Shown in pieces: positions 1 to 64,000 of a stretch of DNA of 64,000 bases; within the stretch, counting starts at the first letter, position 1, and every line of letters starts with the position of its first letter. Source of the DNA: Nitrosopumilus sp. b3 (GTDB taxonomy: Archaea; Thermoproteota; Nitrososphaeria; Nitrososphaerales; Nitrosopumilaceae). The position numbers and the translations under genes are program-made. The stretch spans positions 347,345-411,344 of the forward strand of contig NZ_MU078696.1 of the NCBI RefSeq assembly GCF_014078525.1, written 5' to 3'. The notes under the pieces are model-generated. The model did no database searches. It saw nothing but the letters and a program-made list of their open reading frames with translations, and had not been told where the DNA came from.

Positions 1-126
1 GAACCTGAACCAACACCAGAACCTGAACCAACACCAGAACCTGAACCAACACCAGAACCTGAACCAACACCAGAACCTGAACCAACACCAGAACCTGAAC
101 CAACACCAGAACCTGAACCAACACCA
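1..126 (+). repeat. Seven perfect 18-bp tandem repeats, in frame
   Basis: The unit GAACCTGAACCAACACCA is repeated seven times without a mismatch and may continue upstream. It is in frame and encodes EPEPTP. Perfect identity at the DNA level, including third positions, indicates recent expansion by slippage or recombination. It is a coding minisatellite, not a CRISPR array, because there are no spacers. Confidence 0.95.
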
Positions 127-414
127 ACTTCAGATGATCCATTTGATGGAATCAAAGATGATGATATTGCAACTTATTCGGACTTGTTTGATGTACCGCC
201 ACCTGAAAGAGACAGCGAAGCATTAAAGCTAGGAAACAAAATTCGTCAATGGATTAAAGACGGCAGGCCAAAACCAGATGAATCAAAAGATGACAAAGAT
301 AACCAAGATGACACCAAAGATAAACAAGACGATACTGACGATGATATGCAAAAACATGATAAAGAAGAAAAACCTAAAAAGAAACGAGGTATGTTTGGAT
401 TCTTTAAGAAATGA
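1..414 (+). CDS. C-terminal part of a PEPT-repeat, charged-tail protein (5' end outside window)
   Basis: The reading frame is open from base 1, so the start lies upstream. The visible part begins with about seven Pro-Glu-Pro-Thr-type hexapeptides (EPEPTP), a spacer containing DDPFDGIKDDD, a short predicted helical part (EALKLGNKIRQWIKDG), a very acidic Lys/Asp-rich stretch, and a basic end (KPKKKRGMFGFFKK). Proline/glutamate repeats like this usually form extended linkers; the basic-aromatic end could touch membrane or nucleic acid, which is inference. The stop codon overlaps the argF start by four bases (ATGA), so the two are probably co-transcribed. The family is not recognised. Confidence 0.75.
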   Translation, partial: EPEPTPEPEPTPEPEPTPEPEPTPEPEPTPEPEPTPEPEPTPTSDDPFDGIKDDDIATYSDLFDVPPPERDSEALKLGNKIRQWIKDGRPKPDESKDDKDNQDDTKDKQDDTDDDMQKHDKEEKPKKKRGMFGFFKK

Positions 415-1325
415 AAATCAAAACAAAAAATTTACTCACTTTAGCGGAACTATCCCCAAAGGAATTTTCATCACTAATTGATGAATCAATCAAACTAAAA
501 AAACAACTCAAAAAAGGAATGTCCAAACCTGTTTTGAAAAATAAAACCCTGACAATGATATTCCAAAAGCCCTCTACTAGAACTCGTGTAAGTTTTGAAA
601 CAGGAATGTTTCAGCTAGGTGGACATGCAATTAATTTATCTGCAAATGACATGCAGCTCTCACGGGGAGAGTCAGTTGAGGATACTGCAAAGACCCTTTC
701 GCGATACACTGATTGTATTATGGCCCGAGTCTATTCCCATGACTTGATTGAAAAATTATCAGAATACTCTAGTGTTCCTGTAATTAATGGACTCTCTGAT
801 TCATTTCATCCATGTCAAATTTTGGCAGACTTTATGACCATTAAAGAAAAAAAGAAAAAACTCAAAGGACTAAAGATTGCCTGGGTTGGGGATGGAAATA
901 ATGTATGCAACTCTATGATTTATGGTGCAGCACATTGTGGAATAGAGATGTCAATTGCAACTCCAAAAGAATTCCAACCAGAAAAAGGTGTAGTAAAGGA
1001 TGCAAAGAAATCAACTAGTATTGAATTGACTGCTGATCCTTTTGTTGCAACTAAAAATGCAGATGTTATAGTTACTGATACATATTCTTCAATTCACAAC
1101 AGTGATCCAAAAAGAATCAAAAAATTTCTTCCAAAATACCAAGTCAATCCAAAAATAATGCAGTCTGCAAAAACTGATGCGATCTTTTTGCATTGTCTTC
1201 CAGCAAAACGAGAACAAGAAGTAACAGCATCTGTAATTGATGGAAATCAATCTGTAATTTGGGATGAGGCAGAAAATCGTTTACATACTCAGAAAGCTTT
1301 ACTTGCTGCCCTAATTCGCGCTTAA
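411..1325 (+). CDS. argF: Ornithine carbamoyltransferase
   Basis: Transfers the carbamoyl group of carbamoyl phosphate to ornithine to give citrulline in arginine synthesis (cytoplasm). The 304 residues match the normal family length. Visible motifs: the carbamoyl-phosphate site STRTRVSFE near residue 55, HPCQILADF near 133, and the ornithine/Cys loop HCLPAKR near 263. The mid-protein VGDGNNVCNSM segment is typical of OTC rather than aspartate carbamoyltransferase. Its ATG overlaps the stop of the preceding PEPT-repeat gene, so translation may be coupled. The ribosomal operon that follows has its own TATA box, so argF belongs to the upstream unit. Confidence 0.95.
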   Translation: MKIKTKNLLTLAELSPKEFSSLIDESIKLKKQLKKGMSKPVLKNKTLTMIFQKPSTRTRVSFETGMFQLGGHAINLSANDMQLSRGESVEDTAKTLSRYTDCIMARVYSHDLIEKLSEYSSVPVINGLSDSFHPCQILADFMTIKEKKKKLKGLKIAWVGDGNNVCNSMIYGAAHCGIEMSIATPKEFQPEKGVVKDAKKSTSIELTADPFVATKNADVIVTDTYSSIHNSDPKRIKKFLPKYQVNPKIMQSAKTDAIFLHCLPAKREQEVTASVIDGNQSVIWDEAENRLHTQKALLAALIRA

Positions 1326-1326
1326 C

Positions 1327-1335
1327 GTATATAAG
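1327..1335 (+). promoter_or_regulatory. TATA box for the L18-S5-L30-L15-SecY operon
   Basis: GTATATAAG lies about 27-35 bases before the ATG at 1362, directly after the argF stop. This is the archaeal TATA-box distance for a nearly leaderless transcript starting close to 1360. Position and sequence are seen; promoter function is inferred. Confidence 0.6.
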
Positions 1336-1361
1336 AGCAGATTCAAACTCGGTTTCTATAG

Positions 1362-1844
1362 ATGGCCTATTCGAAAATATTACGTAGACTTAGAGAGGAA
1401 AAGACCAATTACAAAAAACGTGGCACCATGTTGATGGGTAAACGCGATTTTATCACTGTAAATATTACTAATGAAAATACTCAAGTACAAATTCTAAAGC
1501 CTGGAATGGAAGGCGATAAAGTGGTTGCATCTGCACACTCTAGATATCTCCTTGAGAAAGGATGGAAGGGGTCTAGAAAAAGTGTACCTGCAGCATATCT
1601 TACTGGATATTTGGCAGGCAAGAAAGCACTTGGTCAAGGTGCCAAGGATGCAATTCTTTACACTGGCACAAGACGTTATACACAAAGAATGGCAGCAGCC
1701 CTCAAAGGAGTAATTGACGCTGGAGTAGAGGTACCAGCAAACGAAGAGACATTCCCACCAGAGGATAGAATCAATGGTGAACATCTTACAGTAAAAAATG
1801 AAGTATCAAAAATGAAATCTACAATCGACAGTGAGGTCAAATAG
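1362..1844 (+). CDS. rpl18: Large-subunit ribosomal protein uL18
   Basis: A 5S rRNA-binding protein of the large subunit. The 160 residues begin with the archaeal uL18 pattern (RRLREEKTNYKKRGTML) and contain VVASAHSRYLLEKGWKG and AAYLTGYLAGKKA, the conserved core of the archaeal/eukaryotic L5-type family. It is the first gene behind its own TATA box and is followed after two bases by S5, the standard archaeal order. Antisense open frames here are shadows. Confidence 0.95.
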   Translation: MAYSKILRRLREEKTNYKKRGTMLMGKRDFITVNITNENTQVQILKPGMEGDKVVASAHSRYLLEKGWKGSRKSVPAAYLTGYLAGKKALGQGAKDAILYTGTRRYTQRMAAALKGVIDAGVEVPANEETFPPEDRINGEHLTVKNEVSKMKSTIDSEVK

Positions 1845-1846
1845 AA

Positions 1847-2566
1847 ATGAGCCAAACTGCACAATCTAAAGGCAAACCAGGTCAAAGAGGACGAGGCCCA
1901 CCAGTTTATGGTAGTGGTCCACCAGGTGGAGCCAAAGGAGGAGATCGTCCAAGAAGACCAAGAAGAGAGCCAGAAGAGGAAGTCTGGATTCCAAAAACAA
2001 TCTTAGGTCAAAAAGTTGCATCAGGGGAAATTTCATCTTTAGAAGAAATTATAGAATCGGGATTAAGAATTCAAGAATCAGGAATCATCAAGAAACTATT
2101 GCCTGACTTGAAAAGTGAAGTTGTAGATGTTGGTATCATTCAAAAAATGACTTCAAACGGACAGTCGACTAGATTCAAAGCAATTGTTGCTGCTGGAAAT
2201 GAAAACGGTTACTTGGGAATTGGCCAAGGTAAATCAAAACAGATGAGAATTGCAATTGAAAAGGCAACCAGTCAAGCTTTCCTTAATGTTAACCCAATCA
2301 AACTAGGATGTGGCAGTTGGGAATGCAGATGTGATCAAAAACATTCAGTCCCATTCAAGGTAAAGGGAAAAGGTGGAAGTGTTACAATTGAAATTATTCC
2401 TGCACCTAGAGGATTAGGACTTGTTGCAGGTGGTAAAATTAAACGATTATTGGAATTAGCTGGTCTCAAAGATGCATGGACTACTGCAAAGGGCTCCACA
2501 CCTACGATGAACTCTACTTCTAAAGCAATTCTGGACTGTCTAAGACAGACATTTAGTCAAGGTTGA
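1847..2566 (+). CDS. rps5: Small-subunit ribosomal protein uS5
   Basis: A component of the 30S central region involved in decoding fidelity. The protein has 239 residues. A Gly/Pro/Arg-rich N-terminal extension of about 40 residues (GKPGQRGRGPPVYGSGPP) precedes the S5 double-stranded-RNA-binding domain (GNENGYLGIGQGKSKQ, residues about 115-135) and the C-terminal domain (APRGLGLVAGGKIKRLLELAG). The low-complexity N-terminal tail is longer than in most archaea and is probably disordered. Spaced 2 bases from L18 and 6 from L30. Confidence 0.95.
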   Translation: MSQTAQSKGKPGQRGRGPPVYGSGPPGGAKGGDRPRRPRREPEEEVWIPKTILGQKVASGEISSLEEIIESGLRIQESGIIKKLLPDLKSEVVDVGIIQKMTSNGQSTRFKAIVAAGNENGYLGIGQGKSKQMRIAIEKATSQAFLNVNPIKLGCGSWECRCDQKHSVPFKVKGKGGSVTIEIIPAPRGLGLVAGGKIKRLLELAGLKDAWTTAKGSTPTMNSTSKAILDCLRQTFSQG

Positions 2567-2572
2567 TAGAAA

Positions 2573-3040
2573 ATGGCAAATGCATATCTTGTTGTTAGAA
2601 TTAAAGGCCAAGCCGATTGCCCCTACTGGGCAACACATACTATGACTTTGCTAAAATTAGATAAAAAATACCGTGCAACAATTTTGCCTGCCAAAGAAAA
2701 CACTCTAGGTATGCTAAGAAAAGTACAGCACTATGTTTCCTGGATTGAACTAGATGCATCATTGGCAAAAGAACTAATTGATAAAAAAGCAAGAAAAGGT
2801 GGTTATCAAAAAATTACTCCTGAAGATCTCAAAGAACTAGGATTTTCAAGTTCTGATGAATTAGGAACTGCATTGGCAGAAGGAAAAGCTATACTATCTA
2901 AATTAAAACCACTAAAACCTTGGTTTGCCTTGGCACCACCAAAACTTGGATTCAAAAAAAGTACAAAGAGACTTTATGGAAACAAGGGAATACTTGGACA
3001 AAATAAAGAACTTGACACAATTGTTAGGAGAATGATTTGA
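2573..3040 (+). CDS. rpl30: Large-subunit ribosomal protein uL30
   Basis: 155 residues of the archaeal long L30 type (eukaryotic L7-like). The N-terminal L30 ferredoxin-like fold is visible as YLVVRIKGQADCPYWATHTMTLLKL, followed by NTLGMLRKVQHYVSWIE. The C-terminal extension with SKLKPLKPWFALAPPKLGFK matches archaeal/eukaryotic L7-type proteins. It sits in the usual position between S5 and L15. Confidence 0.95.
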   Translation: MANAYLVVRIKGQADCPYWATHTMTLLKLDKKYRATILPAKENTLGMLRKVQHYVSWIELDASLAKELIDKKARKGGYQKITPEDLKELGFSSSDELGTALAEGKAILSKLKPLKPWFALAPPKLGFKKSTKRLYGNKGILGQNKELDTIVRRMI

Positions 3041-3041
3041 G

Positions 3042-3467
3042 ATGGCAACAAGATTGAGAAAAACTAGACGACTCAGAGGCGGAAGACACATGGGATGGGG
3101 ACAAGTAGGTCAACACCGCGCAAGTGGTCACAAAGGTGGTCTTGGAGTTACCGGTATGCTAAAGCATCATTGGAGTTCTACTTTAAAATATGAGCCAGAT
3201 CATTATGGTCATGAAGCACCTAAACGCCCTCACCCAAATATTACAAAAACATGGACTAGCATCAGAGATCTTGATGACTTGTTCTTAAAGCTCGGTAAAG
3301 AAGAAGGAGGAAAGAAGATCGTAGACCTTACAAGTGCAGGATACGAAAAACTCCTTGGTGGCGGAAAAATAGCAAATGCCTATTCCGTCAAAGTAAAACA
3401 ATTCACTGCAACTGCAGAAGAAAAGCTAAAAGCTGTTGGGGGAGAGGTGTTAGCAGATAATGGCTGA
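3042..3467 (+). CDS. rpl15: Large-subunit ribosomal protein uL15
   Basis: 141 residues. Starts with the basic Gly-rich L15 N-terminus (RKTRRLRGGRHMGWGQVGQHRASGHKGG, quoted here only as the residue range 4-31) that threads into 23S rRNA, and ends with an L18e/L15-type globular domain (KLLGGGKIANAYSVKVKQFT). Its stop overlaps the secY start by 8 bases, the usual ribosomal-operon coupling to SecY. Confidence 0.93.
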   Translation: MATRLRKTRRLRGGRHMGWGQVGQHRASGHKGGLGVTGMLKHHWSSTLKYEPDHYGHEAPKRPHPNITKTWTSIRDLDDLFLKLGKEEGGKKIVDLTSAGYEKLLGGGKIANAYSVKVKQFTATAEEKLKAVGGEVLADNG

Positions 3468-4890
3468 GGGTACTATCACTAGTATTATTCGAAAAGTAGT
3501 TTTCAAAGCAGAACCCTATCTTCCTCAAGTTCCAAAACCAAAAAAGAAAATTCCACTACCAACTAGACTGCTGTGGTGTGGGGTAGCATTACTGATCTAC
3601 ATGGTAATGGGTCAGACTCCATTATTTGGTGCAACAGCTCCACAGTTTGACTTTTTAGCATTTGCTAGAGTAATTTTTGCATCCCAACAAGGAACTCTTG
3701 TTGAATTGGGAATTGGACCCATAGTTACAGCTGGACTCTTGATGCAATTGCTGAGGGGTTCGGATATCCTAAAATTTGATTTTAAAAAACCAGAAGAGAG
3801 AGGAATCTTTCAGACAGCAACTAAAATTGTAACATACATTGTAATTGTTGCAGAATCAATCGTTTATGCCGCTGCAGTATATGGACCTGGAGTTTCAGAG
3901 CCATACTTTTTGTATGTGATGATAGGACAGCTGATGGCCGCATCCATAATCATCATGTTCTTAGATGAATTAATTCAGAAAGGTTGGGGTCTGGGCAGTG
4001 GAATCAGTCTTTTCATTATGGCAGGTGTTGCACAACAGATTCTTTGGAGCTTGTTTAGTCCTTTACCTGCGGGCGATGGGGGAACGATTGGTATTATTCC
4101 GTATCTTGGCCAATCAATAATGACTGGTGATTTATCAAATGTGTTCTTCCGTTCGAATCAACTTCCGAGTGTCTTTGGTATATTTTTGACGGCAGGAATC
4201 TTGTTAATCCTTGTATTTACACAAGGAATGAAGATTGAGATTCCAATTGTATCTACAAAATACAGAGGCTTCTCTGCTGTGTATCCAATCAAATTGATGT
4301 ATGTATCAAACATTCCAGTAATTTTGGCATCAGCCCTTACGGCAAATGCTGTTTTCATTTTTCAGATGTTGTGGGCAAACATGAACCCGCGGAATAATAA
4401 TTTCTTCATGAACTTTATTGCGCAGTTTGACCCGACGAGTCCATCTACTCCGATAGGTGGTATCATTTACTATATGACACCTCCAAGAGGCTTGGACGTT
4501 GCAGCATTGGATCCAATGCGTGCTGTGGGATATGTGTTGTTTATGGTAGGAATTGTAGTTGTATTTGGAAGACTATGGGTAGAGCTTGGTGGTTTGTCCC
4601 CCAAGAGTGCTGCTCAGAACTTACTTGATGCAGATGTGCAAATTCCTGGATTTAGAAGATCAAACAAACCAGTTGAAGCATTGTTGAACAAATACATTCC
4701 ATCAGTTACAATTATTGGTTCTATGATTTTGGGCCTCCTAGCAGGTGTTTCTGATGTTCTTGGTGTATTTGGTTCTGGAATTGGAATTTTACTTATGGTA
4801 GATATTCTCATTAACTATTACACACAGTTAGTAAGAGAACAAGTAGAAGTCGTCATGCCGCGTTTGGGTGCTTTACTTGGAAGGAAATAA
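3460..4890 (+). CDS. secY: Protein translocase subunit SecY
   Basis: The channel-forming subunit of the Sec translocon in the cytoplasmic membrane. 476 residues with about ten hydrophobic segments, the expected count. The plug/lateral-gate region is seen as MGQTPLFGATAP (residues about 50-61) and LVELGIGPIVTAGLLMQLL. The cytosolic loop GMKIEIPIVSTKYRGFSAVYPIKLMYVSNIP is the ribosome/SecA-contact loop before TM7. ATG overlaps the end of L15; adenylate kinase overlaps its 3' end. Confidence 0.96.
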   Translation: MAEGTITSIIRKVVFKAEPYLPQVPKPKKKIPLPTRLLWCGVALLIYMVMGQTPLFGATAPQFDFLAFARVIFASQQGTLVELGIGPIVTAGLLMQLLRGSDILKFDFKKPEERGIFQTATKIVTYIVIVAESIVYAAAVYGPGVSEPYFLYVMIGQLMAASIIIMFLDELIQKGWGLGSGISLFIMAGVAQQILWSLFSPLPAGDGGTIGIIPYLGQSIMTGDLSNVFFRSNQLPSVFGIFLTAGILLILVFTQGMKIEIPIVSTKYRGFSAVYPIKLMYVSNIPVILASALTANAVFIFQMLWANMNPRNNNFFMNFIAQFDPTSPSTPIGGIIYYMTPPRGLDVAALDPMRAVGYVLFMVGIVVVFGRLWVELGGLSPKSAAQNLLDADVQIPGFRRSNKPVEALLNKYIPSVTIIGSMILGLLAGVSDVLGVFGSGIGILLMVDILINYYTQLVREQVEVVMPRLGALLGRK

Positions 4891-5455
4891 GCGAATTATC
4901 CTTGTAGGAATTCCAGGTGTAGGAAAAACCACAATTTTAAAAAAAATGGTAGAAATCCTAAAGAAACATAACAAAACTGTCCATGTGGTCAGCTTTGGAA
5001 CTTTGATGTTTGAAGTTGCAAAAGAAAATGGTATCAAAGATAGAGATGAGCTTAGACATTTACCTGTAAGTAAACAACAACATCTTCAAAAAACATCTGC
5101 TGAGAAAATTGCGGCATATGATGAGCAAGTAGTAATAGTCGACACTCATGCATTTATCAATTCACCTGAGGGTTACTATCCAGGATTACCTGAACATGTT
5201 TTGAAAATTATTAAACCCACAAACTTTGTTTCAGTTTCAGCAAAACCTGAAGAGATCTACAACCGACGAATGAAAGACGAAACACGAAATCGTGACAAAA
5301 TCACTCTTCCTAATATAAATAAGGAATTAGATATTCAATCTGCAATGATATCTGCATGTACTGTTCTTACAGGCTCCCCTGTGAAACATATTCTTAATAG
5401 AGAAGGAAAGATTGATGAAGCCATAGACAAAATAATTAATGCATTAGGACTGTAA
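4868..5455 (+). CDS. adkA: Archaeal-type adenylate kinase
   Basis: Converts ATP + AMP to 2 ADP. 195 residues, the compact archaeal class (AdkA, no LID zinc domain). The P-loop GIPGVGKTT lies near residues 15-23, with LRHLPVSKQQ (AMP side) and NRRMKDETRNRDK (LID arginines) downstream. No ATG precedes the P-loop: candidates are GTG at 4868 (used) or TTG at 4877, both inside the secY end. TTG gives the shorter N-terminus that is more usual for this family, so the true start may be 4877. Located between secY and the EMC3-like gene, as in many archaea. Confidence 0.9.
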   Translation: MLYLEGNKRIILVGIPGVGKTTILKKMVEILKKHNKTVHVVSFGTLMFEVAKENGIKDRDELRHLPVSKQQHLQKTSAEKIAAYDEQVVIVDTHAFINSPEGYYPGLPEHVLKIIKPTNFVSVSAKPEEIYNRRMKDETRNRDKITLPNINKELDIQSAMISACTVLTGSPVKHILNREGKIDEAIDKIINALGL

Positions 5456-5458
5456 AAA

Positions 5459-6088
5459 ATGGACTTTAACTTTATTCTACTATTTATCGAATCAATTCCC
5501 CTGCAGTTTGATATCTTTGGTGGTGAGGCAAGACAAGCACTTGGTAGTGATGATCCAATAATCAAAGGATTAATCCTTTCGATGTTTGCAGTTTCTGGAT
5601 TTGGAATCTTGTTGAATCTATTCAATGCTGGTGTTAGAAAGAAGATGGTAGACCAAACAAAACTAAAACGAATTATGAAAGAAACACGTGGCTGGCAAAA
5701 AGAAAGAATGGCTGCCATGAGAGCAAAAGATACTGCAAAAGCAGCTGAACTTGGAAAAAAATCTGCATACATGAACAAAATGTCTATGGAGATGATGCAG
5801 ATGAATATGCGTCCGATGATGATTACCTTTGTTCCATTAATTTTGATATTTTATTTTGTACTGCCTCAATTGTTTTCATATACTGTGGCAATATCCCCCA
5901 TCCCACTAAATGTAATCCCAGGTGATATGTTCCAACTAACATGTACTGCTGAACATGCAGCGATAGAGGGTGATCCTTGTTTTGGTCAAGAAAATTCTTT
6001 GTATCTCTGGGCTTGGTATTTCCTTTCATCTATTGCATTTAGTGGCATTATTATGAAACTGACGAAAACCTCGATGGATCTCAGTTGA
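5459..6088 (+). CDS. EMC3/TMCO1-like (DUF106) membrane insertase, archaeal YidC-like
   Basis: A 209-residue membrane protein of the Oxa1 superfamily branch common in archaea, thought to help insert membrane proteins. Seen: an N-terminal TM (residues about 35-55), a basic cytosolic coiled coil (KLKRIMKETRGWQKERMAAMRAKDTAKAAELGKK), a Met-rich stretch (MNKMSMEMMQMNMRPMM), then two TMs. The Met-rich loop before the second TM is characteristic of DUF106 proteins. It follows adk by three bases and its stop overlaps the next TTG start, within the secY operon. Confidence 0.88.
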   Translation: MDFNFILLFIESIPLQFDIFGGEARQALGSDDPIIKGLILSMFAVSGFGILLNLFNAGVRKKMVDQTKLKRIMKETRGWQKERMAAMRAKDTAKAAELGKKSAYMNKMSMEMMQMNMRPMMITFVPLILIFYFVLPQLFSYTVAISPIPLNVIPGDMFQLTCTAEHAAIEGDPCFGQENSLYLWAWYFLSSIAFSGIIMKLTKTSMDLS

Positions 6089-6645
6089 CAAAATCTATAG
6101 TAATCTCTGGCCCTCCTGCAGTAGGTAAAACAACTGTTGCCAAAGGATTGGCAGAAGAATTTCAACTAGAATATCTTAGTGGTGGTGATGTTCTAAAAGA
6201 GATGGCAATAGAGGAAGGATATCAATCTGATGGAGACGACTGGTGGGATACTGAAGAAGGAATGAGTTTTCTCAATAAACGTGAAAATGATTCAAAATAT
6301 GATAGAGCACTCGATGAAAAATTAACTTTACTATTCAAGAAAGGTGGTGTGGTGATCACTAGTTACACTTTGCCTTGGTTAATCTCAGACGGAATTAAAA
6401 TTTGGTTGGAAGGCTCACATGAAAGTAGTACTCAAAGAATGCAAACAAGGGATAACATGAGCCCTCAGCAAGCATATGAAATCACAAAAGAGAGATTTAA
6501 CAAAAATAAGGCATTGTACAAAAAACTTTATGATTTTGATTTTGGTGAGGATAAATCTGTATTTGACTTGATTATTAATACAGATCATCTATCAGCCCAA
6601 CAAGTAATTGATGTTGCAAAAGAAACTGTGAGAAAATTACTATGA
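6085..6645 (+). CDS. cmk: Cytidylate kinase, archaeal type
   Basis: Phosphorylates CMP/dCMP. 186 residues; P-loop SGPPAVGKTTVAKGLA near residues 8-23, followed by the CMP-specific YLSGGDVLKEMA, both typical of the archaeal Cmk family. The start is a TTG overlapping the previous stop (TTGA); no ATG fits before the P-loop. Its own stop overlaps the cbf5 ATG by four bases (ATGA), so translation is probably coupled. The order adk, EMC3-like, cmk, cbf5 is a recurrent archaeal gene string. Confidence 0.92.
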   Translation: MTKSIVISGPPAVGKTTVAKGLAEEFQLEYLSGGDVLKEMAIEEGYQSDGDDWWDTEEGMSFLNKRENDSKYDRALDEKLTLLFKKGGVVITSYTLPWLISDGIKIWLEGSHESSTQRMQTRDNMSPQQAYEITKERFNKNKALYKKLYDFDFGEDKSVFDLIINTDHLSAQQVIDVAKETVRKLL

Positions 6646-7643
6646 CCCTAAAACAACTTGAAAATCTAATTGAAATTGATCAGGACATCACTGATGATTC
6701 TTATGGGACATATTATGACAAACGTTCACTTGAGCAATTGCTAAACTATGGCATCATTCTATTGGATAAACCTCCAGGTCCTACAAGTCATGAAACAGTT
6801 GCATGGGCAAAAAGAATTTTAAAACTTCCAAAGATTGGTCACAGTGGAACCCTTGATCCTCAGGTTTCAGGAGTATTACCACTGGGGTTAGGTGAGGCAA
6901 CAAAAGCATTGGGTGTTTTACTGCTAGGTCCTAAAGAATATGTTGCATTGGGACGTGTACATTCACTTCCATCAAAAGAAAAACTATCTAAGATTATTGA
7001 TTCTTTCAAAGGCGAGATATTTCAAAAACCACCTCAACGTTCAGCAGTTGTAAGACAAACCAGAACTAGAACCATTTATGAATTTGAATTAATTGAACAA
7101 AAAGAAAGATTGCTCCTAACTCGTGTGCTGTGTGAGGCTGGAACGTATATTAGAAAATTATACTATGATATTGGAGAGATTTTAGGACCAGGAGCTACCA
7201 TGATTGAGCTTCGAAGATCTAGGGTGGATCAATTTTATGAAACTGATGGACTAGTCACTCTTCATGAATTGGCAAATGCATTTGCATTGTGGGAAGAGAA
7301 CCAAGATGAATCAAGGTTGATGAAAATGATAAAACCTGTAGAATATGCACTAAGTGAATTAAAGTCAGTAGTTATTCGGGACTCTGCAGTAGATGCAATG
7401 TGCCATGGAGCTCAACTTGCAATTCCTGGAATTTTAAAAATTTCTCCAAATCTAAAGAAAGGTGATCTTGTTGGAGTCTACACACAAAAAGGAGAGGCAG
7501 TAGCTTTGGCCGAATCTACCATGTCTGAAGAAGAGATCCGTGATGCCACAAAGGGATATGCATTTGAAACAAGGAGAATCATTATGGCTCCAAACACATA
7601 TCCTAAAAAATGGAGAACAAAGCCTACTCATCCAAAGGATTAA
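6642..7643 (+). CDS. cbf5: tRNA/rRNA pseudouridine synthase Cbf5 (TruB family)
   Basis: The catalytic subunit of archaeal H/ACA ribonucleoproteins; also able to make tRNA pseudouridine 55. 333 residues. Catalytic block GHSGTLDPQVSGVLPL near residues 66-81 contains the nucleophilic Asp. A TruB core with RTRTIYEFELIE and GTYIRKLYYDIGE follows, then a C-terminal PUA domain (HGAQLAIPGILKISPNLKKGDLV). The end is a short basic tail (PKKWRTKPTHPKD). Last member of the secY string. Confidence 0.95.
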   Translation: MTLKQLENLIEIDQDITDDSYGTYYDKRSLEQLLNYGIILLDKPPGPTSHETVAWAKRILKLPKIGHSGTLDPQVSGVLPLGLGEATKALGVLLLGPKEYVALGRVHSLPSKEKLSKIIDSFKGEIFQKPPQRSAVVRQTRTRTIYEFELIEQKERLLLTRVLCEAGTYIRKLYYDIGEILGPGATMIELRRSRVDQFYETDGLVTLHELANAFALWEENQDESRLMKMIKPVEYALSELKSVVIRDSAVDAMCHGAQLAIPGILKISPNLKKGDLVGVYTQKGEAVALAESTMSEEEIRDATKGYAFETRRIIMAPNTYPKKWRTKPTHPKD

Positions 7644-7661
7644 CTAAATTATTCCAAAGCC

Positions 7662-8108
7662 ATGCTAGCAAAAAGTCTTGTAATTTTTATTATAATTGGA
7701 GTAGTTTCAGGTTTTGCATTTGGTGTTTATTTGATGGATGTTAAAAATACAAATCAACTAGTCTATGTTGAAGGTCCTTCTATTTCTCTAGTTACTGAAA
7801 AATTTGATTTTAAAAAAGGCGAAGAGATTAAAATTCGAATTGTAAATTCTGGAACAATTCCAATAACATTCAATGATACATCATATGGTCTTAGAATAAC
7901 TGGATTGTCAGGGATACTGATGTATACTCCAATTAGTACACAAATTATTTCAAATCTTGCACCTGGTGATGAAATTGAATTATCTTGGGATCAAATCAAA
8001 AATGATGGTGATGCTGCTTTAGAGGGTCTATACAAAATATCTGCAAAGGGCCTAGATGAAAAAGGAAATCAAGTAGAGAAATCAACTACAGTTACAATCT
8101 GGAAGTAG
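7662..8108 (+). CDS. Membrane-anchored beta-sandwich protein, function unknown
   Basis: 148 residues: one N-terminal hydrophobic segment (LVIFIIIGVVSGFAFGVYLM), then an all-beta domain of about 110 residues with alternating hydrophobic residues, resembling Ig-like or protease-inhibitor (BsuPI-like) folds. An uncleaved anchor with the domain outside is likely. No catalytic motif is seen. It starts 18 bases after cbf5 on the same strand and may be read through from that operon. Confidence 0.7.
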   Translation: MLAKSLVIFIIIGVVSGFAFGVYLMDVKNTNQLVYVEGPSISLVTEKFDFKKGEEIKIRIVNSGTIPITFNDTSYGLRITGLSGILMYTPISTQIISNLAPGDEIELSWDQIKNDGDAALEGLYKISAKGLDEKGNQVEKSTTVTIWK

Positions 8109-8127
8109 GATTTCAAAAGTAACATAA

Positions 8128-8135
8128 TTTATAAT
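8128..8135 (+). promoter_or_regulatory. TATA-like box upstream of tRNA-Ser
   Basis: TTTATAAT lies 36-43 bases before the mature 5' end of tRNA-Ser at 8171, compatible with a short leader removed by RNase P. Function is inferred from position only. Confidence 0.5.
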
Positions 8136-8170
8136 CACATTTTACCGAGTACTCTTGTCGTTAGACTTGT

Positions 8171-8272
8171 GCCGGGGTCGCCTAGCCTGGTAGGGCGCGC
8201 GCCTGGAAATTGTTAAACCATAAAGCGCGTTCTCGCAAGGGAACGGGAGTTCAAATCTCCCTCCCGGCGCCA
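8171..8272 (+). tRNA. tRNA-Ser(GGA) with a 15-nt intron; CCA encoded
   Basis: Acceptor GCCGGGG pairs with TCCCGGC (one G-T), discriminator G at 8269, CCA at 8270-8272. T arm: GGGAG, loop TTCAAAT, CTCCC. Anticodon stem CGCGC (8198-8202) pairs with GCGCG (8225-8229). The loop reads CTGGAA (anticodon GGA, 8205-8207), then an inserted segment at about 8209-8223, the canonical 37/38 intron position. The long variable arm (8230-8244, GTTC/GAAC pairing) confirms class II and serine. Removal of the intron needs a splicing endonuclease, and a candidate is encoded at 44693-45256. Confidence 0.93.
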
Positions 8273-8307
8273 TCCTAATTTGATTATTTATCAAAACACT
8301 GCAATGA

Positions 8308-8733
8308 TCATGTGTCTTTGGGTTGTTCATAGTCTTTTTTTACAATAAGTTCATCAAAGCCTTCATCACTTACTGGCGTTTCTAGTTCTTTGAGTTGTTT
8401 GTAAATCACTGCTAATGGAAATGGTTCTCGTCTGCTTTTTTGTCTTTTTTCAAGTAATCCTCTTGAGGTATTCATCAAGATACCTCTTACTTTGGCATTG
8501 TATTTTTTTGCTAGATCAATGTGTTGTTTTCGAATGTTGCTAGTTAGATTGGTATCGTCAATAACAACGCTTTTTCCTTCTCCAAGACATTTTTCAATGT
8601 ATTTCAATTCTTTTTTTCTATCGTTATCAAAAAATGATAAAGCCACACGCTCATGATCAAAATTTGCCTTGATGTATGTGGTCTTTCCACTTAGAGCAAC
8701 ACCGATCATTATTACATATTCTAATTTTGACAC
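8308..8733 (-). CDS. Small P-loop kinase, polynucleotide-kinase-like
   Basis: 141 residues. P-loop GVALSGKTTYIKANF near residues 12-26, then SFFDNDRKKELKYIEKCL, VVIDDTNLTSNIRKQHIDLA (the DDTN motif shared with polynucleotide and seryl-tRNA-type kinases), and RKRQKSRREPFPLAVIYKQ, a lid-like arginine stretch. These fit predicted ATPases/kinases of the PNK-like AAA_33 group; the substrate is unknown. Convergent with the tRNA-Ser gene. Confidence 0.8.
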   Translation of the reverse strand: MSKLEYVIMIGVALSGKTTYIKANFDHERVALSFFDNDRKKELKYIEKCLGEGKSVVIDDTNLTSNIRKQHIDLAKKYNAKVRGILMNTSRGLLEKRQKSRREPFPLAVIYKQLKELETPVSDEGFDELIVKKDYEQPKDT

Positions 8734-8823
8734 ACATATTTCAACCAGATATGAGATTTAAAATTTAATTTTTCATATCATTTTAATTAAAATTGTTTTA
8801 TAGTAATTTACATATTTAATTTT

Positions 8824-9126
8824 GTGTCAATACGTAAACCTGTTATTAGAAAACCCAAAGTTCCAAAAATAAAAAAACCATTGATCTCTAAACGTAAACG
8901 TATTGTTAAAAAAACTCCTTCTCTTTCATTAGGGAGAGTCAAATCAACAAATACATCTAAAAAATCAGTTTTACACAAAAAAACTACTACTAAAACCCCT
9001 TTGGGAACCTGTTATCTTGAAAACTGCTGCAAAGGTGTTCTTGCAAGAAAAGTAACAAAATCACAATGTAAACGTCAAGGTGGAAAAAGTTGGAAGAAAG
9101 CAGGTGGAAAGTGTGAGAAATTATAA
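8824..9126 (+). CDS. Small very basic protein with a C-terminal cysteine cluster
   Basis: 100 residues, starting at GTG. The first 55 residues are almost entirely Lys/Arg/Pro/Ser/Thr (for example RKPVIRKPKVPKIKKP), like a nucleic-acid-binding tail. The C-terminal 45 residues hold five cysteines (CYLENCC, QCKRQGGK, KCEKL) and many glycines, possibly a small metal-binding or disulfide fold. It lies 130 bases before an H1-like gene on the same strand, so both may be chromatin or RNA-binding proteins (inference). No family is recognised. Confidence 0.65.
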   Translation: MSIRKPVIRKPKVPKIKKPLISKRKRIVKKTPSLSLGRVKSTNTSKKSVLHKKTTTKTPLGTCYLENCCKGVLARKVTKSQCKRQGGKSWKKAGGKCEKL

Positions 9127-9258
9127 TTATGTAAAAAAATCGATCAACTCAAAGTATTTTTTTCTAAATAATTTTTAATTTACAGTAAAAATCTTTGAGT
9201 TGACCTGAAAAATTTCTGACGTACATGCTATTTAGTTCACTTTATTTTGGAATAGACC

Positions 9259-9567
9259 ATGGCAGCAAGAAAACGAACAGCCAAAAGAAAACCCACTAGA
9301 AAAATCAAAAAGGCTGTAAGAAAAACTACTAGCAAAGCAAAGAGAACTGTCACAAAAGGAAAGAAAGCTGTGAGAAAAGTTAAACGCACAGTAAGTAAAG
9401 CCAAAAGACGAGCTCAACTAGTAGCTAACAAAAGAAAAAGAGAACTTCTCCAAGCAGATAACAAGATCAAAAGCGTAAAGAAGGCTCTAAAAACTGCAGA
9501 AAAATCTGCACGCAAAAAGAAAGCAAATTATCAAAAAGCATTGAAGAAAGCAGCAAACACTAAATGA
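9259..9567 (+). CDS. Histone H1-like, Lys/Ala-rich protein, copy 1
   Basis: 102 residues. The N-terminal half is Lys/Arg/Thr/Ala low complexity (AARKRTAKRKPTRK), as in histone H1 C-tails and bacterial Hc1/AlgP proteins; the C-terminal half is a regular heptad-like helix (KKALKTAEKSARKKKANYQK). Probably a DNA-compacting protein (inference). A paralogue with about 80% identity over the last 55 residues is at 46739-47008 on the other strand. The start ATG follows a TATA-like TTTATTTTG. Confidence 0.75.
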   Translation: MAARKRTAKRKPTRKIKKAVRKTTSKAKRTVTKGKKAVRKVKRTVSKAKRRAQLVANKRKRELLQADNKIKSVKKALKTAEKSARKKKANYQKALKKAANTK

Positions 9568-9633
9568 TTTTGATAATGCATTCTATTTTTTCTTAATTAA
9601 TTTTTTAGCAATTTGATGTTATGATTTGAAACA

Positions 9634-11220
9634 TTAATTCACTCTAATTATCCCCTGACTGATCAAAAATTCTACTCCTTTCACAAAATCTCTCTCAGAT
9701 ATCAAACCTTCTGACCACCAACCTGCATTATTTTTTACCCAAATGGGAATATCTTGAGATTCTGTAGTGACTGATTCAGTTACTGTGACACTCAGAATTC
9801 CTTCTATAATTAGAAATTGAATGGATTGAACAAATTCTTGATCTCCTACAATTCCCTCAGACCACCAGCCGGCATTATTTTTTATCCATGATGGAACAGA
9901 TGAAGTTGATTCCTCTTGTGGGGGTGATTGAGATATGCTAAAATCTGATTTTGCTGTGAAAAACTCTACAAAATTTTGTGAGTTTTGACCAGTCAGAATT
10001 AGTTTCAATTGGTATTTGTCACTAATTGGAATCAAAACTGCCTCTTGCAATACTCCGTGTGGAGCTAAAATTCCAAGATGCTCTTGTGACTCTCCAATAT
10101 TTGACCAAATTTCATTTCCTGCGGAATCTGTAATGCTGTATGCAAAGAGTATGTTTTCTGCAGGATCATTTGTTTTATCAAAAAACGAAAATGTGAATGG
10201 AATTTTTTCACCTGCTTCTAACTTTGAATCCCAAGATACATTTGCAGAAAAACCGTTCTGAAAATTAAAACCAAGATTATGTGGATTTATTGCATCACCT
10301 GACACAATTTCCACTTTTAATGGATGATCTGAATCATGGTTGTCTTCTTTTGGAATGCTAATTCTAATGATATTTTCAGTAGGTGATGAACTATCAAATT
10401 CAACTAAATCTTTTTTCAGTTTAACTCCTTCAACAAATACTTCTACGTTATACCCTTCATTAAATGACAAAAAATCTTTTTGCATGGTAATTAACTGCTT
10501 TCTGTTTGCATCATGATGTTGAACATGCTTGCCACTTTCTAATTCATATGATATCTTTGATGACTCCTCATCAAAAATAAAATTGGATACTTCACCATCA
10601 TACGATTTAATTTCTATGGGAAATTCTTGAGCATTGGCATCTTTTATTTGAAAAATCTCTTTTTGTGGAATACTAACAAAAGTCTCAAAAAGAATATCTT
10701 TCACAGTCATTGTTTTGGGATTTGTTGCGCCTACAATTGATACTTTGACATTGTATTGTCCGCTTTTATCAAAAACAGGACCTTGAATTACTGGAATCGA
10801 TTCTCCTCTAGCATAGTATGCGCCTGCAATTGCGTGTTTTTCACCAAAATACTTTGTACATTTCCAAAGTTCTTTTTCTAGGCAGTCTGTTTTTGGTTTA
10901 ATTTCTAAATCTAATCTGCCATCATCATCGAAAAAATATTCATTGGCAACAAGATTGTCTTCGTGGAAAATTTGAACGCGATATGTTACGCTTTTGATGT
11001 TTGTATTAGTTTCACTGTCAAAGAATCTGATTGACAAGTTTGGATTCTTTGCATCTGGAAATGAATAATCTTCTGGAGATAATATTGTGATTAAAGCGAC
11101 TTTTAACCCATCAAAATCTACTGGTGGTGCCAAAGACCCTGAATGGTGCTGTGCATATACAGGAGAGAATGTAAAGATTAGCAGAACTGCGGATATCCCT
11201 AAAATCTCCTTCTTAATCAT
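9634..11220 (-). CDS. Secreted protein with two C-terminal NAGWW repeats
   Basis: 528 residues. Clear signal peptide (KKEILGISAVLLIFTFSPVYAQ). A long mostly beta region of about 400 residues follows, with no recognised enzyme motif. The last about 85 residues hold two copies of a 35-residue repeat starting near residues 442 and 491 (WIKNNAGWWSEGIVGDQEF and WVKNNAGWWSEGLISERDF), followed by FLI..GI(L/I). This repeat recurs in secreted proteins of ammonia-oxidising archaea and may be a cell-surface anchoring or peptidoglycan-like-binding module (inference). Single-gene unit on the minus strand. Confidence 0.8.
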   Translation of the reverse strand: MIKKEILGISAVLLIFTFSPVYAQHHSGSLAPPVDFDGLKVALITILSPEDYSFPDAKNPNLSIRFFDSETNTNIKSVTYRVQIFHEDNLVANEYFFDDDGRLDLEIKPKTDCLEKELWKCTKYFGEKHAIAGAYYARGESIPVIQGPVFDKSGQYNVKVSIVGATNPKTMTVKDILFETFVSIPQKEIFQIKDANAQEFPIEIKSYDGEVSNFIFDEESSKISYELESGKHVQHHDANRKQLITMQKDFLSFNEGYNVEVFVEGVKLKKDLVEFDSSSPTENIIRISIPKEDNHDSDHPLKVEIVSGDAINPHNLGFNFQNGFSANVSWDSKLEAGEKIPFTFSFFDKTNDPAENILFAYSITDSAGNEIWSNIGESQEHLGILAPHGVLQEAVLIPISDKYQLKLILTGQNSQNFVEFFTAKSDFSISQSPPQEESTSSVPSWIKNNAGWWSEGIVGDQEFVQSIQFLIIEGILSVTVTESVTTESQDIPIWVKNNAGWWSEGLISERDFVKGVEFLISQGIIRVN

Positions 11221-11271
11221 TATTTTGGATATTTTAAAGATCTTAAAATACGATTGTAAATTTGGATTTTC

Positions 11272-11715
11272 TTAGGGTTTTGTGGTTAAAAGATGGCAAT
11301 GGGATTCATGATGAATCGCGTTAATAATGTCGTCATATAGTGACATTTCTACCATCGATAGTTTGGGATAGTCTACAATTAAGAGATCAATTTTATTATC
11401 TTTGACATAATCGATAACCCAATGTGATATGGAATCTGTTAAAGCAAATTTTGTCTTAATGTTTATTCCTTGATCTTGAGCAATTTTTTTCCAATTCACC
11501 AATTCAGCCTTTAATTTTGAAATCTGTTTTTGAGCAATTTTTTTATCGGATTTTGTTTCAAAAAAATACAACTTTGGTTGAATTTTATACATGCACTCAA
11601 TGATAGTCAAATTTGAGCCAACTTTTTTTGCTAGTTCAAGCCCTACATCAAATGACTTTTTTGTGTGGGTTGGTGTGATTATTGCAACTGCTATATTTTT
11701 GAAATTCTTTGACAT
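11272..11715 (-). CDS. Universal stress protein (UspA family)
   Basis: 147 residues with the UspA alpha/beta layout: KNIAVAIITPTHTKKSFDVGLELAKKVGSN at the N-terminus (residue range 6-35) and NKIDLLIVDYPK near 112. The ATP-binding G-x2-G-x9-G-[ST] signature at the C-terminus is missing (it reads DDIINAIHHESHCHLL), so this is probably a non-ATP-binding member. It lies behind the secreted NAGWW gene on the same strand but with its own region upstream. Confidence 0.8.
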   Translation of the reverse strand: MSKNFKNIAVAIITPTHTKKSFDVGLELAKKVGSNLTIIECMYKIQPKLYFFETKSDKKIAQKQISKLKAELVNWKKIAQDQGINIKTKFALTDSISHWVIDYVKDNKIDLLIVDYPKLSMVEMSLYDDIINAIHHESHCHLLTTKP

Positions 11716-11830
11716 TGTATTTGTTAAGAAGTGTTGTTAATGTTCAAGTATTAAATTATTTGATTTACTCTTAGTTGTAAAAAACAATGATTTCATCTTA
11801 TAATCAGCAAAATGTTTGATTAATCTTTGG

Positions 11831-13141
11831 CTATCTCTCTAGTTTCTCAATGATTTCCGAAAATTTCCATGGCCCACATTGAGCATCGATATTTTCACTC
11901 TGAAATAGCCCCTTTGTGTTTAGATGATTAATGATGTGTGATGCAAATGGTAATGCACCCGTGGCACCTGGTGAGTTGTAATTTAGAATATGAAACGATG
12001 TCTCATCATCAATTAGAATAACATCTGGCACAAACTTTCCATCCTCATCAATTACTGATGATCTAATTCCTGCAGTACCTTTCTCTGTAATTTTGTCTGC
12101 ATCAATCTTCGGTAGAAATCTTTTTACTCTGTAAATCATTGCTGATTTTGACATTGATGATTGAATCTCATTGATTGCAAGCTCTTGAAATTGTTTGTCA
12201 AAAATCGCTTTTCTTGCACCAGAACCTAGCATCTCTAACATCTTTGGAATAAACTCTTTGATGTTTTCTGTTTTGTTGTATCCATATGGGCTAAATACAG
12301 GAACTGCATTTGGACCAATCTCACAACTTCCATCAACTCTGATAATCCAGTGAGGATCTAAAAATGGATAATCTGGAAATTCTGGAACAGAGTATACGCT
12401 TGTTTTAGTCAAGTTGTGGTATTCTTTTGGGACTTTCCAATATTCTCCTCTAAAATGGACATCTGTGAGTTTTTCTGCAATTCCTACGTCATGAGCTATA
12501 TTGATTGCTTCTCCTCCTGCAGCATTAATTAGAAATTTTGTAAATACTTCATGTTGTTCATCTAGTGTGATCTTCCATTTACCATTCTCTTTTTTGATTT
12601 TTGTTACCTTTGTGTCTAAAATGAATTTAGTTCCGCTAGATTCACTGTCTTTCATAACTGAATCTGTAAATATTGAATAGTCTGTTGACCCATCTTTGTA
12701 AACATATAGTGCTGATTCACATTTTATTTCAGGTTCTATTTTTTTAAGCTCTGCGCTGTCCATTAGTTTGATGTCTTTGTCTTCTAACCCATTTTGTTTA
12801 CCCCACTTTAGATATTTTTCAAGAACTGAATTACCTTTTTTGTCCAATGCAACTTCTATCACTCCGTCTTTTTTGAAAGGCAAGTTTCTTAATTTGGAAT
12901 ACTCTTCCCACATCTCATATCCATGAAAAGCAGCTTTTGCAAACAATTGTTTCTTTTCAGGATTGTACAAATACGGTGCATGAACTTTTCCTGTGTTTCT
13001 ACCGCTGGTGTGGAATGCAACATTATGTTCTTGCTCAATTACTGCAATTTTTTTTGATTTGTTTAGATGTGATAGAAAATATGAGATAGATGTTCCGAGA
13101 ATCCCGCCTCCGATAATTATTACATCAAAATTATGTGCCAT
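11831..13141 (-). CDS. lhgO: FAD-dependent oxidoreductase, L-2-hydroxyglutarate oxidase/dehydrogenase-like
   Basis: 436 residues. FAD Rossmann motif IIIGGGILGTSISYFLS near residues 8-24; ribose-binding acid in IAVIEQE; the L2HGDH-type segment HTSGRNTGKVHAPYLY near residues 45-60; and IRVDGSCEIGPNAVPVF in the substrate domain. These match the L-2-hydroxyglutarate oxidase (LhgO/YgaF) branch of the DAO family, which reoxidises L-2-hydroxyglutarate to 2-oxoglutarate. The exact substrate is not proven. Stands alone. Confidence 0.85.
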   Translation of the reverse strand: MAHNFDVIIIGGGILGTSISYFLSHLNKSKKIAVIEQEHNVAFHTSGRNTGKVHAPYLYNPEKKQLFAKAAFHGYEMWEEYSKLRNLPFKKDGVIEVALDKKGNSVLEKYLKWGKQNGLEDKDIKLMDSAELKKIEPEIKCESALYVYKDGSTDYSIFTDSVMKDSESSGTKFILDTKVTKIKKENGKWKITLDEQHEVFTKFLINAAGGEAINIAHDVGIAEKLTDVHFRGEYWKVPKEYHNLTKTSVYSVPEFPDYPFLDPHWIIRVDGSCEIGPNAVPVFSPYGYNKTENIKEFIPKMLEMLGSGARKAIFDKQFQELAINEIQSSMSKSAMIYRVKRFLPKIDADKITEKGTAGIRSSVIDEDGKFVPDVILIDDETSFHILNYNSPGATGALPFASHIINHLNTKGLFQSENIDAQCGPWKFSEIIEKLER

Positions 13142-13227
13142 TGACCTTGTTTTAGTACATTTTTCTCAATAATAAATCGAATCTATGATAATTAAGATTA
13201 ATATCCAATAAAATTTCAATTAAACTT

Positions 13228-13509
13228 GTGTTACCTGATAGATGTTCAGTAATGGAAGAGGGAAAACAATGCGTTAACCCACCAGAATTTATTGTGTCTA
13301 TTGTGGCTGAGCAAGATGAATACATGTTTGGGGTCACATGCCAAAAACACAAGAAAATAGTTTCAGGAAAAATTGGAGTGCTTCAAAATGAAGGCAAAAT
13401 CCTTAATGGAAAAATTATCTTTTCACCAGTAAAAGCAGTTGGAACTGATTGTGTTCATGGCGATTCCGATGATTTTGTTCAAATTGACATGAAACCATCT
13501 AAAAATTGA
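13228..13509 (+). CDS. Small protein with paired cysteines, unknown
   Basis: 93 residues from a GTG at 13228 (an ATG at 13252 would remove the first cysteine). It has C6, C15, a beta-rich middle, and GVTCQKHKK, giving a C-x8-C ... C-x2-H arrangement that could bind zinc. No family recognised. Divergent from lhgO with about 85 bases between starts and 23 bases before the next gene on the same strand. Confidence 0.6.
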   Translation: MLPDRCSVMEEGKQCVNPPEFIVSIVAEQDEYMFGVTCQKHKKIVSGKIGVLQNEGKILNGKIIFSPVKAVGTDCVHGDSDDFVQIDMKPSKN

Positions 13510-13532
13510 AATAATTTTGTTTAGAATAGATT

Positions 13533-13910
13533 ATGATGCTTTTTGATTTATTATCTGACATAGTGGCAAATGATGACGTTTTACTAATAGTAAAAAATAA
13601 TGGTGCCACAAGTGAAACTAGAAGCAATTCACTTAGTATCAGACAAAAAGAAAAATGGATTACTATAGGGGATAATGATGGCCCTGCACATATGCATGTA
13701 AATTCTGAAAAAATAAAATCTGCAGAATTTGTTCAAGAAGTAAAGCCTGAAAGAACTAGTTTTAGTGTGCAGTTCTTTGATGACAATAAAGAACGTGTTT
13801 TAGCGGCATTTTTTACAAAAATGTATGATGATTCTAAAAAACTAATTCCTGCAAGAAAGAACGCATATGATGAATTAAAACAAAAATTCTCATCCAAAAT
13901 TAAATTTTAA
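13533..13910 (+). CDS. Hypothetical protein, possible heme-utilisation-like beta fold
   Basis: 125 residues, ATG start. The sequence has alternating beta strands (KWITIGDNDGPAHMHVNSEKIKSAEFV as residues about 45-71), then SFSVQFFDDNKERVLAAFFTKMYD and a Lys-rich helical end. The GPAHMHV / FFD..KERVLAAFF pattern is reminiscent of HugX/ChuX-type or HutX-like folds, but this is weak. Same strand and 23 bases after the previous gene; ends at a bidirectional hairpin. Confidence 0.55.
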   Translation: MMLFDLLSDIVANDDVLLIVKNNGATSETRSNSLSIRQKEKWITIGDNDGPAHMHVNSEKIKSAEFVQEVKPERTSFSVQFFDDNKERVLAAFFTKMYDDSKKLIPARKNAYDELKQKFSSKIKF

Positions 13911-13937
13911 AAAAAACCTTGTCTGAAAAAGACAAGG
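13909..13937 (-). terminator. Hairpin plus T8 terminator, minus strand
   Basis: CCTTGTC (13917-13923) and GACAAGG (13931-13937) form a perfect 7-bp stem with a 7-base loop. Read on the minus strand the stem is followed by eight T residues (A8 at 13909-13916). It ends the minus-strand transcript that carries the small gene at 13948-14094 and the dehydrogenase. Archaea usually need only the T tract; the stem is a bonus. Confidence 0.6.
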
Positions 13938-13947
13938 AGAAAAAATA

Positions 13948-14094
13948 CTATTCTAATTCTTTTTTCTTCTTTTCTTTTTCAGATTGTAATTTAGCTAATT
14001 CTAATTCTTCATTAGTATGTTTGAATTTTTTCAATCTAATATTATATGGAGATTTGAATATAAAAACCGCACATTGTTTTAGATGATCACTCAA
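13948..14094 (-). CDS. Small 48-residue basic/coiled peptide behind the dehydrogenase
   Basis: Starts at TTG (14092-14094), nine bases after the stop of the 2-hydroxyacid dehydrogenase, and ends just before a strong hairpin/T8 terminator. The peptide begins MSDHLKQCAVFIFKSPYN and ends in a Lys/Glu helix (LAKLQSEKEKKKKELE). Support is the uninterrupted frame, the operon spacing and the terminator. The TTG start and low-complexity tail weaken the case. Confidence 0.4.
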   Translation of the reverse strand: MSDHLKQCAVFIFKSPYNIRLKKFKHTNEELELAKLQSEKEKKKKELE

Positions 14095-14103
14095 GCGTAA
14101 AAG

Positions 14104-15072
14104 TCAATATCCAACTGAATAGATCGGCTTTTTCCCATTCATTCCTAGATTCAAATTTTTGACCGTAATTTGGGCCATCTTTGCTCTAGTTTCTTTTGTT
14201 GAACTGCCGATATGTGGTGCAAGGACAACATTTTGTAATTTGATTAATGGATTTTTCCTATTCATTGGTTCTTCTTCAAAGACATCTAATCCTGCACCTG
14301 CAATGATGTTTTTCTTCAGTGCAATTGCAAGTTCTTTTTCATTTACAATTTTTCCTCTTGCCGTATTAATTAGAAATGCTGATTTTTTCATTTTTCTAAA
14401 AACTTTCATGTTAAACAAATGATCTGTCTCTTTTGTATGGGGGACATGAATTGACAAAACATCACTTTGTGTGACTAGTTTTTCAAATGAGGTATATTTT
14501 ACACCCATTGCTTTTTCTTTGGATTTTGAGATGCGATTTCTATTGTGATAAATGATTTTCATGTCAAATGCTTTTGCTCTCTTTGCAAGAGTTCTGCCAA
14601 TTCTACCTAGGCCTAGTATGCCGAGAGTCTTTCCTTGTAGATCCACTCCAACATAATCATGTGCTCCGTAGATTTCTTTCCATTTACCTTCACGGATTAT
14701 TCTATCTCCCTCAGAGACTCGTCTTAGCACATCTAGTAATAGGGTAAATGCTAAATCAGCTGTTGCATCAGTTAGTACTTCTGGAGTGTATCCGACACGA
14801 ATTTTCTTTTTCTTTGCATAATTAACATCAATATGATCAAAACCCACACTATAGGTGCTGATCACTTTTAGATTCTTTGCTAGATCAATTGTATCTTTAT
14901 TGATTTTATCATATGGGAAACAGATGATTCCATCCACCTCTTTTATTTTTGATCGAAGCTTTGTTTGAGGAATTGGAATTTTTCCCGAATGAATTTCAAC
15001 CTGATATTTTTTCTTTAACTCTTTTAATGCAAAATCATGCAAAGTTCTTGTAAGAAAGACTTTGTTTTTCAT
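14104..15072 (-). CDS. gyaR: D-isomer-specific 2-hydroxyacid dehydrogenase (glyoxylate/hydroxypyruvate reductase type)
   Basis: 322 residues, NAD(P)-dependent. Rossmann motif GILGLGRIGRTLAKRAKAF near residues 150-168; catalytic Arg in NTARGKIVNEKELA; Glu in AGAGLDVFEEEP; His in LAPHIGSSTKETR. This full set fits glyoxylate/hydroxypyruvate/phosphoglycerate-type dehydrogenases. Length without an ACT domain argues against a classic SerA. The likely reaction is reduction of glyoxylate or hydroxypyruvate. Divergent from the small zinc-ribbon gene at 15125, with about 50 bases between starts. Confidence 0.88.
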   Translation of the reverse strand: MKNKVFLTRTLHDFALKELKKKYQVEIHSGKIPIPQTKLRSKIKEVDGIICFPYDKINKDTIDLAKNLKVISTYSVGFDHIDVNYAKKKKIRVGYTPEVLTDATADLAFTLLLDVLRRVSEGDRIIREGKWKEIYGAHDYVGVDLQGKTLGILGLGRIGRTLAKRAKAFDMKIIYHNRNRISKSKEKAMGVKYTSFEKLVTQSDVLSIHVPHTKETDHLFNMKVFRKMKKSAFLINTARGKIVNEKELAIALKKNIIAGAGLDVFEEEPMNRKNPLIKLQNVVLAPHIGSSTKETRAKMAQITVKNLNLGMNGKKPIYSVGY

Positions 15073-15124
15073 CAGTCTTGAGATTCATCTCAAACCATTT
15101 ATACGATTTCTTTCTAAATCACTT

Positions 15125-15274
15125 ATGTCTTCGAAAGCCGAAGAAGAAGAGGAAGATTTTGCCATTTGTGTAGAGTGTGGCAATTCTATTGACAAATGCG
15201 GATGTGTTTGTCCTTATTGTGGAGAACGCGATAAATGTGAATGTGCATTGTTTGATGCAGCTACTGGGGGTTGA
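15125..15274 (+). CDS. Small acidic zinc-ribbon protein
   Basis: 49 residues from ATG 15125. After an acidic start (SSKAEEEEEDFAI) come CVECG, CGCVCPYCG, CEC: at least seven cysteines in CxxC pairs, a compact zinc ribbon. An upstream in-frame extension to 15062 lies over the divergent dehydrogenase start and is unlikely. It is 49 bases before korA and might be co-transcribed. Function unknown; likely a protein- or nucleic-acid-binding ribbon. Confidence 0.7.
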   Translation: MSSKAEEEEEDFAICVECGNSIDKCGCVCPYCGERDKCECALFDAATGG

Positions 15275-15323
15275 TCATTTTGATAATACAGAATATTATA
15301 CTTCAAAGAAGAGGTAATTTACT

Positions 15324-17234
15324 GTGAGCACGGCTGATTTTACCTGGTTAATAGGCGGTCCACAAGGTAGTGGTGTTGAGTCAGGTGCAAATATCTTCTC
15401 CAAAGTTTGCGCTGAGATGGGATATCAGATATTTGGTAAAAGAGAGTTTTATTCTAATATCAAGGGTGAGCATAGTTACTTTACAGTAAGAATTTGTGAT
15501 GAGAAAATTAATTCAAACATTAATGATGTAACCTTGATGGTGTCATTTGATGCTGAAACCCTCTTTCGTCATTTTGATGAAGTAGTTTCTGGTGGCGGAA
15601 TTATTTATGATTCTGATTTAGAAAAATCAAAAACAGATGATGTTAACACATTAGATGCTCCATTCAAAGAAAGATTGCACAAAGAATTAGAATCAAAAAA
15701 TAAACCATTTACAATTGCAGGAGTTTTAGAGATTGCCAAAGAAAAAGGGGTTAAACTCTATCCTGTTTCTTTCAAATCCATTCTTGCAACACTTGCTGAA
15801 GAACTTGAAAATCCGAGACTCAAAGGATTGGTTAGAATGTTCAATGTGATTGGCGTTGCATTATCTTTAGGATTGGTTAAAATGCCTCCTGATTCATTAA
15901 ATAAAACTATTGGAGAAATTTTTGCAAAAAAAGCAGAGATTGCAAAAATTAATCAAGAGACTGCAACTTATTCATATAATTATGCATCTGCAAAGTTTGA
16001 ATCATTCAATCATTTACTAACGGGAACTGAAAAAGAACCTGACACTATTCTAGTTCAAGGATTTCAAGGAACTGCACTTGGTAAGATGGCATGTGGTTGT
16101 AGAATGCAACCATACTATCCAATTACACCAGCATCTGACGAATCTGTATTTCTTGAATCAAACGAAATTGTTGAAGTAAGTGGAGATAGGCCAGGTTCCA
16201 CTGCAGTAATTCAATGCGAAGATGAAATTTCTGCAATGGGGATGACAATTGGTGCTGCATTAACTGGAACACGTGCTGCAACCTGTACTTCTGGTCCGGG
16301 ATTTGCATTGATGACTGAAATGCTTGGATGGGCAGGAATGAATGAGGTCCCAATTGTAATTACAAATTATCAAAGAAGTGGTCCGTCAACTGGACTACCA
16401 ACTAGACATGGCCAAGATGATTTACTCTTTGCAGTATATGCCGGCCATGGAGACTTTCCAAAGATTGTTTATGCATCAGGTGACATTGAGGAGAGCTTTT
16501 ACGATACAGGTAATGTCTTCAATTACGCTGACATTTTCCAAGTCCCAGTAATCCACATGATGGATAAATTCCATGCAAGCTCTGTGATTACTTGCAAAAG
16601 ATTTGATCCTCAAAAAATAACAGTCAATCGTGGTAAATTATTAGAAAAAGTGGAAGGTGAGTATAGGCGATTTGCATTTACTGATGATGGGGTATCTCCC
16701 CGCTCTAGATTGGGACTTGATAATGGAGTCTTTTGGAATACAGGTGATGAATCCGATGAATTAGGCCACATCACAGAAGACCCAATTTTACGTGTAAAAA
16801 TGATGGATAAAAGAATGTCCCGACTAGATTTAATCTTAAAAGAAATCCCAGAATCCCAACAAGCATTGTCTTTTGGAGTTGAAGCGAATACTATAATTTC
16901 ATGGGGTTCTGCAAAAGGTCCTATTCTTGATGCCATTGATATGCTAAAAAAAGAAGGAATCTCAATCGGGTATGTGCAAATAAAACTCATGAATCCATTT
17001 CCAGCTGATTATGTAACTGCATTGCTCAAAGATGCAAAGACCATAATCGATATTGAAGCTAATCATTCAGGACAACTGGGAAAATTATTCAAACAAAATG
17101 TTGGACGTGATATTGATCACTTCATCTTAAAATACTCTGGTAGAGCCATGACTAGTACTGAAGTTTATGATTCACTTAAAAAAATTATTGACGGCAAAGC
17201 CGAAAAACGGGAGGTCTTGATGCATGGCGCTTAA
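15324..17234 (+). CDS. korA: 2-oxoacid:ferredoxin oxidoreductase, fused gamma-alpha subunit
   Basis: Oxidatively decarboxylates a 2-oxoacid (2-oxoglutarate or pyruvate) to acyl-CoA with ferredoxin as electron acceptor, or runs in reverse. 636 residues: gamma domain first ([18 protein letters not shown], residues about 10-200), then alpha domain ([14 protein letters not shown] near 269, the YPITP motif). GTG start with a GAGGT Shine-Dalgarno about eight bases before it. Overlaps korB by 11 bases. Fused gamma-alpha KOR is typical of crenarchaea and ammonia-oxidising archaea. Substrate range is not resolvable by eye. Confidence 0.93.
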
Positions 17235-18186
17235 ACTTGCAGACTATAAGACAGATGTGCACAACGATTGGTGTCCTGGATGTGGGGACTTTGGTATTGT
17301 CAATGCCATTCAAATGGCATTAGCTGAGATGGAAATAGAGCGAGACAAAGCAACAATCTTTTCGGGAATTGGCTGTTCTGGTAAGACGTCACATTTTATC
17401 AACACTTATGGTGTTCATACATTACATGGTCGTGTTTTGACATTTGCACAAGGTGCAAAGATTGCAAATCCTGAGATGACAGTAATCGCTGCTGGTGGTG
17501 ATGGTGATGGCTTGGGAATTGGCGCAGGTCATTTTGTAGCAGCTGGAAGACGTAATGTCGATATGACTTACATTATTTTTGATAATGGTGTTTATGGATT
17601 AACAAAGGGCCAAGCATCACCAACTCTGAAACTAGGAGAACAAACAAAATCATTGCCCTCACCAAATACCAATTTCAATGTTAATCCAATAGGTCTTGCA
17701 GTTGCAAGTGGATTTACTTTTGTTGCACGTGGATATTCTTATGACATTAAACATCTAAAATCTTTAATTATTCAGGCAGTTAAACACAAAGGATTATCCT
17801 TTTTGGATGTGTTGCAGCCATGCCCCACTTACAATGATATCAATACTAGAGATTGGTATGCTGGTACTGATTTAGTTGATGAGGCACAAAAAAGACATTC
17901 ACGAATTTACAAACTTGAAGAGCAAGGGTATGATCCAGTTGTCCATTATGACTCTGTAGCTGAAGTAAATGAGAAATTATCTCAATCCCTCATTAAATCA
18001 CTAGAGTGGGATACCAAGATACCTACTGGAGTCTTTTACAAAAATGAATTAATCTCGCCCTACAACCAAAGACTAAAAGACAAGATTCCAAATTACTGTG
18101 AAAACCCTCCTGCAAAACAAAACATCTCCCAAAATGGCAAGCCAATCACTGATATTTCTGCAATTTTAGATTCTCTTCAAGTGTGA
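17224..18186 (+). CDS. korB: 2-oxoacid:ferredoxin oxidoreductase, beta subunit
   Basis: 320 residues; binds thiamine diphosphate and a [4Fe-4S] cluster. Cluster cysteines are seen in WCPGCGDFG (residues 13 and 16), GIGCSGKT (about 50) and PCPTYND (about 200). The TPP motif [13 protein letters not shown] is near residue 91. It partners korA, with an 11-base overlap. In Nitrosopumilus-like archaea this enzyme connects the 3-hydroxypropionate/4-hydroxybutyrate cycle product succinyl-CoA/acetyl-CoA with 2-oxoacids (pathway role is inference). Confidence 0.94.
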
Positions 18187-18236
18187 TTCCTGCTCTAGAC
18201 CTAACAAGTTATAGGCAAGTTTCATAGTAGTGTATC

Positions 18237-18677
18237 TTGCATTTGAATATTTACGAGGCAAATAAAATATTTCGAAAATCTATTATCAAAGGATTCTTTG
18301 AACCCCAACTTTTGAATCTTGACTTCAAAAAATCTGTCATAAAACACCCTTCAATAAATGATGATGGCCTTATGCAATCAGACTTGCTTCATATTTTCTT
18401 TGATGTGGATACGGGGTGTGATTATCCTGATGGAGATGAATGGTTTATTATAGAATTGTTATTTCCTCACAATGTATCACTTCCTGATAACTTGAAGGGC
18501 GTCGATTATTTTACAACTCTTTCAGTAGAAGAGGGCAAAACATTTTGGCATCATCGTGAACTAATTCGCTTCAAATATGGAAAATCAAAAAAACTTGATG
18601 ATGCTTTAGAATTTTTAGAGTCAAAATACAAAGAACTACATGAATTACTAGAGCCACTACAAAAAGATCTCAAATAA
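18237..18677 (+). CDS. Conserved-looking hypothetical protein
   Basis: 146 residues, probably starting at TTG 18237 or 18243 (no ATG near). Soluble, mixed alpha/beta, with DLLHIFFDVDTGCDYPDGDEWF and a C-terminal helix rich in Leu/Glu. No known family recognised. It lies 50 bases after korB and overlaps by 8 bases, convergently, the gene at 18670-19203. Confidence 0.6.
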   Translation: MHLNIYEANKIFRKSIIKGFFEPQLLNLDFKKSVIKHPSINDDGLMQSDLLHIFFDVDTGCDYPDGDEWFIIELLFPHNVSLPDNLKGVDYFTTLSVEEGKTFWHHRELIRFKYGKSKKLDDALEFLESKYKELHELLEPLQKDLK

Positions 18678-19203
18678 TTTCTTTCCAAGTGTTTCCACTA
18701 AAAATATATTTTTTATTTTCAGATGATGCTGTATCTAGCCTCCATCTAATTGATTTTGAATCAAACTTGTAGATAATTTCTGAAATTTCTGTAGGGAGTT
18801 TTTGGGGATCAAGGTGATGAGGAATCAATTCTAAAACAAAATCAATCTTTTCGATTGCGTTATCAAACCACTGTTTATCCTCTACATCAATACTGAAAAC
18901 TATTCTCGGATTTCCTGCAAAATTAATTTTAACCTTTAATGCATTACCGCTACCTCTCCTTCTCTTCATCTCCTTGAAAACTGACTTTACATTCTCCCAT
19001 CGTTTAAAGTCAAACCATTGAAAGAATTCTTCATTAAATGCAAGTGGAATTTCCATGTCTAATGAACTCACAAAATTCTCATCATCCTGTTCAATCTCAT
19101 CTTGAATAATTGTAAAATGTGAATTTAGAAATCCATAGAGTACTTCGATCTCCCACGGAGAAATTCCATAGTATCTCAGTGTTGTTTTTAATACATCTGC
19201 CAT
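18670..19203 (-). CDS. Hypothetical protein
   Basis: 177 residues, ATG start. Begins with a possible small helical domain (ADVLKTTLRYYGISPWEIEVLYGFLNSH, residues 2-29), followed by acidic segments and VKINFAGNPRIVFSIDVEDKQWFDNAIEKIDFVLELIPHH. No catalytic motif or TM is seen. Convergent with the previous gene, divergent from 19302. Confidence 0.6.
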   Translation of the reverse strand: MADVLKTTLRYYGISPWEIEVLYGFLNSHFTIIQDEIEQDDENFVSSLDMEIPLAFNEEFFQWFDFKRWENVKSVFKEMKRRRGSGNALKVKINFAGNPRIVFSIDVEDKQWFDNAIEKIDFVLELIPHHLDPQKLPTEISEIIYKFDSKSIRWRLDTASSENKKYIFSGNTWKEII

Positions 19204-19301
19204 ACATTGAATTCTTAAAAATTGTAATTAAAGCTTCAAACCTTGCAAATTGGGACAAATTGACCTTAAAATTAAAATTACATGGATGAATTTCTATATT
19301 C

Positions 19302-19628
19302 ATGAAGAAAGAATTTGTAGTAAAAAGCATTGATTCAGCACCTGATGGCGCACCCTATGTTGTAGTATCATTATCCTCTATTAAAGATCTTAAAGAATCA
19401 ACTCAAAATCCCCAATCTCCTTTTGGAACTCCTAAAGTTATGGGATTCTCAAACATGAATGACATGATGAAGGATCTTAACAAAATGATGTCTGGAATGG
19501 GTGGTGGAATGGGGATGCAAGGTGTAACCCAATTAAAACTTGAAATGCATGAATACAAAGAGATGAATCTATCAGTTGGGGATAAGGTATTTCTGGAAAT
19601 GACTAAAGCAGAAAGTCTGGGCGTCTAA
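19302..19628 (+). CDS. Small protein with Met/Gly-rich loop
   Basis: 108 residues. A beta-rich N-terminus (EFVVKSIDSAPDGAPYVVVSLSSI), a flexible Met/Gly-rich insert (MMKDLNKMMSGMGGGMGM near residues 58-75), and a C-terminal beta segment. The layout could be an OB/SH3-like barrel with an exposed Met loop; the Met run could contact membrane, signal-peptide-like helices or soft metals, all inference. ATG start; single gene between two minus-strand genes. Confidence 0.65.
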   Translation: MKKEFVVKSIDSAPDGAPYVVVSLSSIKDLKESTQNPQSPFGTPKVMGFSNMNDMMKDLNKMMSGMGGGMGMQGVTQLKLEMHEYKEMNLSVGDKVFLEMTKAESLGV

Positions 19629-19630
19629 AT

Positions 19631-20185
19631 TTACCAGATTGTGTTAAAATATTTCCAACCATAAAATGCAGCAATTGTTCCAATTACAAATAACATTGGT
19701 TTCCATGCAAAAACTGGAATGCTAGGTGTTGCAAGTTTAACTTTATAATTATCTACAATGGCATTAACATTCTTCTTAATTTTATCGTGCCAAAAACTAT
19801 ACTCTACCTGATATTTTTTTAGAATTGTCTCTACTTCGTAAACCACTGGAGTTCTCTGTGAGAATAAATGTTGAAGATAATCTCTTGAGACTTCAACTTC
19901 TGCATGAATTCCAATTAATCCTTTTTTTAGATCAACCATTCTAACATGCATCTCCCATGGTTTTTTTAATTTTAAATTAAGACCGTTTCCAATTTGTCCT
20001 GGTTGCTTGTGTTCAAGTTTTACTTTGGTGAATCCCTCTTCAGTAAAGATTTTCATTAATTCTTCAAAACTTTTCTTTACTACTATGTGAAGTTGCTCTA
20101 CTCCATGTTTATTATCAACATTAATTTTGTGTTTTAGTCCATCAAAAAATGATACTGTCTTTGGGTATGTGGTAAGATACTCCAT
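19631..20185 (-). CDS. Tail-anchored membrane protein, unknown
   Basis: 184 residues: a soluble part with an HxxV-type alpha/beta fold (polyketide-cyclase/START-like in feel: VKLEHKQPGQIGNGLNLKL), then a single C-terminal TM (PMLFVIGTIAAFYGWKYF, residues about 162-180). It would face the cytoplasm if tail-anchored. Ends three bases before the convergent gene at 19302-19628. Confidence 0.6.
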   Translation of the reverse strand: MEYLTTYPKTVSFFDGLKHKINVDNKHGVEQLHIVVKKSFEELMKIFTEEGFTKVKLEHKQPGQIGNGLNLKLKKPWEMHVRMVDLKKGLIGIHAEVEVSRDYLQHLFSQRTPVVYEVETILKKYQVEYSFWHDKIKKNVNAIVDNYKVKLATPSIPVFAWKPMLFVIGTIAAFYGWKYFNTIW

Positions 20186-20232
20186 TATTTTTTCACCAAA
20201 ATACCTCTATTTAAAGCAGAACCAAAAAATCC

Positions 20233-21051
20233 CTAGTGTCCGGGTGGATTTGATAATCCTCTAACATAGACACATTGATCTGGTGATATTGCCATTTCTG
20301 AAGGACTGATCTTTCTATCTGTAAGTTTAGCATCTGAGTTTCTTACTATTGCAATTGGTTTTGATTCACCACCTTCACCCATTTTGTAATTGGCAATTGT
20401 TGCAATGTTATCTACCACTGCTTGAAAAGTAACTTTTAGTGGAGTACCGTCAAGATCTTTTTTTGCCCTCATATCTAAAACTGGTTCAATCCCTGCACAC
20501 GCAACTGCAACTCCGGAAGTTCCAATTCTTGCAGGCATTAGTCTACTATCTACAAGAATTACTCCTACATGAATTAGCATCTTTAAGAAAATCTTTCTGC
20601 GAATTTGTTCTGAAATAAGATAGGGGTTTTGAGGATACAAAATTGCTTTGCCTTCTTTTGCATTAGACTTGTCAATACCTGCATTTGGTGCCATGATGTT
20701 ATCAGCTGATGTGATCACAAATCCACCTATCCCGCCATAGATTTTGTCTGATTCTCTGATAATTATTTCTGCTATTTCCTGTTTTAACTGGTATTTTTTT
20801 GCAATCTCTAATCCTTCTTCTGATGTTTTGATTTTTGAAAGATCCACAATTCTTCCTTGTGCATTTGAAATGTATTTTGTGGAAATTACTAAAACATCTC
20901 CTTCTTGCAATTTAGTATCATTTTTTTCTAAAGTTTCTAATAATGTCTCAAAAATATCAAATGTATCTTGCTTTCTTTCAGCTAAAAGTGGTAAAACTGT
21001 CAATTCCACAATATTTCTAAAACTATGTTTCTTTTTTATTGTTATGAACAA
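20233..21051 (-). CDS. cofE: Coenzyme F420-0:L-glutamate ligase
   Basis: GTP-dependent addition of glutamate to F420-0. 272 residues, close to the family length. Motifs: EGDVLVISTKYISNAQGR (residues about 52-69), IYGGIGGFVITSADNIMAPNAGID (about 104-127, here split as seen), DSRLMPARIGTSGVAVACAGIEPV (about 173-196) and the C-terminal GEGGESKPIAIVR. The fold and motifs are those of CofE. Supports F420 synthesis in this organism. Stands alone; divergent from the GGQ-protein gene. Confidence 0.92.
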   Translation of the reverse strand: MFITIKKKHSFRNIVELTVLPLLAERKQDTFDIFETLLETLEKNDTKLQEGDVLVISTKYISNAQGRIVDLSKIKTSEEGLEIAKKYQLKQEIAEIIIRESDKIYGGIGGFVITSADNIMAPNAGIDKSNAKEGKAILYPQNPYLISEQIRRKIFLKMLIHVGVILVDSRLMPARIGTSGVAVACAGIEPVLDMRAKKDLDGTPLKVTFQAVVDNIATIANYKMGEGGESKPIAIVRNSDAKLTDRKISPSEMAISPDQCVYVRGLSNPPGH

Positions 21052-21125
21052 TACTTTGAATTTTTAAGATAAATCCCTCATTAAAGATAGTATTAGTTAT
21101 TTATGAAAGAAAAAAAGTCACACTT

Positions 21126-22184
21126 GTGAAAAATTTTCTAAATCCTGATGAAATAGATCCTCTTGAATGGCTTTCGATTAATCAATTTCTATATGATATT
21201 AAGCAAATTGATTCTCCTTGCATCTCAGTGTATTATCCGTATGGCAAGGGACTTGAAACCATATCTTTGCTCGAGGAAACAAAGAGAAATGAGTCATTTG
21301 AAAAAATTGAAGCAAAAATTGAAAACAAAATATCTGAACTCAAAGACAATCCTGTTTCTGTTGGCAAGTTTACAAAAACACTCTGTATTTTTGGATGGAT
21401 GAAAGACAACAAAGCAAACATCAAAGTGATTGGAACCTCAAAAAAACTTCCATATGTCTACATGGCAAGCAAAAAACCATTTATCAAACCATTCAAAGAT
21501 ATCTTAAAAACAAATTACAATGTATTGGTAGTTACACTAGATCAAAAAACTGCAAGAATACAAAAATTTTATGGAAGTCAGATAGTTTTAGAATCCAAAC
21601 TCAGAATTGATTTGCAGGGAAGACATAGAAAGGGAGGACAAAGTCAAGGAAGATTCCTTAGAGCGAGACAAACAAAAATTCATGTATTCTTTAAAAAAAT
21701 TGCAAACAAAGTCCTAGAGATGGATTCTGATTCTGATTTAATTTTATTGGGTGGGATTGGTACTGCAAAAACAGAATTTTATGATGAACTTAATTCAGAG
21801 TTGGCAAAAAAATGCAGATTTGTTGAAAACTTGTCTTTTTCTACATCAAAAAAAGAAATTGAAAAGAAATTAATTCACCATCTATATCAATACAGAAAAA
21901 AATATGTTGAAGAAATAATTGAAAAATATGAAAACCTAGTCAAACAAGGACTTACTGCAAAAAGAAATAGTGTCATTTTCAAGGCTTTAGAAATTGGGGC
22001 AGTTGATACTCTGATTGTTTCATCAAATTATTACTCTGATTCTCAATTTAAAAAAATTCTAAAGATGCTAGAGGCTGCAAAAAACACTTCGTGCAAAATA
22101 GAATTTGCATCTTCCCAAAAAGTTATCAAAAAACTAGAACTTGATAATTCCGTTTTAGCTATACTTCGATACAGAATAAAGTGA
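21126..22184 (+). CDS. GGQ-containing release-factor paralogue (aRF1/Vms1-like)
   Basis: 352 residues, GTG start. The middle carries GRHRKGGQSQGRFLRARQ with GGQ at residues 170-172, followed by the eRF1 domain-2 helix (KIHVFFKKIANKVLEM) and an eRF1 domain-3-like C-terminus ending near IEFASSQK. The GGQ loop places a glutamine in the ribosomal peptidyl-transferase centre to release peptide. The N-terminus is not the codon-recognising domain of aRF1: no NIKS or YxCxxxF motif is present. That pattern fits ribosome-rescue or quality-control hydrolases (Vms1/VLRF1 or archaeal eRF1-like groups) rather than a normal termination factor. Confidence 0.8.
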   Translation: MKNFLNPDEIDPLEWLSINQFLYDIKQIDSPCISVYYPYGKGLETISLLEETKRNESFEKIEAKIENKISELKDNPVSVGKFTKTLCIFGWMKDNKANIKVIGTSKKLPYVYMASKKPFIKPFKDILKTNYNVLVVTLDQKTARIQKFYGSQIVLESKLRIDLQGRHRKGGQSQGRFLRARQTKIHVFFKKIANKVLEMDSDSDLILLGGIGTAKTEFYDELNSELAKKCRFVENLSFSTSKKEIEKKLIHHLYQYRKKYVEEIIEKYENLVKQGLTAKRNSVIFKALEIGAVDTLIVSSNYYSDSQFKKILKMLEAAKNTSCKIEFASSQKVIKKLELDNSVLAILRYRIK

Positions 22185-22258
22185 TCTTACCTTGTTAAAT
22201 CTCAAATTGTTATGATTTGATAGTGATACTTTTAGTTCATTAAATTCAAAAAACTTTG

Positions 22259-22477
22259 ATGGCTGATTGTGTACAAACTTGGAGAAGGCAATTACGAATT
22301 CAAGAACTAGTAAATATTGCAAAAGAAAAATTAGAATCAGGAACAGAAATTACTCTGGTTTATGAGAATTTAGATGCTATAATGGTATCTAAATGGAAAT
22401 CAATCCCAACTACCAGAAAGCAGTATCTTGATTCTGTAAAGAAAGTTTTAGTAAATCAGAACATGCTGAAAGTATGA
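22259..22477 (+). CDS. Small hypothetical protein
   Basis: 72 residues from ATG 22259 (a TTG lies one codon before). Helical, with CVQTWRRQLRIQELVNIAKEKL and KQYLDSVKKVLVNQNML, the look of a small winged-helix or helix bundle. No family recognised. Sits 56 bases before the isopropylmalate isomerase cluster, which has its own TATA-like GCTTTTAATC near 22500. Confidence 0.55.
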   Translation: MADCVQTWRRQLRIQELVNIAKEKLESGTEITLVYENLDAIMVSKWKSIPTTRKQYLDSVKKVLVNQNMLKV

Positions 22478-22533
22478 TCTGATACTTGGGGATTCTGTAA
22501 AGCTTTTAATCTGTAGAACAAGTCTTTTGGATT

Positions 22534-23802
22534 ATGAACATTGTTGAGAAGATCCTTGCACGTGCATCTGGAAAGTCTTCAGTCTCCCCTGATGATGTAA
22601 TTTTTGCCAATGTTGATAAGGTAATGGTTCATGACGTCTCTGGACCTGGAGTAATCAAGGTATTTGATAAACTAAAGAAGCAAGGAATCTCAGTTGATAA
22701 GTTATGGGATCCAACAAAAGTTTGGGTTGCAGAAGATCATTTTGTGCCATCAGCAGAAAAAGTATCAGCTGAAAATATTGTAAAACTATCCAATTTTACT
22801 AAGCAATACGGAATTGAAAAACACTTCAAATATGGAATGGGGCAATATGGAATTTGCCATACAATATCTCACGAAGAAGCAATGGTTATGCCAGGTGAAG
22901 TCTATGTTGGTGGGGATTCTCATACAAACACTACTGGTGCATTGGGTGCATTTGCATGTGGTTTAGGACATACAGATATTGCTTATGTTTTGCTTAATGG
23001 GAAGATCTGGTTTAAGGTTCCTGAAACTATGTACTTTAAACTAAATGGAAAATTACCCGATCATGTGATGGCAAAAGATTTGATTCTAAAAATTATTGGG
23101 GAGATTGGAACTGATGGTGGTGCATACAGAACAATGCAGTTTGGTGGAAGCGGTGTTGAAGAAATGTCCGTTGAAAGTAGATTGACACTATGTAATATGA
23201 CTACAGAAGCTGGTGCAAAAAATGGAATTGTAGAACCTGATCAAAAAGTAGTTGATTATCTTTCTAGTCGTGGTGCTGCGAATTTTAATTTGATTAAAGG
23301 TGATGATGATGCAGAATATTCTAAAATATTTGAATATGAGGCATCAGAGATGGAGCCAACTGTTGCAAAACCGTTTTCTCCTGAAAACATCTCAATTGTA
23401 AGAGAAGCACCTAGTGTTGAATTGGATAAATCGTATATTGGTTCATGCACTGGTGCAAAATATGAAGATTTGGTAGCAGCTGCAAAAATTCTCAAAGGAA
23501 GACAAGTAAAGATTAGAACAGAAATTTTACCAGCAGCTATTTCAATTTACAAGCGTGCAATGGAGAATGGTCTTTTGAAAATATTTTTGGATGCTGGTGT
23601 TACCGTAGGACCTCCTACATGTGGTGCATGTTGTGGCGCTCACATGGGTGTATTAGCAAAAGATGAAATTTGCATTAGTACTACTAATCGAAACTTCCCC
23701 GGAAGAATGGGACATGTTGAATCTCAAACATATCTTGCATCCCCACTAGTTGCTGCTGCATCTGCAGTTACAGGGAAGATAACTGATCCGAGGGATTTGT
23801 AA
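22534..23802 (+). CDS. leuC: 3-isopropylmalate dehydratase large subunit, archaeal type (LeuC/HacA family)
   Basis: 422 residues, the short archaeal LeuC/homoaconitase class. Binds a [4Fe-4S] cluster: GSCTGAKYED (Cys near residue 306) and PTCGACCGAHMG (Cys pair near 366). GGDSHTNTTGALGAFACGLGHTD near residue 128 is the active-site loop. Isomerises 2- and 3-isopropylmalate, or a related C4/C5 hydroxyacid. Its stop codon overlaps the small-subunit ATG by one base. A second, bacterial-type pair follows immediately, so the two may have different substrates. Confidence 0.9.
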   Translation: MNIVEKILARASGKSSVSPDDVIFANVDKVMVHDVSGPGVIKVFDKLKKQGISVDKLWDPTKVWVAEDHFVPSAEKVSAENIVKLSNFTKQYGIEKHFKYGMGQYGICHTISHEEAMVMPGEVYVGGDSHTNTTGALGAFACGLGHTDIAYVLLNGKIWFKVPETMYFKLNGKLPDHVMAKDLILKIIGEIGTDGGAYRTMQFGGSGVEEMSVESRLTLCNMTTEAGAKNGIVEPDQKVVDYLSSRGAANFNLIKGDDDAEYSKIFEYEASEMEPTVAKPFSPENISIVREAPSVELDKSYIGSCTGAKYEDLVAAAKILKGRQVKIRTEILPAAISIYKRAMENGLLKIFLDAGVTVGPPTCGACCGAHMGVLAKDEICISTTNRNFPGRMGHVESQTYLASPLVAAASAVTGKITDPRDL

Positions 23803-24293
23803 TGAAGGGAAACATAATAAAATATGCACAGGATAATATTGACACTGATGTGATCATTCCCGGTCAGTATCTTAAAGTTCATGATTATGCAGAACTTGCA
23901 ACACATGCAATGGAGGGACTTGATCCCGATTTTCATTCTAAAGTAAAGGAAGGTGATTTTATTTTGTCTGGTAAAAATTTCGGATGTGGCTCAAGTCGTG
24001 AGCATGCGCCAATTGCTTTATCTCATTCGGGAATAAAGGCAGTACTTGCATTGTCCTTTGCAAGAATTTTTTACAGAAATGCAGTAGATGGGGCATTCTT
24101 GTTACCTATAGAAATTGATCAAGATGCATATGATGGTATATCCGAAGGTGATGAGATAGACATTGATGTTTCAGCAAATGAAATCAAAAATCTTACAAAA
24201 AATCAGATATACAAAATGAAACCATTCTCAGAAATCATTGGAAAAATTATTACTGCTGGTGGTCTATTCAAGTACAAACCAGACCAGGATTAA
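23802..24293 (+). CDS. leuD: 3-isopropylmalate dehydratase small subunit, archaeal type
   Basis: 163 residues, the short archaeal LeuD/HacB form. [14 protein letters not shown] near residue 13 and the swivel motif [17 protein letters not shown] near 58. The specificity loop (residues about 28-32, VHDYAE) differs from the bacterial-type copy at 25712 (VQKSGFG). Partner of the preceding large subunit. Confidence 0.9.
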
Positions 24294-24294
24294 A

Positions 24295-25710
24295 ATGGGA
24301 AAAACACTTTTTGAAAAAATTTGGGAATCTCATATTATAGTTGAAAAACCAAATAAACCATCTCTAATCTACATTGATAGACATTTAGTGCATGAAGTAA
24401 CATCCCCTCAAGCATTTGATGGATTGCGAATGAATAACAGAAAGGTTCGACGACCTGATCTTACCATAGCTACAATGGATCATAATGTTCCAACAAATGA
24501 TAGGTCGCTCCCAATTTTGGATCAAACTTCTGCAATTCAAATACAAACACTGGAAAAAAACTGTAAAGATTTTGGAATAACTCTATTTGATATTAATAGT
24601 CCAAATCAAGGAATTGTTCACGTAATTGGTCCTCAATTAGGAATTACATTACCTGGTTCTACCATTGTGTGTGGTGATAGTCACACATCAACTCATGGTG
24701 CTTTTGGTGCTTTGGCATTAGGAATTGGAACAAGTGATGTGGAGCATGTCTTGGCATCACAAACTATGTGGCTTGAAAAACCAAAACCCTTTGAGATTAG
24801 AGTTGAGGGAAAAAGAAAGAACCCTCACGCAGTAACTGCAAAAGATATTGTTCTCTCGATAATCAAAAACATAGGAACTGGAGGAGGTACAGGTACAGTA
24901 ATCGAGTATAGGGGTGAGGGTATAGAAGATCTTTCCATGGAACAGAGAATGACTATCTGCAATATGTCTATTGAAGCAGGAGCCAGAGCAGGATTAGTTG
25001 CCCCTGATGAGAAAACATTTGATTATCTTAGAGGCCGAAAATATACTCCTAAAAATTACGAATCTCTAGTTGAAGAATGGCGTGAGCATCTAAAGACTGA
25101 CACTGATGCAAAATTTGAGAAACAATTTGTTTTACACATTGATGATATTGCTCCTCAAGTAAGCTGGGGAACAAATCCTGGTATGACTTGTGATGTAACT
25201 GAATCAGTTCCATCTCCTGATGAATTTTCAAAAGGTGATCCTAACCAAAAGAAGGGTGCAGAAAAAGCACTTGATTATATGAATCTGAAACCTGGAACTC
25301 CAATTGAAGAAATCAAAATTGATAGAGTTTTCATTGGATCATGTACTAATGCAAGATTAGAAGATCTTATTGAGGCCTCAAAGGTTGTCAAGGGACAAAA
25401 AATATCTCCTGATGTTAGAGCAATGGTTGTACCTGGTTCTCAAATGGTAAAAAAGCAAGCAGAAGAAATGGGTCTTGATAGAATTTTCATTGATGCTAAT
25501 TTTGAATGGAGAGAAGCTGGATGCAGCATGTGCCTTGGAATGAACCCTGATATTTTATCTCCTGGAGAGAGATGTGCTAGTACATCAAACAGAAACTTTG
25601 AGGGAAGGCAGGGAACTGGTGGGAGAACTCACCTGGTTAGTCCAGTAATGGCCGCAGCTGCTGCAATTAATGGGCACTTTGTAGATGTTAGGAAATTGGA
25701 TTTGAATTAA
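24295..25710 (+). CDS. leuC: 3-isopropylmalate dehydratase large subunit, bacterial type
   Basis: 471 residues from ATG 24295, one base after the previous stop (TAAAATG); a longer frame inside leuD is not needed. LeuC start [19 protein letters not shown] near residue 62, [22 protein letters not shown] near 130, and cluster cysteines in [11 protein letters not shown] (near 348), [10 protein letters not shown] (near 408). This is the long LeuC typical of bacteria and of leucine synthesis. Confidence 0.93.
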
Positions 25711-25711
25711 A

Positions 25712-26296
25712 ATGGAGCCATTCAAAAACATATCAAGTATCATTACACCTCTGGATAAAGTAAATGTGGATACTGATCAAATTGTTCCAAAACAATTTCT
25801 GAAATTAGTTCAAAAGTCTGGATTTGGAAAGTTCTTGTTTTTCAATTGGCGATATGATGAGGCAGAAAATAAGAAATCTGATTTTGTATTAAATGATCCA
25901 AAATATGATGGCTCTAAAATCCTAGTTGCAGGTGACAATTTCGGATGCGGCTCTAGTCGTGAGCATGCTGTTTGGGCCCTAAAAGACTATGGCTTTTCAG
26001 TGATTATCGCACCATCTTTTGCTGATATCTTCTTTAGTAATTGTTTCAAAAATGGACTTTTGCCAATTTCACTTGATGAAAAAATAGTAGAACTCATCCA
26101 AAAACAGACCGATCCCATTAGTGTTGATTTGGAAAACCAAACTATCGAAACTTCCACTCAAGAAATTCATTTTGATATTGACTCTCATATGAAAAAAATT
26201 CTCTTAGAAGGCTTAGATGATATCGCTCAAACTTTCCAATACGAAGACAAGATCACAGAGTTTGAAAAAAATTCTAAAATCCCATCTGTTTTATAA
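25712..26296 (+). CDS. leuD: 3-isopropylmalate dehydratase small subunit, bacterial type
   Basis: 194 residues. N-terminal SIITPLDKVNVDTDQIVPKQFLK, RYDEAENKKSDFVLN, and [21 protein letters not shown] near residue 75: the bacterial LeuD pattern. Forms the 2-isopropylmalate isomerase with the preceding subunit. Its last 23 bases overlap, tail to tail, the NTP transferase gene on the minus strand. Confidence 0.93.
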   Translation: MEPFKNISSIITPLDKVNVDTDQIVPKQFLKLVQKSGFGKFLFFNWRYDEAENKKSDFVLNDPKYDGSKILVAGDNFGCGSSREHAVWALKDYGFSVIIAPSFADIFFSNCFKNGLLPISLDEKIVELIQKQTDPISVDLENQTIETSTQEIHFDIDSHMKKILLEGLDDIAQTFQYEDKITEFEKNSKIPSVL

Positions 26297-26993
26297 TCTT
26301 CTTTACTGTTTTCTCATTTCTTTCTAAAACCATTGGGGACTCAGCATCAATCCATTCTATTTCTCCAATGTCATATGCACTGATTTTTCCTTCCTTTGAG
26401 AGCTGCTGTAAAATATCAAATGACAGATTAATCTCCTTTTGTTTTGACTTTGACTTTATTCTTTTAATAACATCTGAACCCAACATGTAGATTCCAAGAC
26501 ATTCAGATAGATGCAAATCTATTAATGGTTTTTCTTTGAATTCTTTAATTATCCCATCCTCAACTACTGCAAACCCTGTCTCTTCTTTTCTTTTTGATCT
26601 TGTTGCAATGCATGCCGTACTTTTTTTTGCAACATATTGCTCGTGCATCTTTTCTAGATTGATGGCACACAAGTTGTCTACAAACCACAGAATAAATTCT
26701 GATTCGCCTTTGATTTTATTTTCAATATGAAGCAAATCCCCACCGGTACCGCTTTGCGAGTCTTGAACGAAGGTAATTTCTTTTTGATTTTCATAATAAT
26801 TCTTTATTTGACCTCCCAACCCTGTAAAATCCGAAATTATGATTATCTCTTTAATGAAACTAAATGATCTTAGATATTTTATTACATAATCAATAAGTGG
26901 CTTTCCATCAATTGGCGTCATTGCCTTTGGAAAATATTCCGTATAAGGCTTACCTCTAGTTCCTTTTCCGCCAGCTAAAATTATGGCCTTCAC
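26274..26993 (-). CDS. Sugar-phosphate nucleotidylyltransferase
   Basis: 239 residues. Nucleotide-binding signature LAGGKGTRGKPYTEYFPKAM near residues 6-25, GKPLIDYVIKYL, and the metal Asp in LWFVDNLCA near 108. GlmU/RmlA/ManC-type fold without a left-handed beta-helix domain, so it activates a hexose- or hexosamine-1-phosphate for glycan synthesis; the sugar is unknown. Ends inside the leuD 3' end (23-base convergent overlap) and starts three bases after the S9 stop, so it may be read with the ribosomal genes. Confidence 0.85.
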   Translation of the reverse strand: MKAIILAGGKGTRGKPYTEYFPKAMTPIDGKPLIDYVIKYLRSFSFIKEIIIISDFTGLGGQIKNYYENQKEITFVQDSQSGTGGDLLHIENKIKGESEFILWFVDNLCAINLEKMHEQYVAKKSTACIATRSKRKEETGFAVVEDGIIKEFKEKPLIDLHLSECLGIYMLGSDVIKRIKSKSKQKEINLSFDILQQLSKEGKISAYDIGEIEWIDAESPMVLERNEKTVKKIIKQMGF

Positions 26994-26996
26994 AGT

Positions 26997-27446
26997 CTAA
27001 CGGTATGATTTCTGTTTTCTTCTTCTTGCACCAGGGCCACCAAATTTCTTTGGTTCTTTTTGTCTGGCATCTCCACTGACTAGATATTTATCAAAATCAG
27101 AGATTCGTTTTCGAAGATCTTCTCTTGCAGATTTTGGAAGTGGGTGTTCTTTTGGTTCTTTTTTAGATTTAGTCCATCCAATCAGTGCTCTGGTAATTCC
27201 AGTTGCAGCTGCACTGGCTTGGCCCATAAATCCTCCGCCTCTTACTCTGACAGAAATATCAATTTTATCTCTCAAATCTCCAGTGATCTCTAGTGGACCT
27301 AAAATAACTTCACGTGCAGTCTCTTGAGGAATCATTTCTACTGGAACATTGTTAATTCTTACTTTACCTTGTCCTTTTGTAATGTACACGTGTGCGCTAG
27401 CTCTCTTTCTTGTTGCAAAATAAATTTCAGTTTTTGGAGTTGTCAT
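26997..27446 (-). CDS. rps9: Small-subunit ribosomal protein uS9
   Basis: 149 residues. TRKRASAHVYITKGQGKVRIN at the start, VRGGGFMGQASAAATGITRALI in the middle, and the P-site-reaching C-terminal tail PGARRRKQKSYR: uS9 throughout. Its ATG overlaps the L13 stop by four bases. Member of the rpoD-L18e-L13-S9 operon. Confidence 0.96.
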   Translation of the reverse strand: MTTPKTEIYFATRKRASAHVYITKGQGKVRINNVPVEMIPQETAREVILGPLEITGDLRDKIDISVRVRGGGFMGQASAAATGITRALIGWTKSKKEPKEHPLPKSAREDLRKRISDFDKYLVSGDARQKEPKKFGGPGARRRKQKSYR

Positions 27447-27976
27447 TCAGTCCACCCTATTACTCTGCATATTTCGCCTAATGTTGTATAGTTTGCTGGA
27501 GTTCTTTTAATTTTTGCTTTCTCAAATTGAATTTTTTCAAGTGATTTGATTTGTTTTGGGGAACCGATGTAAGTTCTTAGCCTTTGATATGATTCTTTTC
27601 CAGATGGCTTTCTATCAAATGGTAACATCTGACGAATCATTTTTGCAATTACTGTATCTGGTCTTCTATAGTGAACTGGTCCATGTTTGTAGTTGATAAT
27701 ACTGTTGATTTCTAAAAATTCTCTATATTCTTTGATTTGGTTTACTCTAGTGCCACTCATCATAATTTTTTCACAATTTACAACTGACACTCTGTTTCCT
27801 TGAATGAGTAATTTTGCAACATATGATGCTAATCTTCCTGCAATGTGATTTGTTGCATCCACAACAATAGGTCTATCTGTTCTTACAACTGTTTCCTGTT
27901 TTGTTCCTCTTGTGGATTTGTTTATTCTTCCATTAGCCAAGTAGTACAACTCCTTTACCTGTTGGGTTTTGCTCAA
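27443..27976 (-). CDS. rpl13: Large-subunit ribosomal protein uL13
   Basis: 177 residues. Core starts at IVVDATNHIAGRLASYVAKLL (about residue 37), with GPVHYRRPDTVIAKMIRQMLP and the ending GEICRVIGW. Archaeal L13 normally begins just before the VVDA strand. Here the frame from ATG 27976 overlaps L18e by 44 bases; a TTG at 27940 would cut this to 8 bases and is an equally good start. Either way there is an unusual N-terminal extension. Confidence 0.93.
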   Translation of the reverse strand: MSKTQQVKELYYLANGRINKSTRGTKQETVVRTDRPIVVDATNHIAGRLASYVAKLLIQGNRVSVVNCEKIMMSGTRVNQIKEYREFLEINSIINYKHGPVHYRRPDTVIAKMIRQMLPFDRKPSGKESYQRLRTYIGSPKQIKSLEKIQFEKAKIKRTPANYTTLGEICRVIGWTE

Positions 27977-28280
27977 TCAAATCAGAATAACTTATAATTT
28001 TTCCGCCTTTTTCTATGATTTTGTTTGCAGCAGAATTTGAAATTGCAAATGAGAATAATGTGATTTTATGGGGAACACTTCCTGTTCCAAGAACTTTACC
28101 TGGAAATACTACTGTATCATTTTCTTTTGTTAATTGACCAATTCGATTCAAGTTTAGATCCCTTCTTGCTATGGATGGTTTTAATGCATATTCAGCTAAT
28201 TTTGCCCAAATTGGAGCGTCATTTTTAGTTGATGCTTTTTTTAGATCTTTTGCCATGCGTATAACTACTTGATTAGTCAT
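27933..28280 (-). CDS. rpl18e: Large-subunit ribosomal protein eL18
   Basis: 115 residues. APIWAKLAEYALKPSIARRDLNLNRIG, then FPGKVLGTGSVPHKITLFSFAISNSAANKI: archaeal L18e (L15-like fold). ATG at 28280 gives MTNQVVIRMAKDLKK; an in-frame ATG eight codons later is possible. Member of the rpoD operon. Confidence 0.93.
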   Translation of the reverse strand: MTNQVVIRMAKDLKKASTKNDAPIWAKLAEYALKPSIARRDLNLNRIGQLTKENDTVVFPGKVLGTGSVPHKITLFSFAISNSAANKIIEKGGKIISYSDLIEQNPTGKGVVLLG

Positions 28281-28325
28281 GTGAATAATCCGCCTTGAAA
28301 CCCAAATATAATGTCTATGCTTATT

Positions 28326-28991
28326 TTACTCTTGAATCTGGTCAATGGTTTCTTTGAATTGACCTAGTTTACTGCTAACTTCATCTACTCCTGCTAGAAT
28401 AATTTGTTCAGGATTAAGTGAACCTGTTGACTCTACTGTGAGAATCTTTTCATCCTCTTTATCAGTATCAACAATTGTAGAAATGTTTGCAGAGTTCCAT
28501 TTTGCATGTTCTGTTCCACGTCCAAGTCTTGCATAACATTCAACTTTGATTCGTTGACCTGGAGCTAACTGGACAATTGGGATTTTGTCTGAAACTGGTT
28601 TTACTGATTCGTCTTCAGAAGATAATTCATTTGAAAGGATAGATCTTGTAACATCGGAGTCCCCTGAGTCTAAAACTAACATTACTCTACAATTTGTACA
28701 TCCGGTTTCACTCTTACAATCACATTTTGATGGCTCGTTAAATCTACTCAAATCTGTCTTTAATGGAATTAATCCAAGTCTATGTGCAAGCCCTTCATCG
28801 GGTAGTACTGAAGAGTTTTCAAGTATATCGACTGTATCAATTGCAAATACTGGGACACCATTTAGACAGACACGTCTGAGTGCATTTGCATATTGCAATG
28901 GAACTCCTTTTAGCTTTACAGCTATTTTTTGATTATCTTTACTAATTACCTCTAAGGATGACAAATCTTGAACAAAATCTTCAAAGTCCAC
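28326..28991 (-). CDS. rpoD: DNA-directed RNA polymerase subunit D (Rpo3)
   Basis: The archaeal counterpart of RpoA/Rpb3, needed for polymerase assembly. 221 residues. ANALRRVCLNGVPVFAIDTVDI near residue 34 and LAHRLGLIPLKTDLSRF near 68 are the dimerisation core. An inserted domain holds C-x-C ... CTNCR (CDCKSETGCTNCR, residues 90-102), four cysteines able to hold an iron-sulphur cluster as in several archaea. First gene of the minus-strand ribosomal operon; divergent from SBDS. Confidence 0.95.
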   Translation of the reverse strand: MDFEDFVQDLSSLEVISKDNQKIAVKLKGVPLQYANALRRVCLNGVPVFAIDTVDILENSSVLPDEGLAHRLGLIPLKTDLSRFNEPSKCDCKSETGCTNCRVMLVLDSGDSDVTRSILSNELSSEDESVKPVSDKIPIVQLAPGQRIKVECYARLGRGTEHAKWNSANISTIVDTDKEDEKILTVESTGSLNPEQIILAGVDEVSSKLGQFKETIDQIQE

Positions 28992-29051
28992 ATAAAAATC
29001 TAGCTAGTTTTACGTATAGATAAATACCAAATTATCATAGATGTTTTAGAA

Positions 29052-29738
29052 ATGGCAGATTACACGTTGGTTAGATATTCCTATGAGGGGGAAAAATTTG
29101 AAATTATGGTAAAGCCTGACCCTGCTTTAGATTATCGGTTAGGTAAGAAAAAGGATATTTCATCAATCTTGGTTTCTGATGAAATTTACACTGATGCCAG
29201 TAAAGGCACAAGGCCAACTGCTGAGAAATTACAACATGCATTCAAAACTGAAGACCAGGCAGAAATAGCAGAAATAATTCTCAAGAAAGGAGATCTGAAT
29301 CTTACCACTGATCAAAGAAAAAAAATGATTGAAGAGAAGAAAAAACAGATTGTCACATTTATTGCCAAAACATATGTCGATCCTAGAACTCATCTTCCAC
29401 ACCCCCCACTAAGAATCGAGCAGGCTATGAAAGACGGTAGAGTATCAATTGATCCCCACAAAACAGTAGATGAACAGGTTAAGGATATTGTTGAAAAACT
29501 TCGTTCTATCATTGCTTTAAAATCTGAGAATCTAAAATTGGAAATTACAATTCCTGCACAATATGCATCTCAATCATATGCAGTTTTAAAATCTGTAGGT
29601 TCTCTAACCAAAGAAGAATGGCAAAATAATGGTTCACTAAAAGCAATACTTGAAATACCCGCTGCAGCAAGGCCAAACGTGATTGATAGATTAGGCTCTA
29701 TAACCAAAGGCTCTGCTACAGTTGAGGTAATGAAATAA
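29052..29738 (+). CDS. Ribosome maturation protein SBDS (Sdo1)
   Basis: 228 residues with the three SBDS domains: N-terminal FYSH (MADYTLVRYSYEGEKFEIMV-type start, residues 1-90), a three-helix middle with RTHLPHPPLRIEQAM, and a ferredoxin-like C-terminal domain ending SATVEVMK. Releases aIF6 from the 50S subunit with EF-2-like GTPase. First gene of the exosome operon, an archaeal superoperon; its stop overlaps the next ATG (TAATGG). Confidence 0.95.
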   Translation: MADYTLVRYSYEGEKFEIMVKPDPALDYRLGKKKDISSILVSDEIYTDASKGTRPTAEKLQHAFKTEDQAEIAEIILKKGDLNLTTDQRKKMIEEKKKQIVTFIAKTYVDPRTHLPHPPLRIEQAMKDGRVSIDPHKTVDEQVKDIVEKLRSIIALKSENLKLEITIPAQYASQSYAVLKSVGSLTKEEWQNNGSLKAILEIPAAARPNVIDRLGSITKGSATVEVMK

Positions 29739-30418
29739 TGGATAATAAAAGAAAATACGTTATTCCAGGCGATGTAGTAACTACAGGACCATTTAGACCT
29801 GAGCAAAATGTAGAGCTTCAAGGAAATAAGATCATCTCAACTACAATTGGAATTTCTGAAATTTATGATGATTCAGTAAAGGTAATCCCACTTACTGGAA
29901 AATATATTCCAAAAATCAATGATTTAGTTATAGGTAAAGTAATTTCTCATACTTCTCTTTCATGGGAACTTGACATTAATTCCTGCTATGTTGGATTCCT
30001 TCCTGCACAAGATGTTTTTGGACGTGATTTTTCTGCTCATGCTGATGAACTTTCATCCAAACTAAAGTCTGGTGACTTGGTTGCAGCAAGAATTGCAAAT
30101 TTTGATAGAACACGAGATCCACTGGTTACGATTTCTGATAGAGATTTAGGTAAAATTGATACTGGAGATTTGGTAAAAATCTCCCCCAGTAAGGTTCCGC
30201 GCCTAATTGGAAAAAGAGGTACCATGATCCAGATGATAGAGATGGCAACCGATGCTGCAATTACAATTGGTCAGAATGGCTGGGTAGTTGTTTCTTGTGA
30301 GTCTCCCGAGGGATTATTAAAGGCTAAAAAGGCAATTGAAATGGTTAATGAAAAAGCACATGTTGCTAATTTGACTGATCAAGTGAAAGAAATGTTAGAA
30401 TCAAAAGGTGAATCATAA
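29738..30418 (+). CDS. rrp4: Exosome RNA-binding subunit Rrp4
   Basis: 226 residues: N-terminal domain (KYVIPGDVVTTG), S1 domain (LVIGKVISHTSLSWELDI), and a KH domain with KVPRLIGKRGTMIQMIEMAT (GxxG motif GKRG). Forms the cap that feeds RNA into the Rrp41/Rrp42 ring. Its stop overlaps the rrp41 ATG by one base. Confidence 0.95.
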   Translation: MDNKRKYVIPGDVVTTGPFRPEQNVELQGNKIISTTIGISEIYDDSVKVIPLTGKYIPKINDLVIGKVISHTSLSWELDINSCYVGFLPAQDVFGRDFSAHADELSSKLKSGDLVAARIANFDRTRDPLVTISDRDLGKIDTGDLVKISPSKVPRLIGKRGTMIQMIEMATDAAITIGQNGWVVVSCESPEGLLKAKKAIEMVNEKAHVANLTDQVKEMLESKGES

Positions 30419-31152
30419 TGGGCGGAAGAGACGCAACAATGGTCCTATTGGACGAGAATGGTATACGTTGTGATGGCCGTAAAGTAGACGAACCAAGACG
30501 AATTATGATTAAAGCCGGCGGACTAAAAAACGCAGATGGTTCAGCTTACATTGAATTTGGTGATAACAAAATTCTAGTTGGTGTTTTTGGTCCAAGAGAC
30601 GTTCATCCAAAACACATGTCTGATACTGACACTGGAATCTTAAGAGTTAGATATCATATGGAGCCTTTTTCTGTTGGAGAAAGAAAGAATCCTGCTCCTT
30701 CTAGAAGAGAAATTGAAATTTCTAAAGTAATCAAAGAAGCATTAGAGCCTGCAGTTATGCTAGAAAAATTCCCAAGAACTGCAGTTGATGTTTTCATTGA
30801 AGTATTGCAAGCAGATGGTGGAACCCGTTGTGCTGCACTTTCAGCAGCATCAGTTGCACTAGCTGATGCTGGAATTCCAATGAGAGATATGGTAGCAGCT
30901 TGTGCTGCAGGAAAAGTGGCAGATACTATAGTTTTAGATGTTAACAATGAAGAGGACCAGGCAGGTCAAGCAGATATGCCAATTGGATATATGCCAAGTC
31001 TTGAAAAAATTACATTATTACAATTAGATGGTGTTCTTACTCCTGAGGAATACAAAAAATGTATTCAAGTTGGAGTTGATGGATGTAAAATTGTTTATGA
31101 TATTCAAAAGAAAGCACTTCAAGACAAATACTTTGGAAACGGAGCTGATTAA
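30418..31152 (+). CDS. rrp41: Exosome exoribonuclease subunit Rrp41
   Basis: 244 residues of RNase PH fold; the catalytic subunit, phosphate-dependent 3'-5' RNA decay. IRCDGRKVDEPRRIMIKAG near residue 11, HMEPFSVGERKNPAPSRREIEISKV (active-site Arg pair, near 78-102), DGGTRCAALSAASVALADAGI, and catalytic Asp in DQAGQADMPIGYMP. Downstream subunit Rrp42 starts after two bases. Confidence 0.96.
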   Translation: MGGRDATMVLLDENGIRCDGRKVDEPRRIMIKAGGLKNADGSAYIEFGDNKILVGVFGPRDVHPKHMSDTDTGILRVRYHMEPFSVGERKNPAPSRREIEISKVIKEALEPAVMLEKFPRTAVDVFIEVLQADGGTRCAALSAASVALADAGIPMRDMVAACAAGKVADTIVLDVNNEEDQAGQADMPIGYMPSLEKITLLQLDGVLTPEEYKKCIQVGVDGCKIVYDIQKKALQDKYFGNGAD

Positions 31153-31154
31153 AG

Positions 31155-31973
31155 ATGACATCTACTTCTGTTCTTGATGATCTAAGGAAATCACAAATTC
31201 TAGAGTTACTCGAACAAGGAAAAAGAGTAGATGGTAGAGCACTAGATGAAGTAAGAGAAATTAGAATTGAGACTAATGCTATTCCTAAAGCAAATGGTTC
31301 TGCAAGAGTTTTTCTTGGTGATACCGAAGTAGTATGTGGAGTGAAAATCCAACCTGATAGACCTTTCCCAGATACTGGTGACAAGGGTCTTTTCATTTGT
31401 ACTGCTGAACTTTTACCCCTTTCACATCCTACTGTTGAAACTGGACCTCCACAACCACACGTAATTGAATTGGCAAGAGTTGTTGATAGAGGAATTAGAG
31501 AAAGCCATATGGTTGATGTTTCTCAATTAGTTATTGAAAAAGATAAATCAGTCATTGGTGTATTTGCTGATAACGTTGTAGTTGATTATGATGGAAATCT
31601 CTTTGATGCTTGCTCTTATGCTAGTGTAGCTGCATTACTTACATCAAAAACTCCTAAATGGAATTGGGTTGATGATTCCCCAACACTTGTAGAGGGTGAA
31701 GATACGCCATTACCAATTACCACAATTCCTGTATCTGTAACTATGGGAAAAATAGGAAATCACATTATTGTAGATCCAAATGGTGATGAATGGGAAAGTA
31801 TGGATGCGCGAATTACAATTACGACTGATGGTGATGGAAATATCTGTGCATTACAAAAAGGTGGCTTTGATGGATTCACTCAAGAAGAGATTAACCAATG
31901 CGGTGAAATCTCAGTACGAGTAGGAGCAAAAATAAGAGAAAAATTAAAACAAGCCCAAACGGCAGGTCAATAA
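31155..31973 (+). CDS. rrp42: Exosome subunit Rrp42
   Basis: 272 residues, RNase PH fold but non-catalytic; forms the hexameric ring with Rrp41 and shapes the active site. GKRVDGRALDEVREIRIETN near residue 17, LFICTAELLPLSHPTVETGPP, and DGNLFDACSYASVAALLTSKTP. The start is ATG at 31155. Confidence 0.96.
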   Translation: MTSTSVLDDLRKSQILELLEQGKRVDGRALDEVREIRIETNAIPKANGSARVFLGDTEVVCGVKIQPDRPFPDTGDKGLFICTAELLPLSHPTVETGPPQPHVIELARVVDRGIRESHMVDVSQLVIEKDKSVIGVFADNVVVDYDGNLFDACSYASVAALLTSKTPKWNWVDDSPTLVEGEDTPLPITTIPVSVTMGKIGNHIIVDPNGDEWESMDARITITTDGDGNICALQKGGFDGFTQEEINQCGEISVRVGAKIREKLKQAQTAGQ

Positions 31974-31974
31974 A

Positions 31975-32187
31975 ATGGCAAAAGCAAAAAAATCACTTAA
32001 AGGATTAGGCGCTCGTTACGGAATTAAGCTTAGAAAACAATATACAAAAATCCATCTTCAACTCAAAGAAAAAAGAACCTGCCCTGAATGCGGTTCAAAA
32101 ACTTTTGGTAGGGATGCCGTAGGTATCTGGTCTTGCAAGAAATGCAGCTATAAGGTAGCCGGAACTGCATATGACATTAAGCTTTAG
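31975..32187 (+). CDS. rpl37ae: Large-subunit ribosomal protein eL43 (L37Ae)
   Basis: 70 residues. Zinc finger CPECGSKTF ... WSCKKCSYKVAGTAYD (C-x2-C, C-x2-C) is the L37Ae ribbon; the N-terminus LKGLGARYGIKLRKQ fits. Follows rrp42 by one base and overlaps pcc1 by 17 bases. Confidence 0.95.
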   Translation: MAKAKKSLKGLGARYGIKLRKQYTKIHLQLKEKRTCPECGSKTFGRDAVGIWSCKKCSYKVAGTAYDIKL

Positions 32188-32416
32188 TGCAAAAATTATC
32201 GTTGATGCAAAAGACAAGAACAAAGCAATTTTTGATTCTGTGAATACTGATAACGAATTTTATCCAGAAAATCCTGTAAAAACAAAGATTACGTTTGATA
32301 AAAAAATTGAAATTTCTGCAGAATCTCAACAACTAACCCATCTCAGAGCAAATCTTAATTCAACACTTAGGCTAATCCAGGCAAGTTATGATTCGATTGA
32401 ATCGGTAAAGATATAA
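32171..32416 (+). CDS. pcc1: KEOPS complex subunit Pcc1
   Basis: 81 residues. The pattern AIFDSVNTDNEFYPENPVKTKI and LRANLNSTLRLIQASYDSIESV is the Pcc1/CTAG family. Pcc1 dimerises and bridges Kae1 in the KEOPS complex that makes the tRNA modification t6A. Overlaps the L37Ae end by 17 bases and precedes prefoldin, as in many archaea. Confidence 0.9.
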   Translation: MTLSFSAKIIVDAKDKNKAIFDSVNTDNEFYPENPVKTKITFDKKIEISAESQQLTHLRANLNSTLRLIQASYDSIESVKI

Positions 32417-32439
32417 TGAAACAAAATTTTTGATTAATT

Positions 32440-32832
32440 ATGTCATCTCCACAAATGCCTCCATGGCTTCAAGAGCAAATTATGAAATTACAACAATCTC
32501 AACAAAACCTACAAGCAGTAATGACCCAAAAACAGCATCTTGAGATGGAAAAAGCAGAAACTGCAAAAGCATTAGATGAATTAAAAAAAGTTACAGATAA
32601 TGATGCCGTCTTTAAGCAAGCTGGAACTGTTTTGATAAAATCCACTAAACAACAACTAATTGATGAATTAGAAGAGAAAGAAGAAATGGCAAAGACCCGT
32701 TTTACAGTACTTGAAAAACAAGAGGAGCGTCTAAAAGAATCACTCAAAGAACAAGAGGCAAAAATCACTGAAATGATGAAAGGCGGTTCAGCAAATCCTG
32801 CTCCACCTGCAGAAGATAATCCAAGAAAATAA
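32440..32832 (+). CDS. pfdB: Prefoldin beta subunit
   Basis: 130 residues. Two long coiled-coil helices around a beta hairpin: QEQIMKLQQSQQNLQAVMTQKQHLEME, the hairpin DNDAVFKQAGTVLIKSTKQQL, then a second helix. This is the prefoldin beta (Gim) pattern; the subunit hands unfolded chains to the thermosome. Ends in a short Pro/Ala tail (GGSANPAPPAEDNPRK). Confidence 0.95.
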   Translation: MSSPQMPPWLQEQIMKLQQSQQNLQAVMTQKQHLEMEKAETAKALDELKKVTDNDAVFKQAGTVLIKSTKQQLIDELEEKEEMAKTRFTVLEKQEERLKESLKEQEAKITEMMKGGSANPAPPAEDNPRK

Positions 32833-32884
32833 TCTTCATTACAATTTCATATAAGATATTAACAATTCATTCTAAATACTATTT

Positions 32885-33571
32885 GTGAAATTAGAGAATC
32901 TTCGAATTATTGTTGATGAGAGGGAACGTAAAAGCGGAATTCCTGAACTCCTAAAATCAGTCGGAATGAATCTTGAGATGAAAACACTCCCTATTGGTGA
33001 TTACATTGTTGCCCCCGAAACAATTGTTGAGCGAAAAAGTATTCGTGATCTTATGGCATCTGTATTTGATGGAAGACTTTTTGATCAATGTTCAAGACTA
33101 AAGGAACACTTTGAGAATCCCGTTGTTCTCATGGAGGGAAATGTAGATGAGATTGAAGAAATAACTGAAAATCCTCTAATATTTTATGGTGCAATATCTA
33201 CAGTAGTACTTGATTTTAAAATTCCTGTAATCCCTACTCCCAGTGCTGCACATACTGCAAAATTATTGGTATCGATGTGCTCTAGAAAGGAATCTCACAA
33301 AGGGCCATATTTGAAAAAAATCAAAAAATCATCTGATCTAGAACGTCAACAATTATCCTCACTTTGTAGTTTGCCTGGAATTGGAGAAAAATTTGCAGTT
33401 AGGATGCTTGAGAAATTTGGAACTCCTCTGAAAGTTTTTACTGCAACTACTGCTGATTTGGCAAAAGTTGAAGGATTAGGAGAAGCACGTGCCAAGAAAA
33501 TCAAAACTGTTCTTGACTCAAAAAGCAAACATTTGAAAAAATCTAATCAAAAAACTCTGCATGATGAATGA
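32885..33571 (+). CDS. XPF/ERCC4-type structure-specific endonuclease with helix-hairpin-helix
   Basis: 228 residues, GTG start. Nuclease motif: IIVDERERKSG (residues 7-17) and VERKSIRDLMASVFDGRLFDQ (the ERK-x3-D core, residues about 49-57). The C-terminus has a tandem HhH (SLCSLPGIGEKFAVRMLEKFG and KVEGLGEARAKKIKTVL). Cuts flap, fork or bubble DNA next to a 3' single strand. This is the crenarchaeal/thaumarchaeal short form without the Hef helicase and needs a partner such as PCNA to act (family knowledge). Confidence 0.93.
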   Translation: MKLENLRIIVDERERKSGIPELLKSVGMNLEMKTLPIGDYIVAPETIVERKSIRDLMASVFDGRLFDQCSRLKEHFENPVVLMEGNVDEIEEITENPLIFYGAISTVVLDFKIPVIPTPSAAHTAKLLVSMCSRKESHKGPYLKKIKKSSDLERQQLSSLCSLPGIGEKFAVRMLEKFGTPLKVFTATTADLAKVEGLGEARAKKIKTVLDSKSKHLKKSNQKTLHDE

Positions 33572-33605
33572 TACAAATTAATAATTTAAGATTAGATCAA
33601 TTACC

Positions 33606-34364
33606 ATGTTTGTAACAGTTGATTGGCTCAAAGAGCATCAATTTGATCCTGATGTTGTAATTGTAGACACACGTCCAAAGACAATGTTTCTTTATGGGCA
33701 TTTACCAAATTCACAATCACTTTCAATAGAGCAGGTAATCCGCTTTGATGAATTTGGTTCTAACTTGGTAATTGAGCAAGAAAAGATTGTTGAACTTTTT
33801 AGTAATTTAGGAATCGATGAAACAAAAACAGTGATCTTAATTGGAGATGCTATGGATCCATCTGTTGCAAGAATTGTTTGGACGTTTTTATATTTTGGAC
33901 ATGAAAAAACATATCTTCTAAATTCAAATTCATCTGATTTACAAAAACATGGATTTGAGTTAAAGCGTCAAACTACAATTCCAAAACCTGCAAAATTCTC
34001 GCCAAAAATTAATCATGACATCCGAATAGAATCTGACTTTTTAAAAGATCATTTGACTGATTTTGAAATTTTAGATGCACGAAGTCCTCAAGAATTTATG
34101 GGTGGGCATCTTCCAAACTCAAAACTCATTCCATTTACTGAAGGGATTGGTTATGATGGAAATTTATTTCAAAACAAAGAATTCCTTGATGATCTATTTT
34201 TACAAAAAAATATCTCAAAGGATAAAGAGATAGTTTGCTACTGTATGCATGGCCACAGAGCATCAAATCTATTTTTACAACTTAAAATTGCAGGGTTTGA
34301 AAAAGTAAAACTCTATGATGGCTCATTTGTTGAATGGACTGGAAAAAAATTACCCCTTGAGTAA
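33606..34364 (+). CDS. Two-domain rhodanese-type sulfurtransferase
   Basis: 252 residues with two rhodanese domains. The N-terminal domain has Asp (LIGDAMDP) where Cys is expected and is inactive; the C-terminal domain has the active loop CYCMHGHRASNLF with Cys near residue 215. Moves sulfane sulfur, for example from thiosulfate or 3-mercaptopyruvate. A second paralogue with a different loop is at 35727. Ends in a 15-base convergent overlap with the Nob1 gene. Confidence 0.9.
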   Translation: MFVTVDWLKEHQFDPDVVIVDTRPKTMFLYGHLPNSQSLSIEQVIRFDEFGSNLVIEQEKIVELFSNLGIDETKTVILIGDAMDPSVARIVWTFLYFGHEKTYLLNSNSSDLQKHGFELKRQTTIPKPAKFSPKINHDIRIESDFLKDHLTDFEILDARSPQEFMGGHLPNSKLIPFTEGIGYDGNLFQNKEFLDDLFLQKNISKDKEIVCYCMHGHRASNLFLQLKIAGFEKVKLYDGSFVEWTGKKLPLE

Positions 34365-34829
34365 TTTCCTCTTTAATGAGGTACCGCACATAGGGCATTC
34401 ATTACCTGATGAATGATTTGTTCTACATCCTGGGCAATAATGAACCCATTTCCCAACATCTGAAATTCCTTGCGTCATTATTGGTGAAATTTTCAGACCT
34501 AGATTTCTTGCAACATTTGAGATTGCAAAATCATCGCTAATTATCTCGCCATTTAGCTCAATACATAATGCAAGTATTGATACATCCTGTTTTGATAGTT
34601 GTTGATAGTCTCCAGTATCTCTTGCAGCTTTTACTGCAGCCATTGTGGATTCTTTGTCGGGTTCTCTTATTTTTAATCTATTAGTTTCAAGTAATGTTCC
34701 AAGTGCATCTTGATTTTTTTTGATATGTTTTATCTCATCGTATACCAAAGAAGTTGTGTAACAATCATCAGCTGATCCAAATGGAACTCCTGCATAAAAT
34801 GCACTAGCATCTAAAATTCTAAAATCCAA
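34350..34829 (-). CDS. nob1: Endoribonuclease Nob1 (PIN + zinc ribbon)
   Basis: 159 residues. PIN-domain Asp in ILDASAFYAG (residue 7), Glu in LVYDEIKHIK, Asp in DVSILALCIEL and SDDFAISN, i.e. the four metal ligands. C-terminal zinc ribbon HYCPGCRTNH ... CPMCGTSLK. Nob1 cuts the 3' end of pre-16S rRNA at site D. Overlaps NAD kinase by 11 bases on the same strand. Confidence 0.9.
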   Translation of the reverse strand: MDFRILDASAFYAGVPFGSADDCYTTSLVYDEIKHIKKNQDALGTLLETNRLKIREPDKESTMAAVKAARDTGDYQQLSKQDVSILALCIELNGEIISDDFAISNVARNLGLKISPIMTQGISDVGKWVHYCPGCRTNHSSGNECPMCGTSLKRKLLKG

Positions 34830-35634
34830 GTTTGCTCATTTGCCTTAGCCCTCGTTTTTTTAATCTAACAAATACTGCTGGTTTGTTGTATTTTTTTATA
34901 ATGATTGGTTCTTCATATCCTGCTTTTTTGATTACTTGCGCATCCATTGCAATGTTGCAATCATGCGAACAAATAATTTCGATTTTCTCATCCGGAACTA
35001 CAATTGAAGCTAATCTGTATACTGGTGCGACAGGTGTAATTATTAAAACATTCAAACTCTCGTGTAAAATTGGACCTCCTAATGAAAATGAATGTCCAGT
35101 AGATCCACTTGGTGTTGCGATGATTACTCCGTCCATTTTTTGTTTTACTGTATCATTTTGAAATTTGATTTCAATCTCTGCAGTTTTAGTCAGGTTCACT
35201 CTGCTAATGTATATTTCATTTAATGCTGGAGGAAATTCAACTCCACCACATGACGCAACGACTCTGATTCTTTTATCTAAAAAGAAATTATCTTTTAGAA
35301 TTGCATTTATGGCATCATCTATCTCTTCAATTGTAATTTCAGCTAAAATACCTCTATTGCCCCCCACGTTTATAGTCAAAATTGGTGTCTCATTTTGGAG
35401 GTTTCTAAAAACCCTTAGTGTTGTTCCATCTCCACCAAGAGTGATGACTAGGTCTAGTTTTATTTTTTTTAACTCTGATAAATCCTCTATCTCTGTTGCC
35501 CCTTCTACCTCAATTGGTGAAATTGTATATACTGTAGAATTTTTTGCCAAAAACTTTTTTGCAACATCTCTTGCAGCTTTCTCTGAATCTTTTGAACCTA
35601 CCTTACTTACCACTGCAACTTTTTGAAGCTTCAA
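34819..35634 (-). CDS. nadK: NAD kinase
   Basis: 271 residues. Motif LVITLGGDGTTLRVFRN near residues 58-74 and IIATPSGSTGHSFSLGGPIL near 155-174 are the two signature segments of ATP/polyP-NAD kinases; NVGGNRGILAEI lies between. Makes NADP+ from NAD+. Upstream of and overlapping nob1. Confidence 0.93.
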   Translation of the reverse strand: MKLQKVAVVSKVGSKDSEKAARDVAKKFLAKNSTVYTISPIEVEGATEIEDLSELKKIKLDLVITLGGDGTTLRVFRNLQNETPILTINVGGNRGILAEITIEEIDDAINAILKDNFFLDKRIRVVASCGGVEFPPALNEIYISRVNLTKTAEIEIKFQNDTVKQKMDGVIIATPSGSTGHSFSLGGPILHESLNVLIITPVAPVYRLASIVVPDEKIEIICSHDCNIAMDAQVIKKAGYEEPIIIKKYNKPAVFVRLKKRGLRQMSKLGF

Positions 35635-35726
35635 GCAGTTCTACTGAATTTCATTGTACTTAAAAATGATATTTTTGAGGATTTTTGGAAAAAAACAAAT
35701 AAGTATGAAAACAATGGAAAAACATC

Positions 35727-36572
35727 ATGAGTTACGCACATCCTGAAGTTTTAGTTGATACTGAATGGGTATCACAAAATCCTCCAAACGAAAATAGAAA
35801 ATTAGTAGAAGTTGATTATGACCCAGTTAATGGATATGAAAAAGGTCACATTAATGGAGCAACTCTGATTTGGTGGAAACGTGACATCAATGATCCTGTT
35901 ACACGAGACATAATCGGTAAAAAACAATTTGAGGCTTTAATGGAAAAAAATGGAATTACATCTGATACAGAAGTAATCTTGTATGGTGATTTTAACAACT
36001 GGTTTGCAGCATTTGTTTTTTGGGTTTTCAAAATTTATGGTCATGAGAATATCAAAATCATGAATGGTGGAAGAAAGAAATGGGAATTAGAAAATAAAGA
36101 TTACACTACTGATGAACCACAATTGTCTCCAACAAAATACATTGCACAACCTCCAGATGAAGGACTAAGGGCTTATCTATTTGATGTAAGTCGTGCATTG
36201 GATAAAGAAGACACTGTAATGGTTGATGTTAGATCTCCTGCAGAATTTACCGGTCAAATTACAGCTCCTCCAGAATATCCAATGGAGCATGCACAAAGGG
36301 GTGGACATATTCCTGGTGCAAACAATATTCCATGGGCAACTGCAGTCAATGATGCTGATGGAACCTTCAAAGCAGTTGAAGAACTAAGACAAAACTATGA
36401 GCCAAAAGGTGTTACTCCTGATAAGGATGTGATTTGTTATTGCAGAATTGGGGAAAGATCTTCTCATAGCTGGTTTGTTCTAAAATACCTACTTGGATAT
36501 CCAAAGGTTCGAAACTATGATGGTTCTTGGACTGAATGGGGTAACATGATAGGAAACCCTGTGGAAAAATAA
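35727..36572 (+). CDS. Two-domain rhodanese-type sulfurtransferase, second copy
   Basis: 281 residues. Active loop CYCRIGERSSHSWF (Cys near residue 238) in the C-terminal domain; the N-terminal domain carries VILYGDFNNWFA with Asp at the Cys site. The CRIGERS loop is the thiosulfate-sulfurtransferase (SseA/TST) type. PPEYPMEHAQRGGHIPGANNIPW (HIPGA) is the domain link. Followed after one base by a small TTG-started gene, so probably one transcript. Confidence 0.9.
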   Translation: MSYAHPEVLVDTEWVSQNPPNENRKLVEVDYDPVNGYEKGHINGATLIWWKRDINDPVTRDIIGKKQFEALMEKNGITSDTEVILYGDFNNWFAAFVFWVFKIYGHENIKIMNGGRKKWELENKDYTTDEPQLSPTKYIAQPPDEGLRAYLFDVSRALDKEDTVMVDVRSPAEFTGQITAPPEYPMEHAQRGGHIPGANNIPWATAVNDADGTFKAVEELRQNYEPKGVTPDKDVICYCRIGERSSHSWFVLKYLLGYPKVRNYDGSWTEWGNMIGNPVEK

Positions 36573-36573
36573 A

Positions 36574-36882
36574 TTGCTATTAGACCTTCCAATTCTTGAG
36601 AAAGGTAGTTTTTATTTTATCAAAGATGGAAATACTCATTTTATCTTAGAGGATAAAACAAAACGAGGTCTTACCATTAAGGAGACTTCTGCCGATGAAA
36701 AATTAAACGTCAAAGCTGACAAGGGAATGATCCATGATATGGATGGAATTGGTCATTGGGTTGTTATCAGATGGTACTTTCCAAAGGATTCCTACGCTCA
36801 ATCCAAAGTTTTAGAGCATGCTGAGGCCATGGAAAAAAAATACACTGAACTCAGGGAGTTAACCTGTCCAGAAGATGACTGA
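36574..36882 (+). CDS. Small protein in tandem with the rhodanese
   Basis: 102 residues starting at TTG directly after the rhodanese stop. Soluble, beta-rich (GSFYFIKDGNTHFILEDKTKRGLTI), with an acidic helical tail that holds a lone Cys near the end (RELTCPEDD). No family recognised. Its position suggests a partner or acceptor in sulfur transfer (inference from context only). Confidence 0.6.
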   Translation: MLLDLPILEKGSFYFIKDGNTHFILEDKTKRGLTIKETSADEKLNVKADKGMIHDMDGIGHWVVIRWYFPKDSYAQSKVLEHAEAMEKKYTELRELTCPEDD

Positions 36883-36918
36883 TAACCTTTTTAACTAAAA
36901 TCGAATTATCAAAATCAG

Positions 36919-37866
36919 ATGTCTTTACTTTTAAAAGATCGAGTCTATACCATGGAGGCCCCAACAGCAAAGCGTGGAGTTTACCCACTACATGGATACA
37001 AACTTGGATTGTATAGATTACCAATTAAATTAGAAGAACCCGTAGAACTAAAATCCGTACATGATGGTCTAAAAAAAGCATTTGAAATGGACATATATGC
37101 TGATAGAATTTACGCTACTTATCGTTGGAAGGAGCAAAACATGGATGATCCTGATGCTAAAGGATACGAAGAGGTTGAACTTTCAGTTACAGTGGAAATT
37201 GTTACTGGAGAAGTTGTTGATATTATTTACCAAATATTTCCAATTGAAAAATTCGGTGATCCAAATTGGGTCAAAGACTATAGAAAGAAAGCAGACCATT
37301 TTGCAAAAATGGTAATTGATACTATTTTACGAAACACCATCTTGGCAGATAAAATGGTTTCTTATTTTGCAAAGACTGAAAAAATTTCTGAAGTTGCTGC
37401 AATTCAAAAACTAGAAGAACTAACTCCATTGGCAAAAATTGTACTTGGGGCAAAACCAAAACCAGTTGAAGCAAAGGATGATGATGTTGAAGAAGATGAG
37501 GGAGATATTGAAATCCCCGATGGTGCTAAACCTGGACCTATTGACGTGGAATTCAAAGGAAAAATGAAACCTTCAGCTGCATATGAAGCACCAGAGCATA
37601 CCATCAAGACTTGGGGAAGAAAAGGTACCAGTAATGGCATCATGGGTGTTTGGGGAGAGTTTGTTTCAGTAGATTATGATATTTGTATTGCAGATGGTGG
37701 TTGTATTGAAGCATGTCCTGTAGGAGTCTACGAGTGGTTTGACACTCCCGGAAATCCTGCATCTGACAAAAAACCACTAATGTCAAAAGAACCTGACTGT
37801 ATCTTTTGTCTTGCATGTGAAGGTGTATGCCCACCACAAGCAATCAAGATCTTTGAGCAGAAATAA
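36919..37866 (+). CDS. Large ferredoxin-domain protein (two [4Fe-4S] clusters at the C-terminus)
   Basis: 315 residues. The first 240 residues are a domain of unknown type with an acidic linker (VEAKDDDVEEDEGDIEIPDG). The C-terminus holds a 2[4Fe-4S] ferredoxin: DYDICIADGGCIEACPVGVYEWF and EPDCIFCLACEGVCPPQAIKIF, with two C-x2/x4-C-x3-C-P groups. The first group reads C-x5-C-x3-CP, one residue spacing off the classic C-x2-C-x2-C-x3-CP, as in zinc-type archaeal ferredoxins and 7Fe forms. Likely an electron carrier for oxidoreductases such as KorAB (inference). Confidence 0.85.
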   Translation: MSLLLKDRVYTMEAPTAKRGVYPLHGYKLGLYRLPIKLEEPVELKSVHDGLKKAFEMDIYADRIYATYRWKEQNMDDPDAKGYEEVELSVTVEIVTGEVVDIIYQIFPIEKFGDPNWVKDYRKKADHFAKMVIDTILRNTILADKMVSYFAKTEKISEVAAIQKLEELTPLAKIVLGAKPKPVEAKDDDVEEDEGDIEIPDGAKPGPIDVEFKGKMKPSAAYEAPEHTIKTWGRKGTSNGIMGVWGEFVSVDYDICIADGGCIEACPVGVYEWFDTPGNPASDKKPLMSKEPDCIFCLACEGVCPPQAIKIFEQK

Positions 37867-37880
37867 TCTATAATTGCAAC

Positions 37881-37888
37881 TATAAATA
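37881..37888 (+). promoter_or_regulatory. TATA box before the glycosyltransferase
   Basis: TATAAATA lies 30-37 bases before ATG 37918, the archaeal promoter distance for a short leader. Inferred from sequence and position. Confidence 0.55.
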
Positions 37889-37917
37889 GCGACTAGTCAT
37901 TTTGAGAGATTAGGGAT

Positions 37918-39984
37918 ATGGCAATCAATCCTTTCACAGCGTTTGTTTTTGATCTATTCATCTTATCTGCTATTATTATTACTGCATATACTTGCAATTT
38001 TTACTATCTTGCATTTCTTTCAAGAAAAAGAAATGAGACTCCAACAACTACTGATTGGGGGGACCCATCAATTACTATCCAACTTCCAATATACAACGAA
38101 AAGTATGTTGCAAAAAGATTGGTAGATGCCGTTTGTAATTTGGATTACCCAAAAGACAAGATGAGAATTATGGTATTAGATGATTCTGATGATGATACAG
38201 TTGATTTGCTTGGAGATGCAGTTGATGATTACAAAAAACAGGGATTTAAAATTGAACATATTCGACGAGAAACTCGAAGTGGCTACAAGGCAGGTGCGCT
38301 AAAACATGCAATGAAATCAACTGATACAGAACTTGTTGCAATCTTTGATGCTGACTTTATTCCACCATCATGGTTTCTTAAAAGAGCAATACCTCACTTT
38401 ACAAACTCAAAGATTGGTCTTGTTCAATGTAGATGGGGGCATGTTAATGAAAATTACTCTGCAATTACTCAAGCGCAAGCACTCAGTCTTGACTTTCATT
38501 TTCTTATAGAACAAAAGGCAAAAAGTAATTCTCATCTGTTTATGAATTTTAATGGTACTGCAGGAATTTGGAGACGTGATTGCATTGAAGATGCAGGAGG
38601 CTGGCATACTGCAACACTAGTTGAAGACCTTGATCTTAGCTATAGAGCACAAATGAAAGGTTGGAAATGTCTCTTTCTTCCAGACATTGTAGTTGATGCA
38701 GAACTACCTGTCCAGATGAATGCAGCAAAAAGACAGCAGTTCCGTTGGGCAAAAGGTTCTATTCAATGTGCAATTAAATTACTATCTGATATTGCACTAA
38801 AACGTAAAGTCGCAGTTGAAGCAAAAATTCAGGCATTTATTCAATTAACTCGCCATATTGTTTATCCATTAATGCTAATACAATTTTTATCTCTACCAAT
38901 TCTACTTGCAGGCCAAGTGAATCTTTATGTAATTAGTTTTTTGCCTGCAATAACTATTGCAACATATCTGGCAATGGGACCTGGAGCGTATATTATGATC
39001 ATGCAAGGTATGTACCAAAAATCTTGGAAGTCTAAAGCCAAGATATTGCCAGCACTACTAATTTACAATGCTGGAATGTCCGTGAACAATACTGTTGCAG
39101 TTTTTGATGCAGTTGTTGGTAAGAAAAACGAATTTCTTAGAACTCCAAAATATGGCATGCTGAAAACAAAAGATGACTGGAAAGATAATGCATACAATTT
39201 ACCTTTCTCACAAGTTACACTACTTGAGATCTTTTTTGGAGTATATGGTATACTGGGAATCTTTATTGCAGTTTTTTCAAATAATCCTATCTTTGTTCCT
39301 ATAATTGGGCTTCAGGCAACAGGATTTTTCTATATTGCATACATGAGTTTGTCTCATACGCGATTTAAAAGAAATAAATCCAGTAAACCCCGAACAAAAA
39401 CCAAGAAGGAAAAAATGGCAAATACTGTTTACAAACTTTCCATGGTTGGGATTGTCGGAATTATTGTTTTTGGAGGGTTTATGGCAATTTATGGATATAA
39501 TACTGATATCTATCCTCTAGATCGAATCAGGGGTCATCTTGATGGAATTGTTGGTTCATCAGATCCTACTGCAATCAAGAATCATCTCTATGCAATTCAA
39601 GAAGATTTGGCACTTGTAATGGAAAAAGTACCAGAAAAAACTGATGCAAATGGTGAGGTAATCTCTAAAAATCCTGTCTGGATATTTGCCACAGAATCTA
39701 CAAACTTGCTTAGAATACAAAATGATGTGGATACATTAGTTGCAAGTATTGAAAAAATTTCTACTGTGCCAAAGGATAGTTCTGCATACCATACAGGAAT
39801 GCTAGATATCAATGGTAGAGCACTATCTCTGAAAACCAACATTATGGATGCAACTCCCTACATGTACGTAAGTGTTGCAAACATCATGTTTAGTACAATT
39901 TGGATTGCAGCAATTTTGGGAATCTTTGCTGCATTAAAGAAAAAGAAACAACAATTAAAAGAACTCGATGAGACTGGAGTCTAA
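37918..39984 (+). CDS. Cellulose-synthase-like family 2 glycosyltransferase
   Basis: 688 residues, membrane bound. N-terminal TM, GT2 domain with DDSDDDT (near residue 84), DXD in FDADFIPPSWF (near 140), LVEDLDLSYR (TED-type base, near 238) and QQFRWAKGS (QxxRW, near 278), then four to five TMs. That set is processive GT-A polymer synthase/exporter (BcsA/HasA-like). The C-terminal 190 residues add a soluble domain between TMs, beyond a normal GT. Makes or exports an extracellular glycan of unknown sugar. Tail-to-tail with the coiled-coil gene (4-base overlap). Confidence 0.9.
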   Translation: MAINPFTAFVFDLFILSAIIITAYTCNFYYLAFLSRKRNETPTTTDWGDPSITIQLPIYNEKYVAKRLVDAVCNLDYPKDKMRIMVLDDSDDDTVDLLGDAVDDYKKQGFKIEHIRRETRSGYKAGALKHAMKSTDTELVAIFDADFIPPSWFLKRAIPHFTNSKIGLVQCRWGHVNENYSAITQAQALSLDFHFLIEQKAKSNSHLFMNFNGTAGIWRRDCIEDAGGWHTATLVEDLDLSYRAQMKGWKCLFLPDIVVDAELPVQMNAAKRQQFRWAKGSIQCAIKLLSDIALKRKVAVEAKIQAFIQLTRHIVYPLMLIQFLSLPILLAGQVNLYVISFLPAITIATYLAMGPGAYIMIMQGMYQKSWKSKAKILPALLIYNAGMSVNNTVAVFDAVVGKKNEFLRTPKYGMLKTKDDWKDNAYNLPFSQVTLLEIFFGVYGILGIFIAVFSNNPIFVPIIGLQATGFFYIAYMSLSHTRFKRNKSSKPRTKTKKEKMANTVYKLSMVGIVGIIVFGGFMAIYGYNTDIYPLDRIRGHLDGIVGSSDPTAIKNHLYAIQEDLALVMEKVPEKTDANGEVISKNPVWIFATESTNLLRIQNDVDTLVASIEKISTVPKDSSAYHTGMLDINGRALSLKTNIMDATPYMYVSVANIMFSTIWIAAILGIFAALKKKKQQLKELDETGV

Positions 39985-41507
39985 GGGATATTTAGATCCT
40001 TTCTTAGTTCATCAACTGCTCTGATTCCATAAATGTCTCTTACTTGTTGAACTCTAATTGTTTCTTTTAGCATATCTCTTCCTATCGCATTAGTTAAAAT
40101 TGAATACACATCACTGAATCTAATTTCCCACCTGTCTGCGCAATCTAATATTTTGCTTACTGCCCATTGTCTTACTTCTTGAGGAAGTGGAATCTTTTCA
40201 CCTGCTTCTATGGATACTCTATCAAATAGATTTACAATATCTGCAGTTTGTGCTGCCATATTTTCAATGTCTTTTAACTCGCCATATTTTGATTCAGAAT
40301 TCATTCTAACATTTGATTGGTATTCTGAAAGTTTTAGCAACGCCATCATCTCTTTAGATGAATCACTTGTTGCCTTGTTTGTGATATTTTTGATTGATTG
40401 TATTTCTTCAAATAATTTATCTGATTTTTTATGAAATTCTACTGTTGAAGCATCTTGTCTCTTTAGAATATCTGATGCTGATGCTATTTTTTGCTCAATA
40501 CTGTTTGTTTTATCAAAAACATTTTGCTTGAAATTTGAAATGTCTTCCTGGACTGACTTTAGTCCTTCTCCAACAAATGCAGTCGAGTCTGCTCTTTGCG
40601 ATAATCCTCCAATTTCAGTCTCAATTTTATCTATTTTCCCTCCTAAATCCTTCATAGTCTGTGTACTAAGGCTTTGAGCTGATTTTGCATTTTCTGAGAT
40701 TGTCTCAAATTGCTGTTTGAGTCCGTCAATAACCCCCCCAAGTGAATCGATTTTTGATGCTTTTGAAGAGATTGAATCAATTGTAACTTTGATTGCTTCT
40801 AATTCTGCATTAAGATCTGTTGTTGAGATTGAACCTTCTGCAATTCTTTCAAATTCTTGCTTGAGGCTTTGTATGATTTGATTTCCAGTATCTAGTTTTT
40901 CAGTTTTGTTTGAAATTTCTTCGAGATTATTTTTTAGCTTATTCATCTCAGAACTAATTTCTAAAAATGAATCTGTTTTTCCAGATACTTTTCTCATGTC
41001 GTCTCTTACCTCATCAATTCTTTGTGCGATTTTTATTATCATCTGGGAGTTGTTCTTAATTGAATTCATACTATCTTGTACTTGCTGAGATAATTCTTGA
41101 GGCTTTGTTGTTTTTTGAATCTCTGAAATTTTATTTATCTCATTTTGCAGTTTTTCTGTTTGCTGATTTATCTTACTTACAAGATTTGATTGAGTTCTTA
41201 CTTGATTTAACCCTGCATACAGTTTCTGAGTATCGTCTTCTATAATGTTGATTTGTTTTGATTGCTTTTGGATATACTCTAATGTTGATGTTAGCGTATC
41301 AATCATACCTTTCATTGACAGTAAAACTTTTTGATTTTCTCCAAAAATTTTCGACATTACTTTGATCTCTTTTTGTAATGCCTTGTTCGAATCTGAAACG
41401 GATGCTACTTTCTTTAGTAATACTGATGGTGTTGGCTCTTTAGTACTTTTTTTGACAACTTTTTTTGGATTTGCTGCGGTCTTTTTCTTTGTAGTTTTAG
41501 CTGCCAT
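39981..41507 (-). CDS. Long coiled-coil protein with basic N-terminus
   Basis: 508 residues. The first 35 residues are Lys-rich (AAKTTKKKTAANPKKVVKKS), like an AT-hook/H1-type DNA-binding tail. Residues about 40-420 are continuous heptad coiled coil with repeated motifs such as K(I/L)DxxxxxIxxL, resembling SMC/MukB-like rods but with no ATPase head. The last 80 residues are a conserved-looking globular helical domain (QEVRQWAVSKILDCADRWEIRFSDVYSILT). Could be a chromosome- or surface-structure organiser (inference). No family name recognised. Confidence 0.8.
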   Translation of the reverse strand: MAAKTTKKKTAANPKKVVKKSTKEPTPSVLLKKVASVSDSNKALQKEIKVMSKIFGENQKVLLSMKGMIDTLTSTLEYIQKQSKQINIIEDDTQKLYAGLNQVRTQSNLVSKINQQTEKLQNEINKISEIQKTTKPQELSQQVQDSMNSIKNNSQMIIKIAQRIDEVRDDMRKVSGKTDSFLEISSEMNKLKNNLEEISNKTEKLDTGNQIIQSLKQEFERIAEGSISTTDLNAELEAIKVTIDSISSKASKIDSLGGVIDGLKQQFETISENAKSAQSLSTQTMKDLGGKIDKIETEIGGLSQRADSTAFVGEGLKSVQEDISNFKQNVFDKTNSIEQKIASASDILKRQDASTVEFHKKSDKLFEEIQSIKNITNKATSDSSKEMMALLKLSEYQSNVRMNSESKYGELKDIENMAAQTADIVNLFDRVSIEAGEKIPLPQEVRQWAVSKILDCADRWEIRFSDVYSILTNAIGRDMLKETIRVQQVRDIYGIRAVDELRKDLNIP

Positions 41508-41567
41508 ATATAGTCAATTAAAAAATGATGATAAAAAAGTTGGGTCTAAAATAAAAAATGTGATGAG

Positions 41568-41675
41568 TTACTTGTTTACAACAGTTGGTTCGTGCAGTAA
41601 CTCATGAAAGGTCTTCTCAGCCAACCCATTTGCTGTTTCGATGAACCCTCTTGTACAATATTCACATTGAATCAT
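41568..41675 (-). CDS. C2H2-type zinc-finger microprotein, 35 residues
   Basis: Found by eye in the gap after the coiled-coil gene. ATG at 41675 reads MIQCEYCTRGFIETANGLAE, then KTFHELLHEPTVVNK. The pair C-x2-C and H-x3-H gives a C2H2 zinc finger with a long loop. The start codon abuts a perfect 25-bp palindrome (41676-41700), a strong sign of a controlled promoter. Probably a small DNA-binding regulator, perhaps acting on its own palindrome (inference). Confidence 0.6.
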   Translation of the reverse strand: MIQCEYCTRGFIETANGLAEKTFHELLHEPTVVNK

Positions 41676-41700
41676 ATAGTACGGTATGGTACCGTACTAT
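41676..41700. promoter_or_regulatory. Perfect 11-bp inverted repeat, operator-like
   Basis: ATAGTACGGTA, three bases TGG, then TACCGTACTAT: both arms are exact reverse complements. It touches the start codon of the zinc-finger microgene on the minus strand. A repressor there would block the start of transcription or translation; a transcription start just inside the palindrome would also make a tight mRNA hairpin over the start codon. Confidence 0.75.
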
Positions 41701-41935
41701 TAATACACAGGTGATTATGACGTAACCAATATTGCAGTCAGATACCCCAGGTCATTTCTCTACATAATATTCAGATGACCTAATCATCACTCTGCAAAAT
41801 TACTATCATTAATCATCATAAAGACGTTAAAGATTATCTCTATTGAGGGTATTTTCATTTATTTGTAATTTTATTAATTTGATTTGAAAGTTTTTAGTCA
41901 GAAATCATTTTTAAAGAAATTTGTTAACTCAATAC

Positions 41936-43264
41936 ATGCAAAACATTTCACTTCAATTAGATACTAGTGAAATTCATAACTCCCTTAACACAACTGTCAA
42001 TAGTTTAATTGAACAAATCACTCCCGAACTACCCCATGCATCGTTTGTAACTGATTTGGCATTTATCATGATTATTGGTGCGATAGTTACTTTGGCTTTT
42101 TTTAAAATTAGACAACCACTAATTATTGGATATCTTTTTGCCGGGATGCTTATTGGTCCCCTTTCTCCTTTCTGGTCTTGGGTGTTGCCTGAAGGCGGTC
42201 CGTCATCTGATGTGTTGGGAGGTGTTGGAATACTGTCTAACATCTCTGCATTGAATCTTTTTGCTGAGATTGGTGTGATTTTACTACTTTTTGTAATTGG
42301 CATTGAATTCCCTTACGCCAAGATCAAAAGTATTGGAAGAGTGGCAGTAGGTGTTGGGACATTAGGGTTATTTTCTACTTTAGGTGTGGTATTTTATGCT
42401 GCAACTGCATTGGGTTTGGGATTTTTAGATGCACTGTTTATTTCAGCAGCACTATCAATTTCCAGTACTGCAATAATCGTTAAAATTTTAGAGGAGATGG
42501 GCAGAATCAGAAATGAATCATCCATTCTTGTTTTAGGTATTTTAATTGTAGAAGATATTATAGCTGTTATTTTGATTTCATCTTTACAGTCAATTGCTTT
42601 AGTTGGAACAATATCTATAGAATCAGTAATTATCATTGCACTTGTAGCAGCTGGTCTGATAGTTGGGACTTTTACTCTTGGAACTAGAGTAATACCACCA
42701 TTAATTGATAAAGTTGCAGCAGCTGAGCATCGCGAAATTTTACTACTCAGTGTTTTAGGAGTATGTTTTGGGTATGCATTACTTGCAAATATTGTTGGAT
42801 TATCTGTTGCCATCGGAGCATTTTTGGCAGGTGTATTAGTAGCCGAATCAAAATCTGCCGAAGTTGCAAAATTACTTTCCAGTCCAATAAAAGACATGTT
42901 TGTAGCAATTTTCTTCATTTCTGTTGGTGCCTTGATGGATGTATCTGAACTTGAAAATTATATTTTCATTGCAATTGCACTGATAGCTGTTGCTACTGGA
43001 ATGAAGTTTGGTGGAAATTTGATTGGAAACATCATCTTTAGGCAAAGACGTGGTAAAGCAATTCGTTCTGCATTTACGTTAGGTGCTCCAAGAGGTGAAT
43101 TCTCAATTGTAATTGTAAAGGTTGGGGTGGACATAGGGGCAGTTAGTGCTTTCTTATTCCCCCTGATAGGTATAATTTCTATCATCACGGCTTTTATTTC
43201 ACCCTTTTTAGTAAAAGCTGGAGATAAAATAATTACCAAAGTAGAGGAAAAGAAAGATGTCTGA
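41936..43264 (+). CDS. Cation:proton antiporter, CPA2 (KefB/NapA-like)
   Basis: 442 residues from ATG 41936 (a TTG five codons earlier is possible). About twelve hydrophobic segments. Characteristic CPA2 stretches are seen: QPLIIGYLFAGMLIGP near residue 57, ALNLFAEIGVILLLFVIGIEF near 105, ALSISSTAIIVKILEE near 175, and GAFLAGVLVAES near 290. No RCK/TrkA-N domain follows, so it is the short form. Exchanges Na+ or K+ for H+ across the membrane. Overlaps the next gene by 8 bases. Confidence 0.9.
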   Translation: MQNISLQLDTSEIHNSLNTTVNSLIEQITPELPHASFVTDLAFIMIIGAIVTLAFFKIRQPLIIGYLFAGMLIGPLSPFWSWVLPEGGPSSDVLGGVGILSNISALNLFAEIGVILLLFVIGIEFPYAKIKSIGRVAVGVGTLGLFSTLGVVFYAATALGLGFLDALFISAALSISSTAIIVKILEEMGRIRNESSILVLGILIVEDIIAVILISSLQSIALVGTISIESVIIIALVAAGLIVGTFTLGTRVIPPLIDKVAAAEHREILLLSVLGVCFGYALLANIVGLSVAIGAFLAGVLVAESKSAEVAKLLSSPIKDMFVAIFFISVGALMDVSELENYIFIAIALIAVATGMKFGGNLIGNIIFRQRRGKAIRSAFTLGAPRGEFSIVIVKVGVDIGAVSAFLFPLIGIISIITAFISPFLVKAGDKIITKVEEKKDV

Positions 43265-43688
43265 TGAACTAAAAAAACTAACGGAACAAGCACACGACGG
43301 AATCACCACTTTTGATTTTGACGGTAAAGAAACACCCTGTATCATTATTGAAGAAAAAAAATATGATGATATGCTAGCCAAGGTTGCAGGACAATCTTTG
43401 TCCATAAACACTGATCTTAATATCTTACAAGATGGATTAGGAAATGTTTTCGTTGAAGTTGTTTTGACATTCTCTAAAGGAAATATTGTTGAAAAGTTTA
43501 TGATAAATGCAAAAACACATCTTGACTTTTTTGTCACTCTTTCAAAAACATCTATGTTTGCACTCTCATCACCAAAGTCCAATTATGGAAAAGATAATGT
43601 GTTTATGATTCAGTTACCTCGTCCTGAAAAAGCTCAGGATGCATTAGAAATTATTAAAAATGCACTAATCCCAAAAAATCAAAAATAG
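43257..43688 (+). CDS. Hypothetical protein coupled to the antiporter
   Basis: 143 residues, ATG eight bases inside the antiporter end, so translation is likely coupled. Soluble; pattern of alternating strands and helices (LGNVFVEVVLTFSKGNIVEKFMINA, near residues 58-82). No family recognised; the coupling suggests a regulatory subunit (inference). Ends at the tRNA-Gly 3' end. Confidence 0.6.
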   Translation: MSDELKKLTEQAHDGITTFDFDGKETPCIIIEEKKYDDMLAKVAGQSLSINTDLNILQDGLGNVFVEVVLTFSKGNIVEKFMINAKTHLDFFVTLSKTSMFALSSPKSNYGKDNVFMIQLPRPEKAQDALEIIKNALIPKNQK

Positions 43689-43689
43689 A

Positions 43690-43766
43690 TGGTGCAGTTA
43701 CCGGGATTTGAACCCGGGTCACGTACTTGGCAAGCACGAGTACTAACCAGACTGTACTATAACTGC
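43690..43766 (-). tRNA. tRNA-Gly(GCC), CCA encoded
   Basis: On the minus strand: acceptor GCAGTTA / TAACTGC, discriminator A at 43693, CCA at 43690-43692. D arm GTACAGTCTGGTTAGTAC, anticodon stem-loop CGTGC-TTGCCAA-GCACG (anticodon GCC), T arm CCGGG-TTCAAAT-CCCGG. All stems pair. No intron. It lies one base after the stop codon of the gene at 43257-43688. Confidence 0.96.
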
Positions 43767-43829
43767 AACAACCCTAGAGGTTGAATTTGGATATTAAACT
43801 GTTTTTAACTATTTCAACAAAGATATGCT

Positions 43830-44093
43830 ATGGATGAAATTATTCTTAGTAAAATTGAACAAAAAATTCGAGATTCACTTTCAAACAAAGATGAAATTAA
43901 AGAACTACTTCAACTACTATCAAACATTGATGATTCAAAATCATTTGCACTTGGTGTGATTGTTGGAAGAATCTACAACGCTTTCTATTATCAATCAAAA
44001 AGAATTCTAAATCGAGAACCCACTAAAGATGAATTTAATGAATTTTTAGAATTTGTTAAAAGTAAGAAATCTGATTTAGAAAATTTACGGTGA
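43830..44093 (+). CDS. Small helical hypothetical protein
   Basis: 87 residues, ATG start, highly charged and helical (EQKIRDSLSNKDEIKELLQLL, FNEFLEFVKSKKSDLENL). No known family recognised. Convergent with the L10e gene with a 9-base overlap. Confidence 0.55.
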   Translation: MDEIILSKIEQKIRDSLSNKDEIKELLQLLSNIDDSKSFALGVIVGRIYNAFYYQSKRILNREPTKDEFNEFLEFVKSKKSDLENLR

Positions 44094-44594
44094 TGATTTA
44101 TTCCATTCAATTACATTGATAGTTGGAGTTCCTGGCAATTTTACACATGCCCCATGAAGTGCCTTTTTAGCTGCCTCCAAATGAGCTTCTGTGTTTACGA
44201 ACATTTCCATGATACATTGTCCTTGTTTGACTCTGGCTCCTAAACTAACTGCTTTACCCCATGATCTTCGCATTCCTTCAGAAACTCTATCTGCACCTGC
44301 AGTTGCAATCTGCTTGTTTTCTCGAAGTAGATTGTGTGGATAAATTCTTAATCTGGAATAGTAACCTGTTTCACCAGTGGTCTTTTCTAGTGTCTTGTTT
44401 GCTGCCAATCTGGTTGATTCAATTGCCATATGTCTGATCTGAATCTTTTCATTAATTAGCAACTGCACACAATATTTGTAAACGCCTCTTTTTCCACCTT
44501 GAAATTTAGCAATTTTTATCTGTGGTTTACCTTTGATGTACTCTTTTCTTGTAAAGACTTGTCCAGTTGCAGTTCTATAATTGGCACCATGCAT
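44085..44594 (-). CDS. rpl10e: Large-subunit ribosomal protein uL16 (archaeal L10e)
   Basis: 169 residues from ATG 44594, the start fixed by MHGANYRTATGQVFTRKEYI; the frame runs 21 codons further up into the promoter but that extension is not credible. Core motifs IAKFQGGKRGVYKYCVQLL, IYPHNLLRENKQIATAGADRVSEG and GKAVSLGARVKQGQCIMEM are uL16. Sits at the 5S/A-site region. Monocistronic here, divergent from endA. Confidence 0.94.
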   Translation of the reverse strand: MHGANYRTATGQVFTRKEYIKGKPQIKIAKFQGGKRGVYKYCVQLLINEKIQIRHMAIESTRLAANKTLEKTTGETGYYSRLRIYPHNLLRENKQIATAGADRVSEGMRRSWGKAVSLGARVKQGQCIMEMFVNTEAHLEAAKKALHGACVKLPGTPTINVIEWNKSSP

Positions 44595-44692
44595 TATGTT
44601 CTCAAACCAAAACGCCCATATTTTAACGGTGAGCCAGAATGTGCCCAAACTTTCCAATGCTTATATGGAAATCCTTTGATTTTCACATCATC

Positions 44693-45256
44693 ATGGAAGA
44701 AACCCCTCTAGTGAACGGTGATCTTGTTTCTGAACAGACTTGTATTTCTGATAAAAATATGATTCATGAACTTGATCTAAAGGGATATGGTGAAATTGAA
44801 AATGAGAAATTATTTTTGAAACAATTTGAAACTTTATTTTTATTATATTCTAAAAGGCTGATTTTAAAGAAAGGAAAAAAACAAATTGATTTTGACACTT
44901 TTATGAATATTTGTCAAAAAACTGACTCTGAAATTCTCACCAAATTTTTAATTTATCGTGATCTCAAAAATAGGGGATATGTTGTAAAAGATGGATTTGG
45001 ATTTGGTTCTGACTTTAGAGTTTATGAGAGGGGACATTTTGGAGAAAAGGGTGCAAAATTCCTGATCTTTGGACTCAATGAGGGACAACAAGAGAAGATG
45101 GGAAATCTACAAAAAAAGATTGAAGAAATCACTCAAATGGGAAAAGAACCAATTATTGCAGTAATTGACCGTCGTGGTGAAGTCATTTACTATAAAATTA
45201 ACAGAATGAATTTCAATGAGAATAAATCTAGATTAGAAGAATCATTCAAAATCTAA
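44693..45256 (+). CDS. endA: tRNA-splicing endonuclease EndA
   Basis: 187 residues from ATG 44693 (TATA-like TTATATGG lies about 30 bases before; the longer frame from 44639 is not needed). Typical EndA C-terminal stretch GFGFGSDFRVYERGHFGEKG with catalytic Tyr near 111, and Lys 151 before IIAVIDRRGEVIYYKI. The canonical third residue, His in an HSxYLV-type context, is not at its usual position (here KGAKFLI); a His sits at 115 instead. Cuts bulge-helix-bulge introns such as that in tRNA-Ser at 8171. Confidence 0.88.
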   Translation: MEETPLVNGDLVSEQTCISDKNMIHELDLKGYGEIENEKLFLKQFETLFLLYSKRLILKKGKKQIDFDTFMNICQKTDSEILTKFLIYRDLKNRGYVVKDGFGFGSDFRVYERGHFGEKGAKFLIFGLNEGQQEKMGNLQKKIEEITQMGKEPIIAVIDRRGEVIYYKINRMNFNENKSRLEESFKI

Positions 45257-45909
45257 TCTCGCAATACCCATTCTGATGAGTACTTTAAAAGATTATTTTC
45301 TTCTGCAAACATAAAATCATAAACATCTACATATTTTGTTTTGTTATCCCAAAGACCCTGAAAGTCTTTCATCTTTCTTTCAACTCTTGATTTATCATTC
45401 CATGACGTAAAAACATCTACTGATTCAAAATCTCTTGATTGAGTTGAAAATGATTCTCTAGAAGTTCCAGTAAATGCGACTGCTTCATCATCTACATCTC
45501 TAAAAATCCCAATTCTCTCAGAGAAAGAATTGGAAACTTGCTCTGAATTTGTAATGGCAATCTTTAATTCAATTTGACCGTTATTTACAATGTCTTGGAG
45601 TTTTTGAATTTTAGTGTCTTTGATAAATTTTCCCTCAAATGATTTTGTAAATTTTTCAGAAAATAATTTTGTAAATAAGTTGAGATCCCCTGATCTGAAT
45701 CTGTGTCCTGTGATCATTCTTAATTTAGCCTTGCCTCCGGCAAAATTCTCAAATGCCATTGAAATTGTGGCTAAAGTCTGAATCGATAAAAAATCTACAC
45801 ATCTATCATATTCTATACAATGACTTAGACAAGGAAAAAAGAATTCTGTTACGATATCATCCCTGTCTGAGCGATACTCTTCTTTTAATTCAATATCTCT
45901 TAATCCCAC
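45253..45909 (-). CDS. Stand-alone PLD-like domain protein, degenerate catalytic motif
   Basis: 218 residues. VDFLSIQTLATISMAFENF, LRMITGHRFRSGDLNLFTKL and SERIGIFRDVDDEAVAFTGTSRESF follow the phospholipase-D-like domain that precedes restriction-type superfamily II helicases. In those the core reads H-x-K-x-G-I-F; here it is S-E-R-I-G-I-F, so H and K are lost. No helicase part follows (endA is convergent with a 4-base overlap). Either a binding-only remnant or a repurposed domain. Confidence 0.65.
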   Translation of the reverse strand: MGLRDIELKEEYRSDRDDIVTEFFFPCLSHCIEYDRCVDFLSIQTLATISMAFENFAGGKAKLRMITGHRFRSGDLNLFTKLFSEKFTKSFEGKFIKDTKIQKLQDIVNNGQIELKIAITNSEQVSNSFSERIGIFRDVDDEAVAFTGTSRESFSTQSRDFESVDVFTSWNDKSRVERKMKDFQGLWDNKTKYVDVYDFMFAEENNLLKYSSEWVLRD

Positions 45910-46053
45910 TATTCACTTCTCTTGATTTTATTATTTAAAGAAACAATTCTAAATCATAATTCTCACATAAAAAACACTCTGAGCAGATCAGAGCCTGATA
46001 CTTCTGAAATATCATAAAAAATACTATAAATGGTAATTATCCATCGACATGTC

Positions 46054-46209
46054 ATGATGACTGATCCGCCACGTTCATCATCAGGGGAAGAAATTTGCCC
46101 AATGTGCAAACGTGAGAAAAGTAAGCATACAAACAAAGAGATGCTTGCCTGTTCTAGAAAATTACAAGATCTTGACAAAAATCCTACAGGCGGGGCAGGC
46201 ATAGATTAA
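46054..46209 (+). CDS. Small CxxC protein, 51 residues
   Basis: Found by eye. ATG 46054 (a second ATG follows), ending at TAA 46207-46209. Reads MMTDPPRSSSGEEICPMCKR, then EKSKHTNKEMLACSRKLQ. It has one C-x2-C, a His and a third Cys, like half a treble-clef zinc site. A TATA-like CTATAAATGG lies about 30 bases upstream. The opposite-strand frame here is a shadow. Confidence 0.55.
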   Translation: MMTDPPRSSSGEEICPMCKREKSKHTNKEMLACSRKLQDLDKNPTGGAGID

Positions 46210-46283
46210 TTTCAAAAAAATTTATCTTGAAACAATTTTTTTTGTCAATAATCTATTTCAAATATTAAATTTACAAAAACTTG

Positions 46284-46472
46284 TTGACTGTAGAACATGA
46301 CAAAAAGAAATTACAAAATTATGAAAATCTCCAAAAAGAATACAAGGTACTCTTAGACGAGTATGAGGACATCAAGTCAAACAATTCCAAAGATCCCAAA
46401 CTAGAAGAAAAAATCAAAGAACTGACTATAAAACAAAAAGAAATTCAAGATCTTTCTTCGAAATTATCCTGA
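46284..46472 (+). CDS. Short coiled-coil protein
   Basis: About 62 residues, start TTG 46284 (or TTG 46281). Heptad pattern from LQNYENLQKEYKVLLDEYEDI to IKELTIKQKEIQDLSSKLS. No family recognised. Codon use and the regular heptads suggest a real gene. Confidence 0.45.
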   Translation: MTVEHDKKKLQNYENLQKEYKVLLDEYEDIKSNNSKDPKLEEKIKELTIKQKEIQDLSSKLS

Positions 46473-46501
46473 TATCTGGCTTCAAAAAGAGATCGAGAAG
46501 A

Positions 46502-46597
46502 CTATTTCTTGCATTTTTCACATATTGCCTCAGAAGTATCCTCGTCAATAACTAGAGGAACTCCTGAAGAGTAGCATTTTGAGCACAATCCTTTCAT
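46502..46597 (-). CDS. Zinc-ribbon microprotein, 31 residues
   Basis: Found by eye. Reads MKGLCSKCYSSGVPLVID, then EDTSEAICEKCKK. Two C-x2-C pairs (CSKC and CEKC) separated by 17 residues form a minimal zinc ribbon. A complete frame from ATG 46597 to TAG 46502. One of several such microproteins in this window. Confidence 0.55.
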   Translation of the reverse strand: MKGLCSKCYSSGVPLVIDEDTSEAICEKCKK

Positions 46598-46738
46598 GGA
46601 ATATCAGATTAACTCTAAGAAAATTTGTAGTCTTTGCTTTAAAAATTGTTGAATTAAAGTCAACGAATTTTTAGATTCACCCTTAACTGTTTTTTTAACT
46701 AAAAATTTGTTAAAAAATAGGGTGAGAAGAGCTTCTTG

Positions 46739-47008
46739 TCACTTTGTGGAAGTTGCTCTTTTTTGTGCTTTCTGAAAAGTAGATTTCTTTTTTCTTGCAG
46801 ATTTTTCTGCTGTCTTCAAGGCTTTTTTCAAACTCTTGATTTTGTTGTTTGCCTTGAGTAGTTCCCTTTTTCTCTTGTTTGCTACTTGCTGTGCTCGTCG
46901 TTTTGCTTTACTTGCTGTATTTTTTGCTTTTCTCGTTTTTGTAGCAGTTCTTTTTACCTTGGATGTCTTTCTACTTGCCTTTTTTGTCGATCTACGTCTT
47001 GCTGCCAT
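46739..47008 (-). CDS. Histone H1-like, Lys/Ala-rich protein, copy 2
   Basis: 89 residues. N-terminus AARRRSTKKASRKTSKVKRT, then a helix KKALKTAEKSARKKKSTFQK. The last 55 residues are about 80% identical to the copy at 9259-9567; the N-terminal tails differ in length. Likely a DNA- or RNA-compacting protein (inference). It is divergent from parB at 47184. The opposite strand reads as a hydrophobic frame only because Lys codons reversed give Phe/Leu. Confidence 0.75.
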   Translation of the reverse strand: MAARRRSTKKASRKTSKVKRTATKTRKAKNTASKAKRRAQQVANKRKRELLKANNKIKSLKKALKTAEKSARKKKSTFQKAQKRATSTK

Positions 47009-47183
47009 GAAAAATTTGCAAGACCGTCAAGTAAATAATCCTAATATCAGGAATTTTTTAGAAAAACTCAATTTTTTTTGAATAAATTTATCTTTTGAGA
47101 CAAAAATTTGTTGAAACAATTAGAGTTTTGATTATTTTCAATAGACCAATGATTACATTAAAGATGATGATTTTAAAAAACTA

Positions 47184-47993
47184 GTGAGAAGATACAAACC
47201 AACCATCTCATACAGATTAAGAGATATTCCAATAAAGCAAATCAAAATTTGGAAAGAAGCTCAAGCACGAAAGCTTGATAGAGAAAATATTTCAGAACTT
47301 GCAAAATCAATCAAAAATGAAGGATTGCTAAATCCGCCTTTGGTTCAAAAAGAGAATAAGAATACCTACTTACTCATGTCAGGACAGAGAAGGCTTGCAG
47401 CAATGAAGAGGTTGGGCGCTAAGAAAATCCCAGTACATGTTCTAACAAAACAGACATCATACGATCTTGAGAATGCAAAGGCTGCATCAGTTGTTGAAAA
47501 TATCCACAGAAAAGATATGAACCACAAAGAAATTGCAGACTCTTGCAAGTTTTTGACTGAAAATGTGGGAAAGTCATCTGCTGCAAAATCAATGGGAATG
47601 TCACTTCCAACTCTTAACAAATATTTGGGGTTTGCAGGCGTTCCAGACAAATTAAAAGCACTTGTCCCCCAAAAAATCTCTCGAGATGAAATGACAAAAC
47701 TTTACCTTGTAATACCCAACATAAAAAAGGCAGAAAAGATAGTAGAAAGAATTTCAAAGATAGATGCACGATTGAGAAAAAAATACCTTCAAGCATTAGC
47801 TCAGGCCCCCAAATCATCTCATCAAAAACTGTTAAAACGTGCAAAAACCATGCGAATAAAACAAAATTTGTCAATAAAACTCTCCAAAACCAATGCAAGA
47901 AAGCTTTCAAGTCAATCAAGCAAGAAAGAGATGCTGCCAGATGAATTTGCAAGAAAGATAATTTCTGATTACCTTAATCGCAAAAAAAGATGA
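47184..47993 (+). CDS. ParB-like partition/regulatory protein
   Basis: 269 residues, GTG start. ParB N-terminal domain: IPIKQIKIWKEAQARKLDREN (box I region), LLMSGQRRLAAMKRLGAKKIPV (the GERR-type CTP motif, here GQRR, near residue 72), VVENIHRKDMNHKEIADSCKFL (box II, near 104), then an HTH (SAAKSMGMSLPTLNKYLGFA). The last 90 residues are Lys-rich. No ParA is next to it and no parS-like cluster was seen. It is divergent from the H1-like gene. Confidence 0.85.
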   Translation: MRRYKPTISYRLRDIPIKQIKIWKEAQARKLDRENISELAKSIKNEGLLNPPLVQKENKNTYLLMSGQRRLAAMKRLGAKKIPVHVLTKQTSYDLENAKAASVVENIHRKDMNHKEIADSCKFLTENVGKSSAAKSMGMSLPTLNKYLGFAGVPDKLKALVPQKISRDEMTKLYLVIPNIKKAEKIVERISKIDARLRKKYLQALAQAPKSSHQKLLKRAKTMRIKQNLSIKLSKTNARKLSSQSSKKEMLPDEFARKIISDYLNRKKR

Positions 47994-48061
47994 AATGCAA
48001 ATCCCTGTAGTATTGGAATTATAACTAAATTTAATGTTAAATTATTCAAGCTAAAATTGTG

Positions 48062-48086
48062 AGGTTCATAATCTCTGAACCTTTTA
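48062..48086 (+). terminator. Hairpin plus T tract after parB
   Basis: AGGTTCA (48062-48068) and TGAACCT (48076-48082) are exact inverted repeats with a 7-base loop, followed by TTTT. It lies about 70 bases after the parB stop and could end its transcript. Confidence 0.45.
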
Positions 48087-48108
48087 CTCATGTAGTCTGA
48101 AATGAGGT

Positions 48109-48237
48109 TTAGCAATCACATTTGCATCCGTTATTAAACTTTGGATTACAAATCTCACAATCTAAGATACATTTGTCTTCAGGGCAATAACCACAAAACT
48201 GCTTTTTCTTTGATTTGAACCCGTTTACCTTAATTAG
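48109..48237 (-). pseudogene. Cysteine-rich ORF without a normal start codon
   Basis: The minus strand is open from 48237 to a TAA at 48109 and reads FKSKKKQFCGYCPEDKC, then ILDCEICNPKFNNGCKCDC. It has eight cysteines in 35 residues with C-x2-C, C-x3-C-x2-C and C-x-C-x-C spacing. Between the upstream in-frame stop and the first Cys there is no ATG, GTG or TTG. Either the start is unusual (ATT), the 5' end is lost, or the gene is dead. Confidence 0.4.
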
Positions 48238-48273
48238 TTATAATCGAGAATCTTTATTCCATTTTGACGCTAA

Positions 48274-48639
48274 ATGAATAAACCGCCAAAAATTTTTTTC
48301 ACTTCGGTTCTACTATTCTTTCTAGCTGGTCTTTGTGAGATTGGTGGTGGGTACCTAGTTTGGCTTTGGATGCATGAAGACTTTGGTTTTGTTTTAGGTG
48401 CAGTTGGAGGATTCGTGTTATTTTTGTATGGAATAGTTCCCACATTTCAGAAAACCCACTTTCATAGAGTCTATGCAGCTTATGGTGGAGTCTTTATTGT
48501 AATGTCAGTATTTTGGGGATGGTTAATTGATGGAGTGACTCCTGACAATTATGACATTCTTGGAACAATAATTGCTGTAATTGGAGTCCTGATAATTTTC
48601 TACTATCCTAGAAAAGGAGAAAAGATTTGGTCGAAGTAG
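48274..48639 (+). CDS. YnfA/UPF0060-family small membrane protein, first of tandem pair
   Basis: 121 residues, four TMs, family length. LCEIGGGYLVWLWMHED near residue 21, GAVGGFVLFLYGIVPTFQ, and RVYAAYGGVFIVMSVFWGWLIDG are the YnfA signature. YnfA belongs to the drug/metabolite transporter group of small multidrug-resistance-like proteins. Overlaps by 13 bases the second copy, so the pair may form a heterodimer. Confidence 0.88.
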   Translation: MNKPPKIFFTSVLLFFLAGLCEIGGGYLVWLWMHEDFGFVLGAVGGFVLFLYGIVPTFQKTHFHRVYAAYGGVFIVMSVFWGWLIDGVTPDNYDILGTIIAVIGVLIIFYYPRKGEKIWSK

Positions 48640-48956
48640 CATCAACTGTAGGCATTTTCTTTTTTGCAGCACTGTTAGAGATTGGTGGAGGTTATCTTGT
48701 ATGGAAATGGTTACGTGATCATAAAGGGAAAGTTTTGGGTCTAATTGGAGGATTGATTTTATTTTCTTATGGGATTGTAATGACTTTGCAGCCTGCAGAT
48801 TTTGGTAAAGTCTATGCAACGTATGGGGGAATCTTTGTGGTATCTTCAATAATTTGGGGATACTGGGTGGATAAGAAAAAGCCAGACAGATTTGAGATAA
48901 TTGGTTCAGTAATAGTTTTGATTGGCGTTACAATCATGTTCTATTGGCCTCGTTAA
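48627..48956 (+). CDS. YnfA/UPF0060-family small membrane protein, second of tandem pair
   Basis: 109 residues, TTG start inside the end of the first copy. LLEIGGGYLVWKWLRDHKG near residue 17, GLIGGLILFSYGIVMTLQPADFGKVYATYGG, and WGYWVDKKKPDRFEIIG. It keeps the core but differs from copy 1 at many positions, so this is an old duplication kept as an operon, not a recent one. Confidence 0.88.
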   Translation: MVEVASTVGIFFFAALLEIGGGYLVWKWLRDHKGKVLGLIGGLILFSYGIVMTLQPADFGKVYATYGGIFVVSSIIWGYWVDKKKPDRFEIIGSVIVLIGVTIMFYWPR

Positions 48957-49045
48957 TTGTAACCTTCTAGTTAGAAGGAGGATACCATCATAGTTTCTGA
49001 AAAAGGTCTAATGAGAGGGGCTTGTCAATACCCAAAAATCTAATA

Positions 49046-49066
49046 CTCCCATCGGGTTTTGTCCGA
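49046..49066 (-). repeat. Truncated copy of the tRNA-Glu 3' end (att-like)
   Basis: On the plus strand CTCCCATCGGG-T-TTTG matches 63497-63512 (CTCCCATCGGG-A-TTTG) at 15 of 16 bases, in the same orientation. On the minus strand it keeps a T-arm-like hairpin (ATCGG / CCGAT around a 7-base loop) followed by GGGAG, as in the tRNA. The rest of a tRNA is absent. This is what the distal attachment site of a tRNA-targeted element would look like. Confidence 0.5.
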
Positions 49067-49157
49067 TCAGTTCAACACTCCCTACTTTTCCTTAAAATAA
49101 AATCAAAATTTTAACCAAGAAAACAATTGTGAATTTATTTTTGATGAAATAAAAAAT

Positions 49158-49466
49158 TCAGGGCTCTGGTTGAACTAATTCGACTTTTTGCTGTTGTTTG
49201 TCATAGAACTCGTTGATTTCACTTGAAGGAATGTAGAACGTGGCAGATACTATGTCTCCTACTTTTGCATTACACTCAGATACAACTACACTAGTTCCGT
49301 ATTGAGATTCTGCGACACACCCATCTTCGGTAACTGCAATAACTGATACATCCTCAGTTACTTGAATTGGAATCCAATTCCATGGAGTAATTGTAAAAAT
49401 TACAGCAACAGATACCCCTACTATCAACATAGCCATTAAAACACGGCGAGAGGGTTTTGTTCCCAT
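49158..49466 (-). CDS. Small membrane-anchored protein
   Basis: 102 residues: N-terminal TM (RVLMAMLIVGVSVAVIFTI), then a short beta domain with three cysteines-worth of spacing (VTEDGCVAESQ ... VVSECNAKVGD). OB-like or Ig-like outside domain is likely. No family recognised. Located at the inner edge of the possible island. Confidence 0.6.
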   Translation of the reverse strand: MGTKPSRRVLMAMLIVGVSVAVIFTITPWNWIPIQVTEDVSVIAVTEDGCVAESQYGTSVVVSECNAKVGDIVSATFYIPSSEINEFYDKQQQKVELVQPEP

Positions 49467-49579
49467 TATGCGTATTGCTGGGAATATCTTATGAAACTAG
49501 ATTAGACAATTGTCATAATTGAAAACCAGACCATAAAAATACCTATTTTCTTATATGTGAAAAACTCAATCAAAATTTA

Positions 49580-50500
49580 ATGAATACGCTACTTACAGTA
49601 GCATTCAGTATCGTACTATTGCTGACAGTTACTGTTGTAACATCTGTTGATCTTTTAGAGACAGCTGATGCTGCAAAATCACAAGGAAACCCTTTGCCTG
49701 AAACAGGTTCGAAGAAAGTTTGTGGCGATAAATTATGTTCTAAAGTAGAATCTTCTGAAGACAAAGCAAAACACGGTGAAGACAAAGCAAAACACGGTGA
49801 ATCCTCACATGAAGGAAAAAACAAGATGAAGGAAAGACATCTTCAATTGTTAGAACAAATGAAATCTATGAGTAAAATGGAGATGATTGATTCGATGAAG
49901 TCTATGATGTCTGAACACCATGATAAGAAAATTGAAAAGATGAGTCAAATGGATGAACCAGAACTTCTAAAACACATAGAGAAAATGCTCGATAAAATGA
50001 GCAAAGATGATCATTCTGATATGGATGATGCACACCATGAAGATGAACTAACAAAATTCCAAACTGCAGAACTCCTTTCTGAACAACATCTAAAAACATT
50101 TGATGAATTGGATTTTGATGTGTTTACAAACCAGAAATGGGATAGATTACATGAAAGCCACTCAAGTGATATTGTTGTACACTGGCCTGATGGTCGTACA
50201 ACTACTGGAATAGAACCACACATTAAAGATTTGAAAGCAATGTTTGTTTGGGCCCCTGATACTAGAATAGAACAGCATCCTATCAAGATTGCATCTGGAC
50301 CTTGGACAAGTGTGATTGGGGTAATTGAGGGAACCTTTACTGAACCTATGCAATTGCCTGATGGAACTATTGTTCAGCCCACTGGAAAATCCTACAAACT
50401 TAACATGGCTACAGTTGGTTACTGGGAAAATGGCGTCATGACTGAGGAATACCTGTTCTGGGATAATCTGGAATTCATGAAGCAAATAGGATTGGCATAG
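49580..50500 (+). CDS. Secreted Met/His-rich protein with a SnoaL/NTF2-like domain
   Basis: 306 residues. Signal peptide (NTLLTVAFSIVLLLTVTVVTS, up to about residue 33). Residues about 85-150 are Met/His/Asp-rich (MKSMSKMEMIDSMKSMM, SEHHDKKIEKMSQMDEP, DDHSDMDDAHHEDE), a composition common in periplasmic copper proteins. The C-terminal 130 residues are a SnoaL-like (NTF2-fold) domain with DIVVHWPDGRTTTGIE and MATVGYWENGVMTEEYLFWDN, usually an ester-cyclase or steroid-isomerase fold. No other domain seen. Copper binding is an inference from composition. Confidence 0.75.
   Translation: MNTLLTVAFSIVLLLTVTVVTSVDLLETADAAKSQGNPLPETGSKKVCGDKLCSKVESSEDKAKHGEDKAKHGESSHEGKNKMKERHLQLLEQMKSMSKMEMIDSMKSMMSEHHDKKIEKMSQMDEPELLKHIEKMLDKMSKDDHSDMDDAHHEDELTKFQTAELLSEQHLKTFDELDFDVFTNQKWDRLHESHSSDIVVHWPDGRTTTGIEPHIKDLKAMFVWAPDTRIEQHPIKIASGPWTSVIGVIEGTFTEPMQLPDGTIVQPTGKSYKLNMATVGYWENGVMTEEYLFWDNLEFMKQIGLA
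49757..49798 (+). repeat. Two perfect 21-bp tandem repeats in the coding sequence
   Basis: Two exact 21-base copies, each encoding EDKAKHG, lie back to back in the secreted SnoaL-type gene. DNA identity is perfect, so the duplication is recent. Confidence 0.9.
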
Positions 50501-50628
50501 CATTCCTTCTTTTTTATTTCATTTTGTGAAATTATTTGAAGATGTAATGGCTGTATTAAAGCCGATTGTGGTGAGCAGATAAAAAAAATACTGTAAAGAG
50601 ATAAAGAAATTATTTTTTAAATCAAACT

Positions 50629-51261
50629 CTATGAGCCGTAGACTGTCGTGAGAATAGAGCTGTTCTTAACGACTTCGGGTGTAAACTGAACATTTACTGT
50701 AACTTTATTGTTAAAATCAATATTGACATTATCAAACAGTGACTTGTATTTGTCTACTCTTCTGTTAGCAGTTTGTATGAATCCTGTCTTTATCAGCAAG
50801 CCCTGCTCTATTAGGAAATTGATTTTTCTGTATCCTGAGGTTCTAGGAAGGTTCAACTTTTCAATAATTTCAGAAATTGTCCATGGCTCCCCAATTGACG
50901 CATTGAGAATTTTTGACATTTCATCGTCACAGAATGCCTTTACAATAGATTGAGTTATGGTTGAATCAGATAAGGTGAATCTCTTATCGGTCTTGTCTTT
51001 GTTTGATTTGAGGCTACAGATCTCTTGGAGGAATTTTTTCTCCAGTCCTTCAGCACCTGCTCCAAAAAATTCTCTTAGCACATAATCTATTTTATCAAAT
51101 TCTCGCATTGCAGCAGTCATAGATATGCCAAATTTTTCAAATAGTCTGTCCTGTATCTTACGAACTGTACTATCACCTAGATTTTTCAAGATAATTTTCT
51201 CCAAAGATATTGCAAGAAGCGAATCTGCTCCGGACATATTTTCATGAGTTAATACTTTCAT
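50629..51261 (-). CDS. Winged-helix transcriptional regulator
   Basis: 210 residues. Helical N-terminal half (residues about 10-80) of unknown type, then a winged helix near residues 120-170: SIGEPWTISEIIEKLNLPRTSGYRKINFLIEQGLL (residues 120-154, an ArsR-like recognition helix in TSGYRKINFL). C-terminal beta tail. Starts 22 bases after the response regulator on the same strand, so the two form an operon; the HTH protein is a candidate output partner. Several such regulators occur in this lineage. Confidence 0.75.
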   Translation of the reverse strand: MKVLTHENMSGADSLLAISLEKIILKNLGDSTVRKIQDRLFEKFGISMTAAMREFDKIDYVLREFFGAGAEGLEKKFLQEICSLKSNKDKTDKRFTLSDSTITQSIVKAFCDDEMSKILNASIGEPWTISEIIEKLNLPRTSGYRKINFLIEQGLLIKTGFIQTANRRVDKYKSLFDNVNIDFNNKVTVNVQFTPEVVKNSSILTTVYGS

Positions 51262-51283
51262 ATTAATTCTCCGCTGTTGTAAA

Positions 51284-51889
51284 TCATCTTACAATCTCCG
51301 ATAATTCTAAAATGTTAGTTTTGTCGTTAGTACGTGCCAAATCAAGTGCTTTTTGCATTTTTTCTGTATATGAATCAAGACTGTTTTGACCAATTCTTAT
51401 GATTTTACATTCATCAATTATTGGTATCGCCTTCAAATTCCTGTATTGTTCAAAAGTCACCACACATGAATAAACAGAGTAATCTTCTTTGAACGTGTAT
51501 TGGATCTCAAATATAGATTGTTTGATATCATTATCAAGAAAACCATTTGTTATTGTTTGTTTTATTTTCTGGATATCAAATGGTTTGATGATGACAGGTA
51601 CGTTTAGCGAATCAAGAATTGCAAATTGTACGGTATCGACACCTCCTGTCACCATGATTATTTTGGCATCAGGATTCTTGTCTTTGATGTTTTCAACTGC
51701 ATACAGTCCATCATATTCAGGCATTTGATAATCTGTAAAGACAATGTCTGGCTTGTACTCTTCATACAATTTCACTGCACTCTGTCCATCATATCCCTTG
51801 GCAAGAACATCTACGTTGATTATTCCCAATAATTCAGAGAACAAATCCACAATGCTTTTGTCATCATCTACCACAATACAGCTAACCAT
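51284..51889 (-). CDS. Response regulator receiver protein with an uncharacterised C-terminal domain
   Basis: 201 residues. CheY-type domain: acidic triad DDD at 8-10, phosphoacceptor Asp in VFTDYQMPEYDG (near 54), Thr in IIMVTGG, Lys in VIIKPFD. All key residues present, so it can be phosphorylated. The C-terminal 75 residues (KEDYSVYSCVVTFEQYRNLKAI) are not a known HTH or enzyme. No histidine kinase gene is next to it. Operon with the winged-helix gene. Confidence 0.85.
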   Translation of the reverse strand: MVSCIVVDDDKSIVDLFSELLGIINVDVLAKGYDGQSAVKLYEEYKPDIVFTDYQMPEYDGLYAVENIKDKNPDAKIIMVTGGVDTVQFAILDSLNVPVIIKPFDIQKIKQTITNGFLDNDIKQSIFEIQYTFKEDYSVYSCVVTFEQYRNLKAIPIIDECKIIRIGQNSLDSYTEKMQKALDLARTNDKTNILELSEIVR

Positions 51890-52411
51890 CGTACAATTCC
51901 TCCCATCTCTTCAGATATAGTAGTAATATGTTATATTCATACTTTATGGCTTCATGCAATTATAGTATCCTCCTATATCTAGCTGGAATTAGGGCATTCC
52001 ACATCATACAAAGATCATGGTAATTAATTAAAAATACATCCTGTAACATCATATTATCATAACATCATGAAAAATAATTAAAAAGATGTCTGTATCAAAT
52101 TACATACAATATTTCATAAGATATTGCTACCTACTTTGAGATTACCGCCTGTCCTCCCTTGCGTCATAGTGATGATCACCTTATCTTGTAGAAAGTGTAT
52201 TTCAATTCCATGTCGTAAAAATAAGAAATAAAAAAAAGACTCTAGAGATGTGGATCTTTATCCACTATGACTATAGAACAATAGACTGGTAAACTAGGAA
52301 ATTTGGATACTTTCATGAATGATTACTGTGCTGCCATGATTGAATATTTACAATCTGAATAATCGTAAAATCCACTCATAATTAAAATACCTACTATTGT
52401 GATGTAATTAC
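51890..52411. promoter_or_regulatory. 522-base intergenic region with operator-like palindromes
   Basis: No gene could be supported. It holds GTGATGATCAC (11-bp palindrome around 52172), GTGGAT-CTTT-ATCCAC (near 52251), repeated ACATCAT-type words near 52047-52070, and ATGTAATTACAT at 52402-52413, a perfect 12-bp palindrome that ends in the ATG of the receptor gene. It separates the response-regulator operon and the receptor gene, which are divergent, so it is the control region of both. Confidence 0.5.
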
Positions 52412-54127
52412 ATGAGTTCATTTCTTAGTATTGGTACTAAATTGATCTTTTTGGTACTTGCAATTAGTATTTCTTCTATTGCAATAACTACTGGTTTAGC
52501 TTATAATTTTGCAGACACTATAATCAAAGATAATTTCAAAGAATCACTCAAAGATGAATCACAAACAAGAGGAGATACTATAACATCTATAATTGAATCC
52601 AGAATTGAGAAATTACAAGAATTTTCAGAAAATAAAGTACTTGCCAATGCTTTTGATGTTTTGATTCCTGCATTGAATGATGTTTCTTTTGACCGAATAC
52701 TTGATGAGCAATCACCAAAACTGCATCATGAATTCCATTTATTTCAATTAAATGAGTTTGAAGCTGGAATCAGGGATCTCCAGATAATCAACATGAGGGG
52801 AAAGCCAATATTTTCATTAAATGAAAAAATTGATCCTACTACATATGTTAAAGGAAACTACAAAGTAACTGCACCTGCTGTTGAATTTATTCAAGATATT
52901 GACAAAACACGACTAATGAAAATATCATTGCCTGTATATTCGGAGAATGGAAATCAGGACGGCGTATTGATTGCAACAATGGGAAGTTCTGTATTTGATA
53001 ATATCTTGTTGAATAGATTTGGTTTGCATGATTCAGGCGAGGTATACCTTGTAAATCAAAACAAGATGATGATCTCGGAATCAATATTTCTTGAAAATGC
53101 TCAGTTTAATCAAAAAGTAGACACGTTTGCAGTATCTGAATGTCTTGAGAATGGAAAAAATGTGGAAGCTGCAGATTATACTGACTATAGAGACGTAGAT
53201 ATTTTTGGATATTCTTATTGTAAGCCTGATCTGGGTTTTGTTTTATTAACTGAAGTTGATGAAGTAGTAATTCTAAAACCAATAACGGAATTACAAAATA
53301 GAATTATCCTTGTCGGAATATCTCTAATTGTTATTGCAAGTATAGTCACATTTGTCCTCTCCAAGAGAATATCTAACCCTATACTGAAACTTCGTAATGC
53401 CGCTCAGGAATTATCCTCAGGTAATTTTGATGTAAGAACTAACATCAAAACAAATGATGAGATTGAGCAGTTATCTGCATCTTTTGATAATATGGCAAAG
53501 ACATTACAAGAATCTATTTCTGCAATAGGAAAACGAGAAAATATCATCAAGCAACAAGGAAATATTTTAGAAAAATTCTTTGAAGAAAAACGTGATAGTT
53601 ATGTGTGTTTGGTGGATTTAATAGGCTCGCTCAAATTAACTAAAACCCTATCTGAAGAACAGAAAAAACGATACAGTCAAATTTTTACTGACTCTGTTAT
53701 CCCAATAATAGAAAAATACAAAGGAATACCAATTAAAATTATTGATGATGCAATATTATTTTATTTCCCATCATCCAAAGACGATAAAACAATTCTATCC
53801 AGTATGCTTGATTGCTGCTCAGAAATCTCAAAACTAGACAAACAACTCAATGACAAAACATCGTCTGAGAATCTTCCTGGAATGGCATACAGAATCAGTA
53901 CTGCATTTGGTATGGTAAATGAGGCAAAAACATCTGATTCTTCACTTGATGATATTTTTGGAGAACCAGTGAATACCTGCTTTAAGATAAATCAATATGC
54001 TTTGCCAAACACTGTAGTTGTAGATGATTCGGTATACCAAAAAGCCAAAGATTTACAATTCAAATTTACCAAATTGGATCAAAGTTTGATCAAAGACTTG
54101 GAATATGCTGTGTTTATTTTATCATAA
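52412..54127 (+). CDS. Membrane receptor: Cache-type sensor, HAMP, class III nucleotide cyclase-like domain
   Basis: 571 residues. TM1 (10-32), an extracytoplasmic domain of about 260 residues of dCache type (KVTAPAVEFIQDI ... SGEVYLVNQNKMMISES), TM2 (298-318), HAMP (320-372: SNPILKLRNAAQELSSGNFDVRT), coiled coil, and a cyclase domain from about 398. The metal aspartates are kept (CLVDLIGSLKLT with Asp 402; IIDDAILFYF with Asp 445/446); adenine-specific residues were not verified. Likely a ligand-gated adenylate-cyclase-like receptor. Confidence 0.82.
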   Translation: MSSFLSIGTKLIFLVLAISISSIAITTGLAYNFADTIIKDNFKESLKDESQTRGDTITSIIESRIEKLQEFSENKVLANAFDVLIPALNDVSFDRILDEQSPKLHHEFHLFQLNEFEAGIRDLQIINMRGKPIFSLNEKIDPTTYVKGNYKVTAPAVEFIQDIDKTRLMKISLPVYSENGNQDGVLIATMGSSVFDNILLNRFGLHDSGEVYLVNQNKMMISESIFLENAQFNQKVDTFAVSECLENGKNVEAADYTDYRDVDIFGYSYCKPDLGFVLLTEVDEVVILKPITELQNRIILVGISLIVIASIVTFVLSKRISNPILKLRNAAQELSSGNFDVRTNIKTNDEIEQLSASFDNMAKTLQESISAIGKRENIIKQQGNILEKFFEEKRDSYVCLVDLIGSLKLTKTLSEEQKKRYSQIFTDSVIPIIEKYKGIPIKIIDDAILFYFPSSKDDKTILSSMLDCCSEISKLDKQLNDKTSSENLPGMAYRISTAFGMVNEAKTSDSSLDDIFGEPVNTCFKINQYALPNTVVVDDSVYQKAKDLQFKFTKLDQSLIKDLEYAVFILS

Positions 54128-54171
54128 TACCTACTATTTTTCTCAAATGACCCTTGTTTCACAGGTCTTAT

Positions 54172-54432
54172 TCACTTCAAAATATCTCTATATGATCCTA
54201 AAACCTCTAAATTTGTGGGTAACTTGGTTTCTAAATCAGACATTTTTTTGTGATAAACTCTGTTTTTTGCCCTAACCCGCAATTTTGTATTGCAGCAGGA
54301 ACAGCGAATCAGTTTTGTCTGAATAAAGCGCGAACATGTGGTGCACCATTTTAATCCGTTCTGATACTTTAGACCTCCCTCAAATCTTTTTGTCACAAAG
54401 TCAATACAGTGTCCTTTACATCTTGGTGCCAA
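54172..54432 (-). CDS. Small double-zinc-finger protein
   Basis: 86 residues. Cysteine sites: CKGHC (5-9), WCTTC (near 32), CSCC (near 45). It is basic (RVRAKNRVYHKKM), and fits a zinc-binding DNA- or RNA-binding regulator. Its start lies 40 bases from tandem TGCAA-N4-TTGCA palindromes that it shares with the multicopper oxidase promoter, so it may control itself and that gene (inference). Confidence 0.7.
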   Translation of the reverse strand: MAPRCKGHCIDFVTKRFEGGLKYQNGLKWCTTCSRFIQTKLIRCSCCNTKLRVRAKNRVYHKKMSDLETKLPTNLEVLGSYRDILK

Positions 54433-54471
54433 GGCATCTTAAAAAAATTCTTACTAGATAAGATCACTGTA

Positions 54472-54495
54472 TGCAACTGTTTGCAACTGTTTGCA
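54472..54495. promoter_or_regulatory. Overlapping TGCAA-N4-TTGCA palindromes, 10-bp phased
   Basis: TGCAACTGTT is repeated directly at 54472-54481 and 54482-54491, followed by TGCA. This creates two overlapping palindromes of the form TGCAA-CTGT-TTGCA, exactly one helical turn apart. It lies between the divergent zinc-finger gene (start 54432) and the multicopper oxidase (start 54530). Confidence 0.65.
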
Positions 54496-54529
54496 GAATA
54501 AACTTCCTAGTTAATAGCAAAACCCTTGA

Positions 54530-55885
54530 ATGTTTTTCGTGGACAGAACCATCGTAATGCTCATAGGAGTTGTCTCCCTTGGAGTGACACTTGGCATTTT
54601 TTTCTTTGATGCAGAATTACCTTTACAGTCATTTGCAGAAGATAATTCTGTTCACAATCCTCCAAAAACAATTACCTATACTGTAGTTGCTGAAGACACC
54701 ACACTTGAGATTGCTCCGGGAACTAGAGTTGAGGCTTGGACTTACAATGGAACCATTCCTGGTCCCACGTTAAGGGCAACTGAGGGTGATCGTGTAATTA
54801 TTAATTTTATCAATAATGGGAAACTTCCACACACAATGCATTTTCATGGAGATCACAATGAAAAAAATGATGGCGTATTCCAAGAAGTTCTTCCCGGCGA
54901 ATCATATGTCTATGATTTCATTGCAGAGCCTGCAGGACTATTCATGTATCACTGCCATGTGATGCCGGTATCTGAGCATATTCGAAATGGTTTGTACGGT
55001 GCATTCATAGTTGATCCTAAAGAAGGATTGGAGCCTGCACGAGAGTATGTTCTTGTCAAAGGAGAATACGATTTGGAAAACCAAGAAATCTGGAATCCCG
55101 ACTATGTGTTTTTCAACGGATACGCAGATCAATATTGGTCTAATCCACTTCCTGCAAAAACCAACGAGCTAGTCAGACTGTATTATGTTGACATGGGTGC
55201 AATTGCTGCTTTTGGATTTCATATTCATGGGACAATCTTTGATACAATAATCTCTGGAATCTGGGAGAATGAACCCATACGGACCCAAACATGGGAAGTC
55301 AGTCCCGGAAATGCTGCAATATTTGAGGCAAAATGGAAAGAACCTGGAAGATATCTTTTCCACTTGCATGGCGTCCCCGAAGAAAAGGGAACTATGGCTT
55401 ACTTTGATGTAAGGGATGCCACGTCTGATGCAGTTGATGGAGTGGATGTTGCAAAAACAAAATCCATTGATATGTGGGAATGGCAAAAACAGATTGCAAT
55501 TAACTTACAGCAACCAGACGCAAATGGCGAAATTACAAAAACATCTGCTAGTTCGTCTGAACATTCCCAACATACTCCAACATCTACCGAACTTGATGAA
55601 TCTAAGATAATTGAAACCAATCTTTGTGATGTGGAAACTGGTTCTGCAGTACCATCATCAAACAAATCATTCAGTCCAAAATTCAATCAGGCAAACGTTG
55701 GCGATACTGTAACCTGGACTAACAAAGACACTTCTGTGCATACTATTACCAGTGATGATGGTCTCTTTGACTCTGGGATGATGATGCCTGGTGATACATT
55801 TGAGCAAACATTTGAAGAGGCAGGGTTATACGGGTACAACTGTATGCTTCATCCATGGATGACTGGAACGGTGAAAATAAAATAA
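54530..55885 (+). CDS. Two-domain multicopper oxidase fused to a plastocyanin-like domain
   Basis: 451 residues. N-terminal hydrophobic anchor or signal (TIVMLIGVVSLGVTLGIFFF). Domain 1 holds HTMHFHGDH (His 101, 104, 106) and YHCHVMPVSEHIRNGL (Cys 142, His 150); domain 2 holds FHIHG (231, 233) and FHLHG (278, 280), so a trinuclear centre is built. The type-1 axial ligand is Leu 155, where nitrite reductases have Met. The C-terminal domain is a plastocyanin with His 404, Cys 438, His 441 and Met 444 (a full blue-copper set). Outside the cell, it probably oxidises a small substrate or metal or passes electrons from ammonia oxidation. Confidence 0.92.
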   Translation: MFFVDRTIVMLIGVVSLGVTLGIFFFDAELPLQSFAEDNSVHNPPKTITYTVVAEDTTLEIAPGTRVEAWTYNGTIPGPTLRATEGDRVIINFINNGKLPHTMHFHGDHNEKNDGVFQEVLPGESYVYDFIAEPAGLFMYHCHVMPVSEHIRNGLYGAFIVDPKEGLEPAREYVLVKGEYDLENQEIWNPDYVFFNGYADQYWSNPLPAKTNELVRLYYVDMGAIAAFGFHIHGTIFDTIISGIWENEPIRTQTWEVSPGNAAIFEAKWKEPGRYLFHLHGVPEEKGTMAYFDVRDATSDAVDGVDVAKTKSIDMWEWQKQIAINLQQPDANGEITKTSASSSEHSQHTPTSTELDESKIIETNLCDVETGSAVPSSNKSFSPKFNQANVGDTVTWTNKDTSVHTITSDDGLFDSGMMMPGDTFEQTFEEAGLYGYNCMLHPWMTGTVKIK

Positions 55886-56419
55886 TTATTTTTCAAAAGA
55901 CAATTCCATCATCATGTCTTTGATTTGAAAATCTATCTTTTTTTCCAAGACGTTGTTAAAAATTAACTCCAATACCGTTTTGTGATACAATGACCAATTA
56001 TATCCTAAATCATGTTTTATTATGTAACTGTGCTTTGAACCATTGATTGTGTGATTCATCTCAAAATCTGAAATCTTCATTCTCGTTACAAACCATGATA
56101 CGAACGAGTCAATATCCATGGTCCCTTTCATAAACGTGGAAATATCTGACACTATGCTCTGGCCAATCTGTCGTGCCAATTCCACTGTCTCTTCTTCTGA
56201 GAGTTTTTCAAACAATGCACTTACTATTGGTTTTGCAACTGGAATCATGCCAACCTTGGGCTCAAACATGTCCCAATCGACATATCTTGAAAAAATTTTG
56301 TTTGCCAATACATTAAGACTAACTCCTTGCGATTCAGATTCTGCTCTTATCTTATCTAGAACACTGCCATCCAATCTGAATGACATTGTTTCTGTTTTCT
56401 TTTTTTGTTCATCTGACAA
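55886..56419 (-). CDS. Ribbon-helix-helix-like regulator with C-terminal effector domain
   Basis: 177 residues. N-terminal ETMSFRLDGSVLDKIRAESES (residues 10-30) and SLNVLANKIFSRYVDW fit a ribbon-helix-helix DNA-binding start. The rest is an alpha/beta domain of unknown type (residues about 60-177). Convergent with the multicopper oxidase; the two stops are adjacent. It may act on copper or redox genes (inference from place only). Confidence 0.65.
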   Translation of the reverse strand: MSDEQKKKTETMSFRLDGSVLDKIRAESESQGVSLNVLANKIFSRYVDWDMFEPKVGMIPVAKPIVSALFEKLSEEETVELARQIGQSIVSDISTFMKGTMDIDSFVSWFVTRMKISDFEMNHTINGSKHSYIIKHDLGYNWSLYHKTVLELIFNNVLEKKIDFQIKDMMMELSFEK

Positions 56420-56473
56420 GTATTATGATTATTTCTCATGCGTTAATAATGTATTTTATTTCATTTAATGGAA

Positions 56474-56703
56474 TTATTTGCAAGTATCCATTATTTCCTT
56501 GATAATCTCCTCAACTATGACTGCTTTGCTTTTTATAATTTTAGCAACATCTTCTCTTTCTTTGTCATCCATGTTTCTTCCCAACTGACAATAAGCAGTG
56601 GCAAAAGCAATTCCTTGTAGATCTCCCATGAAATACCCGTGGATGAAATTGTATGGATTTTCAACATTTTCAACTGCTTCTGCATTTTTTTCTAGATTGC
56701 ATT
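56474..56703 (-). pseudogene. Small gene with a one-base frameshift in an A7 run
   Basis: ATG 56703 opens a frame that hits a TGA after ten codons. One base less in the A7 run (plus-strand T7 at 56686-56692) restores a 75-residue protein: MQSRKNAEAVENVENPYN, then FIHGYFMGDLQGIAFATAYC, then QLGRNMDDKEREDVAKII, ending at TAA 56474. The restored frame has a good amphipathic pattern and no other stops. Real frameshift, sequencing error, or programmed slip are the options. As the sequence stands, an in-frame ATG gives a 51-residue protein. Confidence 0.5.
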
Positions 56704-56800
56704 TTAGTTAATGACAGAAACTAAAGTATCTGCAAACAAATTTTGAAAACCATTAAATGACAAATTTTAGCTATGCATATAAAAAAAGGAAGAAGAAGTT

Positions 56801-57688
56801 CTATTCTGTTCTAGGAAGTTTTCCGTTTTCATCAAACAAATTTTGAATTCCTGATGTGGAATTACCATGTGTTATGCTCAAACCTTTGTTAAACTCTATG
56901 ACTTCTTTTTGTGAAACTGCAGCTTTCTTTTGGAATATTTTTGTTGCTTCAAAAGATGATTTTCCTTCCTTGAGAGCATCATTTTTGGCTTCTGCTGCTT
57001 GATTTGTGATCCTCTCTGTAAACAGGAATTGTTGCCAAAATATTCCTCTGACTGAACTGTCTACTTCTTGAATAAATTTGTAAAATACATTTCGTGGGCT
57101 GTGAGCCTCATTTCTCCTCTCAGATTCTTTCAAGTCGTTTTGCAGATCTTCTTTGGCAAGTTGTCTTTTCTCATCAATCTCTTGCTTCTCTTTGAGACTA
57201 GTTTCTCTTTTTACTTCATCATTTTTTTGTTTTTCAATCTCTTGCAGCATCTTTGAAAAAGGATCCAACTCTATTTTTTTACCAGTTATTTTTGGAGTTT
57301 TTGTCACTGGTTCCTGAATTTTCTTTGTCTTACTTTCTGTTACTTTGTATGTGATTTCTGCACTTGTGTATCTATTGTCTTTTTTTGCATAGACTGTAAT
57401 GTCGTCTTCTCCAATTTCTACAGGAATAGGGGATGTTACTGAAAACTGACCTGTTGAATTAGTTGAGGTCTTGATTATTCCAGAAGGAAAGTACACACTG
57501 ATCAAAACCTTGGAAACAGGTTCCTCATCCAAAGTCATTGTTTTTCCATGTACTATTGAATGTTGACCTTCTTCATACTCTGACAAACTACTGATAGTAA
57601 GCATGAAATCTTCTACTGCCCATGCAGGGTTTGCAAGAAAAAGTCCCATCATACATGATAGTAGTACTATAGAAGTTATTTTGTACAT
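56801..57688 (-). CDS. Secreted Ig-like plus coiled-coil protein
   Basis: 295 residues. Signal peptide (ITSIVLLSCMMGLFLANPAWA). A beta-sandwich like a carboxypeptidase-regulatory/MG2 domain (SIVHGKTMTLDEEPVSKVLI, TGQFSVTSPIPVEIGE), residues about 30-115. Then a Lys/Glu/Arg helical segment (QEIEKQKNDEVKRETSLKEKQ, residues about 147-200). Secreted or surface-exposed; role unknown. Monocistronic. Confidence 0.7.
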   Translation of the reverse strand: MYKITSIVLLSCMMGLFLANPAWAVEDFMLTISSLSEYEEGQHSIVHGKTMTLDEEPVSKVLISVYFPSGIIKTSTNSTGQFSVTSPIPVEIGEDDITVYAKKDNRYTSAEITYKVTESKTKKIQEPVTKTPKITGKKIELDPFSKMLQEIEKQKNDEVKRETSLKEKQEIDEKRQLAKEDLQNDLKESERRNEAHSPRNVFYKFIQEVDSSVRGIFWQQFLFTERITNQAAEAKNDALKEGKSSFEATKIFQKKAAVSQKEVIEFNKGLSITHGNSTSGIQNLFDENGKLPRTE

Positions 57689-57791
57689 GCAATTGATTAG
57701 AAAAAATAAAGTTAATTCACAGTATTCAAAAAAATGATCAAGGGATTTGAAATTTCTAGAGTCGGATCGAGAATTGTATTAGAAAAATAGT

Positions 57792-57853
57792 GTATAGAAT
57801 ACTATTACTATTACTCACTAATTTGACATTAAAATGGAATGAATATTCTATAC
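57792..57853. promoter_or_regulatory. Distant inverted repeat GTATAGAATA / TATTCTATAC
   Basis: Exact reverse-complement 10-mers at 57792-57801 and 57844-57853, 42 bases apart, in the 290-base region between the genes at 57688 and 57979. Both could bind one dimer each or form a loop. Function is inferred. Confidence 0.35.
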
Positions 57854-57891
57854 TGTATCTATATTTGAAACAAAATTAATTGAGTACATGC

Positions 57892-57910
57892 CAAATTCAA
57901 TCTTGTATCA
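57892..57910 (+). promoter_or_regulatory. 19-bp shared upstream motif, copy 1
   Basis: CAAATTCAATCTTGTATCA lies 69 bases before the GTG start of the gene at 57979. An identical copy lies 37 bases before the gene at 60641, and a partial one (CTTGTATCA) at 60447-60455. All precede secreted-protein genes or the ArsR-type regulator. A common regulator site is likely (inference). Confidence 0.55.
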
Positions 57911-57978
57911 TGAAATTCTAAATACATGTGTATCTTTGTGTAAAAGGGTTTTAATTATAAAAAAACTTACTAAGACAT

Positions 57979-59382
57979 GTGAATCGAATTTTACTTTTTT
58001 TAGTATTGTTTACTAGTTTGGTTTCTTCTACTGCGATGGGCGATATAGATTCTCCAAGAAAACAAATGGCAAATGGAGTAACTTCAGAAGACGTAATGTG
58101 CAAAATTGGACTACAGTTAATGATAAGAAGCAATGGTGATGCAATATGTGTAAAATCATCTTCTATAGAAAAATGGGTTAGTTCGCAAAGGGCAGAAATT
58201 GTAGATTTACCCCTTCGAGATTTAAAAAATAACGATACTTCATCAGATAATGGACAAGTAGAAACTGACATTTCACCAGAAAAAATCCTTGTACAATCTG
58301 CACGTGATTCGTATGTTTTAGGTTCTACAATGACTTTTACAGGAGAATCCGAGCCAAATACAAGTCTTGAAGTTGAACTAGAAGATTCTGATGGGAATAA
58401 GGTTTACACAGATATTTTAGAGATTGATGATTCTGGAATAGTACAATTTGAAATAAAAACTGATGATTCTTTTACTCAGGGGGCATATTTTTTGATTTTA
58501 AAACATGGAGATGACTCTGAAATAGTACCTGTACAAATTGGAGAATCTGCAGGGGATATTGCAGCTGTTGTTGAAAAATTCCACTTTGATTATGACTCAA
58601 ACGCTTCAATTGAAATTTTTGGACCCATTTCAGCAAAAATCTCCTTGACAGTTTATGACTCTCGTGACAATGTACGTTTTGAGGACAAAGTACTGCTTGA
58701 CAAAAAAGGTCATGCTGAATATTTGCTAGATCTTTCAGGTTACAAAAGAGGAAATTACTATTTAGTGCTAAACTATGCTTCTGAAGAAACAATTGAGGAG
58801 TTTTCAGTAGGGTTGAGTAAAGGAATTACTCCTATTGATATCAAAATAGATGATAATTATTACAAAATTGGAGAGACAGTTCTTCTCACCGGAAAGTCTT
58901 CAGACAATACCACGATTCTGATAGAATTGATTGATCCTACTGGAGAAGTCATTGATAAAATTGAATATTACACTGATAATGATGGTAAATTTACATATCC
59001 ATTAGAACTATCTCTTGGAAAACAAAATGGATTGTGGACAGTCAAGGTTAGTAATGCTGAAAGAATTTCTGAATTGACATTTGAGGTAGTAGGAAAAGAA
59101 AAAATTCTAACGGTACAACTGGACAAAGAAGAACCATATCTACAAGGAGAATTTGTAACTATTTCAGGAACAGGCATAGATTCAGAGTTTCAATCTGTAA
59201 TTCAGATAACATCTACTAAGGCGTTTTTCGAATTAATCCCAGAGGTAACGAATGAGGGCACTTTTTCTGAAGTATGGCAGATTCCAGAAAACTTGGCACC
59301 TGGAACTTATACTGTAATAGTTAAGGATGATACCGAAGATGTTACGACTAACTTTCAAGTCATATACAAAATAGAATCATAA
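57979..59382 (+). CDS. Secreted protein of repeated beta-sandwich modules
   Basis: 467 residues, GTG start. Signal peptide (NRILLFLVLFTSLVSSTAMG). After a short Cys-containing N-region, about four Ig-like modules repeat: each has a strand pattern like YVLGSTMTFTGES, YKIGETVLLTGKS and YLQGEFVTISGTG. Such modules are common in surface or adhesion proteins of this lineage. No anchor or catalytic site is seen. Confidence 0.75.
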   Translation: MNRILLFLVLFTSLVSSTAMGDIDSPRKQMANGVTSEDVMCKIGLQLMIRSNGDAICVKSSSIEKWVSSQRAEIVDLPLRDLKNNDTSSDNGQVETDISPEKILVQSARDSYVLGSTMTFTGESEPNTSLEVELEDSDGNKVYTDILEIDDSGIVQFEIKTDDSFTQGAYFLILKHGDDSEIVPVQIGESAGDIAAVVEKFHFDYDSNASIEIFGPISAKISLTVYDSRDNVRFEDKVLLDKKGHAEYLLDLSGYKRGNYYLVLNYASEETIEEFSVGLSKGITPIDIKIDDNYYKIGETVLLTGKSSDNTTILIELIDPTGEVIDKIEYYTDNDGKFTYPLELSLGKQNGLWTVKVSNAERISELTFEVVGKEKILTVQLDKEEPYLQGEFVTISGTGIDSEFQSVIQITSTKAFFELIPEVTNEGTFSEVWQIPENLAPGTYTVIVKDDTEDVTTNFQVIYKIES

Positions 59383-59462
59383 AGTTTGAAATCAGAAAAT
59401 ACTTCGTTCTGCTCAAAACAAAGTTTCACACTATAACAAATTAAATCTAAACATCATCATTT

Positions 59463-59834
59463 CTAAACGTGGTTTTTCTTTTTTCTCATAATCCCAAAAA
59501 AGAAACAAATCAGAATGCCTAACATGATTAATGATAAAAATAAATCAAAAGAATCATCATCAAATGTAAATAATTCTTGTATTGCTTCAGTTGTAAGATA
59601 TATGGTAAACAATGAAAAAGCTAATGCGATGTATTTTAATTGAGAGACACCAGTTTTCCTATACGCAGAAACTGCCATGATTGTTAAAAATATTGATAGT
59701 CCTGCAATGGCAACAGTTACAGATCCTGCAATAACATCATCCTGTGTAACAACATCTGATGGATCATCAAATGGATTAAGGTAATCAATCTGTAGAAAAA
59801 TATTTGATATTGCCGATAAATACGATTCAAACAT
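59463..59834 (-). CDS. Small four-helix membrane protein partnered with an ArsR-type regulator
   Basis: 123 residues, three to four TMs (SVTVAIAGLSIFLTIMAVSAY, LKYIALAFSLFTIYLTT, FLSLIMLGILICFFFG) and a basic end (MRKKKNHV). It starts 12 bases after the double-winged-helix gene on the same strand, so one operon. The pair resembles regulator plus small membrane protein (DUF7521-like) units in halophilic archaea; that name is a guess from layout and length. Confidence 0.65.
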   Translation of the reverse strand: MFESYLSAISNIFLQIDYLNPFDDPSDVVTQDDVIAGSVTVAIAGLSIFLTIMAVSAYRKTGVSQLKYIALAFSLFTIYLTTEAIQELFTFDDDSFDLFLSLIMLGILICFFFGIMRKKKNHV

Positions 59835-59846
59835 TCTCTATCTTTG

Positions 59847-60353
59847 TTATTCCTGTTCAAATGCTGAAAAGACATCTACCATGTTGTTAATAATAGAGTT
59901 CCATGTGGTTGATTTGCATTTCCTAAGATTTTCTAGTACGTTTTCTCTGCTGGTGAGATGGTATAGGGTATATTTTCCAGAATACTCTGACTCTACAATG
60001 TTTAATTCCAATAATCTTTTCATGTGCCAACTAACAGTCGAAGATGACAATCCAACTCTTTTTGCTATGTCTTGATGCGTAGAAGGCTCATATTGAAGTA
60101 AACATAAAATGATACTTCGTGGAGATTCTAAATTAAATACGGAAAGTACTTTATCGCTTGATTCGTCAATGTGGTAATAATTTTTGTAAAACTTTGTTTT
60201 GACTGATTTGATTTTCCCTTCTTTTTCAAGAACATTAAGATGGTATTGAACTGTGCCCATTGAGAATCCTAGATTATTCTTAATTTTTCTTAGGTGGGAA
60301 CTAGGATTGTTAATTATGAACTCTAAGATCTGTATCTGTGGAGATTCTAGCAT
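59847..60353 (-). CDS. Double winged-helix transcriptional regulator (ArsR-like)
   Basis: 168 residues. Two winged-helix domains: residues about 5-50 (ILEFIINNPSSHLRKIKNNLG, MGTVQYHLNVLEKEGKI) and 80-130 (ILCLLQYEPSTHQDIAKRVG, SSSTVSWHMKRLLELNIV). No metal-binding cysteines were seen, so not a classic arsenic sensor. Probably controls the membrane gene behind it and possibly the divergent gene at 60641. Confidence 0.82.
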   Translation of the reverse strand: MLESPQIQILEFIINNPSSHLRKIKNNLGFSMGTVQYHLNVLEKEGKIKSVKTKFYKNYYHIDESSDKVLSVFNLESPRSIILCLLQYEPSTHQDIAKRVGLSSSTVSWHMKRLLELNIVESEYSGKYTLYHLTSRENVLENLRKCKSTTWNSIINNMVDVFSAFEQE

Positions 60354-60585
60354 TTTTCTTACAATCTTTATTCACAAAATCAAGAATTTAACCTATTCTG
60401 CAAACAATTACAGTTTTTTGACAAATTTTGTTTTCTCAGATCTATACTTGTATCATAGAATGTTTTAGGCAGTTGCTAGAAACTCTAGTGGCAGGTAGTT
60501 TTCTCATGACTGTTAGGCTGCTTGGTTCATCGATACTTGCCTATTTTTTTAGATTGATGTGAATAATTGCTCATGAAAATAGTTT
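60354..60585. other. Intergenic region without a supported gene
   Basis: I see no credible ORF or RNA. It holds the partial motif CTTGTATCA (60447-60455), an A/T-rich region, and the start of the 19-bp motif at its end. Confidence 0.5.
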
Positions 60586-60604
60586 CAAATTCAATCTTGT
60601 ATCA
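60586..60604 (+). promoter_or_regulatory. 19-bp shared upstream motif, copy 2
   Basis: CAAATTCAATCTTGTATCA, identical to 57892-57910, lies 37 bases before the TTG start at 60641. It is on the same strand and in the same direction as the gene it precedes. Confidence 0.55.
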
Positions 60605-60640
60605 CAAACAAAGTATATTCAAATCACAAAAAAAGAACAA

Positions 60641-62122
60641 TTGGCAGTTCGTAGATTCTTCGTCATTCCTATTGCCATCGTAATTAGTCTGTCCTTTACT
60701 TTCTACTTGTTAAATTCTGATGGTATGTCTGATGCAAATCTGTTTGGCTTTGATATGGACAAAGACGGAGTGCCTGATTCTTTTGATAACTGTCCAAGAA
60801 ATACCAATTTTGACCAGACAGACTTTGATTCCGACAAATTGGGAGATGAATGTGATATTGATGATGATAATGACGGGATTTCTGATTCACTTGATCAGTT
60901 TGACACAGATCCTGAAGACTGGGCAGACTTTGACTTTGATGGGATAGGCTCATTCAAAGACACCGATGATGATAATGACGGGATTTTAGATGTGGTAGAC
61001 TCTAGTCCTTTACCTATTTCAGAAAGCTTGGCAACAAAATACCTTCATGACATACGTGTATGTGCTGACATGGATAGCGGAACATCGCGTCTTGTGTGCT
61101 ATTCTGCGTTTTTTGGCAAGATTGCAGAAAACGAGGAAAATAATTCTCATGCACTGGAACTTTCAATTGTGTTATCTAAGATTGGAACAATTGATGACTG
61201 TCACTTTGTTTCTCATGAAGTAGGGCATGTTGCATACGCTGAGAATCCAAATGTAATTGACAATCTAATTGGAATGGATGGGACAATGTGTAGGGGTGGA
61301 TATTTTCATGGTGTTTTAGCTGCATATTTTCATGAAGTTCAAGAAAACAACAAAAAACTTCCGACAGACTACAAATCAATATGTGATGAACTGATAGGTT
61401 CTTCAAACTATCAAGACTGTGTGCATGGATTGGGACACGGTTTAGTGCATTTTTTTGGTGAAGATCTCACCTCTTCTTTGGATATGTGTCATGAAATGTC
61501 CTTTTATCAGGACAGGCTGTGTGTCAAAGGTGTGATGATGCAGTATACTGATAATGTTCTGACCAGACAAGGAATTACTCAAAATACGCTTTCAACTTTG
61601 TGTGATGAATCAAAATTGAGCTCTGTTGATTTTATGGAATGCAGCATGTCCGTTGGAACCACTCTTTCATTTTTTACCAATCATGATGTGGATGGAGGTA
61701 CGGAATTTTGCAAATTAATCCCACATGAACAATCTCAAAATTATTGTCTTGAAGGGTTGAATCTGGAGATTCAAGATTCAGAAAAATATGAAACAGATCC
61801 TTTGACACTAGATGAAAGAGAAAAATTCCAACCACAATTTGTAAAAGGAACATCCAACGTAATTGACATTCAAAGTCCTGCATTAGTAACTGATTTTCAC
61901 TTTATCCCTGAGGCAGGATTCATCTCATTTGTAATTGACCGGCCACAATATGTGGTAATGTATATTCCAAATGAGTATGTGACTTCAAAAATGGTAGTGA
62001 CAGTTGGGGGAGAGATTCCTGATGAGCTAGATGCAAAGAGAAATGTTTTGGGAGAAGATATTTCCATGATAAGATTTGTCTCTGATAATTCGGGATTGGT
62101 AATGATTACTCCACTACCATGA
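60641..62122 (+). CDS. Extracellular protein with thrombospondin type 3 Ca-repeats and a His/Cys-rich domain
   Basis: 493 residues, TTG start. N-terminal hydrophobic anchor (FVIPIAIVISLSFTFYLL). Residues about 37-120 are Ca-binding TSP3-type repeats (DMDKDGVPDSFDNCP, DIDDDNDGISDSLDQFD). Residues about 185-370 form a distinct domain with CHFVSHEVGHVAY (187-199, HExxH-type), CRGGYFHGVLAAYFHEV (217-233), CVHGLGHGLVHFFGED (260-275) and further Cys; nine histidines and about eleven cysteines. The C-terminus is beta-rich. Metal binding or proteolysis is possible; no family recognised. Confidence 0.8.
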   Translation: MAVRRFFVIPIAIVISLSFTFYLLNSDGMSDANLFGFDMDKDGVPDSFDNCPRNTNFDQTDFDSDKLGDECDIDDDNDGISDSLDQFDTDPEDWADFDFDGIGSFKDTDDDNDGILDVVDSSPLPISESLATKYLHDIRVCADMDSGTSRLVCYSAFFGKIAENEENNSHALELSIVLSKIGTIDDCHFVSHEVGHVAYAENPNVIDNLIGMDGTMCRGGYFHGVLAAYFHEVQENNKKLPTDYKSICDELIGSSNYQDCVHGLGHGLVHFFGEDLTSSLDMCHEMSFYQDRLCVKGVMMQYTDNVLTRQGITQNTLSTLCDESKLSSVDFMECSMSVGTTLSFFTNHDVDGGTEFCKLIPHEQSQNYCLEGLNLEIQDSEKYETDPLTLDEREKFQPQFVKGTSNVIDIQSPALVTDFHFIPEAGFISFVIDRPQYVVMYIPNEYVTSKMVVTVGGEIPDELDAKRNVLGEDISMIRFVSDNSGLVMITPLP

Positions 62123-62183
62123 CAATAAAACAGAAAAATTAATTTTTGAAAAAATATTATTTGATAAAAAAATTAGAGGACTG

Positions 62184-62252
62184 CTAATCCTCATCTTCAT
62201 AGTCTGATTCATAATCTATGTCATCATTATAGTCATCGTATTGATAACTCAT
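62184..62252 (-). CDS. Possible 22-residue Asp/Tyr peptide
   Basis: Found by eye: a complete frame from ATG 62252 reads MSYQYDDYNDDIDY, then ESDYEDED. It is extremely acidic with five Tyr. Could be a translated peptide or a chance frame; the downstream 62123-62183 is A/T rich. Confidence 0.3.
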   Translation of the reverse strand: MSYQYDDYNDDIDYESDYEDED

Positions 62253-62336
62253 AGTAAATGTGGGTTGGAATTCTTGAATTTAAACAAGATGAATGACTTA
62301 TTCATGTAGTTTTTTATAATTTGAGATATCCAAATT

Positions 62337-62519
62337 GTGATTGATATGTTGGTGGCTAATTCCCAGACCGTTTACCTTACATGTAGTGGTACATCTAAAG
62401 GAATAGAAGAGCCAACACTTGATCAGAAACTAAAAACAAACATCCTATTTATCCAAACCATGATAATTCCTCTGATAGTAATTATTACTGCAATAGTATT
62501 ATGGGATAAAAGAAAATGA
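62337..62519 (+). CDS. Small membrane protein with one TM
   Basis: 60 residues from GTG 62337 (ATG 62346 is an alternative). Short N-terminal part with one Cys (TVYLTCSGTSKGIEE), then a C-terminal TM (LFIQTMIIPLIVIITAIVLW) and a basic end (DKRK), so a C-in/N-out orientation. Convergent with the transporter gene. Unknown. Confidence 0.5.
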   Translation: MIDMLVANSQTVYLTCSGTSKGIEEPTLDQKLKTNILFIQTMIIPLIVIITAIVLWDKRK

Positions 62520-62554
62520 AAACTAGGTCTTATTCTTGAGAGATAAAAAGAAAA

Positions 62555-63250
62555 TTAGATTCTAAACAAATGTCCGACGACCATAATCTGATACATTATG
62601 TTAAAACCAATAACAAGACTAAAAATTCCAGCCACATATCTGAAAGTTTTTTGAAGAATTCCAATTTTATTTACAAAAACAAGAGGAATCCCCATAAGGC
62701 TTCCAACAAGTACCATTCCAATCATAGAACCTACACCAAATATTGCAATGAATCCCAAAAGCATTCCTACATCATCCCATGTCACGGCCGTCAGAACAAC
62801 AAGACTTCCGCTTCCTGCAAGCCCATGAATCAATCCTATGAAGTATGATTTGTGAGTGTGATTATGGTCTGAGTCATCATGTTTGTGCTCATCAAAGTGT
62901 AGAGAGCCATCTGTGTGCTGATGAGGATGTTTGTGTCTGAATTTAATTTTTCTGTTGATGATTGTAGTTACTCCTAAAAATACAAGCATAATTCCAACTG
63001 CAAACTCTAATCCTGAGAATATCTGATCTTGTATTGTAATTGCAAGTGCATAGACTAAAAATCCAACTAACACCAGAGTTGTGGTGTGTCCTGCGCCCCA
63101 GAGCGCACCGAGGACAGAGGACTTTGTGAATGATTCTTTGAGTAAATGTCTTGTAGACTTTATTTTGAATTTTGATATCTGCGTGCTGACAGCAGCTATA
63201 TGGTCTGGCTCAAATGCATGTTGCATTCCAACTGCCAATCCAAGCCCCAT
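62555..63250 (-). CDS. Nickel/cobalt-type transporter (NiCoT/UreH-like)
   Basis: 231 residues. HAFEPDHIAAVSTQ (H-x4-DH metal motif, near residues 11-24), AGHTTTLVLVGFLVYAL, and GLIHGLAGSGSLVVLT. A His-rich loop lies between TMs 3 and 4 (HKHPHQHTDGSLHFDEHKH). About six TMs. These fit the Ni2+/Co2+ permeases and related UreH proteins. ATG 63250 is the only normal start; upstream codons to the in-frame stop have none. Metal is not proven. Confidence 0.85.
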   Translation of the reverse strand: MGLGLAVGMQHAFEPDHIAAVSTQISKFKIKSTRHLLKESFTKSSVLGALWGAGHTTTLVLVGFLVYALAITIQDQIFSGLEFAVGIMLVFLGVTTIINRKIKFRHKHPHQHTDGSLHFDEHKHDDSDHNHTHKSYFIGLIHGLAGSGSLVVLTAVTWDDVGMLLGFIAIFGVGSMIGMVLVGSLMGIPLVFVNKIGILQKTFRYVAGIFSLVIGFNIMYQIMVVGHLFRI

Positions 63251-63494
63251 TACAAGGGCAGGTGTCAGCGTTCCAATCTCTCGAATAATTTCTTCTACTA
63301 TGAGGTATCGTTATTTCTGAAATGTTCCATCTAATAAAATTTCCAATCAGGAGATTTTATACGAGTTAGTGCAAAATCTTCCGGCCTTTGTATTTTGGCT
63401 CACTCTTCGTTGGTAAAATGAGGATTCTACTACTTTTCACCTGATCAAACTTAGTGCAAAAATTAGGGGCGTGTATATATCCCCTAAAATCCCG
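63251..63494. other. Intergenic region near tRNA-Glu
   Basis: No gene was supported. The word TTAGTGCAAAA occurs twice, and GGGG/CCCC bases flank a TATATAT stretch near 63465-63484, just 3' of tRNA-Glu. Confidence 0.4.
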
Positions 63495-63569
63495 TGCTCC
63501 CATCGGGATTTGAACCCGAGTCTTTGGCTTGAGAAGCCAAAATGCTTAACCGGACTACACTATAGGAGC
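63495..63569 (-). tRNA. tRNA-Glu(CTC)
   Basis: On the minus strand: acceptor GCTCCTA with TGGGAGC, discriminator A at 63495, no encoded CCA. Anticodon arm TTGGC-TTCTCAA-GCCAA gives anticodon CTC. T arm TCGGG-TTCAAAT-CCCGA. All arms pair, with a G-T in the acceptor. No intron. Its 3' end (63497-63512) is copied at 49046-49061. Confidence 0.94.
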
Positions 63570-63666
63570 TTGATGGAAATCTAATCCAATCTTAATTTAA
63601 AGGAAATGTTTTGACTTTGAATGAATTTGTAAAACTTTGTGAGTTGGTTCCTTTATAGAAAAAAGA

Positions 63667-64000
63667 ATGGACTCTCAATTTATGGATATTGCCAAATTCA
63701 TCCACGAAAATGATCTGACTAGTTTCCCTGTTGGTGTGGGCGGTTGTAGAGTATCTGGAATTAATAACAATTCATGTGATCATGATGTTTTTGTTTTTGA
63801 TGAGAAATCAGGAAAAAAAATTCTAAAGTTTGAAGATGAATCAGTAATGCTTCATCATGGATCACTATCTGAATCAGAGTCCAAACAACTATTGCAATAC
63901 GATGGAATGAAAATTATTCAAGATGAATCTTGGGAACTTCGTATGTTTTTATCCAAGATTTCTGAAAAACGTATTTTACTTTATCGTGATTTTGCAAAAA
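63667..64000 (+). CDS. Hypothetical protein, 3' end outside window
   Basis: ATG 63667, open to the window end (111 codons). Early motif PVGVGGCRVSGINNNSCDHD then VFVFDEKSGK: an acidic D-x-D after a Gly-rich strand, a little like a nucleotidyltransferase fold (weak). A TATA-like CTTTATAG lies about 15-20 bases before the start. Directly upstream of tRNA-Glu on the other strand. Confidence 0.6.
   Translation, partial: MDSQFMDIAKFIHENDLTSFPVGVGGCRVSGINNNSCDHDVFVFDEKSGKKILKFEDESVMLHHGSLSESESKQLLQYDGMKIIQDESWELRMFLSKISEKRILLYRDFAK

Follow-up and report, generated by a model that had tools for sequence, protein, structure and literature searches.

A perfect 25-bp palindrome next to the start codon of a 35-residue microgene in Nitrosopumilus sp. 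b3 is probably a DNA operator, and we predict that it belongs to a compact regulon of the family Nitrosopumilaceae with one such site per promoter. At about four copies per genome, the regulon consists of the C2H2 microgene itself, the gene for a 115-residue winged-helix protein, radA, and a gene encoding a CX2C-X22-CX2H microprotein (Zn-microprotein). The explanation that best accounts for the whole, and which we regard as likely, is that the winged-helix protein would be an autoregulated repressor controlling this small set of genes around radA, perhaps an archaeal counterpart of the bacterial SOS system.

The palindrome and its microgene

The window, meaning the whole 64,000-nucleotide stretch of DNA that was analyzed, has the following features at this locus:

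41676..41700, strand (.): 25-bp palindrome, with the predicted core operator TACGGTA-TGG-TACCGTA at 41680-41696 (G000:C4:389024-389040)
41568..41675 including the stop codon, minus strand: gene for the 35-residue C2H2-like microprotein (CX2CX16HX3H)
41698..41705, minus strand: TATA-like box TATTAATA, spanning 30 to 23 nt upstream of the ATG and overlapping the outer end of the palindrome

The palindrome is as perfect as the original prediction had stated, since its 11-nt arms, ATAGTACGGTA (41676-41686) and TACCGTACTAT (41690-41700), are 100% complementary around the 3-nt spacer TGG. No other perfect inverted repeat in the 64-kb window has arms of at least 11 nt and a spacer of 0-10. In Markov-1 simulations of the window, any such repeat arose in one of eight runs, and one with a spacer of 3 in none of the eight. 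Taken alone, the palindrome is mildly unusual; its significance lies in its conservation, not in its rarity within the window. The ORF at 41568-41675 on the minus strand (translation, MIQCEYCTRGFIETANGLAEKTFHELLHEPTVVNK) has its ATG at 41673-41675, so that the palindrome does end directly at the start codon, as had been noted.

The microgene is real and conserved. A single-sequence query recovered the protein in 31 of 37 genus genomes, the window's own counted; the genomes without a match (G001, G004, G005, G019, G029, and G030) include several incomplete ones. With a profile scan of 150 genomes of the order, the gene was found in 64 of the 65 family genomes, and outside the family a single match appeared, with an E value of 0.01 and internal stops. 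Identity to the window at codon positions 1, 2, and 3 is 93, 96, and 71%, and dN/dS is about 0.08 (42 distinct sequences). These figures mark the ORF as a protein-coding gene maintained by strong purifying selection. Twelve diverse sequences all keep Cys4, Cys7, His24, and His28, which presumably bind Zn. The classical C2H2 zinc finger has the pattern CX2CX12HX3-5H, from which the spacing here, CX2CX16HX3H, departs despite the invariant ligands, and Pfam C2H2 gave no match for residues 2-35. In a PDB profile search the best match spans only profile positions 3-16, and Pfam, NCBIfam, and PHROGs offered no useful family for either this protein or the Zn-microprotein. AlphaFold, given the window's peptide with no alignment and no metal, returned a single helix and not a zinc-finger fold, an outcome that lends the finger no support. 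By count from the sequence the protein is acidic (five Asp/Glu versus three Lys/Arg).

The palindrome is conserved along with the ORF, as the original prediction would have it. The palindrome or a near variant stands in the same position at each of the 30 genus loci read (L003-L032), and the exact core is present in 58 of the 60 distinct C2H2 upstream regions read; the two exceptions are L320, with a 4-nt spacer, and L318 (G188), where the site is degraded. The idea of an operator fused to the start codon is supported.

Predicted operator sites and promoter geometry across the family

A search of the genus for the extended palindrome returned further recurring sites. The exact pattern TACSGTA-N3-TACSGTA has 1-5 copies in each of 40 genus genomes (chosen with a completeness filter of 95), and the reversed pattern, used as a control, has zero copies in all 40. 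An order-3 Markov estimate gives an expectation of 0.007 per 1.6 Mb for this pattern and 0.08 for the looser TACNGTA-N3-TACNGTA. The genome of the window has four sites: one each at the C2H2 microgene, the gene for the 115-residue winged-helix protein, and radA, and one in the spacer that separates the Zn-microprotein gene from trpE. With the looser pattern, 13 genus genomes yielded 58 sites, of which 52 belong to the four target genes, each once per genome; four of the other six lie at the gene for a 128-residue protein, one lies at another zinc-finger gene, and one is unassigned (G077, L220). The operator pattern is present in 17 of 19 family genomes from other genera and in none of 10 genomes from other families. 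In 12 genomes of the other genera, 41 of 42 sites could be placed in these four classes, the odd one being in G195 (L172). Of 18 sites in five other-genus genomes (G096, G101, G122, G149, and G154), 5 were read, and the remainder lie outside this count.

The product of radA is a RecA/Rad51-type recombinase, the main one for DNA repair in these archaea, passing the TIGR02236 equivalog cut-off with 398 versus 361 bits. It is the only one of the four targets with a known function. The fourth target encodes a CX2C-X22-CX2H microprotein of about 60 residues in which the Zn-ligand pattern is invariant. Several genomes of one genus (g28) carry an additional, diverged Zn-microprotein gene, and the one such copy read, in G137 (L335), has no operator.

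Sites at two other genes were also seen. The gene for the 128-residue protein (PKAGFKSITVSETVYDKF..., ribbon-helix-helix-like by eye) has a TACTGTA-N3-TACGGTA promoter in 4 of the 13 genomes (L063, L068, L209, and L214 in G007, G035, G077, and G092) and is a possible lineage-specific fifth target. At L076, found only in G072 among the 13 genomes, a perfect operator stands at the ATG of another zinc-finger gene.

The counts of promoter geometry that follow come from regular-expression matches to distinct upstream sequences; the expression for radA misses diverged proteins such as those of G134 and G188. The TATA-like box starts 30-31 nt from the ATG in 58 of 60 C2H2 upstream regions and 29 nt before the start codon in all 23 radA regions, every one of which carries the operator. 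In the winged-helix set the automatic TATA score is scattered, and a conserved TAATAAGGTAA is seen by eye at the equivalent position. From the end of the site to the start codon, the gap is 4 nt for C2H2 (57 of 60), -1 for radA (23 of 23), and 2 nt for the winged-helix gene (81 of 85), and in all three promoters the site occupies the whole gap between TATA and start codon. A TATA box about 30 nt before the start codon predicts a leaderless mRNA, with the operator over the initiation region. The Zn-microprotein promoter is arranged differently: in most loci read, the site is followed by CCTTTATAT and then by the ATG about 33-35 nt on. The divergent trpE has a TTTAAATAATAAA box of its own before its GTG (alignable in 7 of 17 loci). 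We judged trpE the less likely fourth target because of this box and because the Zn-microprotein TATA directly adjoins the site. The TACSGTA unit is close to a palindrome in its own right, and the units lie 10 bp apart. The winged-helix promoter adds a second, weaker overlapping unit, TAAGGTA-ATG-TACCGTA, giving three units with a 10-bp period.

The candidate regulator and its proposed circuit

The winged-helix gene was found in 63 of 65 family genomes, and outside the family there were only two weak matches. Its own promoter carries the exact site at 73 of 75 readable named loci (80 loci, of which 75 were parsed); of the remaining two, one has a 4-nt spacer and the other is cut by a contig end. 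In a further set the site is present at all 28 parsed loci (of 30). The predicted structure is a confident winged helix from about residue 38, with the N terminus unsure (mean pLDDT of about 90 over residues 41 to 110). Its nearest folds are MarR/HxlR and ArsR regulators, Sso10a-2, and AspA (best E value, 6.5e-4), and they include the metal and thiol sensors CzrA, SmtB, SqrR, and YodB. The likeness to these proteins is one of winged-helix fold, whereas identity in the structure alignments listed is 10-22% and the protein falls below every curated cut-off: matches to MarR, ArsR, HxlR, and other curated families were only sub-threshold, and the Sso10a model (NCBIfam NF053610, cut-off of 60 bits) gave only 16.6 bits.

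The two family genomes lacking the winged-helix gene, G134 and G188, are also the two other-genus genomes that lack the operator pattern. Five of their promoters were read (radA and the Zn-microprotein gene in both, the C2H2 gene in G188), and in all five one half-site is kept and the other degraded. This observed co-occurrence of sites and winged-helix gene rests on two losses only, within one family and with phylogeny uncontrolled. The fold, the site in the gene's own promoter, the decay of sites where the gene is missing, and the acidic character of the C2H2 protein make the winged-helix protein the favored binder, and we think it a likely autoregulated repressor. The main counter-evidence comes from G188, where radA keeps TACGGTACGATACAGCA and the C2H2 gene keeps TACCGTACTATACCTCA and where no winged-helix homologue was detected; such partial sites mean that a different protein, or a diverged one, could be the binder. 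Also counting against the winged-helix reading, both regulator-less genomes retain a diverged Zn-microprotein gene, the operator of this fourth target has a position upstream of TATA that would suit an activator, and radA is the lone known repair gene among the targets read. A further point against comes from G198, where the winged-helix gene is in two overlapping pieces (L325 and L327) with an in-frame stop and may be broken or misassembled; the radA operator there is intact (L307).

We propose that the winged-helix protein would bind TACSGTA-N3-TACSGTA as one dimer or as two dimers side by side, in keeping with the near-palindromic units and their 10-bp spacing. At the C2H2, winged-helix, and radA promoters, where the site fills the gap between TATA and the leaderless start, the bound protein would block initiation. 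At the Zn-microprotein promoter it would instead cover the TFB recognition position just upstream of TATA. The site and the weaker overlapping unit at the regulator's own promoter would confer negative autoregulation. Repression would be relieved by some signal, for which DNA damage or replication stress is the most plausible candidate; both Zn-microproteins would then rise with RadA and might act back on the regulator or aid in repair. That the regulon would respond to DNA damage or to replication stalling is suggested by the presence of radA among the targets and by the recA/lexA analogy. The fuller version, a minimal SOS-like circuit in which the winged-helix protein represses itself, radA, and the two zinc microproteins, is released by damage, and has the C2H2 protein as a feedback or release factor, is a tentative proposal that we would put somewhat below even chances.

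Other readings assign the palindrome differently. The original prediction saw in it tight self-control by the 35-residue protein, and in that form the comparison does not bear it out: a private autoregulatory operator of the C2H2 gene was rejected because the motif is also at the radA, winged-helix, and Zn-microprotein promoters. In a broader form, the C2H2 microprotein would bind the palindrome and repress the other three genes as well as its own. Its invariant Zn ligands are consistent with this, as is the presence of its gene alongside sites in 63 family genomes; G188 has the gene too, with partial sites and no detectable winged-helix gene. Yet with 35 acidic residues and one non-classical finger it would need partners on a 17-bp site, and the winged-helix protein, whose own gene carries the site, is the better and more credible candidate; we hold the C2H2 protein to be an improbable binder. 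A refinement of the preferred reading, not exclusive of it, is that DNA binding falls to the winged-helix protein, with the C2H2 microprotein as its corepressor, antirepressor, or zinc/redox sensor. Both genes have the operator, both are present in 63 of the 65 family genomes, and G134 has neither, although shared descent within one family also predicts such co-occurrence and G188 has the C2H2 microgene without the winged-helix gene. This division of labor is conceivable, though somewhat less likely than not.

The signal could also be something other than DNA damage. A regulon sensing metal (zinc) or redox state, with radA as one member of a stress set, would fit the two of four targets that encode invariant Zn-ligand patterns and the sensors CzrA, SmtB, SqrR, and YodB among the nearest folds. 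Against it, radA is a constant member and no metal transporter or redox enzyme was found among the assigned targets in 13 genomes, and we consider this signal rather unlikely. Lastly, the palindrome had been suggested to form an RNA hairpin over the start codon. Pairing would be perfect if transcription began upstream, but the TATA box puts the predicted start right at the ATG. In the Zn-microprotein promoter the motif precedes TATA and falls outside the predicted transcript. On this promoter geometry the hairpin was rejected, and we give it hardly any credence.

The preferred reading, a winged-helix repressor of a radA regulon, has partial parallels in known systems. LexA combines a helix-turn-helix with a self-cleaving domain, and no match to such a self-cleaving domain was found in the 115-residue winged-helix protein. 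As in the bacterial LexA/SOS system, an autoregulated repressor, a recA-type recombinase, and small-protein genes share a promoter operator (for context, PMC2246294 and PMC9738581), and here too the proposed regulator's gene has its own operator. The proposed regulator, however, is an unrelated winged-helix protein, targets are very few, the promoters are archaeal, and induction by damage is a prediction. Archaea are reported to be without LexA homologues, and the coordinated SOS response appears restricted to bacteria (PMC2246294). Saccharolobus Orc1-2, of the Orc1-2/DDRE damage response, is an archaeal damage-response regulator with a winged helix that binds its own promoter, but it is an AAA+ protein acting through the hexanucleotide ANTTTC, and neither resembles the motif or the protein here (PMC9738581). 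In Halobacterium, the motif TTTCACTTTCA is common to the promoters of radA1 and a few other UV-B-induced genes; it differs in sequence, has an internal direct repeat, and lies upstream of TATA, with no regulator named for it (PMC2556686). Very small archaeal zinc-finger proteins are known from haloarchaea, including Brz, which affects transcription of a neighboring gene (PMC2253796), and other micro-proteins (PMC6562870). These have CPxCG-related motifs and not CX2CX16HX3H, and no link to radA was found there at abstract level.

Titles and abstract openings in the open-licence literature yielded no description of the motif, the winged-helix protein, or a radA regulon in the family, and that literature yielded no damage-response transcript data for Nitrosopumilaceae. 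An operator shared across the family by radA, its probable regulator, and two microproteins offers a specific lead, open to experiment, on how ammonia-oxidizing archaea control their recombinase, and it gives functional context to two conserved microproteins (35 and about 60 residues). If true, the proposal would place a minimal SOS-like circuit in abundant ocean archaea.

Neighboring elements in the window

Four further features surround the palindrome and its microgene:

39981..41507, minus strand: gene for a 508-residue coiled-coil-like protein, next downstream
41710..41727, minus strand: second conserved upstream element, consensus GGTTAC...ATNACC, just upstream of the C2H2 TATA
41732..41797, minus strand: putative C/D-box sRNA gene, with GTGATGA (C), CTGA (D'), ATGTAGA (C'), and CTGA (D)
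41936..43264, plus strand: divergent gene for a Na+/H+ exchanger family protein (PF00999)

No operator was found at the gene for the 508-residue protein itself. Roughly 235 nt, including the sRNA block, separate the exchanger gene from the palindrome. The GGTTAC...ATNACC element is possibly the site of another regulator. The segment at 41732-41797 is a probable C/D-box sRNA gene, a neighbor and not a member of the regulon. We take its four short motifs to be boxes C, D', C', and D. The block is near-invariant, has a terminal stem (TTGCAG/CTGCAA) and a fold z score of -3.06, and gave no match in Rfam. A C/D-box-like block is present in 53 of 64 distinct upstream regions and absent in several genera that keep the palindrome and microgene, which marks it as an independent feature. 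Before box D it has a near-invariant guide-like stretch, GACCTGGGGTA, and there is partial complementarity between its two guide regions.
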